DNA from: Candidatus Bathyoplasma sp. NZ
GTDB taxonomy: Bacteria > Bacillota_I > Bacilli_A > MAG-NZ
Reading direction: 5' to 3'
Length of the DNA stretch: 46,670 nucleotides
Assembly (NCBI GenBank): GCA_013332095.1
Contig: JABENI010000003.1
Span: forward strand, 1 to 46,670
Shown here: in pieces, positions 1 through 46,670 of the stretch
How the letters are laid out: every line of letters begins with the position of its first letter
Numbering within the stretch: position 1 is the stretch's first letter
Notes under the pieces: generated by a model
Seen by the model: only the letters and a program-made list of their open reading frames with translations
What the model was told of the DNA's origin: nothing
The model's database searches: none
Program-made: the position numbers and the translations under genes

Positions 1-124
1 CGCTTTCGCCACATAAAGCACAAATATCTCCTTTGTTGATTACTAAAGAAATATCATTCAAACATTTCGTAACAACTCCCATTGCAGAAATATAATCTTT
101 ACTTATGTTTCTAATTTCAATCAT
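1..124 (-). CDS. ABC transporter ATP-binding protein, N-terminal part (cut by window edge)
   Basis: The first 41 codons of an ATPase virtually identical to the one at 3061-3723; the window edge falls within the Walker A motif (reads ...CALCGES). It starts at ATG 124-122, overlapping by 8 bp the end of the decayed exporter gene upstream, as in the second copy. It is the next unit of a tandem duplication with an offset of 3599 bp. Whether the rest of the gene and its permease follow intact cannot be seen. By homology it would power an FtsX-type permease. Confidence 0.85.
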   Translation of the reverse strand, partial: MIEIRNISKDYISAMGVVTKCLNDISLVINKGDICALCGES

Positions 125-582
125 TATGTTCCCCTCCTATTTTGTAACTCTCGTATTTTGCTTCTAAATCATTGTTAAAAAAATGAGAAATTATAATAAT
201 TATTTTATTATGTTTAATTTCTTCAATGTATCCATATACTCTTTTTATCGAATTTAAGTCTAAATCTGCCTCTAATTCATCAATAATTATTACATCTTTA
301 GACTGAGTAAAATGGTAAATAAGTTCTAGTTTCTTTCCCCTCCAGATAAACTTTTTTTCTTTATTATTTGATTAGAGTTTATGAATTTCATAATATCAAT
401 CTCATTACATAACCTTAATAAATATTTATCTTTTTTTACCTTTTCTAGCAATTTCTCAGCAACTAAATTATCATAAAAATGATTATTCTGCATGTAGTAT
501 GATATCCAAGTAATATAATCTTTAGAAACAAGATGTTTGATATCATGACTATCTATAAATATTGAATTGTGTTCAGCATTCA
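1..582. repeat. Left copy of ~0.58-kb tandem-duplication repeat (partner 3600-4187)
   Basis: Bases 1-124 match 3600-3723 almost perfectly and the match continues with scattered substitutions to about 340 (3940). After a replaced patch it resumes from about 425 to 582 (4035-4187). Offset 3599 bp at the left end. It is the visible part of a direct duplication of the exporter-ATPase(-permease) unit, which may extend left of the window. Confidence 0.9.
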
Positions 583-587
583 ATGTA
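117..587 (-). pseudogene. Decayed ABC exporter, C-terminal half of ATPase domain (copy 1)
   Basis: Minus-strand reading from about 587 gives the ATPase part after Walker A, including the ABC signature LSGGERN; a 1-nt deletion then creates a TAG stop just after it. One frame over, the protein continues through Walker B (DVIIIDELEADLD) and the H-loop (IIIISH) to a TGA at 119-117 that overlaps the start of the following ATPase. The Walker A and membrane regions are missing: similarity to copy 2 (3716-4804) stops at about 582. The gene is therefore a 5'-truncated, frameshifted remnant of an ABC exporter once translationally coupled to the ATPase gene. No function is expected. Confidence 0.8.
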
Positions 588-593
588 AGTAAC

Positions 594-618
594 ACCCAAC
601 ATTTCGATTTGTTGGGCG
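594..618. terminator. Hairpin downstream of the permease gene
   Basis: Inverted repeat with arms CCCAACA and TGTTGGG around a 7-nt loop, extendable by three more pairs with one mismatch (G-U on the minus strand). It lies ~110 bp beyond the permease stop, exactly where copy-1 homology breaks off. No clear U-tract follows on either strand, so termination is only a possibility; it may mark a recombination junction. Confidence 0.3.
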
Positions 619-728
619 TTTAAATGGCGTTTAAATATTGGGTTTTGACGCTTACGTTATTTACACACTATTCTTTCTTATAACAAAATTAATGCGAAAT
701 AACCTAGATGATTTAAATATCCTAGAAT

Positions 729-3071
729 TTAACTATTAATTCTTTCAGTAATCGTCGTATCCTTAGATATCTTATTATAATTCAATATTATAATAAATCT
801 ATTTATCAAATAAATAAAAACCATCATAACCATATGAGTTACTCCAAAAATAATCATCCAATTATTATTAAAAGTAATCTCTGTTTTTACAAAAGTTAAT
901 CCAATAAACACTAATAAAATTGATAAAATAAAACTAAAAATCAAATAATAGTGTGACTCTTTTATCAATATTGATATTATTCTTTTTTTAGAACAACCAA
1001 TAGCTTCAAGTGTCGCGAGTTCTTTATTTCTTGAAATACAGTTTGAAACTTGAGTACTAATAATATTAAGCAATGAATTCACAAATAAAAGTATCGATCC
1101 TAAAATACCAAAACTTATCAGAAATACTCTAAAGTTCTCCATGACCTTCTTAAAAGACTCATACGATAGAATATCTAATTCATCGTCACTTGAAAGTTGC
1201 TTCTCTAGATCACTAAGTAATAGTTTATCCTCACTCATTATACCTATCATGTTTATATATTTATCGCCAAAATTCTCTACGAAGAACGCTGATGAAAAAT
1301 TAAAGACACCCAAATTTTGATCATAATTAATATCTCTGCTATCTCTATCAGTTATTATTGTATCAACTGGAACAGAAATTTTCTTTGATACCTCTCCCAC
1401 TTCGATAGTTAATTCTATATTATCACCAACTTTTATGCTATCTTGCACTTCATTGGAGCGATAATACATTAATCCAGAATCAGAATAACCTTTTCCTGCG
1501 ACTTCATATTTATTTGATATATATTTAAAATAGTTTTCTCCTATACCAGCAGTAGTTGTGTAATACTCACCGACATCATACTTTACTATTTTCATTACAT
1601 CACTATTATCAATAAAAATATCTTTGTCAACTTTGACTAGCATGAATGTTTGTATTCCTGAGTCAGTATCTATATATAGCAAATGATTATTCTCAAATAT
1701 TATATCATCTGTCAAACTCAAAATTTCAGGCTCGTTTATCGGTACAGTATCCATGTTATTTGAACTACGCTGCCCTTTTAATCGAAGATCATAAATATTA
1801 TTTGCTTTTGCATGCTTACCTGGATCTATTGACATCGTTGTTACTAACACCGTCACCAACAACGATAAGGTGATGGTAAGCGAAAAAATAATACTTCTAT
1901 ATTTTTTTTTATTCATTTTTATAGATCTAGCTGAATACCTATTTTCAATCAACTTATTTTCATCATTTTTTAGTTTAAGCGGTTTTTTAGATGTAAACTT
2001 TCTTTCAATATTAACCGTTAATGTCAAAAAGTATATCAAATAAATTATGAGCAGTGAAATCACCACTAGTTTGTAATTAATGTCAATACTCGTCATAGAT
2101 GAAAACGCTGTAAACGATAAAATAATAGGCATAGAATATTTATATATCAGTATTGCTAATAAAGTACCGACAATTATTGGAATTATGAATATTAGTAAAC
2201 TGTAAATCAAATTTATAAAAACTATATTTAAGCCATTCAAACCTATAAATTTAAATTTACTACTTTCTTTCCTATCCAAATTTGAATAAATATTATTAAT
2301 ATTTCTTATGACTGCAAATATAACAAGTGATAGAAATAACATAACAACAAATAGATACTTATTAACATTGATGCCTTCATTTGGATTGCGCACAAACTCA
2401 ACATCAAAATCGGCAGAAATATCTGCTATTTCCTGAATATCAAAATTTTCATCATATATATAATAATGCGTAGTCGTATTTTTATTATTTTCACTAAAAT
2501 CAGAACTCACTATTAAGTCTCTAAAATTAGCATTACCATTGAGTACTTCATATATTCCAACAACCTTGAATTCTTTATTATTCTTAGTATCATTTATAGA
2601 TAATTCTATTTCGATATTTTCATTTAGCAGTTCTTTAAAGTCCATCGGCAAAACAATTTCATTACTATTTTGTGGTAAGATACCTGCATACATTTTAATT
2701 GCTGATTGCTTCAGGTAGTCAGCATTTATTGAAATAAATGTATTCCTATCTTTATCAAATCTTTTATCAATAACAACTACATCATTGTGTTCTTTTTTGA
2801 CAGCAATTTCATACCGCTTTTTGCTATGTAACTCATTATACAAGTTCTTATTATCACCATCAAATGTAAAATAACCATTCGCTTTTATACCCGAACTTGT
2901 GATGAATTGAAAATCATGTACCCCATTTATAAATGTTTTTGCTATTGACCCATACCCTACTAACAAAATTACTGCAACCACTAATGCAAGTGTATTAATA
3001 ATTGTTCTGGATTTTTTTCTAGTTATTCTACGATAACATATGGTTAAGATTGCCTTAAATTTATTTCTCAT
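729..3071 (-). CDS. FtsX/MacB-type ABC transporter permease
   Basis: Membrane permease of ~780 residues. I chose ATG 3071 (MRNKFKAIL), overlapping the upstream ATPase stop by 11 bp with AGGATGG about 10 nt upstream; an ATG at 3083 is also possible. Layout is a duplicated FtsX plan: one N-terminal membrane helix (~res 20-45), a large extracytoplasmic domain (to ~240), four helices (~243-405), a second extracytoplasmic domain (~425-645), and three C-terminal helices (~650-760). Such permeases work with a MacB-like ATPase to expel or respond to antimicrobial peptides, or export bacteriocins (as in lactococcin-972-type clusters). Substrate cannot be read from sequence. Unlike its exporter neighbours it is intact. 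Confidence 0.85.
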   Translation of the reverse strand: MRNKFKAILTICYRRITRKKSRTIINTLALVVAVILLVGYGSIAKTFINGVHDFQFITSSGIKANGYFTFDGDNKNLYNELHSKKRYEIAVKKEHNDVVVIDKRFDKDRNTFISINADYLKQSAIKMYAGILPQNSNEIVLPMDFKELLNENIEIELSINDTKNNKEFKVVGIYEVLNGNANFRDLIVSSDFSENNKNTTTHYYIYDENFDIQEIADISADFDVEFVRNPNEGINVNKYLFVVMLFLSLVIFAVIRNINNIYSNLDRKESSKFKFIGLNGLNIVFINLIYSLLIFIIPIIVGTLLAILIYKYSMPIILSFTAFSSMTSIDINYKLVVISLLIIYLIYFLTLTVNIERKFTSKKPLKLKNDENKLIENRYSARSIKMNKKKYRSIIFSLTITLSLLVTVLVTTMSIDPGKHAKANNIYDLRLKGQRSSNNMDTVPINEPEILSLTDDIIFENNHLLYIDTDSGIQTFMLVKVDKDIFIDNSDVMKIVKYDVGEYYTTTAGIGENYFKYISNKYEVAGKGYSDSGLMYYRSNEVQDSIKVGDNIELTIEVGEVSKKISVPVDTIITDRDSRDINYDQNLGVFNFSSAFFVENFGDKYINMIGIMSEDKLLLSDLEKQLSSDDELDILSYESFKKVMENFRVFLISFGILGSILLFVNSLLNIISTQVSNCISRNKELATLEAIGCSKKRIISILIKESHYYLIFSFILSILLVFIGLTFVKTEITFNNNWMIIFGVTHMVMMVFIYLINRFIIILNYNKISKDTTITERINS

Positions 3072-3723
3072 ATATTTTTCCATCCTGGATATACACAATT
3101 CTCTGACATTGATTAGCAACGTTTTCATCATGTGTAACAATCCCCAGTGTCATATTATATTTTTCAACCATTTTAATCAATAACTTTATAACTTTACTAG
3201 TATTTTTACTATCTAAATTACCCGTTGGTTCATCTGCTAAAAGCAACATTGGTTTATTAATCAATGCACGCGCTATTGCGACACGTTGTTGCTCTCCACC
3301 AGATAATTCTGATGGAAATTTATTTAAGAATTCATTTATACCTAAATCATTTATAATATTATCAAAGAAATCTTTGTCAAACTTTTTATCTGAAAGTTCT
3401 GCAGGCATTTTGATGTTTTCTGAAACAGTCAAAATGTCAATAAGATTAAAAGATTGAAATATTATTCCAATATTATTCAATCTAAAACTATCTATATTCA
3501 TATTTTTTTCTAGTAAACTTTTGCCATTAACTAATATATCACCTGAACTTGGTCTATCTAGGCATGCTATAATGTTCAAGATTGTTGTTTTCCCACTCCC
3601 GCTTTCGCCACATAAAGCACAAATATCTCCTTTGTTGATTACTAAAGAAATATCATTCAAACATTTCGTAACAACTCCCATTGCAGAAATATAATCTTTA
3701 CTTATGTTTCTAATTTCAATCAT
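3061..3723 (-). CDS. ABC transporter ATP-binding protein (MacB/LolD-like)
   Basis: 220 residues, the usual length for a stand-alone MacB/LolD-type ATPase. Visible motifs: Walker A GESGSGKT (39-46), Q-loop Gln 90, signature LSGGEQQ (140-146), Walker B LLLADEPT (160-167), D-loop, and H-loop His 198. The start ATG 3723 has GGAGGAGAAAATA just upstream. It overlaps the permease start by 11 bp and the end of the decayed exporter by 8 bp, so the three genes were once one translationally coupled unit. It energises the permease at 729-3071; the pair probably handles a peptide antimicrobial, but this is inferred from family only. Confidence 0.92.
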
Positions 3724-4187
3724 TATTTTCTCCTCCTATTTTGTAACTCTCGTATTTTGCTTCTAAATCATTGTTAAAAAAATGAGAAATTATAATAATT
3801 ATTTTATTATGTTTAATTTCTTCAATGTATTCATATACTCTTTTTAACGAATTTAAGTCTAAATCTGCCTCTAATTCATCAATAATTATTACATCTTTAG
3901 ACTAAGTAAAATGGTAAAAAGTTCCAATTTCTTTCTTCCTATAGCATTGTAACATTTATTATTACCTAATGCAAAAAACCTGCTACTGATATTAGTGGTA
4001 TCTTTATCATACGTTCAAGCAAGTATATTAATTTATCTTTTTTTACCTTTTCTAGCAATTTCTCAGCAACTAAATTATCATAAAAATGATTATTCTGCAT
4101 GTAGTATGATCCGAGTAATATAATCTTTAGAAACAAGATGTTTGATATCATGACTATCCATAAATATTGAATTGTGTTCAGCATTCA
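3600..4187. repeat. Right copy of ~0.58-kb tandem-duplication repeat (partner 1-582)
   Basis: Direct repeat of 1-582. It differs by a CAG-to-TAG nonsense change near 3903, a 2-bp deletion near 4110 and replacement of the segment holding the ABC signature by a 95-bp patch (3946-4040). Confidence 0.9.
3946..4040. repeat. 95-bp patch, copy A (partner 4710-4804)
   Basis: Near-identical direct copy of 4710-4804 (offset 764 bp), differing at a handful of bases. It sits inside the ATPase half of the decayed exporter and replaces the stretch that carries LSGGE in copy 1. Its left join shares the string TTTATCTTT with the sequence it replaced. Confidence 0.9.
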
Positions 4188-4709
4188 ACTCACGTGTAAG
4201 GAGTTGCAATAAAGTCGTTTTCCCAGCACCATTTGCAACACTTATAATATAGATATTTCCTTTACTAAATTTATAATTTTCGTAAGTCATAGGAATAGAT
4301 TCATCATATTTATAATTTAATTCTTTTATTTCCATTGATGAAATTGAGGCGATTTTAATATGTCCATCTATCTGTTCAAAATTCAAAAATTCATTTGTCT
4401 TTTTGAATGATAATTTCACAAAAACTAACTGTGTTATTATATTTGGAAGAGCACTAAACAAAGATAATAATTTATTTAATACATCATCAAGATTACAAAA
4501 TCATCAAATTCAACACTATTTAGTCCACTAACAAATACCAAAATCAAAACTAACGTTGTTAATATTGATATGAGATTAGAACTCAAAATACTATAGTTTA
4601 ATAAACTTACTATATGAAGTCTCTGATGAAGAATTTTATTGTTTGCTTCACCCATTTTCCTCTCAGCATCATCATTCAAATTGTTTAAAGAAATATAAAT
4701 CCTATTTGA

Positions 4710-4804
4710 ATTGTAACATTTATTATTACCTGATGCAAACACCCTGCTACTGATATTAGTGGTATCTTTATCATACGTTCAAGCAAGTATATCAATTTAT
4801 CTTT
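4710..4804. repeat. 95-bp patch, copy B (source position in exporter membrane domain)
   Basis: Direct repeat of 3946-4040. This copy is in its natural place, encoding on the minus strand part of the exporter membrane domain (frame ...DKDTTNISSRVFASGNN...), so it is the likely donor. Confidence 0.85.
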
Positions 4805-4894
4805 CATTCAAGAAATTTCGGTAAAACCTCGCTTTCTCTTTTCCGAAATTTGCCCATATTTGGTTAATTTTACTAATAATTTCCAAACTTGCCA

Positions 4895-5199
4895 ATACCA
4901 GTTATTCTTTCTTATTAACAATCATCTTTGGGTGAGTCTTTGTTTTACTCTGCCTTAATATTTATTTCATAATATTTCACCTTAAACATGACTACAGTTA
5001 ATTAACAGAGTATAGTATATTACTAGGGATATCGGATTCTGCATAAATATCTAGAATAGGTAATTCTTTTAAAATTAAATAAAAATCAATTTCAATACAC
5101 AAAAAAATCTCCTAAAATAAAGTGAAATTTTTTTAAGTATTAACTTTTTCTAGCTTGTATAAAAAAAATAACCTTTCGGTCATTTATCATATTATTTAA
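4895..5199. repeat. Left flanking repeat of accessory island (partner 12110-12477)
   Basis: 5086-5199 matches 12357-12477 closely (about 80% by eye, gapped); 4895-5080 matches 12110-12300 more weakly. The partner is the terminator region just downstream of tRNA-Gln. Similarity ends at TTATTTA, immediately before the position where the tRNA 3' end lies in the right copy; no tRNA is present here. The repeats enclose the six-gene operon and the pseudogene region. Confidence 0.75.
5160..5184 (-). terminator. Orphan copy of tRNA-operon terminator
   Basis: On the minus strand, TGACC-GAAA-GGTTA followed by eight T: a short stem with GNRA-type loop and U-tract, the same as at 12440-12463. A second, decayed copy of the other tRNA terminator lies at ~5106-5130. 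There is no tRNA upstream; the nearest gene reading toward it is the nucleotidyltransferase ending at 5624, so it may now terminate the defence-like operon. Confidence 0.6.
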
Positions 5200-5386
5200 A
5201 GATATTCTGATAATTATCTGTACACATTATAAGATCAATAATATGCACAAGCAATGTTTTGAGTTTGAAAAAAATAGGAAAATAAAACCTATTTACTAAG
5301 ATGTTTCAGCAAACTCTTATATCTTCCTTATTCTATACTAAATGTTCTTATAGACTTGCTAACTTTCAATTCAAAATAGTGTACAC

Positions 5387-5426
5387 ATTAATTTCAAGTC
5401 GAGCAATTGCTCGACTTGAAATTAAT
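5387..5426. repeat. Perfect 40-bp palindrome
   Basis: Left arm 5387-5406 (begins ATTAATTTCAAGTCGAG) and right arm 5407-5426 are exact reverse complements with no spacer. It lies ~200 bp beyond the last gene of the six-gene operon. The short palindrome GTGTACAC (5379-5386) abuts it. No T-tract follows on either strand, so it is not a standard terminator. Confidence 0.95.
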
Positions 5427-5623
5427 TGAATGAAAACCAGGCACGATTTAGATAAAAAAAATAAAAGACCGCAAACTCAAGTATATTTCAGAAAAGGGAT
5501 GATAATTTTTGCTCCAAAATCCTTGAATGGAAAACAAAAGCAAAACAATGGCTCTTGCTTCGTGCTTATCATTTAAGTTTGGGGAGAAAGACTTAAACAC
5601 ATATATTATTAAAAATTGTAAAT

Positions 5624-5923
5624 TTAAATGACTTTATCGTATGTAATTCCTTTAAAAATATTATTTGATTTATTATTAAATTCAGTTGTATTTAAGCAAA
5701 TAAAATCAATCGGAATATTTGTGACCTCGTTAATTTCATAAATTATACAACTTTTTAGTGATTGTAAGTTTTTATAAGAAAAAAAATTGGCATCATACAC
5801 AATCATAATATCAATGTCATTATATCTGGGACTATTAACAATTGAACCAAGCAAATAAAAATCTACAAGAAAAATCTTACTTTTTCTTTTTAAAAGGCCA
5901 TAAACAATATTTTTTATGCTCAA
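5624..5923 (-). CDS. Minimal nucleotidyltransferase (MNT/Pol-beta fold), TTG start
   Basis: 99 residues. The family core is visible: GS at 26-27 (YLLGSIVNS) followed by NDIDIMIVYD with Asp 36 and Asp 38, the metal-binding pair of the Pol-beta/MNT superfamily. The start is TTG 5923, supported by a perfect GGAGGTG nine bases upstream; that site lies inside the preceding gene, which it overlaps by 47 bp, indicating translational coupling. MNT proteins transfer nucleotides to protein or small targets and are often antitoxins with HEPN partners; no HEPN-type gene is visible here. It is the last gene of the operon. Its role beside an HNH protein and a 132-aa unknown is open. Confidence 0.8.
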   Translation of the reverse strand: MSIKNIVYGLLKRKSKIFLVDFYLLGSIVNSPRYNDIDIMIVYDANFFSYKNLQSLKSCIIYEINEVTNIPIDFICLNTTEFNNKSNNIFKGITYDKVI

Positions 5924-6275
5924 TATTCAGTGCACCTCCAAATTCCGGTATGGTAAACAAGCCTAGCTCATTAGTTCTGGCTAAACTTTTAGCCTCTTCA
6001 GTATATGAATTCCACATAGAGGCGCATATAATGGTATCAATATTCCTATCATTGCTTAAAATTTCTTGTATATCTGAGACTGAAATAATATATATATTTG
6101 TTAGCCACAGAGTTCTATTTTTTAATCCATACGAATTTTTAATATCAACATCGTATTTTTGCGGGGATAATATATTATTTTTTACAATTTTATCGTGATC
6201 ATCGAGAAATTTCTTGAAAAATTCAATACTTTCCTTTCTTGGAACTTTTTCAAATTTTGGATTTCCATCTGGCAT
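5877..6275 (-). CDS. Uncharacterised 132-aa protein between HNH nuclease and nucleotidyltransferase
   Basis: Family not recognised. The start ATG 6275 has TAGGAGGAAATTAAA directly upstream and follows the HNH gene stop by 1 bp. Mixed alpha/beta composition; the central part (about 55-105) has hydrophobic strands and the run DTIICASMWNSYTEEAKSLA followed by LGLFTIPEFGGALN, which resembles the second half of a small Rossmann or restriction-endonuclease-like fold, but I see no certain catalytic set. The tail WPFKKKK is basic. No membrane segment. The intimate spacing with the HNH gene (1 bp) and the embedded start of the nucleotidyltransferase suggest the three products act together. It could be a nuclease partner or specificity factor. 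Confidence 0.75.
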   Translation of the reverse strand: MPDGNPKFEKVPRKESIEFFKKFLDDHDKIVKNNILSPQKYDVDIKNSYGLKNRTLWLTNIYIISVSDIQEILSNDRNIDTIICASMWNSYTEEAKSLARTNELGLFTIPEFGGALNIEHKKYCLWPFKKKK

Positions 6276-6276
6276 T

Positions 6277-6957
6277 TTAATTTCCTCCTAAAATATTTTC
6301 AAATTCTTTTGGAAAGAGTGGTGCATATGGATCTAACGATTTTGAAATTTTATTAGCAATTAGACCATTTGCATGAAGTTTAAATTTTGCAAGAAGCATA
6401 ATCTCATCATTTTTCAAAAGTGTAATATTTGCGTCAAGCAGTAATATTATTTGATTGTTATTTGGAATTATTGTGTTAATACATTTTTCATCCCATTTTT
6501 CTTTTTTTCTTGTAAATATATCTAAATTCCCAGAGGATGCAGGTCCATAATTTTGAAAAATAACTTTGTTTTCATAAATATAGTTTTCGAATCTCTTGCG
6601 TAATTTATCTCTTGACTCAAAAATAGGAATATCAAATTTTTTTAATAAGTTATTTTTAACATTATTTTTCCAACTCAATAATTTCTCCACATTAAATTCT
6701 CTAGTATTTTGATCAATCATTTTATGGCAACTTCCGCACAAAAGCAGTACATTTTGCGGTTCATCTAAGTCATTTCTCAAATTATTTGCTCTTGGTCCAT
6801 TTAAAGCTTTTGAGTTAATATGCGCAAATTCTCCAACGAAAATTTCCATCTTATCTTCAGAAAACGATTTTAGCAAATATTGTTTACATTCTGGATTCAT
6901 ACACAGCCCAAATCCTTGTGTAATGATTACTCTTTTATTAATCTCAGTAATTGCCAT
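6277..6957 (-). CDS. HNH endonuclease-domain protein with C-terminal unknown domain
   Basis: 226 residues. The N-terminal HNH domain has zinc cysteines C19 and C24, the catalytic-type His 46 (FAHI), Asn 69 (NVLLLC) and C74-x2-C77-H78, the layout seen in HNH domains of CBASS Cap5-like and restriction proteins. Residues ~115-226 form a second domain (VIFQNYGPASSG... IIPNNNQIILLLDAN...) that I do not recognise and that may be sensory or target-binding; it is not a visible SAVED domain. The start has GAGGAGGAAGT 1 nt upstream of ATG. It lies 63 bp after the ATPase gene and 1 bp before the 132-aa gene. Expected to cut nucleic acid; the trigger is unknown. Confidence 0.82.
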   Translation of the reverse strand: MAITEINKRVIITQGFGLCMNPECKQYLLKSFSEDKMEIFVGEFAHINSKALNGPRANNLRNDLDEPQNVLLLCGSCHKMIDQNTREFNVEKLLSWKNNVKNNLLKKFDIPIFESRDKLRKRFENYIYENKVIFQNYGPASSGNLDIFTRKKEKWDEKCINTIIPNNNQIILLLDANITLLKNDEIMLLAKFKLHANGLIANKISKSLDPYAPLFPKEFENILGGN

Positions 6958-7020
6958 ACTTCCTCCTCATAAAAATGTTTTAATTTTCCAAAATAAATTT
7001 TTATAAAATTATAAAGCAAT

Positions 7021-9054
7021 TTAATTATTATTACAAAATTGCATGTACTTTTTAAACACTTTATTGTCTTGAATAGTTACAAAATTCAAACTCTCCTTCT
7101 TATTAAGTTTTTTATCTACAATCACCTTTTTTAATTCTGAAATCGCCGCACGGTTTTCCAGTGTAGAAAAAACAATTGATTGCATATTCATACCACCTAA
7201 AACCTCTAACATTTTAATTATGTCATTTATATTCACTTCATGTTGCTTCGGCTCATCAAAAATAGTAACAGGAATTTTAAAACCACCGATTTTCAATAAA
7301 CTAATTACGTAAGACCAAATACTCCTAATATTATCGCTTGCTGACGCGGAAACCTTTACTTTGTAACCCTTTGTTTTTGGAATGTAATTATCTTTGTCTA
7401 TTATAACGTCGTTTAATCCTGTACTTCTATAATTGAACATTCTTAAATATGAAACAAATGAATTGCTAAAATCACTTATTTTTATCAAATCGCTTGGTGT
7501 GTGATATGATTTTGGCAATGAGCCAAAATCATTTTCTAACTGTGTTTTTCTTTCGCTATATTTTGACATATCCAGAAAATATTTCTCTAGCTCATCTTTT
7601 AAAGAAATGTATTTTATTAAATCTATTTTATAAATAACTAATCTATCTAATTTGGTTCTTAACTTTTTAATATCACCATAATTAAAATCACCTATTAAAC
7701 TTTTTATTCTTTTTCTATTTGTGTTAATATATTCTTTAATAGCGTTACTTCTAGTTTCAAATCCACCTAACTCTTTATCAATTTTATTTAATCTGAATTC
7801 TAATAACTTCTTTTGTGAAGATAGAAAATTTTTACTTTGTTCTAATGTCATAATATTGCCTTTAACATCATTATATTCATTTATTTTCTGTTCACAGGTG
7901 GGACAAGTGTTTCTAAATAAAACTATATCCATATTTGACCCTAATGTTTGAACTTTGTATAAATCTTTTAAATTTTTAAATTCCTTGATTAGAGAATTAA
8001 TCATAGTTTCAATTAATTTTCTCTCTCCTTTGCACGCAATTAGTTTTGAATATATTATTTCTTGATCCAGTTCCGACTCCAAAACATCTTCTTTTAAACT
8101 CTCAATTTCCTCAATAATGTCATTTGCAATTGTATCTGAATAATTCAATTGTTCTGATTCTATTTTAGAGATATTGTCGGAAATTCTTTTTATTTTCTTC
8201 TCTATCTCAAACTCATTTCCAACATTATCAATTATTTGTAAGTCTGGTACTCCGAAATTAATTTTTAGTTTTTTAGGTGCATTTTTAAAAGACAAATTCA
8301 ACTTGCTTAAACTTAAAAGCATACTTTCTATCTTTGATTCCCATTTCTCTTTTAAAATTTTTGTCTCTGAAAGCAAACGATCTCTTGTCATTTCAGTTTC
8401 AAAAGTGTCAAGCCCCAATAAAAATTCAAAGCCCTTTTTTCGAACATCCTTAATACCAAAATTCCTTGGTGCATTCTCAAACATACCATTCCACCCACTG
8501 ATTTGTTCAATAAATATTCCAGAAAATATTATTTGAAGATATAGTTTTGATATTTTTCCAGAAAAAGTGAAAACATCTGGAATTTCTACATTTATAAATT
8601 TTACGAAATAGGTATGAAAACCCCGTTCATTTTGTGCACTTCCGGACGAGTGAAGATAGTAATCGCTTGATTTACATTTCGTTATATTTTCTAGAGATGA
8701 TTCATAAACCATCACGAGTGAATCAGAAAATTCACTAGATTTAGCGTACCTTAATAATGTAATGATTTCGCTACCATTTGTAATTTCCAACATTATTTTA
8801 CTATATGCTACATCAAATTCTTCATCATTATCATTTATTGCGGTATGGAAGCATGGCTTCAATGATTTGTGTCCTGTATCAGACCCTAACAGTTGTTCTA
8901 AACCTAAAGAATATAGTATTGAGCTGAAAAGTGATGATTTTCCTGAAGAGTTCAAACCAACAATAATATTTAAATTTGAATAAAAGTAAATTTTTCTTCC
9001 GAAAACTCCTGTTTTTGTATAGATATCTACCTTCAATTTATTAATTTTCAACAT
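7021..9054 (-). CDS. Rad50/SMC-like ABC ATPase of an ABC-3C-type system
   Basis: 677 residues. Walker A GLNSSGKSS (33-41); a family-specific segment LYLQIIFSGIFIEQISGWNG (171-190) acts as the Q-loop region; coiled coils ~285-370 and ~395-515 flank a zinc hook CPTC (384-387); a signature-like SASASDNIRSIWSYVISLL (569-587) and Walker B VTIFDEP (596-602) close the ATP site. This is the architecture of DNA-end or DNA-loop binding Rad50-type ATPases, but much shorter. It starts 8 bp after the middle-component gene. In ABC-3C systems such an ATPase senses foreign DNA and licenses an effector; the assignment rests on gene order and architecture, not on a search. Cytoplasmic. Confidence 0.85.
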   Translation of the reverse strand: MLKINKLKVDIYTKTGVFGRKIYFYSNLNIIVGLNSSGKSSLFSSILYSLGLEQLLGSDTGHKSLKPCFHTAINDNDEEFDVAYSKIMLEITNGSEIITLLRYAKSSEFSDSLVMVYESSLENITKCKSSDYYLHSSGSAQNERGFHTYFVKFINVEIPDVFTFSGKISKLYLQIIFSGIFIEQISGWNGMFENAPRNFGIKDVRKKGFEFLLGLDTFETEMTRDRLLSETKILKEKWESKIESMLLSLSKLNLSFKNAPKKLKINFGVPDLQIIDNVGNEFEIEKKIKRISDNISKIESEQLNYSDTIANDIIEEIESLKEDVLESELDQEIIYSKLIACKGERKLIETMINSLIKEFKNLKDLYKVQTLGSNMDIVLFRNTCPTCEQKINEYNDVKGNIMTLEQSKNFLSSQKKLLEFRLNKIDKELGGFETRSNAIKEYINTNRKRIKSLIGDFNYGDIKKLRTKLDRLVIYKIDLIKYISLKDELEKYFLDMSKYSERKTQLENDFGSLPKSYHTPSDLIKISDFSNSFVSYLRMFNYRSTGLNDVIIDKDNYIPKTKGYKVKVSASASDNIRSIWSYVISLLKIGGFKIPVTIFDEPKQHEVNINDIIKMLEVLGGMNMQSIVFSTLENRAAISELKKVIVDKKLNKKESLNFVTIQDNKVFKKYMQFCNNN

Positions 9055-9062
9055 AAAAACAC

Positions 9063-9491
9063 CTACTTAATTTTTTTTACTAATGCTTCTGTAAACCTTT
9101 TTTTAATTGTATCAAAGAATAATTTCTCATCTATGAATAAGTCATCATCTTCAATTATTTTTAATATGAATTCATTTCCTAAATCGGTTATTATAAATTG
9201 AGACTTATCAAAAATTATCAGTCTTGATGATAGTAAAATTTTTAGTACTTTGTAAATTGTGTCATCATTTGTAAATGTGAATTTGTTGGAATTATCACCT
9301 ATGAACTTATAAAACTGATCCCACAAGATTTTATTCCTTATAACTCCATACATAATCATTAATCTTTCTAAAGAACTTTTATTCTTTATACTAGAGAGTT
9401 TTAAAAATAATAATATTACGACAATTTTATAATTCATTTTAGAAACTACGGGCAAATAATACGGTTTTCTTTTAAATGTCACTTTATTCAT
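9063..9491 (-). CDS. ABC-3C-like middle component (small winged-helix-type protein)
   Basis: 142 residues, no signal or membrane helix: the hydrophobic run near 20-33 (KMNYKIVVILLFLKLS) fits a buried helix. The pattern, helical with a C-terminal LSSRLIIFDKSQFIITDLGNEF stretch like a winged-helix wing, and the length match the 'middle component' proteins between effector and ATPase in ABC-3C loci. Its ATG overlaps the effector stop by 8 bp (ATGAATAA), so translation is coupled, and its stop is 8 bp from the ATPase start. It probably bridges effector and ATPase. The assignment is contextual; sequence alone would leave it hypothetical. Confidence 0.7.
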   Translation of the reverse strand: MNKVTFKRKPYYLPVVSKMNYKIVVILLFLKLSSIKNKSSLERLMIMYGVIRNKILWDQFYKFIGDNSNKFTFTNDDTIYKVLKILLSSRLIIFDKSQFIITDLGNEFILKIIEDDDLFIDEKLFFDTIKKRFTEALVKKIK

Positions 9492-10407
9492 TGCATACTA
9501 CTATATTAAAATCGAGCGGGCATTCAGCCAACCAACTCGAAATCAATCCATTAGATAATTCTCTGATGAGTTTTGGATTAAATGATTTTGAGAAAGTATT
9601 TTGAAGATCTTTTAAAATTTCTTTGTGAGTATTGTGTAAAAATACGTCATAATTGTCATTATTCAAACCTGAACCTTCTTCGACTAAATCTTCATTTGAA
9701 TTTTTTAATTCACAATATTCATTATATAAATTTGGATACTCTAGATTTAATTGGTTTAAAGTCAAGATTCCTTTCACATAATAATCTATATACTTCTCTG
9801 TAAATTCTTTGATTAGTTTTTCTGAGTGCAAAACTTTACTGAATTTTCTATAAATATTTTTTACCATCTCGTTATTATTCTTTATTTCATCAAATTTCTC
9901 ATCTGAAATTTCTACATTTAATAAATTTATTTTTTCTTGCGACATCTTATTAATACTTTGCAATTCTGGTGCAACAAAATTAATGTCTTTCAAAATCACT
10001 TCAAAATCATTTGATAATATGTCCAAATTTTTCAGCCGATATTCGGTTTGCTTTTTTGTTGCATACTCAAAAGTTTTTTTATTATTAATACAAGGAGTTA
10101 TCAATATCCACTTCGATATCTTTTGATCTCCCATCAAATTTTTTATTCCGGCCTCATATAACACTAGTTTGTTCAAATCTCCACGTATTTTTCCCCTCAA
10201 GCGTTCGTGCATGTCATTAGGGGTGTATTCAATTTCAGGACAGTAACATTGAAACACTTCTGCATTTGAAATTCCATCTATACCATAATCTCCTTTGTTA
10301 TTTGCTGGAATAGATTTAAAAGAGGTTTTATATTTTTTGTTTAGGCACTTTGAAACTTCTTCTTCCCAATTTCCACTAGTAAAATTACCATATTCGGTTT
10401 TTATCAT
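9484..10407 (-). CDS. Restriction-endonuclease-like effector with C-terminal ABC-3C-type domain
   Basis: 307 residues. The N-terminal ~140 residues resemble a PD-(D/E)XK-type nuclease: NWEEEVSKCL (helix with conserved Glu), GDYGIDGI (Asp 40/Asp 44), then strand EVFQCYCPE, followed by a helix and strands (KWILITPC). The canonical catalytic Lys after the Glu/Gln is not evident, so activity is uncertain. The C-terminal ~150 residues are helical and would be the CTD that docks to the ATPase/middle component in ABC-3C systems. First gene of the operon; its start ATG 10407 is preceded by GGGGGGGAG. It could be a targeting subunit if the nuclease site is dead. Confidence 0.75.
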   Translation of the reverse strand: MIKTEYGNFTSGNWEEEVSKCLNKKYKTSFKSIPANNKGDYGIDGISNAEVFQCYCPEIEYTPNDMHERLRGKIRGDLNKLVLYEAGIKNLMGDQKISKWILITPCINNKKTFEYATKKQTEYRLKNLDILSNDFEVILKDINFVAPELQSINKMSQEKINLLNVEISDEKFDEIKNNNEMVKNIYRKFSKVLHSEKLIKEFTEKYIDYYVKGILTLNQLNLEYPNLYNEYCELKNSNEDLVEEGSGLNNDNYDVFLHNTHKEILKDLQNTFSKSFNPKLIRELSNGLISSWLAECPLDFNIVVCNE

Positions 10408-10414
10408 TTTACTC

Positions 10415-10421
10415 CCCCCCT
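10415..10421 (-). promoter_or_regulatory. Seven-G tract in the Shine-Dalgarno of the operon's first gene
   Basis: The effector ATG is preceded by AAAAGGGGGGGAGTAAA. The G run forms the ribosome binding site; its length could change by slippage and so tune translation. This is a suggestion only. Confidence 0.4.
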
Positions 10422-10445
10422 TTTAAATAATTCAACTTTCACCTG

Positions 10446-10474
10446 ATTATAATAGTAAAGAATTATTTTGAAAA
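10446..10474 (-). promoter_or_regulatory. Likely promoter of the six-gene operon
   Basis: On the minus strand, TTTTCA (10474-10469), a 17-bp spacer and TATAAT (10451-10446), ~40 bp before the effector start. The -10 is perfect and the -35 matches 4 of 6. Confidence 0.5.
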
Positions 10475-10539
10475 TAATTTATTATAGTTGTAATTTATAT
10501 TAATAAATACAAAACCATTTAGACTTAAGAAAGTGAAAT

Positions 10540-11210
10540 ATTTTTTCTTTTACTTCAAATATTATTTTTTTCTTAATTAATTTTCTTGGAACCGCTACTT
10601 TAAATTTAGAGATACTTTTTCCTTTTACATTAAAAATATTGATTCCACTGAATTCATTCTTTGTAGAACATTACCAGACTAATTAGTCTCTTTTGCGAAT
10701 TCATTATCGCTTTTAATAATCAATCATATGTGGATGGGATATATGCTCATTTTACCAAAATTAATATTAGGTTCCAAATCTCTCTATCAGCAAATATTCC
10801 AACAGCATATTCAGTAATCTCATCTTCTAAAGCCTATCTATTTTTTACTATATTTTTACTTCTTGACAAATTTATTTTATTTGAATCATAAAACAAAATT
10901 GGATGAAAATTCTCTTTATCTTTTAAAATTATAAATAAATCAAAAAGTAGTTCTGTATCAATATCTCTTGTTTTTTTATCTACACAAATCCTAGATTTTT
11001 TTTTACAATGTGATACAATTACAGATGATGGACTCGTTGCATTATCCCCTAATCCATTTAAATAATAAATATATCTTTTAAAGAAAGTTTACTGAATTTT
11101 TCATCATAATACTTCGAAAATGAAATTAAATTTGAATTTCCATCAAATTTAAAACTATATGATATATTTTTCCATTAATCTTACAATCCCATTCGTAACC
11201 AAGTAGATAA
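10540..11210 (-). pseudogene. Decayed gene of unknown family
   Basis: Minus-strand frames joined across at least three shifts and a TAG stop give protein-like sequence from ~11210: GYEWDCKINGKIYH..., FDGNSNLISFSKYYDEKFSK..., YYLNGLGDNATSPSSVIVSH..., then FHPILFYDSNKINLSRS..., and EITEYAVGIFADREIW.... The longest uninterrupted stretch is ~90 residues (about 11070 to 10845). I do not recognise the family. With the hsdS-like remnant next to it, it may be another part of a lost restriction or defence locus. Confidence 0.5.
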
Positions 11211-11229
11211 TTCTACTCAATTAACTACA

Positions 11230-11694
11230 CAAAATGAAGTACTTTATTTGTTCAATTAAATTAATCTTATTGTGATTTGATAGAATGTTAATTTAACATC
11301 ATTAATTAATATTTTCGTAACAAAATTCTTATACGATAAATTTTCTATTGTTTTCTCTTTAAGAATTCTATAATATCTCATTTGTAGTATAAGCATAATG
11401 TATTCCGTTTCTAAAAATAGGTACAATAGCGACATTTACTACGCTACCTTATATGAGTTATATAACATCACCATTTAAAGAAAACCCCTTTTGCAAATTA
11501 TCAACTAAATTTTAGTTATAAATTTACAATTTATTATGTCAACATTATTATTTTTAATATCACTTGCCATTATAAAAGGGATTCCATTATCTACAATTTT
11601 TTTTGTAGGGTGTATATTTCCATAGTTTCCATCTTTTGGAGGGAGTATTATTTTCCTTAAACCTCAACTCTGGTACTAATTTATCTTCTCTCAC
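11230..11694 (-). pseudogene. Decayed type I restriction specificity (HsdS-like) gene
   Basis: From a GTG at 11694 (GGGGGTG upstream) the reading is VREDKLVPELRFKENNTP, like HsdS N-termini. After a frameshift it continues PKDGNYGNIHPTKK, then DNGIPFIMASDIKNNNVD, the typical target-recognition-domain pattern, ending at TAG. Another frame gives KGFSLNGDVIKL and GSVVNVAIVPIFRNGIHYAY, which resemble the following 'kGDv / iG...' part of HsdS domains. Multiple stops and shifts make it non-functional, and only about the first target-recognition domain is left. No hsdM or hsdR is in the window. Confidence 0.65.
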
Positions 11695-11699
11695 CCTTA

Positions 11700-12110
11700 C
11701 ACCCCCTTTATGTATTTAGTAGCAATAACTTTAATGCTAACCTTATACCAACAAAAACATTACAATATTTTTTAAAAAAACTACATAAAATATCGTAATT
11801 TTACAAATAAACTGTTATTTTTAACCTTATTATAACAATTTTATTGAATCAACTCAAGTCTTTTAATAAATAATATTAAAAATTATCAGATTTTATCAGG
11901 CTGGAACACTACCAATAATCTATTCACAAATGTAGCAAATTAATTTTTGTGTTTTTTAGCATTTAACAAGGTAATAACAAAGAATTTTATAATTAAGAAT
12001 TTAAATTTTTTTCCCGCCACAGTTCAAATGATTATCGCAGGCAATACAAGAGCCAAAAAATATTTTTACTTTAAATTGCCATAGGGTTAATAACCAATTA
12101 AAAAGCAGTC
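11700..12110. other. AT-rich gene-free stretch
   Basis: No open frame of coding character on either strand and no tRNA or clear hairpin family. It lies between the hsdS-like remnant and the right island repeat. Confidence 0.6.
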
Positions 12111-12378
12111 AACACTAGTTATTTTTTCTTATTCATAATCATTTCCAGACGAACTTTGGTCTCTCTATGCCTTCATATTTTGTTTCGCAAAATTTATCTT
12201 GAAAACCGATAACAACTGTATAAATGAGCAATATAGTATATTACGAATGATATCTGTACCTGCAGGTAGGTATAAAATGGGATAGGTTAATTTTTTTAAA
12301 ATTATTTCAAATCCAGCTTATTGAATTACGATTAATATTAAATCCTTTTACAATTAAACAAAAATCAATCTCAACATA

Positions 12379-12408
12379 AAAAAAATCTCACAAAATAAAG
12401 TGAGATTA
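12379..12408 (-). terminator. Second intrinsic terminator of tRNA operon
   Basis: Minus strand: AATCTCAC, 8-nt loop, GTGAGATT, then a run of T (12386-12379). Perfect 8-bp stem. Confidence 0.8.
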
Positions 12409-12439
12409 TCTTAAGTATTCTCTTTTTCTAAACTTGTAT

Positions 12440-12463
12440 AAAAAAAATAACCTTTCGGTCATC
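12440..12463 (-). terminator. First intrinsic terminator of tRNA operon
   Basis: Minus strand: TGACC-GAAA-GGTTA followed by seven to eight T, 16 nt after the CCA end of tRNA-Gln. Short stem capped by a stable GAAA tetraloop; an identical copy is at 5160-5184. Confidence 0.7.
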
Positions 12464-12478
12464 TATCATGTTATTTAA

Positions 12479-12553
12479 TGGTAGGGCTAGAAGGATTCGA
12501 ACCTTCGATCACGGAGTCAAAGTCCATTGCCTTAACCACTTGGCCATAGCCCT
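12479..12553 (-). tRNA. tRNA-Gln (anticodon TTG)
   Basis: 75 nt including an encoded CCA. The acceptor stem AGGGCTA pairs with TAGCCCT; D-loop GGCCAAGTGGTTAAGGC; anticodon loop CTTTGAC gives TTG (reads CAA/CAG); T-loop GGTTCGAATCC. It lies 14 bp after tRNA-Tyr on the same strand. It is the only glutamine tRNA seen here, and its 3' flank carries the island junction. Confidence 0.97.
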
Positions 12554-12567
12554 CTGTAAAAATAAAA

Positions 12568-12651
12568 TGGTGGAGGGAGACGGATTCGAACCGCCGAACC
12601 GTAAGGAACTGAGTTACAGTCAGTCGCGTTTGGCCACTTCGCTACCCCTCC
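12568..12651 (-). tRNA. tRNA-Tyr (anticodon GTA)
   Basis: 84 nt including an encoded CCA, with the long variable arm expected of bacterial tRNA-Tyr. The acceptor GGAGGGG pairs with TCCCTCC (one G-U); anticodon loop CTGTAAC gives GTA; T-loop GGTTCGAATCC. First gene of the two-tRNA operon. Confidence 0.97.
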
Positions 12652-12669
12652 ATAATTTAACGCTTGTAT

Positions 12670-12698
12670 AGTATACAATATTTTAAAAATCATTTCAA
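12670..12698 (-). promoter_or_regulatory. Promoter of tRNA-Tyr/tRNA-Gln operon
   Basis: Minus strand: TTGAAA (12698-12693), exactly 17 bp, TATACT (12675-12670), ending 18 bp before the tRNA-Tyr 5' end. CGCTTG and CAAGCG boxes flank it as an inverted repeat (12661-12666, 12696-12701). Confidence 0.8.
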
Positions 12699-12775
12699 GC
12701 GTTTTTTTATTTTTTTTATGTTTTTTACATTTTTTAATTCATTTCTATTATAATCTTTTTTTTAAAATTTATTCT

Positions 12776-14107
12776 TTAAAAAATCTTATATTTATCATTA
12801 TAATACAGTACCACCGACCTGATTACTGACAGAATTGGTGTAGAAATAATTAATCCAATAATTCCAAACAAACTAGCAAATAATGTTAACCCTAATAAAA
12901 TTAACACCGGATGTAATCGGGTCTTTTTCCCCATGATATAGGGCTGTAAAAATAACGATTCCAAAGATTGAGTTAAAATTATTATTAAGACAACTGATAT
13001 TGTTACCCAATAGTTTTGTGAATTATCATTCAGCGCTACAATTATTACAATTGGAATTCCCCCAATAAATGGTCCAGCATACGGAATCAAGTTCGTAAGA
13101 CCAGCTAAAATCCCAAAAATTAATATTGTTCCTAAAACTCTAAATCCACCACTTCCTATATATAAAATACTTCCAGCACCTTGTTGGTAAAAAATTGTAC
13201 TAGAGAGTATTGCAACAATTCCAATTCCTACCGCAATTACACATCCTACAATTGAACCAATCATTAATGTTCCACGCATATATTGCGAAAATGACACACC
13301 AACAAGATCAAGTAATTTATCACTTTCTTCTCTAACTCTTTTAGGAATAATTGATTTAACTGTATTCCCAAAATTACTAAAGTTAGGTAGCATAAATCCT
13401 ACGACAACTGCCGCTATAATTATTTTATATCCATAGCTAAAAATTGTTGAAATAATCCCACTCATAGACTCAGGTCCCTGAAATGCAAATTGATATACTG
13501 CTGGCTGGCCTAAACCACTACTCTCTACCTCTTCTACAAATTCAGTAAAAACTCCAAACTGTACAACAAAATTATACATACCACTTTTAGGAACACCACT
13601 ATTTAAATACGAAGTAACCGCAACGTTTAAATTTTCTCCAGTAGTTAAAAAATAATTTAAATTTTGCCCTCCAGTTGCAAATTTACTGACTGAATCAACT
13701 GTCACATAAAAAAATCCGGCGAACAAAACTGTTAACAGTGTCAAAGACACTACGGTGACCAAAAGCGAAGCAGTATGTGCTTTCCATTTTTTCGATACTA
13801 AGATGTTAGTTATTGGCGTTAACAACCAAGCAAAAACAATTCCCAAAATAAAGGGACTCAATAATGCTAGCAGCTTAGAAATAGGAGCGAATATAGTAAC
13901 CCCTACCCACTGTAAAATTAGCAATATCAGTGCTACTACTATTAATCCCCCAACTAATTTTATAAAAAGATTAATATTTTTATAATCTAACCCATCTTCT
14001 TTTGACTTAAAAAAAGTCAAATAATTTTCCTCTTTTGCTTTTTTAGGGTTTTGTTCAATTTTTTGTTCCTTTTTTCTAAAACCAATTATTTTTTCTTCTT
14101 CCATCAT
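12776..14107 (-). CDS. AI-2E family transporter (PF01594-type permease)
   Basis: 443 residues. A charged cytoplasmic N-terminus (~1-45) precedes paired helices at ~45-65 and ~78-100 (FILGIVFAWLLTPITNIL), a loop domain, and a C-terminal group of helices with the family's LTNLIPYAGPFIGGIPIVI segment (~340-358) and the closing helix GLIISTPILSVIR. The family includes proposed AI-2 exporters and Na+/H+ antiporters; the substrate here is unknown. The start ATG 14107 follows GAGGAAGTGAA. Last gene of the mnmG-to-permease cluster, 14 bp after the pyrophosphohydrolase. Confidence 0.88.
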   Translation of the reverse strand: MMEEEKIIGFRKKEQKIEQNPKKAKEENYLTFFKSKEDGLDYKNINLFIKLVGGLIVVALILLILQWVGVTIFAPISKLLALLSPFILGIVFAWLLTPITNILVSKKWKAHTASLLVTVVSLTLLTVLFAGFFYVTVDSVSKFATGGQNLNYFLTTGENLNVAVTSYLNSGVPKSGMYNFVVQFGVFTEFVEEVESSGLGQPAVYQFAFQGPESMSGIISTIFSYGYKIIIAAVVVGFMLPNFSNFGNTVKSIIPKRVREESDKLLDLVGVSFSQYMRGTLMIGSIVGCVIAVGIGIVAILSSTIFYQQGAGSILYIGSGGFRVLGTILIFGILAGLTNLIPYAGPFIGGIPIVIIVALNDNSQNYWVTISVVLIIILTQSLESLFLQPYIMGKKTRLHPVLILLGLTLFASLFGIIGLIISTPILSVIRSVVLYYNDKYKIF

Positions 14108-14121
14108 TTCACTTCCTCAAA

Positions 14122-14433
14122 TTATTTTTTTTCTAGTACTGGATATTTAATTGCATTTTTCAGCAATTTTTCCGAAATCATTTCTTCTAAATCAAATCCT
14201 AATTCATCTGCCATGGCTATTGAATAAATCAAAATATCAGCTAATTCTTCTTTTACATTTACAATGTCAGTCGCTCGATCCGACCATTGAAAATTTTCTA
14301 GTAATTCCGCTGCTTCAATGATAATTGATTTTGCTAAATTAGCCGGAGTATCTGTTATATGCCAATTTCGTTTATTTCTAAAATCCAATATTTTCGTTAC
14401 AATCTTTTCCACTGTCCAGACCTCACTATTCAT
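14122..14433 (-). CDS. MazG-like nucleotide pyrophosphohydrolase
   Basis: 103 residues, a single MazG-type four-helix unit of the dCTPase (RS21-C6) kind. The metal-binding helices are visible as ExxELLE (EAAELLENFQW) and EELADILIY. Such enzymes hydrolyse non-canonical or excess NTP/dNTP to NMP and pyrophosphate (nucleotide-pool cleaning). The start ATG overlaps the yyzM stop by 8 bp (ATGAATAG), so translation is coupled. Confidence 0.88.
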   Translation of the reverse strand: MNSEVWTVEKIVTKILDFRNKRNWHITDTPANLAKSIIIEAAELLENFQWSDRATDIVNVKEELADILIYSIAMADELGFDLEEMISEKLLKNAIKYPVLEKK

Positions 14434-14614
14434 CTCTATTCAAAATTTTTTTAGTTCTTTTTCTTACATCAATTCTAGGAAGCATAACGACTCTTTCACA
14501 GTTCAAACATTTTAATTTCAAATCAGCACCGAATCTAATAATTTCCCACTTATTTGCTCCACAGGCATGTCCTTTTTTCAGTTCTATTACATCTCCTAAT
14601 TTTATATCTTTCAT
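14426..14614 (-). CDS. yyzM: DUF951 family protein (YyzM)
   Basis: 62 residues from ATG 14614, which shares one base with the parB stop (TGATG). The family signature is clear: LKKGHACGANKWEIIRFGAD and LKCLNCERVVMLPR, with Cys at the HACG and CLNC sites likely to bind a metal. Function unknown; the gene habitually follows parB in Bacillota, as here. An upstream TTG-TTG extension is possible but unnecessary. Confidence 0.92.
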   Translation of the reverse strand: MKDIKLGDVIELKKGHACGANKWEIIRFGADLKLKCLNCERVVMLPRIDVRKRTKKILNRDE

Positions 14615-15444
14615 CAACAAATTTTCCCGATTAAATTTTCCAATTCTTTTAAATTGTCAAACTTAATAATAACTTTACCTTCTCTAACATCAACTTTTAA
14701 TTTCACAATTTTTTCAATTTGTTTTTTATAAATTGAGTAATCAAAAACATCTCTCGATTTAATTTGGTTAGTCCTTTTTTCAAGTTTTGCTAAACTTTCC
14801 AAATCTCTAACCGTTAATTTTTTACTGATTACTTCATTAGCTAAATAAATAACTTTTTCTTTATCGGAAATTTTACTCAAAACTTTTGCATGACCGAGTG
14901 AAATATCTCCCGTTCCTACTTTTTCTCTCACAACTTTGGGTAATTTTAAAAGCCCTAGCATGTTGGTAACTTGGGACCTACTCTTTCCGACTTTTTTCGC
15001 TAACTCTTCTTGAGTTAATTTAAAATTATTAATCAACAGTTTATAACTGCTCGCAATTTCAATAGCCGTTAAATCCTCTCTTTGAATATTTTCTAAAAGA
15101 GCAATTTCCATCATTTGCATTTCATTGTAATCTCTAATGATTGCTGGAATTTCGGTCAATCCGGCCAACTTAGCAGCTCTAACTCTTCTTTCACCAGCAA
15201 TTAAAATATATTTTTCATCTTCTAAAATAACAATAATTGGTGAGATAACTCCGTGTTCTTTAATTGAGGACGCTAGTTCATTTAACTGTTCGATATCAAA
15301 TTTTTTACGTGGTTGAAACGGATTAGCACTAATATCTTCAATTGCTATATTAACAGCTGTTTCCCCTTCATCTATTCCCGCAAAAAAATCATTTTCTTCG
15401 AATAATTTTCCAAGTCCTTTACCTAATTTTGATCTATTTTTCAT
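14614..15444 (-). CDS. parB: ParB/Spo0J chromosome-partition CTPase
   Basis: 276 residues. The N-terminal tail KLGKGLGKLFEE stimulates ParA in this family. The ParB nuclease-fold CTP-binding domain shows ISANPFQPRK, LIAGERRVRAAKLAG (the GERRxRA box) and LLENIQREDL. The helix-turn-helix for parS binding is QEELAKKVGKSRSQVTNMLGLL (~161-182), and the C-terminal dimerisation domain ends the protein. It loads on parS and slides as a CTP-dependent clamp to segregate origins. It overlaps parA by 11 bp. No parS-like TGTTTCACGTGAAACA was seen in the window. Confidence 0.96.
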   Translation of the reverse strand: MKNRSKLGKGLGKLFEENDFFAGIDEGETAVNIAIEDISANPFQPRKKFDIEQLNELASSIKEHGVISPIIVILEDEKYILIAGERRVRAAKLAGLTEIPAIIRDYNEMQMMEIALLENIQREDLTAIEIASSYKLLINNFKLTQEELAKKVGKSRSQVTNMLGLLKLPKVVREKVGTGDISLGHAKVLSKISDKEKVIYLANEVISKKLTVRDLESLAKLEKRTNQIKSRDVFDYSIYKKQIEKIVKLKVDVREGKVIIKFDNLKELENLIGKIC

Positions 15445-16207
15445 TTTTTAGCACCTCTTGCGCCAAATCGCGATAGGCTATAGCTCCTCTAGAGTTTGGC
15501 GAAAATTGAATAATACTTCTTCCATGTGACGGTGCAATTTGTAAATGAACGTTTCTTGGCACAATCGTTTGAAAAACTTTTTCTTTAAAGTATTTTCTAA
15601 CTTCTGTTACGATTTCAAAACCAAAATTATTTCTATTATCGAGCATCGTTAATAGTATTCCTTCAATTTTTAATTTTCTCTTTTTAGATTTCAATCTATT
15701 TTGCACAATTCTAACTGTATTAAATAATTGTGTTAAACCATCTAGGGCATAAAATTCACACTGAACAGGAATCAAAATAGAAGTTGAAGCACATAGAGCA
15801 TTTATTGTCACTAAACTTAACGACGGTGGACAGTCGATAATCACATATTCATATTGCTCTTGAATTACCTTTAATTTGTTATATAGACAAAATTCTCTAT
15901 TTTTAATCGTTGAAAGAGCTAACTCCAGTCCTGCTAACTCAATAGTTGCTGGCAGAATATCTAAGTTTTTAATTCCCGTGCTGACACAAACGCTTTTAAA
16001 CTCAATATCATTAATCATAAAATCATAAACATTTTTATCTAAAAAACCTCTATTTATCCCTATTCCCACAGTTGCATTGCTCTGTGGATCTAAATCAACT
16101 AGTAATACCTTTTTACCCAAAAAAGCCAATGTAGCACTTAAATTAACTGCTGTTGTAGTTTTTCCTACTCCACCTTTTTGGTTAACTATGGAAATTATTT
16201 TTGACAT
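15434..16207 (-). CDS. parA: ParA/Soj partition ATPase
   Basis: 257 residues. Deviant Walker A NQKGGVGKTTTAVN (8-21), Walker A' LLVDLDPQSNAT and Walker B VIIDCPPS. A cytoplasmic, nucleoid-bound ATPase that works with ParB in origin segregation and, in related bacteria, controls DnaA. ATG 16207 has GTAGGTGAAC 2 nt upstream. It follows rsmG by 53 bp. Confidence 0.97.
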   Translation of the reverse strand: MSKIISIVNQKGGVGKTTTAVNLSATLAFLGKKVLLVDLDPQSNATVGIGINRGFLDKNVYDFMINDIEFKSVCVSTGIKNLDILPATIELAGLELALSTIKNREFCLYNKLKVIQEQYEYVIIDCPPSLSLVTINALCASTSILIPVQCEFYALDGLTQLFNTVRIVQNRLKSKKRKLKIEGILLTMLDNRNNFGFEIVTEVRKYFKEKVFQTIVPRNVHLQIAPSHGRSIIQFSPNSRGAIAYRDLAQEVLKNEK

Positions 16208-16260
16208 TTGTTCACCTACTTTTTATTTCTATTTATTATTACAATAAGAGTTAAAATCCC

Positions 16261-16947
16261 CTATAAAGGGCTCCCCTTTATTTTACCATAAATTCGCGGA
16301 TATTTCTTCATTGTATTTTGATTTTTTTTAATTACGGCAATTCCTCTCTTGCCAAAACCATTTGGCAATTCATATTCGATATATTTTTCTAGCTCTGCAG
16401 ATAGTGTTTTAAAGGCATTTTGACTGTTTGCAATTTCCTCTGCTGCGTTTGCTCCTTTTAAAGCGATAAATTTTCCTCCAATTTTTACATATGGAATACA
16501 CAGTTCACTTAAGATATTTAACTTTGCTACTGCTCTTGCAAAAACTAGATCGTACTGTTGCCAAACAGTTGAAACGTATTCCTCAGCTCTAGCGTGAACA
16601 TTTGTCACAGTTATTTTAAGTTCTTCACAAAGCAAATCTAAAAATTTAATTCTTTTTCCTAAACTATCGACAATCGTTAGATCAATCTCTGGATAGATAA
16701 TTTTCAAAGGAATTCCCGGAAATCCTGCTCCTGAACCGATATCGCAAATTTTTTGATTACTGAAATCAACAATTTTTGCCAAATAAAGTGAATCGTAAAA
16801 ATGTTTAACTACTACTTCTTCTTTTTCGACAATTGCCGTCAAATTAATTTTTTCATTCCACTCCAACAAAAACTTATAATATTTTTCAAACTGTTCAACT
16901 TGTCTATCAGTTAAATCAATATCTAATTTTTTAAACATCTCTTTCAT
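16261..16947 (-). CDS. rsmG: 16S rRNA (guanine-N7) methyltransferase RsmG
   Basis: 228 residues. The SAM-binding motif KICDIGSGAGFPGIPLKI is clear, as are the family motifs VFARAVAKLNIL and FIALKGANAAEE. Methylates G527 of 16S rRNA (E. coli numbering). The start ATG 16947 lies inside the 3' end of mnmG (17-bp overlap) with AAAGG 7-8 nt upstream. The last codons form a GGGG/CCCC palindrome that may make a hairpin before parA. Confidence 0.96.
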   Translation of the reverse strand: MKEMFKKLDIDLTDRQVEQFEKYYKFLLEWNEKINLTAIVEKEEVVVKHFYDSLYLAKIVDFSNQKICDIGSGAGFPGIPLKIIYPEIDLTIVDSLGKRIKFLDLLCEELKITVTNVHARAEEYVSTVWQQYDLVFARAVAKLNILSELCIPYVKIGGKFIALKGANAAEEIANSQNAFKTLSAELEKYIEYELPNGFGKRGIAVIKKNQNTMKKYPRIYGKIKGSPL

Positions 16948-18805
16948 TTTTCAAACCTTTCACATAAATCATTAACACCGAAACATCGGCTGGCGTAATT
17001 CCACTTATTCTCATTACTTGCCCAATATTTACAGGACGAATTTTAGTCAATTTTTCTTTAGCTTCTAAGGCTAAATTATGAATGTCCCTATAATCAATAT
17101 TAGCCGGAATCAACAATTTTTCTAACTTAGCCATTTTATCCGATCTTTCAATAGCTTTATCGATGTATCCTTTGTATTTGATTTCTATTTCAATTTGGTC
17201 AGATATTTCTTTTTCAAAATAATTTTCTTCATTTAATAATTTTTTAATCTGGTTATAATTAATTTCTGGTCTTTTAAGCAAATCATATGCATAAACACAA
17301 TCTTTAAGCGGAGTTGAACAAATTTTTACTAACTGCTCGTTGATTGTTTTAGTGTTATAAATCTTAATTTTTTTTAATCTAGCTATTTCAGTTTGAATTT
17401 TTTTCTCTTTATCTAAAAACAGAAAATATTGTTTTTCCTCTATCAAACCAATTTGATATCCTTTTTTCAGCAACCTGCTATCAGCATTATCATGTCTTAA
17501 AAGCAATCTAAACTCGGCTCTTGAAGTCAACAACCTATAAGGTTCTTGCGTCCCCTTGGTAACTAAATCATCAATTAGGACACCGATATAGGCTTCATTT
17601 CTACCTAAAATTAGCGGTTCTTTATGATCGAGTTTTAAACAGGCATTGATCGAAGCGATTAATCCTTGACAAGCAGCTTCTTCATAACCACTAGTTCCGT
17701 TAACTTGTCCAGCTGTATAAAGTCCGCTAATTAATTTCGTTTCTAACGTCTTATGCAACTGTGTTGGATCGATAGCATCATATTCAATAGCATAGGCGTA
17801 CTTATCGATAACAGCATTATTTAATCCTTCGATGGAGTTCACCATCTGTTCTTGAATTTGATGAGGCATACTACTACTAAACCCGGCTAAATAAATTGTA
17901 TCTAAATATAAACTTTCTGGCTCTAAGAACAACTGGTGTCTTTCGCGATCATTAAATCTAACGATTTTATCTTCAATACTAGGACAATACCTCGGTCCTA
18001 CACCTTTTACCTGTCCTGAATACATACTACTTTTATTTAAATTATCTGCTATTATCTGATGAGTTTTTAAATTTGTATAAGTTAAATAACAAGAAATTTG
18101 TTGTTCAACCTTAATCATCGGTTCAATTTCAGCAAAACTAAAACTTCTTTGAATATCATCACCTGGCTGTAGTGAAACAGTGTGATAATCAACAGTATCT
18201 TTTTTAATTCTAGGTGGTGTTCCTGTCTTTAATCTAAACGTTTTAAACCCTAATTCTCGCAAATTATTACTGAGTCCAATCGAACTTCTTTCACCTTCTG
18301 GTCCACCATTTGTGACACTATCAGAAACCAAAATATTACTTTGCATATACGTTCCTGTACAAAGAATGACTGCCTTTGCTACTATTTTTGAATCGTCTTC
18401 TAAAACGACCCCTTTGACTTGGTTGTTTTCGACAATTAAGCGATCAATATATCCTTCTTTAACTGCCAAATTGTTTTGTTTTAATAACTTCTTTTGAATA
18501 TTTTTTGGATAGATAACTTTATCAACTTGGGCACGTAAAGCTCTTACTGCCGGTCCTTTTGATAAATTAAGCATTTTCATTTGCAAATAAGAACGGTCAG
18601 CGTTTTTTCCCATTTCTCCACCTAGAGCATCTATTTCACGAACGACAATCCCTTTAGCGGGACCCCCAATCGATGGATTACAGGGTAAATTACCGATCAT
18701 TTCAATTTTACCTGTGATCAGTAAAGTATTTTTATTTAACTTAGCGGCAACTAAACTTGCTTCTATTCCAGCATGTCCACCACCGATGACAATTACATCA
18801 TACAT
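16931..18805 (-). CDS. mnmG: tRNA uridine 5-carboxymethylaminomethyl modification enzyme MnmG
   Basis: 624 residues, full length. FAD-binding GGGHAGIEA (8-16), the PCNPSIGGPAKG segment with the catalytic Cys, GQVNGTSGYEEAACQG, and the C-terminal MnmE/tRNA-binding domain (LTKIRPVNIGQVMRISG). With MnmE it modifies the wobble uridine of several tRNAs. The usual partner mnmE is not adjacent in the window; mnmG is first in this cluster, behind a 102-bp region shared with a divergent response regulator. RBS AGGTGATATAAAA. Confidence 0.97.
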   Translation of the reverse strand: MYDVIVIGGGHAGIEASLVAAKLNKNTLLITGKIEMIGNLPCNPSIGGPAKGIVVREIDALGGEMGKNADRSYLQMKMLNLSKGPAVRALRAQVDKVIYPKNIQKKLLKQNNLAVKEGYIDRLIVENNQVKGVVLEDDSKIVAKAVILCTGTYMQSNILVSDSVTNGGPEGERSSIGLSNNLRELGFKTFRLKTGTPPRIKKDTVDYHTVSLQPGDDIQRSFSFAEIEPMIKVEQQISCYLTYTNLKTHQIIADNLNKSSMYSGQVKGVGPRYCPSIEDKIVRFNDRERHQLFLEPESLYLDTIYLAGFSSSMPHQIQEQMVNSIEGLNNAVIDKYAYAIEYDAIDPTQLHKTLETKLISGLYTAGQVNGTSGYEEAACQGLIASINACLKLDHKEPLILGRNEAYIGVLIDDLVTKGTQEPYRLLTSRAEFRLLLRHDNADSRLLKKGYQIGLIEEKQYFLFLDKEKKIQTEIARLKKIKIYNTKTINEQLVKICSTPLKDCVYAYDLLKRPEINYNQIKKLLNEENYFEKEISDQIEIEIKYKGYIDKAIERSDKMAKLEKLLIPANIDYRDIHNLALEAKEKLTKIRPVNIGQVMRISGITPADVSVLMIYVKGLKNERDV

Positions 18806-18907
18806 TTTTATATCACCTATATTTCGCTTAAACTGCTACAATATTCTACCATACTTTTTTACTTTTTTATGTTTTTATGTTAGAATTAAAAGAAAAGGAG
18901 TGATGTT

Positions 18908-19609
18908 ATGAGCCCAAAAACAATTTTAATAGTTGAAGATGAACCGACGATTCAAAATGTAGTTAGTAGATATTTCAAATCAGCAGGTTTTGATGTAATT
19001 ACTGCTAGCGATGGATTTATCGCCCTAGAAAAATTTAGCCAAAATAAAATTGACTTAATTTGTCTTGATATTATGATGCCGAACATTGATGGCTGGACGG
19101 TTACTGAAATGATTAGAGAATCTAGTAACGTTCCAATAATCATAATGACTGCTCTTTCTACCGAAAAAGATATTTTGAGTGGTTATGAGCATAAAATAGA
19201 TGATTATATTACCAAACCATTTAATCCCCAAATTTTAGTTGCGAAAGCAAAAAGTTTATTAAACCGAATATCAACCTCAAGCACTCAATCTCCAAATAAT
19301 TCAGATAGTGAGACACTTTTAAAATGTGGTACAATTGAAATTGATTTAGAAACAATAATTTTAAAAATTGACAGTAAAGTTACTGATGTTTCTAAAACAG
19401 AGTTTGATTTGATTTCGTTTTTAATAAAAAACAAAAATTCAATTTGTTCTAGAAAAGATATTTTAAAAGAAGTTTGGCATGAAAATAGTGTTGTTGATAC
19501 TCGTATCATCGATACTTATATTAAGAAAATAAGAAAAATATTAGGGCCTAACTCCGATATGATTAAAACGGTCTTTGGAAAGGGCTACCGACTTGAAGAA
19601 AATAATTAA
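18908..19609 (+). CDS. OmpR/PhoB-family response regulator
   Basis: 233 residues. The receiver domain (1-115) has the acidic pair ED (10-11), phospho-acceptor Asp 54 (LDIMMPN), Thr 81 and Lys 103. The C-terminal winged helix (~140-230) has the recognition segment VVDTRIIDTYIKKIRKILG and the wing FGKGYRLEE. A DNA-binding transcription factor paired with the kinase that overlaps its end by 17 bp. ATG 18908 has AAAAGGAG 6 nt upstream. Target genes are unknown; the region around it shows no obvious repeated operator. Confidence 0.94.
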   Translation: MSPKTILIVEDEPTIQNVVSRYFKSAGFDVITASDGFIALEKFSQNKIDLICLDIMMPNIDGWTVTEMIRESSNVPIIIMTALSTEKDILSGYEHKIDDYITKPFNPQILVAKAKSLLNRISTSSTQSPNNSDSETLLKCGTIEIDLETIILKIDSKVTDVSKTEFDLISFLIKNKNSICSRKDILKEVWHENSVVDTRIIDTYIKKIRKILGPNSDMIKTVFGKGYRLEENN

Positions 19610-21323
19610 AAAATTTAATGATCTACCACTATCTAAACAAATATTCGGCTTTATTATCACCTTCATCACAGTTTTAGTTATCTTATTATTCTTATTAAAT
19701 AAATACGTTTTCTTAAACATTTATAATCATAGTCAATTATCTAAAATTGAAACTGAAACTACTGAAACAGTTGAAAAACTGAAAAATGCAAATGAAATTG
19801 AATATTACGATATTTTATACGATCATGCATCCACTTCTAACAGTATGCCCTTAATATTGAATAGTGATCTTGAGCCTATCAATTCTGAATATTCATATTC
19901 AATTGAAGTAACCAACAGCACTACATATGATAAATATATTTTAACTTTACCTAATTTAGGTACTGAGATTCAAAAAGGAGAAAGAGTAAGAGCAAAGGTT
20001 TTTCCTAAAACAATAACAGAACAAGAATACTCAATAGCTAGTTTAACAATTGACAACAGAGATATCTACAACTTAAAATGCGATTATTGTCATAAAATAG
20101 AAGGAATTGTAACAACTGTTAACACTCCACCCAATCTGAATTTTTACTTTGCTAAAAACCAAGTAGTAATTAGTGAATTGTACACTTTAAAAAGCAATAC
20201 CACTTTTTTAACAGAGAGTCCTGAATTTTGGCAATTTACTACCGATACCGAATTTTCTCAAAATGTCGTATTTGTCCACCAATTAAACAACTCTAAATAT
20301 TTGATGACAATATACACTTTACAAACACCTTATAACTTAGCCCGAATTTTAAATAACTATAACTTGACAATGTACGCCATAATTATTATTTTTTCAATAG
20401 TAGTTTCGGTAGCTATCTCTAACTACATTTCTAAACCTATTAAAGAACTCGATATGGCTGCCAAAAGAATTTCTGAACTGGACTTTTGTAAAACAAATGA
20501 AGGCGCGAACGCCGAAACACAGTCCCTGAGTAAAAGTATCAATAAAATATCTTACAGTTTCAAAAAAACGCTTAATGACCTAAATCAACAATCTGGAAAA
20601 ATTTATGATTTATATGAAAATCAAACTAAACAAATTAATTTAAGAAATAAATTTCTTTCGTCGATTTCTCATGAATTAAAAACTCCTCTAATGGTTATAA
20701 ACATTACAGCCCAAGCTATTATGGATGGAATTTTTACTCCTGAAGAAGAAAAACTTGAACTGGATAAAATATTAAAGGAAATAAATAATTTAGATGGAAT
20801 GATTAAAGATTTATTAGACGTTTACCGATTAGATGAACTTGCTTTAACGCAAAAATATGACAAGATCAGTTTAAAACAAATAACACTAGAAACACTAAAA
20901 TCTGTTTCTAAATTAATTGAAACTTACAATCAAAATTTAACTACTAGTTTTGATCGTAACACAACAATATATGGAGATAGTAAACAAATTGCGATAGTTG
21001 TTTCAAACTTAATAACTAACGCCATTAAATACACTCCTAAAAATGGTACCATTGAAGTCTTGATAGTTTCTGTTAAAGATAAACTTGTTTTTAAAATTAA
21101 AAACTATGGCATTACTATTCCTGAAGATTTAATAGAACATCTATTCGAACCGTTTTACAGAGTAGATGATTCAAGAACGAAAGATGCTAAAACTAAAGGA
21201 ACTGGATTAGGCTTATATATTGTTTCTGAAACTTTAAAAGCACATAATTTTGATTTTGGAATTCACAATATTCAAAACGGTGTTGAGTCGTGGTTTAGTA
21301 TCAAGAAAAATCAAAAAAAATAA
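19593..21323 (+). CDS. Sensor histidine kinase, two membrane helices, HAMP
   Basis: ~576 residues from TTG 19593 (LKKIIKKFND), chosen because AAAGGG lies 8 nt upstream; TTG 19575 would add six residues. Order: helix ~17-40, extracytoplasmic sensor ~45-258 with a CDYC pair at ~163-166, helix ~261-279, HAMP (SKPIKELDMAAKRI), HisKA with His ~360 (SSISHELKTPL), and HATPase with N-box NLITNAIKYTP and G-box GTGLGLYIV. Membrane-bound; phosphorylates the preceding regulator. The ligand is unknown. The CxxC in the sensor could form a disulfide or bind metal or heme, but CxxCH is present here only as CDYCHK. Confidence 0.93.
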   Translation: MKKIIKKFNDLPLSKQIFGFIITFITVLVILLFLLNKYVFLNIYNHSQLSKIETETTETVEKLKNANEIEYYDILYDHASTSNSMPLILNSDLEPINSEYSYSIEVTNSTTYDKYILTLPNLGTEIQKGERVRAKVFPKTITEQEYSIASLTIDNRDIYNLKCDYCHKIEGIVTTVNTPPNLNFYFAKNQVVISELYTLKSNTTFLTESPEFWQFTTDTEFSQNVVFVHQLNNSKYLMTIYTLQTPYNLARILNNYNLTMYAIIIIFSIVVSVAISNYISKPIKELDMAAKRISELDFCKTNEGANAETQSLSKSINKISYSFKKTLNDLNQQSGKIYDLYENQTKQINLRNKFLSSISHELKTPLMVINITAQAIMDGIFTPEEEKLELDKILKEINNLDGMIKDLLDVYRLDELALTQKYDKISLKQITLETLKSVSKLIETYNQNLTTSFDRNTTIYGDSKQIAIVVSNLITNAIKYTPKNGTIEVLIVSVKDKLVFKIKNYGITIPEDLIEHLFEPFYRVDDSRTKDAKTKGTGLGLYIVSETLKAHNFDFGIHNIQNGVESWFSIKKNQKK

Positions 21324-21347
21324 AGTAATCGTCAGATTACTTTTTTA
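21322..21347 (+). terminator. Terminator of the two-component operon
   Basis: AAAGTAATC, 4-nt loop GTCA, GATTACTTT, then T run; 9-bp perfect stem overlapping the kinase stop codon. Confidence 0.85.
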
Positions 21348-21483
21348 ATATATTATTAAATTGATAAATATTTAACATTGGAAAAATTGCTATAAAGATA
21401 ATAAATTTCTACTTATATCTCTTTTGTACTACTTTTGAGTTTGTTTTACATTTCTCTAATTGACTAATTTATTTGTAGTTAAT

Positions 21484-21510
21484 AAAAAAAGACTAATACA
21501 GTCCTTTTTC
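21484..21510 (-). terminator. Terminator of TM2 protein gene
   Basis: Minus strand: AAAAGGACT, loop, AGTCTTTTT followed by T; one G-U pair. Just past the stop at 21519. Confidence 0.65.
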
Positions 21511-21518
21511 TATAAAAA

Positions 21519-21851
21519 TCAAATTTTTGCTAACAAAGTTAGATTATCATAATTACTTTGACGAATAGCTGGCATAATCAAAAACCAATCAATTACTGTC
21601 CAAACTCCTAATCCACCTAAAGTAAATAATTTTAATAATCCTAAACCAATCTGTCCATTATAAAATCTATCAACACCTAAATAACCAACAACAACAGACA
21701 GTACTAACGCAATCAGCGGCTCTTTCATATAGAACATATCCAATTGCTCAAAGGTTATACCTTCAAGATTGTTTTTGACACTCGTTAAACTTCCTTGAGG
21801 GAATTTATCGCGATTGGTAGTTAACCAAATTTTTAAATCATTCTCTTCCAT
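21519..21851 (-). CDS. TM2-domain membrane protein
   Basis: 110 residues from ATG 21851, which has the strong RBS AAGGAGGTGAG 7 nt upstream; a longer frame to 21902 lacks one. The N-terminal ~50 residues are soluble. The TM2 domain follows: helix LIALVLSVVVGYLGVDRFY with the family DRFY motif, G-rich turn NGQIGLGLLKLFTLGGLGVWTVIDW, second helix and DWFLI. TM2 proteins are small membrane proteins of unclear role. Single-gene unit with its own terminator. Confidence 0.9.
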   Translation of the reverse strand: MEENDLKIWLTTNRDKFPQGSLTSVKNNLEGITFEQLDMFYMKEPLIALVLSVVVGYLGVDRFYNGQIGLGLLKLFTLGGLGVWTVIDWFLIMPAIRQSNYDNLTLLAKI

Positions 21852-22383
21852 TATTTTTCTCACCTCCTTGGATATTCTAGCACTGTATATATTTTGTGTC
21901 AATTTTTAATGTTTTATCTATGTTAAAAAATGATTTATTTTGCTAAAATAATTTTAGTAGTGGAATTAAGTAGATATTTTAGGTAAATATTCAAAAGATT
22001 GTTTTAAAATTGGAAAAATCAGCAAAAATAAAACTAAAAAAAGGGCTATTAATCCATTTTCTTTTATGAATGCCCCAATCAAGATGAAAACAAACAATCA
22101 AATGTTTATTTTATTAATAATTTAAATAATAAAATATAATTTTTACAACAACAATTATTTTATTTAAATGTCCATTTCAATTTTTAAAAGCAGTCTATCA
22201 CTGCATAGACATTATAGATATAAAGTTTGTTAACTTTGAATGTATTAACCAAAATAGTTCAAAGTTAACGTAATATTCAAGATATTACCTTATTATTATT
22301 GTAGAAATTATCTAAATTATTCTTTTTTTTAAAAAAATTATATTTAATTAATTAATTATAGTGCTTAAATGAATAATATTTTT
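21852..22383. other. Gene-free stretch with two inverted repeats
   Basis: No credible ORF. It holds a perfect 12-bp inverted repeat GTTAACTTTGAA / TTCAAAGTTAAC with a 17-nt spacer (22229-22268) and a smaller one GTCTAT / ATAGAC with a 6-nt loop just left of it (about 22188-22210). Neither is followed by a T-tract. Confidence 0.7.
22229..22268. repeat. 12-bp perfect inverted repeat
   Basis: Arms 22229-22240 and 22257/8-22268 are reverse complements around ~17 bases. It could form a hairpin or be a dyad operator; it lies ~115 bp downstream of the ECF S-component gene. Confidence 0.85.
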
Positions 22384-22887
22384 TTATTCGCTAATATTTC
22401 CTAAATCACTTTTTGCTATAGCGTATCCAACTGGTAAAGCAATCGCAATTCCAATTGCTGTCGTCACTAGCGTCGCAACCATTGCTGTGTATACTATCAC
22501 CCATGTTTGACCGTATATTATAAATGAATAACTGCTATATGCCACTAATGAAATTATTCCTGCTACTATGTAAGCTAATAAATTATAGGAAATAGATTGT
22601 CCTTTTCTATTGTTATTTTGTGCAATCTTTGCTCCGATATAACTGGCTAATGCTCTCGCCACAAGCGTAACTGGTATAAACATAGCATATCCAGCAAATA
22701 AATCTGAAAGAGACATTCCTACTCCTGCTATAAATGCAGATTCTTTTGGTGAAAAAATTAAAATACAAACAAACATTGCCACTTCGCCAAAGTGAACTGA
22801 TTGACCGGCAATATCGATATGAACTGTAGTCATTACAGCAGTTAATGCTGTAAATATTCCGATAAGTGCTATTTTTTTTGTTGACAT
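22384..22887 (-). CDS. ECF transporter S component-like membrane protein
   Basis: 167 residues with five to six helices: KKIALIGIFTALTAVMTTV, FGEVAMFVCILIFSPKESAFIAGVGMSLSDLFAGY, LVARALASYIGAKIA, LLAYIVAGIISLVAY, VYTAMVATLVTTAIGIAIALPVGYAI. The short helix-1 Ala-rich motif and the AGVGxxxSDLFAGY segment are typical of ECF-type S components of the riboflavin/HMP group (PF07155-like). It captures a vitamin or precursor for a shared EcfAAT module, which is not in the window. No riboswitch is recognisable in the 179 bp upstream. RBS AAAGGAGAG. Confidence 0.8.
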   Translation of the reverse strand: MSTKKIALIGIFTALTAVMTTVHIDIAGQSVHFGEVAMFVCILIFSPKESAFIAGVGMSLSDLFAGYAMFIPVTLVARALASYIGAKIAQNNNRKGQSISYNLLAYIVAGIISLVAYSSYSFIIYGQTWVIVYTAMVATLVTTAIGIAIALPVGYAIAKSDLGNISE

Positions 22888-23066
22888 ATTTGCTCTCCTT
22901 TTTTTATACTGTTTAAATTATAACTGTTTTTGTATGTTTTTAAATATACAGAAATTATTATTTTAAAATATACAAAAATTATTTTTTTACAATTTTTAAT
23001 CTTTTATTGATACTTTTCTATTATTTTTTATTATAATAAAGGTATCAATAATTATGGAGGAACAAA
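22888..23066. promoter_or_regulatory. Divergent promoter region with repeats
   Basis: It contains two near-identical direct repeats (AAATATACAGAAATTATT and AAATATACAAAAATTATT, ~22944-22990), and an inverted pair ATTGATAC / GTATCAAT (~23008-23050) bracketing a TATAAT (23034-23039) for the plus-strand gene; TTGATA lies 19 bp upstream of that box, a long spacer. Possible shared regulator sites. Confidence 0.4.
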
Positions 23067-24194
23067 ATGAATACTATTTCTAAATACCGAAATGACTTAC
23101 ACCAAATACCAGAATTAGGATTAAAAGAATTTAAAACATTTCAATATTTGAAAAAAACTTTAGAAAATATTGGTTATCAACCAATCAAAATACTAGACAC
23201 TGGTTTATTGGTCTACATTGATAATGGCAATAGCGAAACTATTGCTTTTCGATCTGACATCGATGGTTTAAAAATATTCGAACAATCGGCTAATCAATAT
23301 CAGTCGACACACGAAGGTTATATGCATGCTTGTGGTCACGATGGCCATATGGCAATACTTTTAGAATTTGCCAACCAACTGTCCAGTTTAAAAAATAAAT
23401 TAAAAGTAAATATCCTATTAATTTTCCAACCTGCTGAAGAAAGTCCTGGGGGGGCAAACCTGTTGATTAAAGAAGGGATTTTAAACAAATACAAAGTAAA
23501 AAAAATATTTGGTAGCCACTTATATCCAAATATTGCTGAAGGCACTCTGGCCTCTAGAAGTGGTAACTTCATGGCTAGAAGTTCAGAAATCGACTTTGAG
23601 ATAATCGGTAAAAGTGCCCACGGTGCTGAACCTGAAAATGGTGTCAATGCTACCTTAATCGCTTCTGAATTTATCGTAACTTTAGAAAACATTTTAAATG
23701 ATGAAATCAGAAAAATTGAGCCTGCTGTTTTAACTATCGGTTTCCTAACCAGCGGCACAGCTCGTAACATCATTAGTGGTTCTGCTAAAATTTCTGGTAT
23801 CATTCGTTCATTTCAGCCATCAACTCACCAATTATTGAAGAATCGAATTTTTGAGACTATCAAAACCTTAGAAAAAAAATATAACTGTGAAATTATAAAC
23901 AAGATAGTTGATACCTATCCCGCAGTTATCAACGATGCTACTACCTACAACTTTTTAAAAGAAAATGTATTTTCTAAATTTCCTTATCATGAATTTGAGA
24001 ATCCCTTTATGTTAGCTGAAGATTTTTCCTTTTATTTAGAAAAAATACCCGGTGTCCTCTTCTATTTAGGAACAAAAAGTAATAAATACAATCATCCACT
24101 ACACTCCTCAAAATTTGATTTTAACAACGATGCATTAATAACAGTGGTGAAGGCGTATTTTGAAATTTTAAAAGCATATCAGGGAATGGAGTAA
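23067..24194 (+). CDS. M20D-family amidohydrolase (N-acetyl-diaminopimelate deacetylase-like)
   Basis: 375 residues. Metal-site motifs of M20 aminoacylases: FRSDIDGL (62-68), HACGHDGHMA (87-96), QPAEES (121-126), GSHLYP with His, and C-terminal LAEDFSFYL. The GKSAHGAEPENGVNA dimerisation segment is present. It hydrolyses N-acyl amino acids. The neighbour six bases downstream is a PatA-type aminotransferase; in Bacillota the acetylase branch of lysine/DAP synthesis uses both activities, so the pair may be that (DapL and acetyl-DAP aminotransferase), although dapH is not here. Hippurate hydrolase-type activity is an alternative. RBS ATGGAGGAACAAA. Confidence 0.85.
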   Translation: MNTISKYRNDLHQIPELGLKEFKTFQYLKKTLENIGYQPIKILDTGLLVYIDNGNSETIAFRSDIDGLKIFEQSANQYQSTHEGYMHACGHDGHMAILLEFANQLSSLKNKLKVNILLIFQPAEESPGGANLLIKEGILNKYKVKKIFGSHLYPNIAEGTLASRSGNFMARSSEIDFEIIGKSAHGAEPENGVNATLIASEFIVTLENILNDEIRKIEPAVLTIGFLTSGTARNIISGSAKISGIIRSFQPSTHQLLKNRIFETIKTLEKKYNCEIINKIVDTYPAVINDATTYNFLKENVFSKFPYHEFENPFMLAEDFSFYLEKIPGVLFYLGTKSNKYNHPLHSSKFDFNNDALITVVKAYFEILKAYQGME

Positions 24195-24200
24195 TAAACT

Positions 24201-25358
24201 ATGGAAAATAAAATTAAAGATGAAATTTTAAATGTTGAAATTTCTTTAATTAGGAAATTTAATATTTTAGCTCATGAAATAAACAAAAAATACCGAGATG
24301 TAATTTTTTTTACCGTTGGAGAGCCGAGTTTCAACACCCCTGAAAACATTAAAAATGCTGGTATTAGAGCAATTGAAAACAACCATACTCGCTATACTGC
24401 TACCGCTGGTATTGAACAATTAAGAGAAAAAATTGTAACTAAATTAAAAAAGAAAAACATTGATTACCACAAAGATGAAATTGTTATTACTTCTGGTTCT
24501 ACCGAAGCAATTAGTGATTTTTTAAACATGATTTTATCGGCAGGTGATGAAGTGATTATTCCCGCTCCTGCTTATCCTCTCTATGAAGTTTTAGCCACAT
24601 TTAACAAAGCGATAATTAAGTATGTCGATACTACTAATAATAATTTTCAGATTACTGCTGAAAAAATTGAAGAAGCGATTACTGCTAAAACTAAACTAAT
24701 TATTTTTTCTTCACCTAGTAATCCTACAGGGGAACAAGTTACTGTTGAAAACAAACGCAAAATTGTTCAACTACTTAAAAAACACGATATCTTTTTACTA
24801 GTTGATGAAGTCTACAGCAGTCATGTTTTCAATGGAACTTTTAGTTCTTTTGCCGAATTTAATCAAGGAATTAGAAAAAAATTATTAATTGTCAATGGCT
24901 TTTCTAAAAGTCATTCGATGACTGGTTGGCGCATTGGTTACATTTATGGTGATAGATCAATTATCCAACATTTAAATAAAATTCATCTATATAATACTTC
25001 TTCACCTAATACGATTAGTCAATATGCTGCTTTAGAAGCTGTTGAGACCGATTTAAAGTTAGTAGAGATGTATTTAGAAAAACAAAATTTTGTTGTTTCA
25101 AGACTAAATCAAATCGGACTAACTTGTCAAAAACCTAGCGGTACTTTTTATATTTTAGCAAAGATCAGTAGTTTCAATTTAACTAGTGAACAATTTTGTA
25201 AAAAACTTTTAGAAACGGAAAGGGTCGCGACTGTCCCTGGTAATGCTTTTTCTAAATACGGTGAAGGATACATTAGAATATCTTACGATGTTGATAGCAA
25301 TATTTTACAAGAAGGTCTCAATAGAATGGAAAATTTTTGCCAGAAAATAAAAAAATGA
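24201..25358 (+). CDS. Class I/II PLP-dependent aminotransferase (PatA-like)
   Basis: 385 residues. Motifs: GEPSFNTP (40-47), YTATAGIEQLR, SSPSNPTG (170-177), VDEVYS with the PLP-binding Asp, and Schiff-base Lys 236 in NGFSKSHSMTGWRIGY. Length and motifs fit the PatA/AspC I-gamma group. It forms an operon with the M20D enzyme, 6 bp apart; a role in N-acetyl-LL-DAP synthesis is plausible, general aspartate aminotransferase activity is possible. The stop codon TGA is inside the terminator stem. Confidence 0.87.
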   Translation: MENKIKDEILNVEISLIRKFNILAHEINKKYRDVIFFTVGEPSFNTPENIKNAGIRAIENNHTRYTATAGIEQLREKIVTKLKKKNIDYHKDEIVITSGSTEAISDFLNMILSAGDEVIIPAPAYPLYEVLATFNKAIIKYVDTTNNNFQITAEKIEEAITAKTKLIIFSSPSNPTGEQVTVENKRKIVQLLKKHDIFLLVDEVYSSHVFNGTFSSFAEFNQGIRKKLLIVNGFSKSHSMTGWRIGYIYGDRSIIQHLNKIHLYNTSSPNTISQYAALEAVETDLKLVEMYLEKQNFVVSRLNQIGLTCQKPSGTFYILAKISSFNLTSEQFCKKLLETERVATVPGNAFSKYGEGYIRISYDVDSNILQEGLNRMENFCQKIKK

Positions 25359-25379
25359 GGAATTTTCTCCTCATTTTTA
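25352..25379. terminator. Bidirectional terminator between converging genes
   Basis: AAAATGAGGA, 6-nt loop, TCCTCATTTT: 10-bp perfect stem with A-run on one side and T-run on the other. Serves the aminotransferase (+) and the peptidase (-). Confidence 0.9.
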
Positions 25380-26078
25380 TTAGTCACGACTTCTGCCTGT
25401 AGCAATCATAACAATTCTTAAAATTTGTAAGATTGTTACTAATAATGCTGCTAAATAAGTAAAAGCTGCTGCATTAAGCATTTTGTTTACTCCAAACAAT
25501 TCACTGTCATCAACAATGTTAGCTTGTTCAACGTATAGTTTTGCCCGTTTAGATGCATTGAACTCTACAGGCAAAGTTACTAGTTGAAATATGACTATTC
25601 CAAATAATAAATAAATACCTATCCATAAAAGATTGATGTATGGAGTAAATATTAAACCAATCATAATCGATATCCATCCTAATTTTGATCCAATATTAGC
25701 TACCGGTAAAATCATTGATCTAAATCTCATAAACCCATACGCTTCTTTATCTTGAATAGCATGTCCCACTTCGTGACAAGCTACCGCAATTGAAGCTATT
25801 GAATCACCATGATAAATACTATTTGATAAAGAAACTACTTTTTTTGTCGGATCGTAGTGGTCCGTTAAATTACCTTTACATTCAACTATTTTAATATTTT
25901 TTAATCCATTTTCATCAAGCATTTGTCTAGCTGCCTTAAAACCAGTTAAATTTCTAGAAATTCTTTTTTTAGAATACTGTTTGTAGGCTCCTTTTAATCT
26001 TATTTGTGCGTATAATGTTATCAGTATTGATATTAACATTAATGAAAATGATAAAATATTATCGTAAAATATTAGCAT
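25380..26078 (-). CDS. Membrane zinc metallopeptidase (YugP type)
   Basis: 232 residues from ATG 26078, with AAAGGGGAG 5 nt upstream; a frame to 26117 has no RBS. N-terminal helix (FSLMLISILITLYAQI), active-site HEVGH (102-106), then a hydrophobic stretch ~125-180 and a C-terminal helix (AALLVTILQILRIVMIA). Matches the PF04298 Zn-peptidase family; integral membrane, substrate unknown. Monocistronic. Confidence 0.88.
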   Translation of the reverse strand: MLIFYDNILSFSLMLISILITLYAQIRLKGAYKQYSKKRISRNLTGFKAARQMLDENGLKNIKIVECKGNLTDHYDPTKKVVSLSNSIYHGDSIASIAVACHEVGHAIQDKEAYGFMRFRSMILPVANIGSKLGWISIMIGLIFTPYINLLWIGIYLLFGIVIFQLVTLPVEFNASKRAKLYVEQANIVDDSELFGVNKMLNAAAFTYLAALLVTILQILRIVMIATGRSRD

Positions 26079-26754
26079 AAAATCTCCCCTTTCGTTGCTA
26101 CCCTCATTTATATCCACATATCAGCAATATTTCCTAAATTAAAACACAGTGCAACTTAACATTACTTATATATGTTTATAAGTTTATCAAAAAATCATCT
26201 GATATACAATCAATTTTTATAGCAATAATCAAGAAAGAAATAAATTTTTAAAAATATTTTTCCAAAATTATTGATTTATTCCTATTTTTTGCTATTTTTT
26301 TATCATCTCAAAAATTATTTGGTGAAAGATAATCAGCAAAAAAATAATTTGGATAAAACCAATGGTTAGGTAAAATTAGCAGTGAAGTTTTTGCTGAATC
26401 GCTTCTTGATAAAAAAAACATTAAAAAAAGATAGTAGATATTTTCGGCTAACCATTGTTAAAAGATTCACAATATTATCATTGTTGAAGCAACAGTGATA
26501 TCAATCAAGATACCGTAATCGTGAATTTAGAAATTCCAAATATTATTCAAAGTAAGTGCTATATCTATTCAAAATGGTAATAAATTGCTCCTTCTTATTC
26601 AATATATATCTACTGACTTAGATTACCCAGTTGTAAATTCTGACTTTGTTAAGATAAAGACAGTGGTCAAATTGTTTATGAAAATATAGCAGATAAAAAC
26701 ATTAATGAACTTTAAGATACTTAAAAAGTCTTTTTTTAAAGCTTTTTAATCTCA
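26079..26754. other. AT-rich stretch with possible gene remnant
   Basis: No intact gene. On the plus strand ~26340-26715, short frames interrupted by many stops read fragments such as DTVIVNLEIPNII and KDSGQIVYENIADKNINEL, which look like decayed coding sequence of no recognised family. A hairpin sits at the right end. Confidence 0.4.
26723..26747. terminator. Likely terminator of PhoR-like kinase gene
   Basis: Arms AAAAAG-CTTT and AAAG-CTTTTT with one bulged base around a T4 loop, 8 bp beyond the kinase stop. AT-rich stem with weak GC content. Confidence 0.5.
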
Positions 26755-27975
26755 CTATTTTTCTTTAATTTTTAAAGGTAAATATATTTTAAAAGTTGTT
26801 CCTTTGTCTAACTGACTTTCAACCTCAATTTTACCGTTATGTTTTTTGATAATTTTTTTTACAATTGATAGTCCTAATCCTGTTCCACCAGTGTCTCTAT
26901 TTCTCGCTTTATCAATACGATAAAATCTTTCAAATATTAACTGTAATTCTTCTTCTTTTATTCCTACTCCCGTATCAATTACGGTTATTATCAATTCATT
27001 CTGGGAACTAAAATTGCTTATTTTAACAGTTCCACCTTCAAAGTTATAATTAATTGCATTCTTTAAAATATTTAACATTACTTGTTTTAACCTCAAATAA
27101 TCGCCGATAAATATTTGCGGACTGCATTGATTTACTACTTCAATTTTTTTCACGCTGACATATTCTCTTAAAACAACTAAACTACTATTTATTAATTCTA
27201 AAAGATTGATCTTGCTTAAATTCAGTTTGAAGTCTAATCTATCATACTGTGAAATTGATAGTAAATCTTCGACAATTGTTTGCATTCGATTATTTTCTTC
27301 AATAATAATGTCTAAAATTTCTTTTTCTTTTTTCGCTAAATTTGAACTGTACTTTAATGATTCACCACCTAGTTTTATAGCTGTTATTGGCGTTTTTAAC
27401 TCGTGCGAAGCATCTGCTACAAATTCTTTTTGTAATTGAGTAGCTTTTTTTAATTTGGTTACATCACTAAACAGTATTAAGGAACTATCTTGATAGTTTT
27501 TTGTATAGAGTTTGGTAACATATATTTTGTAATATTTATTATCGCTTTCAAATAAATCTTGACTGTAATTTTCTAATAATATTACTTTAGACAACAGTTC
27601 TCTTAAAACATCATTGGCAATATTTCTGATGTCTAAATCTACTGCTTGCTCTTTCAAAATCTTTTTTTCAAATAACTTGTTGGCATATTCAATTTTTTTA
27701 TCGTTTTTAACAATTAACAAACCACTTTCAATATTTTTAGCCAGCTGTTCAAAAGTATTTTGGTTAAAAGTATTCTCATTTTCAATTAATTTTATTTTCC
27801 TTTGCATTCTCATCAAAGAATCACTATTTTCTAATTTTACATTTTTATATTTAAAATAGAAAAAACTAAAGTTAATTAACAGTAAAATCAGATAGATTAT
27901 GGAATCTAATTTTAATAAATAAGCGATTGTTAAAAAAGACAGAAATAATATTGAAAATGTTTTAGTTTTGATCAT
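26755..27975 (-). CDS. PhoR-like sensor histidine kinase (orphan locus)
   Basis: 406 residues. Two close N-terminal helices (~7-21 and ~25-41) with almost no external loop, a PAS-like domain (~70-170: IESGLLIVKNDKKIEYANK), HisKA with His 191 (ADASHELKTPITAIKL), and HATPase with NILKNAINYNFEGG, DTGVGI and GGTGLGLSIV. The near absence of an external sensor suggests sensing in the membrane or through PAS. A PhoP-type regulator would normally precede it; upstream here is the SRP RNA instead, so its partner lies elsewhere. RBS TTTTGAGG. Confidence 0.9.
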   Translation of the reverse strand: MIKTKTFSILFLSFLTIAYLLKLDSIIYLILLLINFSFFYFKYKNVKLENSDSLMRMQRKIKLIENENTFNQNTFEQLAKNIESGLLIVKNDKKIEYANKLFEKKILKEQAVDLDIRNIANDVLRELLSKVILLENYSQDLFESDNKYYKIYVTKLYTKNYQDSSLILFSDVTKLKKATQLQKEFVADASHELKTPITAIKLGGESLKYSSNLAKKEKEILDIIIEENNRMQTIVEDLLSISQYDRLDFKLNLSKINLLELINSSLVVLREYVSVKKIEVVNQCSPQIFIGDYLRLKQVMLNILKNAINYNFEGGTVKISNFSSQNELIITVIDTGVGIKEEELQLIFERFYRIDKARNRDTGGTGLGLSIVKKIIKKHNGKIEVESQLDKGTTFKIYLPLKIKEK

Positions 27976-28081
27976 CGTTTTAACCTCAAAATAAATTTTT
28001 ATTATCTACTTGTAATTTTATCATAATTTTACAATTTTAACATAGTAACAAATTTTAATATCCACAATTTCCTCTAAAAAT

Positions 28082-28104
28082 AAAAAAATTTGGCTTTTGC
28101 CAAA
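28082..28104 (-). terminator. Terminator of SRP RNA
   Basis: Minus strand: TTTGGC, AAAA loop, GCCAAA, then seven T. About 20 nt beyond the RNA 3' end. Confidence 0.85.
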
Positions 28105-28124
28105 ATCTTAATTTTATTATTTAA

Positions 28125-28237
28125 AAAACTCTTCTTTGGAGTCTCCACCCACATACTTATAATACTTAAGGCTGCTACATTCCTGTCCTGACCTGATTCA
28201 TACACAAATATTGAATGGAGACACAAAAGGAGAGTTC
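28125..28237 (-). ncRNA. ffs: Signal recognition particle RNA, small bacterial type
   Basis: ~111 nt. The Ffh-binding apical part is conserved (TCAGGTCAGGACAGGAA, then TGTAGCAGCC). The outer helix is AACTCT with AGAGTT, then GTCTCCA with TGGAGAC. The length corresponds to a 4.5S-like RNA without the Alu domain of Bacillus-type RNAs, as in Mollicutes and some Bacillota. It forms SRP with Ffh for co-translational membrane targeting. It has its own promoter and terminator. Confidence 0.93.
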
Positions 28238-28243
28238 CTCCAC

Positions 28244-28272
28244 ATACTACCATAGATAGATTGATAATACAA
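28244..28272 (-). promoter_or_regulatory. Promoter of SRP RNA
   Basis: Minus strand: TTGTAT (28272-28267), 17-bp spacer, TAGTAT (28249-28244); predicted start ~7 nt on, at the first base of the RNA helix. Confidence 0.65.
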
Positions 28273-28277
28273 TGCTT

Positions 28278-28721
28278 TTATTTCCTTATTTTTCTAAAAA
28301 ATTTTTTAATTATTTGACTACATTCTTTTTCCATTACTCCATTTACAACGATAGCACTATGATTGAATTTTCCATTGCTTAAAATATTTAATAAACTCTG
28401 ATGACAGCCGAATTTTGGTTCTTTTGCACCGTAAGTAACTTTGGCAATTCTTGAATTTATTATTGCTCCTGCACACATTGCACACGGCTCAACCGTTACG
28501 TACATTTCACAATCATCCAACCGCCAATTGTTTAATTTTTTAACTGCTTTTTGGATACATAAAATTTCTGCATGGTCGATTGCACTAACATTTGTTTCTG
28601 TTAAGTTATGTGCTCTAGCAATTATTTGACCATCTTTTAAAATAATTGCCCCAATGGGAACTTCGCCTTTTTCATAAGCTAAGTTAGCTTCCTTTAATGC
28701 TTCTATCATATAAAAATCCAT
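28278..28721 (-). CDS. tadA: tRNA adenosine(34) deaminase TadA
   Basis: 147 residues from ATG 28721 (GAGG 6 nt upstream; a GTG four codons earlier has no RBS). Zinc deaminase motifs HAE (50-52) and PCAMC (79-83, Cys 80 and 83); GEVPIGAI and NNWRLDDCEMYVTVEPC are typical TadA. Converts A34 of tRNA-Arg(ACG) to inosine. Next to the SRP RNA, a common arrangement in Bacillota. Confidence 0.95.
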   Translation of the reverse strand: MDFYMIEALKEANLAYEKGEVPIGAIILKDGQIIARAHNLTETNVSAIDHAEILCIQKAVKKLNNWRLDDCEMYVTVEPCAMCAGAIINSRIAKVTYGAKEPKFGCHQSLLNILSNGKFNHSAIVVNGVMEKECSQIIKKFFRKIRK

Positions 28722-28747
28722 GTCTATCCTCACATACGTTTAGAATA

Positions 28748-28768
28748 AAAAGCCACAATGTGGCTTTT
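28748..28768. terminator. Terminator after rpmE
   Basis: AAAAGCCAC, loop AAT, GTGGCTTTT: 9-bp stem between rpmE and tadA, with T-run on the minus strand. Confidence 0.8.
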
Positions 28769-28770
28769 AA

Positions 28771-29058
28771 TTAATTTTCTTCGTTTAGTGCTTCTCTTTC
28801 TGCTGTTCTTATAACTTTTTCCTCTTTTTGTTTAGCAATATCAACTTTTGCTTTTTCAGCTATTACAAAACGTTTATTGAATTTATCTACTCGACCATCA
28901 GCTAAAACACTATTTTGTTTTCCAGTATAAAAAGGATGACAATTAGAGCAGGTATCAACTTTAATTGCGCTCAATGTACTTCCTGCTTCAAATTCGTTAC
29001 CACATGTTATGCAGACTGCATTAATTCTATTATATTCCGGATGTATCTCTTTTTTCAT
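28771..29058 (-). CDS. rpmE: 50S ribosomal protein L31, zinc-type, with C-terminal extension
   Basis: 95 residues from ATG 29058 (GGAAGGAG 8 nt upstream). MKKEIHPEYN start, zinc cysteines CITC and CSNCH, HPFYTGKQ and GRVDKFNKRF are canonical. L31 is usually 65-80 residues; here ~28 extra charged residues (DIAKQKEEKVIRTAEREALNEEN region) follow. Part of the large subunit and inter-subunit bridge. Monocistronic. Confidence 0.95.
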   Translation of the reverse strand: MKKEIHPEYNRINAVCITCGNEFEAGSTLSAIKVDTCSNCHPFYTGKQNSVLADGRVDKFNKRFVIAEKAKVDIAKQKEEKVIRTAEREALNEEN

Positions 29059-29151
29059 TTTTTTCTCTCCTTCCGCCATAGTTATTAAACTATAGTAAGT
29101 TGCCTAAATATTATACTATATTTACTAGTCTCTTTCAAGTGATTTTTGATT

Positions 29152-30378
29152 TTAATTTATATATTCTATATCAGCACCAATTTTTTTTAATTTATTAACA
29201 AAATCAGGATAACCTCTTTCGATTAATTCTACTTTATTAATAACGCTTTCTCCTTCTATTAACAAAGCGGCCATCACTAGACTCATTCCACCTCTTAAAT
29301 CTGTACAATTTACCTCCGCTGGTCTTAATTCACTTTTATTTATTAAAGCTAAATTATTAATTACTTCAATATTTGCCCCAAATTTTTGCAATTCTAAATG
29401 GCTATTAAATCTATTTGAAAAAATATTTTCTACTATTGTTCCGTTGCCCTTAAGCATTAATACGCTAAAAATTTGTTGTAAATCAGTAGGAAAGCCTGGA
29501 TATTCCTCAGTGATAATCTTAATGTGTTTAAATTCATTTTCTTTAATTGTTATGGTACTTCCGATATTTATTTCAGCACCGTATTCCATTATTTTATCAA
29601 TTACTAGTATATTATCAATAATATTAGGTCGTTCGATTTTAATATTTCCTAACAATGACCCCAGTGCTAAATAAGTTCCTGTTTCGATTCTATCGCTATT
29701 TATTGTATGTTTAAAATCTTTTACTATTTTTGTTCCTTTAATCTTTAGTGTTCTGTTTATCAGTTCAATCTTTACACCTATTTTTTTTAAAACTTCAATT
29801 ACCTCAATTACTTCTGGCTCAATTGAGATATTAGTAAGAATTGTTTCAAAATCATTTTTTATTAAACTAAATAAAACATTGATAGTAGCACCTACACTAG
29901 GTTTTTCAAAATTGATCTGAACTTTTTTAAATTTACCTTTTTTCAAAATTATGTCGTTTTCATTCTCGATTACTTCAATTCCTATTTTTTGAAATGCATC
30001 AACATGAAAATTTATCGGTCTTTTACCGATTATACAACCACCTGGACTAGCAATTTTTACTTCATTGAACTTATTTATCAATGCTCCCATTAAATAATAT
30101 GATCCTCTTATTTCTTTTGCCAATTCATTTTTCACATCGCCAGTTTTCAAATTTTCATTGTCAACATACAACGTATTGTCTTTATATTCAACTTTACTTC
30201 CTAAAGAGCTTACTATTTTTATCATTTTAAGTACATCTTCATTGTTAGGCACATTGTTAATGACCGCTTTGTCTGGAACAAGCGCCAAACAAATAATTGG
30301 TAAAGAACTATTTTTAGAACCATCTATTCTTATTGTTCCGTTTAATTTTTTACCCCCATTTACTTTAATACTCTTCAT
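29152..30378 (-). CDS. murA: UDP-N-acetylglucosamine 1-carboxyvinyltransferase
   Basis: 408 residues from ATG 30378 (GTG 30387 is an alternative). Substrate-binding KN (22-23) in GSKNSSLPI, the catalytic Cys 115 in GGCIIGKRP (so fosfomycin-sensitive type), and C-terminal DLRGGMSLVMAALLIEG. First committed step of peptidoglycan synthesis, showing this lineage has a cell wall. Divergent from the fumarase operon. RBS GGAAAG. Confidence 0.92.
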   Translation of the reverse strand: MKSIKVNGGKKLNGTIRIDGSKNSSLPIICLALVPDKAVINNVPNNEDVLKMIKIVSSLGSKVEYKDNTLYVDNENLKTGDVKNELAKEIRGSYYLMGALINKFNEVKIASPGGCIIGKRPINFHVDAFQKIGIEVIENENDIILKKGKFKKVQINFEKPSVGATINVLFSLIKNDFETILTNISIEPEVIEVIEVLKKIGVKIELINRTLKIKGTKIVKDFKHTINSDRIETGTYLALGSLLGNIKIERPNIIDNILVIDKIMEYGAEINIGSTITIKENEFKHIKIITEEYPGFPTDLQQIFSVLMLKGNGTIVENIFSNRFNSHLELQKFGANIEVINNLALINKSELRPAEVNCTDLRGGMSLVMAALLIEGESVINKVELIERGYPDFVNKLKKIGADIEYIN

Positions 30379-30467
30379 AATAACCACTTTCCTTTTAAGT
30401 TCTCAATATATCATATGCGCTACTTTCTTTTTTGATATATAAAAGTTATAATTAACCAGGTGAAATT

Positions 30468-31304
30468 ATGAAAAAAATAAAAAGAGCAGATTTAATTGAA
30501 AGTATTAAAAATTTATGTAAAGAAGCTAATTACTATTTAGACAAAAACATCTTAAAAAAAATTGAAGAATTAAAAGAAAAAGAGGACAAAGCTATCAGCT
30601 TAGAAGTTTTGAAACAAATTGAGGAAAATGCCTTAATTGCTGAAAAAAAAAATCTTCCTCTATGCCAAGATACGGGTACTGTCGTCGTATTTTTAGAAAT
30701 CGGAAATATTTTAATTGACTTTAATATCGAAGAAGCAATTAATAAAGGAGTAAGTTTGGCTTATAATGAAAATTATTTTAGAAAATCAATTGTAAATCAT
30801 CCTCTTGAAAGAACGAATACCCTCGATAATACTCCAGCAATTATCCATACAAAATTTACTAATACTAATTGTTTAAAAATTAAGTTAGCCCTAAAAGGTG
30901 GTGGTAGCGAAAATATGAGTAAAATAAAAATGTTAACTCCTACCGCTGGCTATGAGCAAGTTAAAAATTTTGTTTTAGCGGTAGTTAAAGAAGCTGGTGG
31001 AAAAGCCTGTCCTCCCTTTATAATAGGAGTGGGTATTGGTGGTAATTTTGAAAAATCTGCTCTCCTAGCAAAAGAATCTTTATTGAGAGATATTAAAGAT
31101 AGTTCGGAAATAGCAATTGATAAAAAGTTAGAAACCGAATTGTTTGCTGAAATAAATAAATTAAATATCGGACCGATGGGATTTGGTGGCCAAACAACTG
31201 CTTTAGCCGTAAAAGTTAATAGTTACCCTTGTCACATTGCTTCTTTCCCCGTAGCCGTAAATATTCAGTGTCATTGTGCTAGACATAAGGAAATAATTTT
31301 ATGA
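30468..31304 (+). CDS. Class I fumarate hydratase, alpha subunit
   Basis: 278 residues. Iron-sulfur cluster Cys candidates in LPLCQDTGT, GKACPPFIIG and the CHCARH end; GGGSENMSK and GIGGNFE are family motifs. Two-subunit Fe-S hydro-lyase (fumarase or L(+)-tartrate dehydratase type), interconverting fumarate and malate. Its stop overlaps the beta-subunit ATG by 4 bp (ATGA). RBS AGGTGAAATT. Confidence 0.9.
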   Translation: MKKIKRADLIESIKNLCKEANYYLDKNILKKIEELKEKEDKAISLEVLKQIEENALIAEKKNLPLCQDTGTVVVFLEIGNILIDFNIEEAINKGVSLAYNENYFRKSIVNHPLERTNTLDNTPAIIHTKFTNTNCLKIKLALKGGGSENMSKIKMLTPTAGYEQVKNFVLAVVKEAGGKACPPFIIGVGIGGNFEKSALLAKESLLRDIKDSSEIAIDKKLETELFAEINKLNIGPMGFGGQTTALAVKVNSYPCHIASFPVAVNIQCHCARHKEIIL

Positions 31305-31822
31305 TTCTCTCAACACCTTTAACGAAAGAAAAATTAATCAACTTAAAAGCAGGAGATTTAGTTTATCTCAGTGGTACTATTTATACGATGCGTGACCAAG
31401 CTCATAAAAAAATAATTGCCCTGATTAACAAAAATCAACCTTTACCTTTTGATATTGAGAATTCGGTTATTTACTATGTCGGTCCAACTCCGACGAAACC
31501 AGGTGAAATAATTGGTTCTTGTGGTCCGACTAGTTCTTATAGAATGGATAGTTTTATCGAACCATTATTACAGTTGGGCTTAAGTGCTACTATCGGTAAA
31601 GGTGAACGCTCTTTAAAAGTAATCGAGCTTTTAAAAAAACACAAAACCGTTCACTTCTCAGCAGTAGGTGGCGTCGCTGCTTACTTAAATCAATTTGTCA
31701 TAGATTCTGAATTAGTCGCCTTCAAAGAACTACAAAGTGAGTCGATTAAAAAATTAATAGTTAAAAATTTTCCGCTCTTCGTAACTTACGATATTTATGG
31801 AAATGATATTTTTAAAAAATAA
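31301..31822 (+). CDS. Class I fumarate hydratase, beta subunit
   Basis: 173 residues, the normal size for the beta subunit. GDLVYLSGTIYTMRDQAHKK, YYVGPTPTKPGEIIGSCGPTSSYRMD and the GKGE segment match the family; it supplies the catalytic swivelling domain. Coupled to the alpha subunit by a 4-bp overlap. Confidence 0.9.
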   Translation: MILSTPLTKEKLINLKAGDLVYLSGTIYTMRDQAHKKIIALINKNQPLPFDIENSVIYYVGPTPTKPGEIIGSCGPTSSYRMDSFIEPLLQLGLSATIGKGERSLKVIELLKKHKTVHFSAVGGVAAYLNQFVIDSELVAFKELQSESIKKLIVKNFPLFVTYDIYGNDIFKK

Positions 31823-31835
31823 ATAAAATAAAAAA

Positions 31836-31866
31836 GAAATCTATTATTTTTAGATTCCTTTTTTTA
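31836..31866. terminator. Terminator of fumarase operon
   Basis: AAAAAGAAATCTA / TAGATTCCTTTTT hairpin with one mismatch and T-run on the plus strand, between converging genes. Confidence 0.65.
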
Positions 31867-31867
31867 T

Positions 31868-33001
31868 CTATTCTGGTCTTGGACCGTAGTACTGATAATA
31901 TATTACTTTAATTTTTCCGTTGTATAATTTTCTAACTCTGTTGGCTTTTTTCTCAAATAAATTTTCAAACCCTTCAAAACCAGTAATGATATATTTACTG
32001 TAAGTCGTAAGTTTGGAAAATGTTTTTCCCATATCACGGTACAATTCTTTTAATTCTCTCGATTGGCTATCTAGTAAACGATCTCCGTACGGTGGATTCG
32101 AGATGATTACCCCGTAATCATGCTTGTATTTTATATCTTTAAAATCTCCATGTTTAAACTCAATATCATCGTAAACTCCAGCATTTTTAGCATTGTTTTC
32201 AGCTGCAGTTAAATTTTCACAGTTAATATCAGAGGCGTATATCTTAAGATTGCAGTCGATTTCATTATCTCTTGCTTCTTGAATAACTTTTTCCCATAGT
32301 TGAGCAGAAATTTGTTCCCATTCCATCGAAGCAAACTGTCTATTGATTCCTGGAGCAATATTTTTTCCGATTAAAGCCGCTTCAATGGGAATTGTCCCTG
32401 AACCACAAAAGACATCGTATAACGCTCTATCTTTATTCCAATAACTCAGTAATACCATTGCACTGGCTAAAGTTTCTTTTATCGGTGCTCTGACATTATC
32501 TTTTCGATACCCACGTTTATGCAGTCCCACACCTGAAGTGTCAATCATCAGTGTTGCCACATCTTTTAACAGAGCTACCATTATCGTATATTTTGGTCCT
32601 GTTTCGACAAAATAATCTATTTTGTATTTAGTTTTAAGTTTTTCTACAACTGACTTTTTTACAATTGCTTGGCAATCTGAAATACTAAATAATTTCGATT
32701 TTATACTTTTTCCGTTTACCGTAAATTCAGCATCTTTCGAAATCCAATCAGTCCAATTCAAAGATTTTGTTTTTTCAAACAATTCATCAAAAGTCAACGC
32801 TTCAAACTCTCCCATTTTCAAAAAAACACGATCTGCTACACGCAAGTGAATATTAGCTTTCGCTATTCCTTCACAATCACTTAAAAAAGTTACTCTTCCA
32901 TCTTCTGTTTTGATAATTTCAAAGCCTAAATTTATTAATTCTCTTTTCACAACCGCTTCTAAACCAAATGTACTGGTCGCTATTAATTCTAATTTTTCCA
33001 T
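31868..33001 (-). CDS. THUMP-domain class I SAM-dependent RNA methyltransferase (YpsC/RlmL-N-like)
   Basis: 377 residues. N-terminal ferredoxin-like plus THUMP region (LIATSTFGLEAVVKRELINLGF...; LRVADRVFLKMGEF), then a Rossmann methyltransferase with LYDVFCGSGTIPIEAAL and the N6-adenine/N2-guanine motif SNPPYGDRL. It matches the YpsC family, related to the 23S rRNA m2G2445 enzyme RlmL; target position inferred by homology. Monocistronic. Confidence 0.9.
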   Translation of the reverse strand: MEKLELIATSTFGLEAVVKRELINLGFEIIKTEDGRVTFLSDCEGIAKANIHLRVADRVFLKMGEFEALTFDELFEKTKSLNWTDWISKDAEFTVNGKSIKSKLFSISDCQAIVKKSVVEKLKTKYKIDYFVETGPKYTIMVALLKDVATLMIDTSGVGLHKRGYRKDNVRAPIKETLASAMVLLSYWNKDRALYDVFCGSGTIPIEAALIGKNIAPGINRQFASMEWEQISAQLWEKVIQEARDNEIDCNLKIYASDINCENLTAAENNAKNAGVYDDIEFKHGDFKDIKYKHDYGVIISNPPYGDRLLDSQSRELKELYRDMGKTFSKLTTYSKYIITGFEGFENLFEKKANRVRKLYNGKIKVIYYQYYGPRPE

Positions 33002-33043
33002 TCAATCACCTTATTTATTTTACCATACAAAAATTAAATATGT

Positions 33044-33049
33044 TATAAT
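33044..33049 (+). promoter_or_regulatory. -10 box for the carbonic anhydrase-yaaA operon
   Basis: TATAAT 24 bp before the start codon, in the divergent region from the methyltransferase; the -35 is weak. Confidence 0.4.
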
Positions 33050-33072
33050 TTAAAAATAAATAGGAGGATAAA

Positions 33073-33543
33073 ATGAAAATTGATAAAAATTGTTTTGTTG
33101 CTGATGGAGTTAAAATAGTAGGCGATGTAGAAATAAAAAAAGATTCAAGTGTTTGGTTTAATGCCGTTATTCGAGGTGATTTTGAAAAAGTAGTTGTCGG
33201 TGAGGGCACTAATATTCAAGACTTAGTTACGATTCACTCCGACATTGATTTACCGACGATAATTGGCGATAATGTTACAGTAGGCCACAATGCAGTTATT
33301 CACGGTGCTATTATTGAAGATTACGCCTTAATTGGCATAGGTGCTATCGTTTTAAACGGAGCTATAGTTGAAGAAGGGGCTTTAGTTGCTGCCGGTTGTC
33401 TTGTTCCACCAGGAAAAGTTGTCCCTAAAAATCATTTAGCAATCGGTAACCCAATGAAAATAGTCAAAAAATTAACTGAAGCAGATTCGTTGGCCATTAG
33501 AAAAAACTGCGAGATGTATATCAAACTTAGTAAAGGATATTAA
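33073..33543 (+). CDS. Gamma-carbonic anhydrase family protein
   Basis: 156 residues of left-handed beta-helix hexapeptide repeats. VWFNAVIRGD (with the conserved Arg/Asp) and zinc histidines HSDID..., VTVGHNAVIHG are visible. Such YrdA/PaaY-type trimers have uncertain substrates; carbonic anhydrase activity is not assured. RBS TAGGAGGATAAA. One bp before yaaA. Confidence 0.9.
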   Translation: MKIDKNCFVADGVKIVGDVEIKKDSSVWFNAVIRGDFEKVVVGEGTNIQDLVTIHSDIDLPTIIGDNVTVGHNAVIHGAIIEDYALIGIGAIVLNGAIVEEGALVAAGCLVPPGKVVPKNHLAIGNPMKIVKKLTEADSLAIRKNCEMYIKLSKGY

Positions 33544-33544
33544 G

Positions 33545-34228
33545 ATGAAAATTATTATTTCTCCTAGTAAAACGATGACAATTAATAATCCTGTTTTAGG
33601 TACTGAACCGCTATATTCCAAAAAAGCCCATCAATTAAACGATAAATTAAAAAAGTTTAGTGATTTACAATTAAAAACAGTTTTTAAGGTCAGTGACAAT
33701 TTGTTTTCACAAATTAAAGAGCAGATTAATAATTTTGGCGATGGTGTCCAAGGCAATGCCATTTATAGTTATACAGGGATGGTTTTTAAAGAACTCCACT
33801 TACAAAAATATTCTAGTCAACAGATAGAGTATTTAAACAAGAACGTTCGTATTTTATCTGCTTATTACGGTATTTTAAAACCAATCGATTTGATTGAGAG
33901 TTATCGTTTAGATTTTTTTTCTAAAATTGGTTTTAATTTATACGACTATTTTAATATTAAATTAAAGGATTCTTTCATAATTAATTTGGCTTCTCAAGAA
34001 TTTTCTAAACTGATTAAAGAACCTGTTTATACCGTTTTTTTCAAAGAAAAAAAAGGTCAGAAATATATTAATCAAGCGACATACAGTAAAAAAGCACGCG
34101 GTAAAATGCTGAATTATTTAATTGAAAATAAAATTGATAATTTAGAAAATTTAAAAAAATTTAATTTAAATAATTACTGTTATAATAAAGAATTGAGCAG
34201 TGAGTTTGAAATAGTATTTACTAGATAA
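33545..34228 (+). CDS. yaaA: Peroxide stress protein YaaA (DUF328)
   Basis: 227 residues. MKIIISPSKTM start, VRILSAYYGILKPIDLIESYRLDF and the basic C-terminal KKARGKMLNYLIENKI are the family's hallmarks. In E. coli YaaA limits free iron and DNA damage under peroxide. It forms an operon with the gamma-carbonic anhydrase-like gene. Confidence 0.93.
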   Translation: MKIIISPSKTMTINNPVLGTEPLYSKKAHQLNDKLKKFSDLQLKTVFKVSDNLFSQIKEQINNFGDGVQGNAIYSYTGMVFKELHLQKYSSQQIEYLNKNVRILSAYYGILKPIDLIESYRLDFFSKIGFNLYDYFNIKLKDSFIINLASQEFSKLIKEPVYTVFFKEKKGQKYINQATYSKKARGKMLNYLIENKIDNLENLKKFNLNNYCYNKELSSEFEIVFTR

Positions 34229-34257
34229 AATACCTTTTTAAATTCACCTAAAAAATG

Positions 34258-34286
34258 TTAATGCTATTTAGGCATTAATATTTTTT
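34258..34286 (+). terminator. Terminator of yaaA operon
   Basis: TTAATGC, 7-nt loop, GCATTAA, then ATATTTTTT. Lies against the 3' end of the converging gene. Confidence 0.75.
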
Positions 34287-34677
34287 ATCTATAACAGTCA
34301 AACGATTGAATACTGTTTAAAGTAGTTCCAAAGTATAACCATTTATAACCATTCCATTTGTAGCCTGTCACTGTATCTCGATAAACTTTAGTCGGAAACA
34401 TCCAATAACCTTTTCCAAATATAGGCCAGATGTAGGTGTGTCTATGCAAACAATTGCTTATACTACTTGGGGTTATGGCATATAAATTGACTCCTTGTTC
34501 AGGAATAAATCTAGGTGGTGGTCCCATTGGGTAGTTGGCATATTGTTGTTGATAACCCCAATTATTCTTATAGTAAGCTTGATTATTATAATGGTTATCA
34601 TCCCAATCCTCATTTTCACCCATAACCGGCGGATTTGATAACTCTCCATAGTTAGAATACTTTTTATTATCTTTCAT
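34285..34677 (-). CDS. Uncharacterised Tyr/Asn/Pro-rich protein with aromatic C-terminal domain
   Basis: 130 residues. No signal peptide. Residues 1-55 are low-complexity, rich in Asn, Tyr, Gln and Pro (NNQAYYKNNWGYQQQY, MGPPPRF). Residues ~62-129 form a compact aromatic domain (LYAITPSSISNCLHRHTYIW... GYWMFPTKVYRDTVTGYKWNGYKWLYFG...SFDC) with two Cys, a pattern I recall from hypothetical proteins of clostridia-like bacteria. It may be surface- or coat-associated. RBS GGAGGAAAATA. Confidence 0.7.
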   Translation of the reverse strand: MKDNKKYSNYGELSNPPVMGENEDWDDNHYNNQAYYKNNWGYQQQYANYPMGPPPRFIPEQGVNLYAITPSSISNCLHRHTYIWPIFGKGYWMFPTKVYRDTVTGYKWNGYKWLYFGTTLNSIQSFDCYR

Positions 34678-34756
34678 TATTTTCCTCCTTTTACCTATAT
34701 TAATATATGTATTTTATCTTTAAATGTCCCACTTAATAAAAATATATTTTAAATTG

Positions 34757-34793
34757 AAAAGAGGTATTGATTTTCATCATTACCCCTTTTTTT
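34757..34793. terminator. Terminator after rpoC
   Basis: AAAAGAGGTA (34757-34766) and TACCCCTTTT (34781-34790): on the minus strand a full stem with one G-U pair; extra TGA/TCA pairs extend it. The longer T-run is on the plus strand; it may work both ways. Confidence 0.65.
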
Positions 34794-37700
34794 TTATTCA
34801 AAATATTCTTCTGATTCAAATTCGATTTCATCTTCTGCTCTTTTATCGTATTTAATATCAATATTATTTATAATACCAGTTCCCGCAGGAATTAATCCTC
34901 CGATTATAACATTTTCTTTTAACCCTCTTAATCTATCTATTTTACCTTGAATAACTGCATCTGTTAATACTTTAGTAGTCTGTTGGAAGGAAGCGGCGCT
35001 TAAGAATGATTCTGAGTTTACTGCTGACTTAGTAATACTCAAAATTTGTGCTTTAGCTACTGCTGGATTTTTTCCTTCCGAAAATGCTTTTTTATTCGCT
35101 TGATAGTATTTAGTTTTTGAGGTAATAATTCCTGGAAGTAAATTAGTTTCTCCCTCTTCAATTACCAATACGTTTTTAAACATTTGACAAATGATTACCT
35201 CAACGTGTTTATCTTGAATTTCTACCCCTTGTGAGCGATATACTTTTTGTACTTCTTTTAAAATATAATTTTGTACTTTTACCACGTTTGAAAATTTTAA
35301 CAATTCTTTAGGGGAAATATATCCTTCTGTTAGTTGATCCCCTGCTTTAATATTATCCCCAACCTTAACTAATAGTGAAGAATTTGTTATTGCTGCTGTT
35401 TTATGGTCTCTTTTTTCAACTTTGCTTTCAACAGTAATAATGTAGTAGTATTCTTTCTTTTCAATACCAGTAATTTTACCAGTTGTTTCGGCAATAGTTG
35501 AAGCATATTTTGGATTACGAGCTTCAAATAATTGTTCAATACGTGGCAACCCTTGCGTAATATCAGTACCGGCTACCCCTCCTGTATGGAACGTACGCAT
35601 CGTAAGTTGCGTTCCAGGCTCACCAATTGATTGAGCAGCGATTGTTCCTACGGCTTCCCCAATTTCTACAATTCCACCTACTGCTAAGTTTTTACCGTAA
35701 CATTTAATACATATTCCATCTCTTGAATCACATGTTAAGTTACTTCTTATTTCCATTTCTTTAATTCCTGCACCAACGATTACATCAGCTATTTCACCAG
35801 TTATATAATCGTTTCTATTTACCAGAACTTCTCTAGTATTTGGGTGTAACATTCGTTTTGCGGCATATCTTCCGCTGATGCGGTCAATAAATGATTCGAT
35901 TAATGTTCCATCATGATTTTTTAGATCGTATACCAGAAATCCTTTATCGCTTTTACAATCGTCTTCAACGATAATTATTTCTTGACTTACATCAACTAAA
36001 CGTCTAGTTAAATATCCAGAATCAGCAGTTTTTAAAGCTGTATCCGTCGACCCTTTACGAGCCCCATGAGTAGAGATGAAAAACTCTGACATCGTCAATC
36101 CCTCAATAAATGCTGAAATAATTGGTAATTCGATAGTTTTCCCTGATGGGTTCGCCATCAATCCACGCATTCCTTCTAGCTGGGTAAAGTTTGAAGCATT
36201 ACCTCTAGCTCCTGAATGTGCCATCATGTAGATATGGTTTACATCAGCTTTATCCGCCATCTCTTTTTTGATGTCTTTCTCTAATTTCATTTTTGCAGTT
36301 TCCCATTGTTTAATAACCCTGCTGTATCTTTCCCCATCAGTTAATAAACCACGGTCATATGCATCGTTTAACTTTTTAACAATTATATTTGCTTCTTTTA
36401 TTACTTTTCCTTTACTTCCGATTACTTTTACATCACTTGATGCAACTGTAATTCCTGCTTGAGTTGAATATTTAAATCCTAAATTTTTCATTTTGTCTAA
36501 CATTATTGAAGTTTCAGTAGTACGGCAACATTTTAATACATGAGCAATTATTTCTCCTAAAAAACCTTTTTTAAATGCTGAAACTATTTTTTTCTTTTTA
36601 ACAATTTTTCTAATATTTTTCCCTTTTTCAATGAAAAATTTATCATCAATTTTGTTTATTAAATTGTCCGTAGTAGGCTCATTTATGTAAGGAAATACTC
36701 CCGCAAACAATTCAGTTGGAATAATATTGTTAAATATAATTTTCCCATATGTGGTAATTAAATATTTATTTTTTTGTTCTTGAGTAAATTTACTGTTAGG
36801 AAATTGATTAGCTAAAATAACAATTCTTGAATGTAGAGTGATTTTTTCATTTTCATAGGCCAATTCTACTTCATCTACATCTTTAAAGACTGACCCTTCT
36901 CCTTTTTCACCAATTCTTTCAATTGTTAAATAAAAATTACCTAAAACCATATCCTGTGAAGGAGTAACTACTGGCTTACCATCTTTAGGATTCAAAATAT
37001 TATTCGATGCTAACATCAAAAGTCTCGCTTCTGCTTGTGCTTCTGCACTTAAAGGTAAATGAACAGCCATTTGATCTCCATCAAAATCAGCATTAAATGC
37101 TGGTGTAACTAATGGATGCAATCTAATCGCTTTTCCTTCTACTAGTTTAGGCTCAAACGCTTGGATTCCTAATCTATGTAATGTCGGTGCACGGTTTAGC
37201 AATACTGGATGTTCCTTAATTACATCTTCTAATACTTTCCAGACACTTGGATGTTCTTTATCAATTAAAATTTTTGCCTTATTAGTAGACATGTTTGGCT
37301 CTAATTCTCTCACAATCATCTCTCTAATAACAAATGGTCTAAACAAATTTAAAGCCATTTTTTTAGGCAATCCACATTGATGCATTTCTAAGTCAGGACC
37401 TACTACAATTACCGAGCGACCCGAATAATCCACACGTTTCCCTAATAAGTTTTGGCGGAAACGACCTTGTTTTCCTTGTAACGATTCACTAAGCGACTTC
37501 AACGGTCTATTTTTTTCCATCACTCTTCTTGCTTTGCTGCTTGAATTGTCAATTAAGGCATCGACTGATTCTTGAATCATCCGTTTTTCATTTTTAATCA
37601 TTAGATACGGTGCATTTTGGGTATAAAGTTTCTTTAAACGTTTATTTCTATCAATAATTCTCTTATAAAGTTTATTTAAATCGGTAGTAGCAAAACGCCC

Positions 37701-38423
37701 TCCATCTAGTTGTACTAGTGGTCTTAAATCTGGTGGCAACACTGGTAACACATGTAAAACCATCCACTCTGGTTGGTTAGTAGAGCCTAAAAATGCCTCT
37801 ACAATATTTAATTTTTTTATTAGATTAGCTCTTTTTTGTTTAGGTGCTATCTCTAATTGTTTTCTTAAATTAATTGTCTCTTCGTTTAAATTGATTGCTT
37901 TTAATAATTTTTCAATAGCTTCAGCACCTGTTAAAGCAGTGAACCCTGAGCCATATGCTGCTAAATACTTAGCGTAATCTTGTTCAGATAAAATTTGCCC
38001 TTTTACTAATCCTGTTGTTCCTGGCTCTATTACACTATAAGCCGCCAAATACATGATTCTTCTTAATTCATCTTTTTTAAGTTCTAACAGTGTAGCTAAT
38101 TTACCACTTTTAAAATACCATTCATGAACTACTGGCGCAATTAATTCAATATGTCCCATGCGCTCTCTTCTTACTTTACTTTCAGTAATTTCAACATTGC
38201 ATCGTTCACATTTTTTACCAATATCAGTCTGTCTTTTAGATTTACTACAAGCACACTGATAATCTTTTTGTGGTCCGAATATCGCTTCACAAAATAATCC
38301 ATCTCTTTCAGGTTTTGAAGTACGATAGTTAATAGTTTCACCATTTTTAACTTCACCATAAGACCACTTACGTATCTCCTCAGGTGATGCTAATTGTATC
38401 TGAATATATTCATATTTTCCCAT
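34794..38423 (-). CDS. rpoC: DNA-directed RNA polymerase subunit beta'
   Basis: 1209 residues, typical of Bacillota. N-terminal zinc ribbon (CAC...CERC), catalytic NADFDGD (444-450), the [13 protein letters not shown] segment, trigger-loop region with [16 protein letters not shown], and second zinc site [11 protein letters not shown]. The C-terminus is acidic. Last gene of the operon, 13 bp after rpoB; RBS GAGGTGG. The usual downstream L7Ae-rpsL-rpsG genes are absent, replaced by the Tyr/Asn-rich gene. Confidence 0.99.
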
Positions 38424-38436
38424 AATGCCACCTCAA

Positions 38437-41400
38437 CTATCCTTTCATCCCTAGTTTATTGATATAATTTTCTTCGCCCTCTTGGACAAGAGATTTATTT
38501 ACCTCATTTTCTCCATCTTTAGTAATCAATTTTACACTAATCGCTAAAGCTTGTAATTCTTTTATTAAAACTCTGAATGATTCCGGAACACTACCTTCAG
38601 GAATTGGTGTTCCATTCACGATTGCTTTGAACACTTTATTTCTACCGATAATATCATCTGACTTAACAGTTAACATTTCTTGTAAAGTATAAGCCGCTCC
38701 ATATGCTTCTAACGCCCATACTTCCATCTCTCCGAAACGTTGACCACCATTTTGAGCTTTTCCTCCCATCGGTTGTTGAGTTACTAAGATGTACGGTCCT
38801 ACACTTCTAGCATGTAACTTGTCATCAACCATGTGGGCCAATTTAACCATATACATTATTCCTACTGATATTCTATTATCATATTTACGGCCAGTTGTTC
38901 CGTCATATAAATTAATTTTTCCATCTTCATGCATGCCTGATTCTTTTAAGATATCTGATAAATCATCACCTTTAACACCATCGAATACCGGTGTAGCAAT
39001 ATGAACTCCTAATTTTTCAGCAGCCATTCCTAAATGAAGTTCTAAAATTTGTCCGATATTCATCCGTGAAGGAACCCCTAATGGGTTTAACATGATATCA
39101 ACTGTTTCTCCATTTTCCATATAAGGCATATCTTCAACCGGTAATATTTTTGAGATAACACCTTTATTTCCATGGCGTCCAGCCATTTTATCGCCTTCAG
39201 AAATTTTACGTTTTTGAACGATGTAAACTCTAACTAATTCATTTACTCCATTTGCTAAATCATCATCATTAGCAGTTGAAAAATATTGTACATCTGATAC
39301 AATTCCTCCTCCACTGTGAGGAACTCTTAACGATGTATCTTTTACATCACGTGCTTTTTCTGAATAAATAGCATATATTAATTTTTCGAAATTCGATAGA
39401 TCTGCATGTCCTTTAGGAGTGATTTTACCAACTAAAATTTGCCCTGGTTTTACTTCAGCCCCGATATAAACAATTCCACGATCATCTAACAATTTTAATG
39501 ATTCTGATTCTGCTCCTGGAATCTCTTTTGTAAGTTCTTCTCTTCCTACTTTTGTATCACGAACTTCAACTTGATAATCTTCAATATGGATAGATGTATA
39601 AACATCATCTTTAACAAGTTTTTCACTCATGATAATGGCATCCTCATAGTTATATCCATTCCAGGTCATGAAAGCAACTTTTACATTTTTACCTAAAGAT
39701 AATTCACCTTTATCCATCGCTGGACCATCGCCTATTACTTCACGTTTTTTGATTACATCTCCAACACTAACAATAGGTCTTTGATTTAAGTTTGTCGATT
39801 GATTTGAACGTTTAAATTTCTGTAATTTATAAACATCTTCACCTTCCGATGTTTTAACTACAATTTTTTTACTGTCGACAAAAGTAACAATACCATTATT
39901 TTTAGCAACTACTGCACTTCCTGAATCTTGGGCCGCTTTGTATTCCATACCTGTCCCAACAATTGGTGCTTCTGTTTGAAGTAACGGAATTGCTTGACGT
40001 TGCATGTTCGATCCCATCAACGCTCTATTGGCATCATCATGCTCTAAAAAAGGAATACATGCTGTTGAAACAGATACGATTTGTTTAGGTGATACATCAA
40101 TATAATCTAATTGCTCTTTTTTGAATAATTTTGTTTCTCCATAAAATCTACCTACTACCTCATCATCTAAAATCACATTATTTTTGTCTAATTTTAAGTT
40201 CGCCTGTCCGATAATATTTTTTTCTTCCTTATCTGCTGATAAATATATTAATTTGTCATCTAAAACTTTTAATTTTTTCTTATCAATTTTATAATATGGT
40301 GTTTCAATAAATCCGTATTCATTTACTTGTGCATAAAGACTTAAACTATTGATAAGTCCAATATTTGGTCCCTCTGGTGTTTCAATTGGACAAACTCTTC
40401 CATAATGCGAATAATGCACATCTCTAACTTCATAAGAAGCTCTCTCTCTAGATAAACCTCCAGGTCCTAAAGCCGAAATTCTTCTTTTGTGAGTTAACTC
40501 ATCTAATGGATTAGTTTGTGCCATGAACTGTGACAATTGACTACTGCCAAAAAATTCCTTTATTGTTGAAGAAAGTTGTTTACTTTCTATTAAAGTACTT
40601 GGTTTCATCTCAGTTGGATCTTTTGTCGACATGTTTTCACGAATTCTTTTATCAATTTTAGTCAATCCAATTCTAAATTGATTTTGTAATAATTCTCCAA
40701 TTAAACGTAACCGTCTATTTTGTAAATGGTCAATGACCATATCGTATCCAACACGATCATAAAGATTTAAATAGTAACTCATCGAAGCAAAGATATCACT
40801 TGGTGTAATTATTGTTTTATCTTCATTTTGATCGTTTCCTACCACTCTAACCTTGATTTCTTCTTCATGTTTTTCAACTATTATATCTAGTGTTTCCACA
40901 AAGATTTTTTCTTCAAACCAATTTCCAGAATAATTTAATTCTTTTCTGACGCAAGAGCGATTTTTTTTAATAATTTCAATCACTTCACTATCAATTTTTC
41001 TACCTTCCATTACGATTACTTCGCCAGTTTCATTATTTACGATATCAACAGCTAAAATATGTCCTTCTATTCTTTCTAAAAGATCTAATTTTTTGTTTAA
41101 TTTATGTCTACCTACTGGCGCTAAATCATATCTTTTCGGGTCAAAAAAGCGTGCTTCTAAAGTACCTCTAGCTCCATCAACAGTTCCTATTTCTCCGTTT
41201 CTGATAGTAGTAAAAGTTTTCATAAGTGCTGTTGGAGTATCAACAGTAGTATCTTTCACTAACGTCTGTAGCATATTTGAAGAATCACCAAACAAATCGA
41301 TAATTTCCTCATTTTTAGCTACCCCTAATGCTCTAGCTAAAACAGTTAATTCTAATTTTTTAGAACGATCTAACTTTATATATAATTCTTCTTTTGATTT

Positions 41401-41925
41401 AATCTCAAATTCTAACCAAGCTCCTCTTGTAGGAATAACTTGACCAGCAAAAACATTTGCATTGCGTTTTTTATCAAAATCTTTAGTAAAGTAAACTCCA
41501 GCGGAACGGATAATTTGAGTAACAATTACTCTTTGAGCACCGTTGATAATAAAAGTTCCTTCATCGGTCATTATCGGCACATCACCTAAGTATAATGTCT
41601 GCTCTTTAATTTCACCTGTTTCTTCAAAAACTAATTTTACTTTTACCTTCAATTTTGAAGAGTAATTTACTTCTCTTCTTTTACATTCATCTAGTTCAAA
41701 TATTGGGTTTTCAAATTCATAATCACCAAAGTACATTTTAATATTACCTGCATGATTTTCAATTGGCGATATGTATTCAAATAGTTCTTTTAATCCTTGG
41801 TCTAAAAAAGATTTATATGAATTCAATTGAATTTGGATTAATCCTGGTAATTCGGCATTTAATTTAATTCTTGAATAGTTTCTTCTTTCACGATGTCTAC
41901 CGTATTTTTTAACTTTATAATTCAT
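38437..41925 (-). CDS. rpoB: DNA-directed RNA polymerase subunit beta
   Basis: 1162 residues. Rifampicin-pocket region [31 protein letters not shown] is wild-type-like (Ser-Gln, His-Lys-Arg-Arg-Ile-Ser), so no resistance substitution is apparent. [21 protein letters not shown] and AGRHGNKGV are intact. Forms the catalytic centre with beta'. 29 bp after the methyltransferase gene; RBS GAGGTGAACC. Confidence 0.99.
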
Positions 41926-41954
41926 TGGTTCACCTCACAATATTTAAGTAAAAA

Positions 41955-42545
41955 TTACTTCTTAACGCTTTTTAAAACATTGTAGCCTTTGTCTTTTAAA
42001 ACAACTTCTACATTTCCATATACCTCTAACATCTTTTGCTTCGCTGAAGATGAGCCTTGTTTTTTTTGAATTACAAGCCAAAATTCTCCTTCATTTTCTA
42101 AAAAATTTTTTGCATCAGTTATTATTGCATGTACAATGTGCTTACCTGCACGGATTGGTGGATTTGATACAATACTAAAGTACTTTCCATCGACAAATTG
42201 ATATAGATCAGAAATCTTGGCAGTTACATTATTAACAGCATTTCTCACTATATTTTTTTTTGCCAAATCTATTGCTCGTTCATTAATATCGACCATGTCA
42301 ATTCTATGTTTAGGGTTGAGCTTACCTAAAACAATCCCGATTGGTCCATAACCACAGCCTACATCCAATATTCTTTTTCCATTCGTAGTAAAAGCACTAA
42401 TTAATGCTTTTGATCCATAGTCAACAGCAGTTTTTGAAAATACGCCGTTGTCTGTTAAAAAAGAAAAATCTTTATTTATTAAGACTACTTTTAACTCTTT
42501 TACTTCACTTTTTAAAGATTTATCTGATATAAAATAATGATTCAT
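41955..42545 (-). CDS. Class I SAM methyltransferase (RsmC-like, YbxB)
   Basis: 196 residues from ATG 42545 (AAAGGTGAAGTT upstream); the longer frame runs into a hairpin. Motif I RILDVGCGYGPIGIVL and motif IV SNPPIRAGK mark the 'MTS' small methyltransferases that modify 16S rRNA guanine. Sits between rplL and rpoB as ybxB does in Bacillus. Confidence 0.9.
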   Translation of the reverse strand: MNHYFISDKSLKSEVKELKVVLINKDFSFLTDNGVFSKTAVDYGSKALISAFTTNGKRILDVGCGYGPIGIVLGKLNPKHRIDMVDINERAIDLAKKNIVRNAVNNVTAKISDLYQFVDGKYFSIVSNPPIRAGKHIVHAIITDAKNFLENEGEFWLVIQKKQGSSSAKQKMLEVYGNVEVVLKDKGYNVLKSVKK

Positions 42546-42568
42546 AACTTCACCTTTATTATAATGAA

Positions 42569-42605
42569 TTGTTGGGTGGAAAAAATAAATTTTCCCACCC
42601 AACAA
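42569..42605. other. Strong hairpin between rplL and the methyltransferase
   Basis: TTGTTGGGTGG (42569-42579) pairs with CCACCCAACAA (42595-42605), plus A/T pairs inward; the loop is ~5 nt. On the minus-strand transcript no U-tract follows directly, so it is more likely a processing or attenuation element that sets the ribosomal-protein to polymerase ratio than a full terminator. Confidence 0.7.
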
Positions 42606-42625
42606 ACTACTTAATTAGTCCTTAA

Positions 42626-42994
42626 TTATTTAATTTCTACTGTTGCACCAGCTTCTTCTAATTGTGCTTTAAGTTCTTGTGCTTCTTCTGGTTTAATTCC
42701 TTCTTTAATTGGTGCTGGAGCTGCATCTACTACTGCTTTAGCATCTTTTAATCCTAAACCAGTGATAGCTTTAACAGCTTTGATTACTGCTACTTTTGAC
42801 GGCCCTACGCTAGTTAAAATAACATTAACTTCAGTTGGTCCTTCTTCTGCACCACTTGCTGCTGGAGCTGCTGCTGCTACTGCACTTGGATCTACACCAA
42901 ATTCACTTTTCATAGCATCAACTAATTCTTTAACTTCTAATATAGTCATTTCTTTTAACGCTTCAATAAAAGCATCTTTTGTTAATTTAGCCAT
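42626..42994 (-). CDS. rplL: 50S ribosomal protein L7/L12
   Basis: 122 residues. N-terminal dimerisation part, Ala-rich hinge (AAAAPAASGAEEG) and C-terminal globular domain GPSKVAVIKAVKAITGLGLKDAK. Stalk protein that recruits translation GTPases. RBS AGGGGGATAAATA. Confidence 0.98.
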   Translation of the reverse strand: MAKLTKDAFIEALKEMTILEVKELVDAMKSEFGVDPSAVAAAAPAASGAEEGPTEVNVILTSVGPSKVAVIKAVKAITGLGLKDAKAVVDAAPAPIKEGIKPEEAQELKAQLEEAGATVEIK

Positions 42995-43025
42995 TTATTT
43001 ATCCCCCTATAATCGCTTTCAGATA

Positions 43026-43529
43026 TTATTCTGAAACTTGTTCTTTTTCTTCGGCATACAAATTTAACGCAATAGCCAAATCTTTAACTGTAGCTATTAA
43101 TCCACCTGCTAACATTGTTAACAATGTTTCTCTTGATGGAAGTTGCGCATAAACTAATAATTCACTATTTTCTACGAAGTTACCATCTATAACTCCGACT
43201 TTTAAATCTAATTTATCATTTTCTTTAGCAAAATCATAAAGAATTTTTGCTGCAGCAACTGAATCTTCTTTTGAAAAAGCAATTGCGTTTGGTCCTTTCA
43301 ATGAACCTACTAAATCTTCAAAACCAGCTTTAATTGCTGAACGTCTAACAATATTATTTTTAATAATTTTCATTTCACAGTTTGCAACTCGTAATTTAGT
43401 TCTTAAATCAGTCATTTGACCAACTGATAAACCTAAATAATCTACCACAACTATCGACGATGATTTTTCAATTTTAGCAAATAGAGCATCTACCTCTTTA
43501 ATTTTATTTTGAAGTATTAACTCATTCAT
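43026..43529 (-). CDS. rplJ: 50S ribosomal protein L10
   Basis: 167 residues. KSSSIVVVDYLGLSVGQMTDLR and KGPNAIAF are canonical; the C-terminal helix binds L7/L12. It is preceded by the L10 leader, through which the L10-L7/L12 complex represses its own synthesis. RBS AGGAGGTGGAACC. Confidence 0.98.
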   Translation of the reverse strand: MNELILQNKIKEVDALFAKIEKSSSIVVVDYLGLSVGQMTDLRTKLRVANCEMKIIKNNIVRRSAIKAGFEDLVGSLKGPNAIAFSKEDSVAAAKILYDFAKENDKLDLKVGVIDGNFVENSELLVYAQLPSRETLLTMLAGGLIATVKDLAIALNLYAEEKEQVSE

Positions 43530-43534
43530 GGTTC

Positions 43535-43650
43535 CACCTCCTGCTATTAATAAAACCTTGATTTAAGGAAAATCTTTTATGATTTTTTTCCTCGGTAGGA
43601 ATTTATGCTTTCGCACCTACTGTCTTCGGTAAAACAACCATGCTATATGT
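43535..43650 (-). ncRNA. L10 leader (autoregulatory 5' region of rplJ)
   Basis: Between rplA and rplJ the minus strand reads ACCGAAGACAGTAGGTGC, then CCTACCGAGGA, the kink-turn-bearing conserved core of the ribosomal protein L10 leader. The complex of L10 and L12 binds it to control rplJ-rplL. Confidence 0.9.
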
Positions 43651-43657
43651 TGTCTAA

Positions 43658-44347
43658 CTACATAGTTTCAGTATTTAATTTAATACCTGGTCCCATTGTA
43701 GATGAAATTGATACATTTAATACATAATTCCCTTTTACAGTAGCGGGTTTAATCTTAATTAATTTATTGTACAACGCGCTAATGTTTTCTTCTAATTTAG
43801 AACAATCAAAAGAAACTTTTCCTACTGATACTTGAACATTCCCAACTTTATCGTTACGGTATTCAATTTTACCAGCTTTTATTTCATTTACTGCTTTAGT
43901 TACATCCATTGTAACTGTTCCTGTTTTAGGGTTTGGCATTAATCCACGTGGTCCTAACACTCTACCTAATTTTCCAACCTCAGCCATCATATCTGGTGTA
44001 GCAACAATTACATCGAAGTCCATCCAACCACTTTGGATTTTCTTAACCATTTCATCGTCACCTACAAAATCAGCTCCTGCATCTAACGCTTCTTTTGCTT
44101 TTGGTCCTTTTGCAAACACTAGAACTACTTGCGTTTTTCCAGTTCCGTTTGGTAAAACCATCGCACCACGAATATTTTGTTCTGCTTTTTTTGGATCTAC
44201 ATTTAATCTGATGGCAAACTCTACAGTTGCATCAAATTTTTCATAGCTTAAACTTTTTACTAAACTTACCGCTTCAGACAAATCATAAACTTTACCTTTT
44301 TCTAGTTTCGTAATCGCTGTCTGAAGTTGTTTACCTTTTTTCGGCAT
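43658..44347 (-). CDS. rplA: 50S ribosomal protein L1
   Basis: 229 residues. The signature [19 protein letters not shown] is present. L1 stalk protein; autoregulator of the L11 operon in many bacteria. 44 bp after rplK. Confidence 0.98.
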
Positions 44348-44391
44348 TCTTTCTTCCTCCTAATTGGGTTGATGAAAATTTCCTCAAATGA

Positions 44392-44820
44392 TTAATCTTC
44401 TACAACGATTCCCATGTTTTTTGCTGTTCCAGCAATAATATTCATTGCTGCTTCAATGTCATAAGCATTTAAATCTGGCATTTTTGTTTTTGCAATTTCT
44501 TGCAATTTTGCTTTAGAGATAGTTGCTACTGTTTCTTTAGCACCTAACGCTCCACCACTTTTAATATTACAAGCTTTTTTTAACATATCGCTTGCTGGTG
44601 GTGTTTTAAGTACGAAATCATAACTTCTATCCTCATAAACCGAAACAATTACCGGTATAATACTGCCCACCATTTCTTTTGTAGCATCATTAAAACGCAC
44701 ACAAAATTCTTGGATGTTTACACCTGCTTGTCCTAATGCTGGACCAACTGGTGGTGCAGGGTTCGCTTTACCTGCATTAATTTGTAATTTAATTGACTTT
44801 ACTACTACTTTTTTAGCCAC
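44392..44820 (-). CDS. rplK: 50S ribosomal protein L11, GTG start
   Basis: 142 residues. [20 protein letters not shown] and [15 protein letters not shown] are canonical. It starts at GTG 44820 with TTAAGGAGGTGCGCTA directly upstream; the GTG may moderate translation. First gene of the operon; the usual upstream secE and nusG are not present. Confidence 0.98.
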
Positions 44821-44920
44821 TAGCGCACCTCCTTAAGTGTTCTTGTGGAGTGGTTTTATCGGATTTCTTTCCTCCCACTCGTTTTGTAATTTTAAGCATG
44901 GCGTTATTACACGCCCATAA

Positions 44921-44949
44921 ATTATATATTAATACTTTGTCAATGTCAA
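44921..44949 (-). promoter_or_regulatory. Consensus promoter of the rplK-rpoC operon
   Basis: Minus strand: TTGACA (44949-44944), 17-bp spacer, TATAAT (44926-44921): perfect sigma-A boxes and spacing. The ~95-nt 5' leader contains a small hairpin GGCGT/AACGCC-type near its start. Confidence 0.93.
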
Positions 44950-45055
44950 TCAAAAAATAGTGTATAATCCCATATATTGTAATAAATATTTTTCTACATA
45001 AAATTCAATTAATACATCCAACTAATAATTTAATTAAAATACTGTTTTTCAAATA

Positions 45056-45085
45056 TAAAAAAGCATTGCTGTTAAGCAACACTTC
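45056..45085 (-). terminator. Terminator of the surface protein gene
   Basis: Minus strand: AGTGTTGCT, loop TTAAC region, AGCAATGCT, then T6. 9-bp stem with one G-U pair, ~12 bp after the stop. Confidence 0.85.
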
Positions 45086-45096
45086 TTTATATTATT

Positions 45097-46670
45097 TTAT
45101 ATTTTACTACTTTTTTTTGTCATTAAATAAACTAATACACCTAAACCTGCTACTGCTGCTACTATCGCAATTGTTATTATCATCGTAGTATATTTTGTCG
45201 TTGCTAATGTAGTATTAATTATAATTTTCCCCTCTTGATTAACACTTAATTTGTACTCATTTGATATATCTTTGTCTCCACCTGTAGTTAAAGTTTCGAT
45301 TTTGTATCTTAATACTTTACCATTTGGTACTTCTACTACTAATTTTTCACCTTTAGCTAATTCTACTGATGACATATCGGCTGCGCCTACAATTGGTATT
45401 AAACTTAGTGTTGATTCAGTCGTTTCATTGATAATTTCATAGTAGACAACGACTTTTTCCATATCGTATTTTTCATTATTTTCAAATTCTACTGCTTTCC
45501 CCTCTGCACTTTCGTATACTTTCATAATTTCTTTTTCTTGTATCCATTGATTTTGAAGATTTTCATTTATATCTGTTAAACTATAGTCTTTTCCATCAAT
45601 TTTGTAAGATATTTTTGACTGATTTGTGCTTTCGATTTTTTCATAATATTTCAATTCCGTTACTTTTATTATTTCATAAGCACTTTTGTTACGAATTAAT
45701 GCATATAAACTAGTTCCTTCTTCAGTAGTTGATAAGTTAATTTGACCTTCAGTAGATTGCCACTGGGCATCCAATGCTGGCTCAGAATCACTTACTACAT
45801 ATAGTATTTCAGTATCTTCTAATTTCAACAATGGTGATTCTAAGTTAACTGTGAATGTTTGAAAGCCTTCATTGATATCAATTGCTAACTCCTTAGATTC
45901 TTTTTTTCCTGTTACTACTACTGCTCTTTTAGCAATGTATGTATTTTCATCTTTGTCTAATACTGTATAAGTCAATTCATAAATCCCTACTTTACTTGTA
46001 TCAATTTCGCCATCTATTCTTAAACTTTCTTGCTCAATTGACTCATCTATTGTTACTCCTAATTCTTCATATTCTTCATTAATATCTAAATACAAGGGCG
46101 AACTTCCGTTTAACGTTACTAATGTTATATCTGTAATAGCTTCTGTTGTTCGTACTACTTTTACTGTTCTATTGACACTTTTAATTCTACCTTGTTCATT
46201 AGTTACTGAATAAGTAATTACATATTCTCCTGCTTTGTCTTCATCTAAATCATCATCTTCTATTTCTACAATATCATTTAAAATTGTTCCATCTCCATCA
46301 ATTGCGATAAATCCTAATTCTTCGTATTCCGTTCCGATTCCGATATTAATACTTGCTGGTCCTATAATTTTAATATCCGGTATCAAAATTGATTCTGGAC
46401 GATAATAACCAACTGTTTTTGTTTCTGAAATATTTCCTGCTACATCTTTTATTTTAATTTCGTATCTTTGTTCAGCACTGAAAGAAATTATTTTTCTACT
46501 GCTTACTGTATCTAATACAATCCATGTCTCTCCATCATCTAAGGAATATGCTTGAATTCCTTCATCTCCTATTAATTCATAATCTTTTGTAGGTGTTTCT
46601 GATTCACTTAATATGGTAGGATTTACAAGATCGACCTTCACATATCCTGTTGTTACTGAAGTTATTTCAA
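45097..46670 (-). CDS. Membrane-anchored surface protein with DUF5011-like Ig repeats (N-terminus outside window)
   Basis: Open to the right edge: the frame continues upstream of the GTG at 46641, so the start is not here. Of ~524 residues seen, two bacterial Ig-like repeats of the DUF5011 type are clear: IGIGTEYEELGFIAIDGDG... KAGEYVITYSVTNEQGR, and LDINEEYEELGVTIDES... SKVGIYELTYTVLDKD. A further beta-rich stretch follows, then a C-terminal helix (MIITIAIVAAVAGLGVLVYLM) and tail TKKSSKI. No LPxTG precedes the helix, so it is held by the membrane helix rather than sortase. Probably an extracellular adhesin-like or structural protein. Confidence 0.85.
   Translation of the reverse strand, partial: EITSVTTGYVKVDLVNPTILSESETPTKDYELIGDEGIQAYSLDDGETWIVLDTVSSRKIISFSAEQRYEIKIKDVAGNISETKTVGYYRPESILIPDIKIIGPASINIGIGTEYEELGFIAIDGDGTILNDIVEIEDDDLDEDKAGEYVITYSVTNEQGRIKSVNRTVKVVRTTEAITDITLVTLNGSSPLYLDINEEYEELGVTIDESIEQESLRIDGEIDTSKVGIYELTYTVLDKDENTYIAKRAVVVTGKKESKELAIDINEGFQTFTVNLESPLLKLEDTEILYVVSDSEPALDAQWQSTEGQINLSTTEEGTSLYALIRNKSAYEIIKVTELKYYEKIESTNQSKISYKIDGKDYSLTDINENLQNQWIQEKEIMKVYESAEGKAVEFENNEKYDMEKVVVYYEIINETTESTLSLIPIVGAADMSSVELAKGEKLVVEVPNGKVLRYKIETLTTGGDKDISNEYKLSVNQEGKIIINTTLATTKYTTMIITIAIVAAVAGLGVLVYLMTKKSSKI

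Follow-up and report, generated by a model that had tools for sequence, protein, structure and literature searches.

Do the six closely packed minus-strand genes in this 46,670-nucleotide stretch of DNA (the window, taken at its full length) form one conflict system, as the first-pass annotation proposed, or do they represent a known system beside another one? The genes were numbered in their order along the minus strand (1, lmuA; 2, lmuC; 3, lmuB; 4, HNH; 5, X; 6, NTase), and their features are collected in Table 1. All six open reading frames were recovered at the coordinates claimed for them, and the reported spacings, an 8-bp overlap, an 8-bp gap, a 63-bp gap, a 1-bp gap, and a 47-bp overlap, agree with these coordinates. 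Read by eye, Shine-Dalgarno-like sequences lie 5' of the HNH gene and of X, and GGAGG lies 11 nt before the start codon of the NTase gene. Five of the six proteins have known-family matches in Pfam or PADLOC, which, together with the joint recurrence of genes 4–6 in distant bacteria, indicates that the cluster is beyond chance.

Table 1. Coordinates of the genes, motifs, and flanking features of the locus (window numbering).
Feature	Position	Strand	Basis and remarks
Imperfect direct repeat, left copy	5055..5204		81-87% to 12334..12483
Minimal NTase, 99 aa, TTG start	5624..5923	-	Pfam NTP_transf_2, E 7.7e-6; GS-x8-DxD; third carboxylate D73 present
Protein X, 132 aa	5877..6275	-	Predicted restriction-endonuclease-like fold; without Pfam family
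Tyr62 codon of X	6090..6092	-	Sole residue invariant across all 45 rows of the X alignment
HNH nuclease gene, 226 aa	6277..6957	-	Cap5-like HNH domain, residues 1-111; C-terminal helical bundle, residues 112-226; Pfam HNH_2, E 1.5e-5
Candidate promoter of HNH-X-NTase	7008..7036	-	10-of-12 consensus match; overlaps the lmuB end and the 63-bp lmuB/HNH gap; such matches are near chance frequency here
lmuB, Rad50/SMC-like ABC ATPase, 677 aa	7021..9054	-	PADLOC LmuB PDLC03863, E 3.4e-74
LmuB zinc-hook-like CPTC, residues 384-387	7894..7905	-	Motif scan
lmuC, Lamassu middle component, 142 aa	9063..9491	-	PADLOC LmuC PDLC03871, E 6.9e-11
lmuA, Lamassu effector, 307 aa	9484..10407	-	PADLOC LmuA PDLC03852, E 4.3e-21, residues 9-293
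Imperfect direct repeat, right copy	12334..12483		Reaches the tRNA-Gln 3' end; 81-87% to 5055-5204, spacing 7278-7279

Judged by sequence, genes 1–3 are a Lamassu system in the order lmuA-lmuC-lmuB, apparently intact. PADLOC matched all three, with lmuA and lmuC both present and adjacent, which bears out their earlier description as the effector, middle component, and zinc-hook ABC ATPase of an ABC-3C system. According to the passages on Lamassu in PMC10586767, ABC-3C falls within the Lamassu superfamily and a CPxC zinc-hook motif is common to many LmuB proteins; these passages make no mention of a downstream HNH-X-NTase trio. The Walker A motif of LmuB, GLNSSGKS, was located at residue 33 by a motif scan, and IFDEP (Walker B) is at residue 598. 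The window LmuA reads Gln-Cys-Tyr at a position where Gln-Cys-Lys occurs in two of the four other sequences aligned. A search for LmuB across 392 genomes of the same phylum as the window gave matches at E <= 1e-20 in the window's own genome only.

For genes 4–6, the loci of the best 80 of 212 HNH relatives in GTDB genomes (11 named phyla; weaker relatives set aside) were compared. Both partners, X and NTase, were found downstream of HNH in 77 of the 80 loci by HMM and in 2 more by eye, and in the remaining one HNH was followed by an X cut short by a stop after 102 aa, with no NTase in the final 255 bases of the contig. In two loci, L072 and L085, HNH was broken and the partners were intact. 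The intergenic spacing had a median of -4 bp at both trio junctions (75 and 72 loci, with script-picked starts). In the window's class, full-length HNH was found in 3 of 395 genomes, its own included, the other three of the six matches covering the HNH domain only, and in two genomes of the class an HNH-X fusion was followed by the NTase. This class includes small, mycoplasma-like genomes.

Nineteen plasmid records contained an HNH match, and the trio was present in all eight plasmid loci opened, seven from these records and one reached via X; among the 12 unopened records, four showed the same coverage and identity as the opened ones and eight (H12-H19) were HNH-domain-only matches. The NTase ends at 70 aa in one plasmid locus (L005), and is in two pieces in a Rhizobium locus (L008), where HNH and X look intact. 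In the gene table, which is incomplete, a full-length NTase is absent from three of the eight plasmid loci. In viral contigs, both partners accompanied seven of eight full-length HNH genes, the eighth lying at a contig end, and either partner accompanied none of seven HNH-domain-only genes. A single HNH sequence used as the query gave no match in viral contigs, and a Klebsiella copy of the trio gave no DNA match in E. coli genomes. These results show that the trio is a near-obligate unit.

In addition, HNH, X, and NTase were correlated in their pairwise distances (r 0.91-0.96, permutation maxima ~0.2; Mantel test on 72 rows, the window among them, in which all three proteins were called), showing that the three proteins co-diverge, as is partly expected from shared host ancestry. 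X exists in a short and a long type, which require one change on the HNH tree (78 rows, 77 labelled) against a shuffled mean of 22.6; the window HNH forms a long branch whose position in this tree is unsure. The long X is a tandem duplication, since its N half and C half were matched by hhalign with a probability of 98% (E 5.6e-14, 100 columns), and the idea that its extra N-terminal half is a separate domain was rejected on this profile comparison. No description of the trio was found in open-licence PMC full texts, a body of literature that takes in neither subscription articles nor most preprints, and neither supplementary tables nor the current DefenseFinder models; HNH-X-NTase is widespread, and unnamed in the sources searched. 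The first-pass annotation, too, had given no name to the larger system in which it placed these genes.

That annotation had further taken HNH, the unknown protein, and the NTase to extend the ABC-3C trio, which the neighbourhoods do not support. Of 88 other trio loci (8 plasmid and 80 genome loci), a search with six query proteins detected Lamassu in the flanks of five and directly upstream of the trio in none. Distant Lamassu types could escape these queries, and far-off copies could lie beyond the flanks, which on the upstream side were shorter than 3 kb in 15 of the 80 genome loci and on the downstream side in 17. Lamassu was on the strand opposite to the trio in four of the five loci (L010, L045, L047, and L062), and in the fifth (L029) it shared the strand of the trio and lay 1.8 kb downstream. 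The trio is normally a stand-alone set: in 4 of 74 loci did a crude gene caller place the end of a co-directional gene 60 bp or less upstream of HNH, and in the others it did not. By the co-occurrence test that the annotation itself had named, the six genes fail as a unit in these loci, whereas HNH-X-NTase alone passes strongly, and a single six-gene system was rejected because the trio recurs without detectable Lamassu in plasmid and genome loci. The six genes are almost certainly two separate systems, a Lamassu and an independent HNH-X-NTase module.

The two systems are adjacent on one strand and are perhaps co-transcribed. The statement that all six genes lie behind one promoter was not borne out, as promoter-like matches were near chance between positions 3000 and 13000 (83 versus 72.4, sd 10.4, in shuffles), and the 10-of-12 site at 7036-7008 on the minus strand, before the HNH gene, makes a separate promoter for genes 4–6 possible. 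As for the surroundings, the nearby tRNA genes were confirmed (tRNA-Gln and tRNA-Tyr at 12479-12651), and the reported restriction-gene remains correspond to type I specificity subunit-like pieces with stops at ~10470-11715, recognised by eye only. The two copies of the imperfect direct repeat flank both systems; parts of the left-repeat region are also found elsewhere in the genome.

The first neighbours of the trio in other loci (of 74 upstream and 76 downstream ones, 72 and 74 were scanned, leaving out three of >1000 aa and the upstream one of L048) include Gabija, PARIS, Druantia, Lamassu, PD-Lambda-1, and others, counted without a control set, the families being taken from the first 25 of 33 and the first 25 of 69. 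On plasmids, Shedu adjoins the trio in one locus (L007) and DRT3 in another (L006), and some modules are near integrases or transposases. The trio is likely to be a defence or conflict module, probably an anti-phage one.

The assignment of gene 4 as an HNH nuclease was correct, as shown by its Pfam match. The AF2 model of the protein (pLDDT 90.8) predicts an all-helical C-terminal domain, and its HNH domain aligned with the Cap5 HNH structure with a Z of 15.3 (3.1 A, 108 residues). The HNH triad (H46, N69, and H78) and the zinc cysteines (C19, C24, C74, and C77) are all present in the window protein. In the conservation alignments, which hold part of the available sequences (A4, 45 X; A5, 68 HNH; A6, 49 NTase), H46, N69, C19, C24, and C74 were found in 68 of 68 sequences and H78 in 67, and the C77 position is Cys in 58 and His in 10. 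No PF01934 (HEPN) match was obtained in the six proteins with Pfam, a profile that could miss the C-terminal helical bundle, and no HEPN relative of this bundle was noticed in the Foldseek or VIA-align lists, where absence proves little. HNH is very probably the effector of the trio.

For X, the AF2 model (pLDDT 90.0) has the element order alpha-beta3-alpha-beta-alpha-beta, and the top VIA-align rows were mostly restriction-endonuclease-like fold proteins with Z up to 7.2 (all <8). Foldseek gave no match at E <= 0.001, its listing also containing metallo-beta-lactamases and integrases; no Pfam match was found in 45 members and no PADLOC match in the five scanned, and a sequence search of the PDB gave a single chance-level row (E 0.025). 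Tyr62 was present in 45 of 45 sequences of the X alignment and Tyr in 97 of 97 X sequences, and the N-terminal repeats of the long X have Tyr at the aligned position in only 13 of 45. No acidic or Lys column was invariant among the 45 sequences, and a conserved catalytic D...(D/E)xK was not seen. From the strand order, Tyr62 would occupy the expected Lys position of the (D/E)xK motif, and may thus be part of an active site that has degenerated, or have a structural role.

The NTase was correctly recognised as a minimal nucleotidyltransferase by its Pfam match, and PADLOC gave PDC-S09 only (E 6.6e-5). GS and DxD are invariant (49 of 49), and at the third carboxylate, D73, 13 of the 49 have His and 2 have Asn, scattered over the short and long types, suggesting that catalysis may be lost or altered in those NTases. 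The GS-DxD loop has 7-9 residues in 66 of 74 NTases and 10, as in MntA, in 2, with 6 outside the pattern. A passage of PMC7641770 describes MntA, an MNT enzyme and known small NTase antitoxin, as AMPylating a tyrosine of its nuclease partner HepT.

The best overall explanation, which we consider rather likely, is a Lamassu beside an independent HNH-X-NTase module whose HNH effector is controlled through X and the NTase. The HNH protein would cut DNA, with its C-terminal helical bundle docking X; X, a single domain in the window and a tandem duplicate in the long lineage, would serve as an adaptor or sensor, with a fold predicted to be restriction-endonuclease-like and no conserved catalytic triad. 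The NTase would set the on/off state by nucleotide transfer to a partner, and invasion by phage or plasmid DNA would lift the restraint so that HNH degrades DNA. Among the points against this scheme, the disrupted NTase beside an intact-looking HNH and X in L008 is hard to reconcile with an essential antitoxin, and in L072 and L085 it is HNH that is broken. That the NTase acts on a protein partner has slightly less than an even chance; the best candidate acceptor, perhaps by AMPylation, is the invariant Tyr62 of X, a tentative choice that is rather unlikely to be right in itself. The fullest version is more speculative still: an undescribed three-component immune system of at least 11 phyla, in which the NTase nucleotidylates the Tyr of a dead restriction-endonuclease-like X, this mark decides DNA cutting by HNH, and X was once duplicated into a pseudo-dimer whose C-terminal half kept the Tyr, while the N-terminal half has mostly lost it.

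A restriction-type system, in which HNH cuts unmodified or modified DNA recognised by X, with DNA or tRNA, and not protein, as the substrate that the NTase modifies or processes, is unlikely. The structural relatives of the HNH domain after Cap5 include the type IV enzymes EcoKMcrA (Z 8.3), ScoMcrA (Z 7.4), and TagI (Z 6.2), and the predicted fold of X is of the nuclease type, but no methyltransferase or known modification-reader domain was matched in the three window trio proteins, and X is without the catalytic acidic/Lys pattern.

Somewhat less probable is a module that has no part in phage defence and acts in toxin-antitoxin fashion or in plasmid stability, with HNH as the toxin and X and NTase as the antitoxins. 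MntA sets a precedent for a small NTase antitoxin (PMC7641770), and the occurrence on plasmids, at times near mobility genes, is consistent with this. However, the trio is also found in genome contigs, some of which may belong to plasmids, often beside defence genes, and a set of three near-obligate genes with a helical adaptor domain exceeds a simple toxin-antitoxin pair. A toxin-antitoxin reading is compatible with defence.

Improbable is a CBASS-like scheme, in which a nucleotide messenger made by the NTase would switch on the Cap5-like HNH via its C-terminal domain or X. The close likeness of the HNH domain to that of Cap5 and the nearly constant presence of the NTase gene favour it, but CD-NTases are far larger than the ~100 aa of this NTase, whose PADLOC match is to PDC-S09 only. 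Moreover, the C-terminal domain of HNH is predicted to be all-helical and not CARF-like SAVED, the domain that senses the messenger in Cap5 (according to a passage of PMC8568899), and matches of the PADLOC SAVED-HNH models to the HNH protein stop at about residue 100. CBASS membership of genes 4–6 was rejected, with no CD-NTase match and no SAVED domain found. Very improbable, finally, is that this Lamassu includes HNH, X, and NTase as accessory components, for which the tight one-strand packing with a 63-bp gap, no minus-strand terminator-like site listed between the six genes in a scan of the region, and the five other loci with Lamassu nearby may be cited, but against which stand the lack of any detected Lamassu directly upstream in the 88 loci and the completeness of the trio without detected Lamassu in nearly all remaining ones.

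If the preferred reading of an independent HNH-X-NTase module is right, a conserved trio of 11 named phyla, plasmids, and viral contigs is missing from PADLOC-DB v2 (2023), and a further case of a tiny NTase controlling a nuclease, with a named residue, would be added. X and the HNH C-terminal bundle had no convincing Pfam or PADLOC match among the members scanned. The locus is thereby corrected to a known system beside an unnamed one.

Compared with known systems, genes 1–3 share with Lamassu / ABC-3C all three components, the order A-C-B, Walker A, and the zinc-hook-like CPTC, and no essential difference was seen. In a PDB sequence search, the HNH protein matched 9om4 ('HNH endonuclease', 435 aa; E 2.1e-31) best, ahead of Cap5, over the first 133 residues of that entry only. 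Among PADLOC models, the candidate PDC-M68A gives the best or nearly the best match to the N-terminal domain of HNH, ending at about residue 104-113 (covering residues 4-104 of the 226 of the window HNH); its PDC-M68B partner was not matched among the window's six proteins by PADLOC, and was listed twice among the downstream first neighbours, where a scan of ten did not find it. With the PD-(D/E)XK fold proteins Can2, NucS/EndoMS, RPB5, MspJI, and FokI, X shares the predicted element order, whereas it differs in having a single invariant Tyr without the conserved catalytic motif, at Z <8. With CBASS Cap5 (HNH-SAVED) and CdnG, the trio shares an HNH domain with its zinc cysteines and HNH residues and an NTase in the operon, but has a much smaller NTase, the extra protein X, and no SAVED domain found. 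Membership in HepT/MntA was rejected, as no HEPN match was found among the six proteins with a Pfam profile that could miss a helical bundle, and the window NTase has GS-x8-DxD in place of GSX10DXD; the trio differs further in its HNH nuclease and third component X, whereas it shares with HepT/MntA a minimal NTase beside a nuclease and an invariant tyrosine in a partner.

The last three of the six minus-strand genes, which encode a 226-aa HNH nuclease (HNH), a 132-aa protein (X) and a 99-aa minimal nucleotidyltransferase (NTase), constitute a widespread conserved module, for which no name was found by targeted searches of openly licensed full-text literature or by scans of four family libraries. 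A plasmid search with the HNH protein and with X as queries revealed the two genes adjacent to each other in distant bacteria, and all eight plasmid loci that were opened had the order HNH, X, small nucleotidyltransferase; the gene table, itself incomplete, lacked a full-length NTase for three of them (L004, L006 and L010). The NTase was split into two pieces in a Rhizobium locus (L008) and stopped at 70 aa in an Acinetobacter locus (L005). When GTDB genomes were scanned with the HNH alignment, 212 relatives were obtained, and among the best 80 of these 212, which were fetched, HMMs matched X and the NTase in 78 each, the two occurring together in 77. Partners missed by the HMMs were visible by eye, namely the NTase in L021 and X in L022, and in L023, X comprised only 102 aa before a stop and the NTase was absent from the remaining 255 bases of the contig. 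These observations show that HNH, X and NTase make up a near-obligate unit.

On viral contigs, 15 HNH relatives were found, eight corresponding to the full-length HNH protein and seven sharing the HNH domain only. Both partners accompanied seven of the eight full-length proteins, the eighth lying at a contig end, whereas neither X nor NTase accompanied the domain-only relatives (0/7). This difference indicates that the link to the partners is tied to the HNH protein bearing this C-terminal domain, and not to HNH nucleases in general. The 80 genome loci were distributed over 11 named phyla, with 55 in Pseudomonadota, 12 in Actinomycetota, 3 in Bacteroidota, 2 in Verrucomicrobiota, 1 each in seven others and 1 unassigned; since many loci are metagenome bins, the single-locus phyla are less sure.

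In the window, which lies within contig C7 of a 1.82 Mb genome in 44 contigs, an ORF check reproduced exactly the lengths and overlaps given for the six genes in the first-pass annotation, and their ribosome-binding sites appeared credible by eye. The single promoter proposed there for all six was not established: promoter-like matches lay near chance frequency in the region, one of them overlapping the lmuB–HNH intergenic gap. The guess that genes 1–3 represent an ABC-3C system was borne out by PADLOC matches to LmuA, LmuC and LmuB, and LmuB carries a Walker A motif (GLNSSGKS at residue 33), a zinc-hook-like CPTC at 384 and IFDEP at 598. An excerpt of PMC10586767 places ABC-3C, as formerly described, within the Lamassu superfamily, and the guess was therefore right about a system that, going by that excerpt, already had a name. 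The first-pass annotation had found a real feature and misplaced its boundary: genes 1–3 are a known system and genes 4–6 a separate module. Apart from its neighbours, the Lamassu of the window is ordinary. The LmuA proteins of the window and of L045 (7518-8438) and L047 (12885-13805) contain Gln-Cys-Tyr, and those of L010 and L029 contain Gln-Cys-Lys.

Features of the window in and around the six-gene locus
Feature	Positions	Description	Basis
Six-gene locus	5624-10407	minus strand
LmuA (gene 1)	9484-10407	match over residues 9-293 of 307	PADLOC E 4.3e-21
LmuC (gene 2)			PADLOC E 6.9e-11
LmuB (gene 3)		match over residues 1-643 of 677	PADLOC E 3.4e-74
Imperfect direct repeat	5055-5204 and 12334-12483	81-87%, spacing 7278-7279; right copy touches tRNA-Gln 3' end
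hsdS-like remnants	10470-11715	degenerate type I specificity-subunit pieces with stops	by-eye recognition
Palindrome	5387-5426	perfect, 40 bp; 20 nt per arm, loopless; downstream of NTase by ~200 bp
ABC-transporter ATPase gene fragments	326-595 and 3946-4804	3946-4040 vs 4710-4804, 95 bp at 96%; similar peptides at 326-595 and 4090-4461

Lamassu was searched for with six query proteins, which distant Lamassu types could escape, in the flanks of 88 loci (8 plasmid and 80 genome), the fetched flanks of the genome loci being shorter than 3 kb upstream in 15/80 and downstream in 17/80. It was detected near the trio in five of the 88. In four Sphingomonadales loci (L010, L045, L047 and L062), it lies 1.2–1.4 kb downstream on the opposite strand, a recurrent neighbourhood that may reflect one island passed around; in L029, it lies 1.8 kb downstream on the same strand. 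Lamassu directly upstream of the trio was detected with these queries in none of the 88 sets of fetched flanks (0/88), and none of these loci reproduced the window's six-gene arrangement. According to a crude gene caller, HNH had a co-directional gene ending no more than 60 bp upstream in 4/74 loci, and in 8/76 such a gene started no more than 60 bp downstream of the trio. Gabija adjoins L042 and a PARIS-like AriAB adjoins L021, the first neighbours include Druantia, PD-Lambda-1 and other defence families, and Shedu and DRT3 are present in the annotated plasmid records; together with the five Lamassu cases, these neighbours are compatible with residence in defence islands. Among PADLOC candidates, the one with the HNH domain nearest to that of the trio has PDC-M68B as its partner, and PDC-M68B occurred twice among the first downstream neighbours, the candidate loci including L073 and L081.

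The direct repeats enclose the Lamassu genes, the trio and the hsdS-like remnants, and parts of the repeat region (query 12040-12478) were found again on three other contigs of the genome (C8, C36 and C39). This bracketing, with the right copy at tRNA-Gln, suggests a possible tRNA-side island. The palindrome is possibly a terminator or a recombination site, and the ABC-transporter ATPase fragments look like duplicated, decayed copies.

Within the trio, the pairwise distances over 72 rows were correlated (r = 0.92 for HNH–NTase, 0.96 for HNH–X and 0.91 for X–NTase; permutation maxima ~0.2), shared host ancestry accounting for part of this, and the genes overlapped by a median of 4 bp with script-chosen starts. 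X is ~130 aa long in 27 of the 77 called genome loci and in the window, and ~212 aa long in the other 50/77, the long form being the same domain twice (hhalign of the halves: probability 98%, E 5.6e-14). A single change on the HNH tree accounts for the two forms (SH-aLRT 96; shuffled mean 22.6). The window's HNH is a divergent member, with identities of no more than 33% over 222 columns, an end branch of 2.53 and an unsure position on this tree. Two genomes from the same class as the window (L093 and L094) encode HNH and X in a single open frame, 404 and 419 aa long, with an NTase gene after it; the match of the X part was weak but consistent (E ~1e-6 in a four-sequence search with filters off; hhalign probability 92%). 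These predicted fusions show that X and HNH can form one polypeptide.

For the HNH protein, residues 1–111 superposed on Cap5, a CBASS nuclease, at its HNH domain (Z 15.3, 3.1 A, 108 residues), and the best PDB sequence match was the first 133 residues of 9om4, 'HNH endonuclease' (E 2.1e-31), with Cap5 ranking behind. H46, N69 and the zinc cysteines C19, C24 and C74 were invariant in 68/68 sequences, and H78 was present in 67/68; judged by this conservation, the protein retains the residues that an intact active site requires. Residues 112–226 form a predicted helical bundle with conserved W155, P165, N166, N177 and H195, for which neither Pfam nor PADLOC gave a convincing match. As hypotheses on the biological role and mechanism of the trio, we propose that HNH would be the effector, that X would bind its helical bundle to sense or restrain, and that the NTase would modify a partner. 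A serious rival to this proposal is a restriction-type role, because the HNH domain's structural relatives include McrA-type enzymes, ranked after Cap5.

For X, the AF2 model (pLDDT 90) had the element order alpha-beta-beta-beta-alpha-beta-alpha-beta-alpha. Its top VIA-align matches were mostly restriction-endonuclease-like proteins, which have one fold in common (Can2, Z 7.2; AF1548, 7.0; an archaeal NucS-type enzyme, 6.9; then RPB5-type subunits, LlaBIII, FokI and MspJI), a consistent list with Z scores below VIA-align's own trust level and unrelated folds next at Z 4–5. No Pfam family matched among 45 X proteins, and a conserved catalytic triad was absent from their alignment, in which Tyr62 was the sole invariant residue. 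This Tyr was present in 97/97 X proteins (77 called genome loci, the window, 8 plasmid and 7 viral loci, L072, L022 and the two fusions), and a Tyr stood at its position in only 13 of the 45 N-terminal repeats of long X aligned there (48 examined, filters off). Going by the strand order of the model, Tyr62 would occupy the position of the Lys of (D/E)xK. In LmuA of the window, L045 and L047, Tyr stands where the nuclease motif usually has Lys, and X may be a similar case.

For the NTase, GS, DxD and Glu81 were invariant in 49/49 sequences, and at the third carboxylate position 34 had Asp, 13 had His and 2 had Asn. The loop between GS and DxD comprised 7–9 residues in 66/74 and 10 in 2/74, the pattern not fitting the other 6. 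A CBASS-like messenger made by the NTase is less likely, because no match to a CD-NTase and no SAVED domain was found in the trio. In the proposed modification of a partner, the trio would resemble the MntA–HepT system, in which, as an excerpt of PMC7641770 describes, MntA silences the nuclease toxin HepT by moving AMP onto its Tyr104. An MntA-like NTase would be harder to reconcile with the altered third carboxylate of some family members, with the shorter GS–DxD loop and with the broken NTase beside an apparently intact HNH in one locus (L008). By analogy with HepT, an invariant Tyr in an otherwise diverse partner, as in X, is how an acceptor site would be expected to look.

Follow-up and report, generated by a model that had tools for sequence, protein, structure and literature searches.

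A conserved three-gene module with an exchangeable effector domain, a protein with one invariant tyrosine and a minimal nucleotidyltransferase: a possible anti-phage or abortive system

Results

Gene organization of the locus

The window, as we call the whole stretch of 46,670 nucleotides that was analysed, carries a three-gene unit lying wholly on the minus strand (5624-6957), in which the gene of an HNH protein is followed by those of a 132-aa core protein, here called X, and of a small nucleotidyltransferase (NTase) (Table 1). One base pair separates the HNH and X genes and the X and NTase genes overlap by 47 bp; the sequence bore out both the extent of the unit and the coupling that had been described for it, namely the 1-bp gap and an NTase ribosome-binding site, GGAGGTG, inside the X gene. 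Upstream of the HNH gene, a Lamassu-like trio on the same strand ends 63 bp before it, and the LmuB of this trio bears a zinc-hook-like CPTC motif. Approximately 200 bp downstream of the NTase gene there is a perfect 40-bp palindrome made of two 20-nt arms with no loop (5387-5426), a possible terminator or recombination site. A near-identical direct duplication of approximately 590 bp (1-583 and 3600-4188), carrying fragments of an ABC ATPase gene, is found on either side of an ABC transporter gene pair.

Table 1. Features of the three-gene module and of the adjoining Lamassu-like operon, in window positions.
Feature	Position	Strand	Description or basis
HNH protein	6277-6957	-	226 aa, ATG start
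Effector domain, Cap5-like HNH endonuclease	6637..6957	-	residues 1-107 of 226; PADLOC, Pfam, Foldseek
All-helical C-terminal domain (CTD)	6277..6624, including stop codon	-	residues 112-226 of the HNH protein; AF2, conservation
Shine-Dalgarno sequence of X, AGGAGG	6284-6289	-	within the 3' end of the HNH gene
X (132-aa core protein)	5877-6275	-	ATG start
Codon of X Tyr62, putative nucleotidylation site	6090..6092	-	Y in 96/96
Shine-Dalgarno sequence of NTase, GGAGGTG	5933-5939	-	within the X gene; read from the sequence
NTase, minimal Pol-beta-type nucleotidyltransferase	5624-5923	-	99 aa, TTG start; Pfam NTP_transf_2
NTase active-site motif GSIVNSPRYNDID (G26, S27, D36, D38)	5810..5848	-	all four residues invariant, 96/96
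Lamassu-like operon LmuA-LmuC-LmuB, separate from the module	7021..10407	-	PADLOC
LmuA	9484-10407	-	PADLOC 4.3e-21
LmuC	9063-9491	-	PADLOC 6.9e-11
LmuB	7021-9054	-	PADLOC 3.4e-74

Domains of the HNH protein

The HNH protein matches Pfam HNH_2 (1.5e-5), and its HNH domain matches the CBASS HNH effector models of PADLOC (down to 9.3e-17) and Cap5 of P. syringae in Foldseek (3.4e-5). The residues H46, N69 and H78, as well as the cysteine ligands C19, C24 and C74, are nearly or fully invariant, and by sequence and predicted structure the domain is of the Cap5 type of CBASS. The Cap5 match ends at about residue 107-131. In the CTD, AF2 predicts helices at residues 116-137, 151-176 and 183-205. Four CTD residues, P139, W155, H195 and P216 (P28, W44, H84 and P105 in CTD numbering), are present in 97/97 sequences. 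We looked for a PDB match with Foldseek and for a Pfam match and found neither for the CTD, in agreement with the original prediction of an unrecognised domain at the C-terminus. A CTD-like domain also occurs in a stand-alone 182-aa transmembrane protein of a Bacteroidota genome (L122, 1387-1935, minus strand), with neither X nor NTase alongside, which hints that the CTD is part of a wider family.

Protein X and the nucleotidyltransferase

Protein X has no match in PADLOC, Pfam, NCBIfam or PHROGs. Its AF2 model (pLDDT 88.4) shows the order H-E-E-E-H-E-H-E-H, which contains the alpha-beta-beta-beta-alpha-beta topology of the PD-(D/E)XK core, and although the Foldseek matches are weak (best E approximately 0.01), they repeatedly have that fold, including MspJI, AspBHI, Cap4, Mrr-like proteins and RPB5, the last being a non-catalytic member of the fold. 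Topology and these low-scoring matches thus point weakly to a PD-(D/E)XK-like protein. An active nuclease was considered and rejected, since the catalytic residues D...(D/E)xK are not conserved among the 96 X proteins: [DE]xK is found within residues 41-80 in only 17 of the 96, and D38 is present in 72, with a proline at that position in the X of the window. A HEPN protein was likewise rejected, as the AF2 fold, H-E-E-E-H-E, is not a helical bundle and X gave no HEPN match. The earlier statement that the locus lacks a HEPN protein therefore stands, and X did not turn out to be a known HEPN or REase with an already described set of partners.

Just one residue of X, Tyr62, is strictly invariant, being a tyrosine in 96/96 X proteins whichever effector they accompany. 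No other hydroxyl-bearing residue is invariant in either X or the CTD. The role of Tyr62 may also be structural. About half of the X proteins have a longer form of approximately 213 aa, whose N-terminal half hhalign matches to the C-terminal half as a diverged copy (probability 95.8, E 8e-9), and the invariant tyrosine is kept in the C-terminal copy only.

The NTase matches Pfam NTP_transf_2 (7.7e-6), and its profile matches AF0614 in the PDB (4.2e-7) and, more weakly, MntA (5yep, 1.5e-3), while PADLOC gave only a weak similarity to PDC-S09 (6.6e-5). The active site has the spacing GS-X7-9-DxD. Since the catalytic residues are invariant in every sequence of the set, control by nucleotidylation, as had been proposed for this locus, is plausible.

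Conservation and distribution of the module

With a profile built from the HNH protein, a single genome per species was scanned across approximately 85,000 species, and the best 80 loci, all of them full-length or nearly so, were taken. In 78 of these 80 loci, the HNH gene is followed by X and a small NTase, in this order and on the same strand; at the other two the contig ends too early, with X still visible in one. Three loci reach a contig end (L012, L027 and L098), of which L027 has no recognisable X in its 545 bp. An apparent loss of X in L086 and L087 proved to be an artefact of the start-codon filter. At another locus (L113), the HNH-CTD gene is intact, X is broken after 34 residues and a transposase gene lies near, representing a broken module. 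A stricter NTase motif was present downstream, on the plus strand, at 86/86 loci compared to 0/86, 0/84 and 0/84 in control stretches. With the NTase found at essentially all homologous loci, its general absence, which would have spoken against the original prediction, was not observed.

Purifying selection acts on each of the three genes (dN/dS 0.04-0.44 in 14 pairs). The core parts are inherited together, their distance matrices being correlated between CTD and X (0.94), CTD and NTase (0.92) and X and NTase (0.90), with a permuted maximum of 0.12. We regard it as virtually certain that this is a real conserved three-gene module.

The module was found in approximately 100 highly diverse bacteria from at least eight phyla, with hosts in Pseudomonadota, Bacteroidota, Actinomycetota, Bacillota, Verrucomicrobiota, Delongbacteria, Hydrogenedentota and Ignavibacteria. 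The HNH-X-NTase order also occurs on plasmids of Acinetobacter, Klebsiella, Novosphingobium, Vibrio, Phaeobacter and Rhizobium and in IMG/VR viral contigs, and many copies are on chromosomal contigs. Distribution within clades is patchy and rare, with 2/369, 3/289, 5/280, 2/278 and 2/277 genomes in five clade samples, where each count includes the query genome and one match is the X-less transmembrane protein L122. Among 392 genomes of the phylum of the window, only the window's own genome carries the module, and one further weak partial match was an unrelated gene. INPHARED phages yielded no relative of either the HNH protein or X, and E. coli complete genomes no DNA match to the Klebsiella copy.

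Exchange of the effector domain

Searches made with X and with the CTD, and not with HNH, revealed loci in which another domain replaces HNH on a kept core of CTD, X and NTase: a SEFIR domain (L110; Pfam 2.7e-11), a calcineurin-like phosphoesterase in three genomes of the order Bacillales (L117-L119; Pfam Metallophos 6.9e-20 for L117 and 8.9e-20 for L118, L119 being assigned by reading the sequence), a HetE-N domain (L120; Pfam 2.3e-29) and a transmembrane segment judged by eye (L104). The CTD is common to every effector version. When plasmids were searched with the effector-swapped proteins, the matches were the HNH modules found before and unrelated SEFIR proteins. In a tree of the joined core, the swapped versions are scattered among the HNH clades and form no single clade, several nodes having low support.

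Since the N-terminal domain is exchanged while CTD, X and NTase stay, these three are the unit of conservation, and the N-terminal domain, as read from sequence, is an exchangeable effector, which can be an HNH DNase, a SEFIR (TIR-like) domain, a calcineurin-like phosphoesterase, HetE-N or a transmembrane segment. The proposal that the genes form a separable module is upheld. The idea that the nuclease is the specific partner of the NTase is not: since CTD, X and NTase are kept when HNH is replaced, only the CTD or X can be that partner. AMPylation is plausible, but its target would probably be X rather than the nuclease, with the invariant Tyr62 as the better candidate. In summary, we consider it likely that the module is a conflict system with swappable effectors.

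Defence genes near the module

Neighbours of the module include Shedu, PARIS AriA, Septu PtuA, HerA, Gabija GajA, PD-Lambda-1, DRT3, LmuA and integrases. On the Novosphingobium plasmid pP6W1 (L005), the module is directly beside DRT3 and near a fused NTase-HEPN gene. In a control of 62 genes distant from the module, on contigs of genomes that carry it, 57 PADLOC models were matched, compared to 119 and 144 near the module; because control genes also match PADLOC, the defence-island context is only suggestive of an anti-phage role. One of the ten control stretches L126-L135 carries Pycsar-like cyclase and effector genes.

Discussion

Proposed mechanism and alternative explanations

The most likely role of the module is that of a modular, effector-swapping conflict system of an anti-phage or abortive kind. 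Effector-swapping cores have repeatedly proved to be immune switches, as in CBASS and the short Argonautes. Because the effector changes while X and the NTase stay, control would have to run via the CTD and X rather than via the HNH fold. MntA, which carries the motif GSX10DXD, adenylylates the HepT toxin at Tyr104 and thereby silences it (PMC7641770), and since MntA is of the same NTase superfamily, the NTase may by analogy modify Tyr62 of X. In this scheme, the CTD and X would assemble as a complex, with X serving as a nuclease-dead adaptor or sensor of the PD-(D/E)XK fold. In the uninfected cell, the GS...DxD site of the NTase would adenylylate X at Tyr62, and the adenylylated X would prevent oligomerisation or firing of the effector tethered to the CTD. 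On infection, the modification would be blocked or reversed by way of the NTP pool, an enzyme of the phage, or phage DNA or protein to which X binds, and the released effector could then attack DNA, NAD or the membrane and halt the infected cell. We think it quite possible, though somewhat short of an even chance, that the window holds the HNH version of such an anti-phage or abortive system with gating by the NTase through Tyr62. That the NTase restrains the effector by modifying this tyrosine is put forward more tentatively. The MNT gene nearly always precedes its partner in MNT-HEPN pairs (PMC3710099), whereas the NTase gene is last here, which counts against a mechanism in the style of HepT/MntA.

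The chief competing explanation is a freely diffusing nucleotide product of the kind known from Clover, Hailong and Panoptes. In this case the NTase would make an oligonucleotide or a cyclic or linear dinucleotide that is bound by the CTD or X and restrains or triggers the effector. Effector swapping and the Cap5-like HNH recall CBASS, and inhibitory NTase signals are known in all three of these systems (PMC12265719), but we consider such a signal unlikely here, as the NTase consists of just one domain of approximately 100 aa, which matches MNTs, neither SAVED nor another known nucleotide-sensing domain was detected in the CTD or X, and the invariant tyrosine of X would be left unexplained. 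The small, overlapping genes, their presence on plasmids and beside integrases, and the existence of MNT antitoxins (PMC7641770) would also suit a stabilising toxin-antitoxin or addiction module, in which the effector is the toxin, X and/or the NTase the antitoxin and no phage is sensed. Immune systems, however, show effector exchange over a constant two-gene core more typically than addiction modules do, and with many copies on chromosomal contigs, this explanation appears less likely again.

The resemblance of X to MspJI, AspBHI and Mrr-type folds, together with DNA cutting by Cap5-like HNH, could be taken to mean that a PD-(D/E)XK-derived X recognises DNA and guides HNH to phage DNA in a restriction-like manner, with DNA ends or tRNA as the substrate of the NTase; yet effectors that are not DNases take the place of HNH on the same core and X has no conserved catalytic motif, making this improbable. 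Finally, the three genes could be accessory parts of the adjoining Lamassu. Given the short distance between LmuB and HNH and no predicted terminator between them, the two may share a transcript in the window, but the window's Lamassu trio is complete without the three genes, no module protein matches an LmuA, LmuB or LmuC component in PADLOC, and the trio was not found at the other module loci, where the only similar genes are distant LmuB-like ATPases in the vicinity of three loci and a lone LmuA match in the genes downstream. This reading is largely refuted already and we give it hardly any weight; the Lamassu operon is a separate system and an incidental neighbour.

Returning to the gating of exchangeable effectors through Tyr62 of X, the module would, if this is true, be the first core to place many effectors under the control of a minimal NTase via a separate adaptor protein, with modification in the style of HepT/MntA rewired as an immune switch independent of the effector. 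That it represents an undescribed immune class, in which an MNT-type NTase reversibly adenylylates a tyrosine of a nuclease-dead adaptor and so gates interchangeable death effectors, is a still more tentative suggestion. The core is compact (approximately 350 codons), two of its three parts, CTD and X, have no family match in the libraries searched, and with a single invariant tyrosine, the central hypothesis can be tested by one mutant. The module looks like an undescribed modular immune or suicide system of bacteria.

Comparison with known systems

Like HepT/MntA, the module has a minimal GS...DxD NTase, related to MntA and with the GSXnDXD type of motif, beside a partner with one invariant tyrosine. 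It differs in that the partner X is not a HEPN protein, a HEPN toxin with RX4HXY being absent, in having a third, swappable effector gene, in the last position of the NTase gene, and in the spacing GS-X7-9-DxD compared to GS-X10-DxD in MntA. With CBASS that uses Cap5 (HNH-SAVED), it shares the Cap5-type HNH, effector swapping over a constant core and a Pol-beta NTase in the operon, but it carries the helical CTD instead of SAVED, has the extra protein X and, in place of a CD-NTase (cGAS/DncV-like), encodes an MNT of approximately 100 aa whose PDB profile matches are MNTs. Hailong, Clover and Panoptes/MISS are alike in the idea of an NTase that restrains an immune effector in uninfected cells, but they appear to use other effectors and NTases and to have no counterpart of the CTD or X. 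The module proteins gave no PADLOC, Pfam or NCBIfam match to proteins of Hailong, Clover or Panoptes, these recent systems being perhaps absent from PADLOC 2023.

The PDC-M68A HNH domain of PADLOC matches residues 4-104 of the HNH protein (3.6e-18), but the match to PDC-M68 ends at the HNH domain, and X has no PADLOC match while the NTase is only weakly similar to PDC-S09. Exchange of HNH, TIR, calcineurin-like and HetE-N effectors on constant parts is seen in the TRADD-N and EAD effector-swapping systems (PMC8195603); in the passages covered, a core of CTD, X and minimal NTase was not found. Lamassu (LmuABC) adjoins the module in the window, but the two have no proteins in common and their association is not conserved.

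The module core has no match in PADLOC, NCBIfam or PHROGs and only generic domains in Pfam. A description of the operon was not found in the literature searched, and an earlier mention is possible because the libraries are dated and preprints and supplementary files were outside the search. In conclusion, the kind of system is known, both as an effector-swapping operon under NTase control and as an MNT-gated toxin, while the core is new to the libraries and papers searched.
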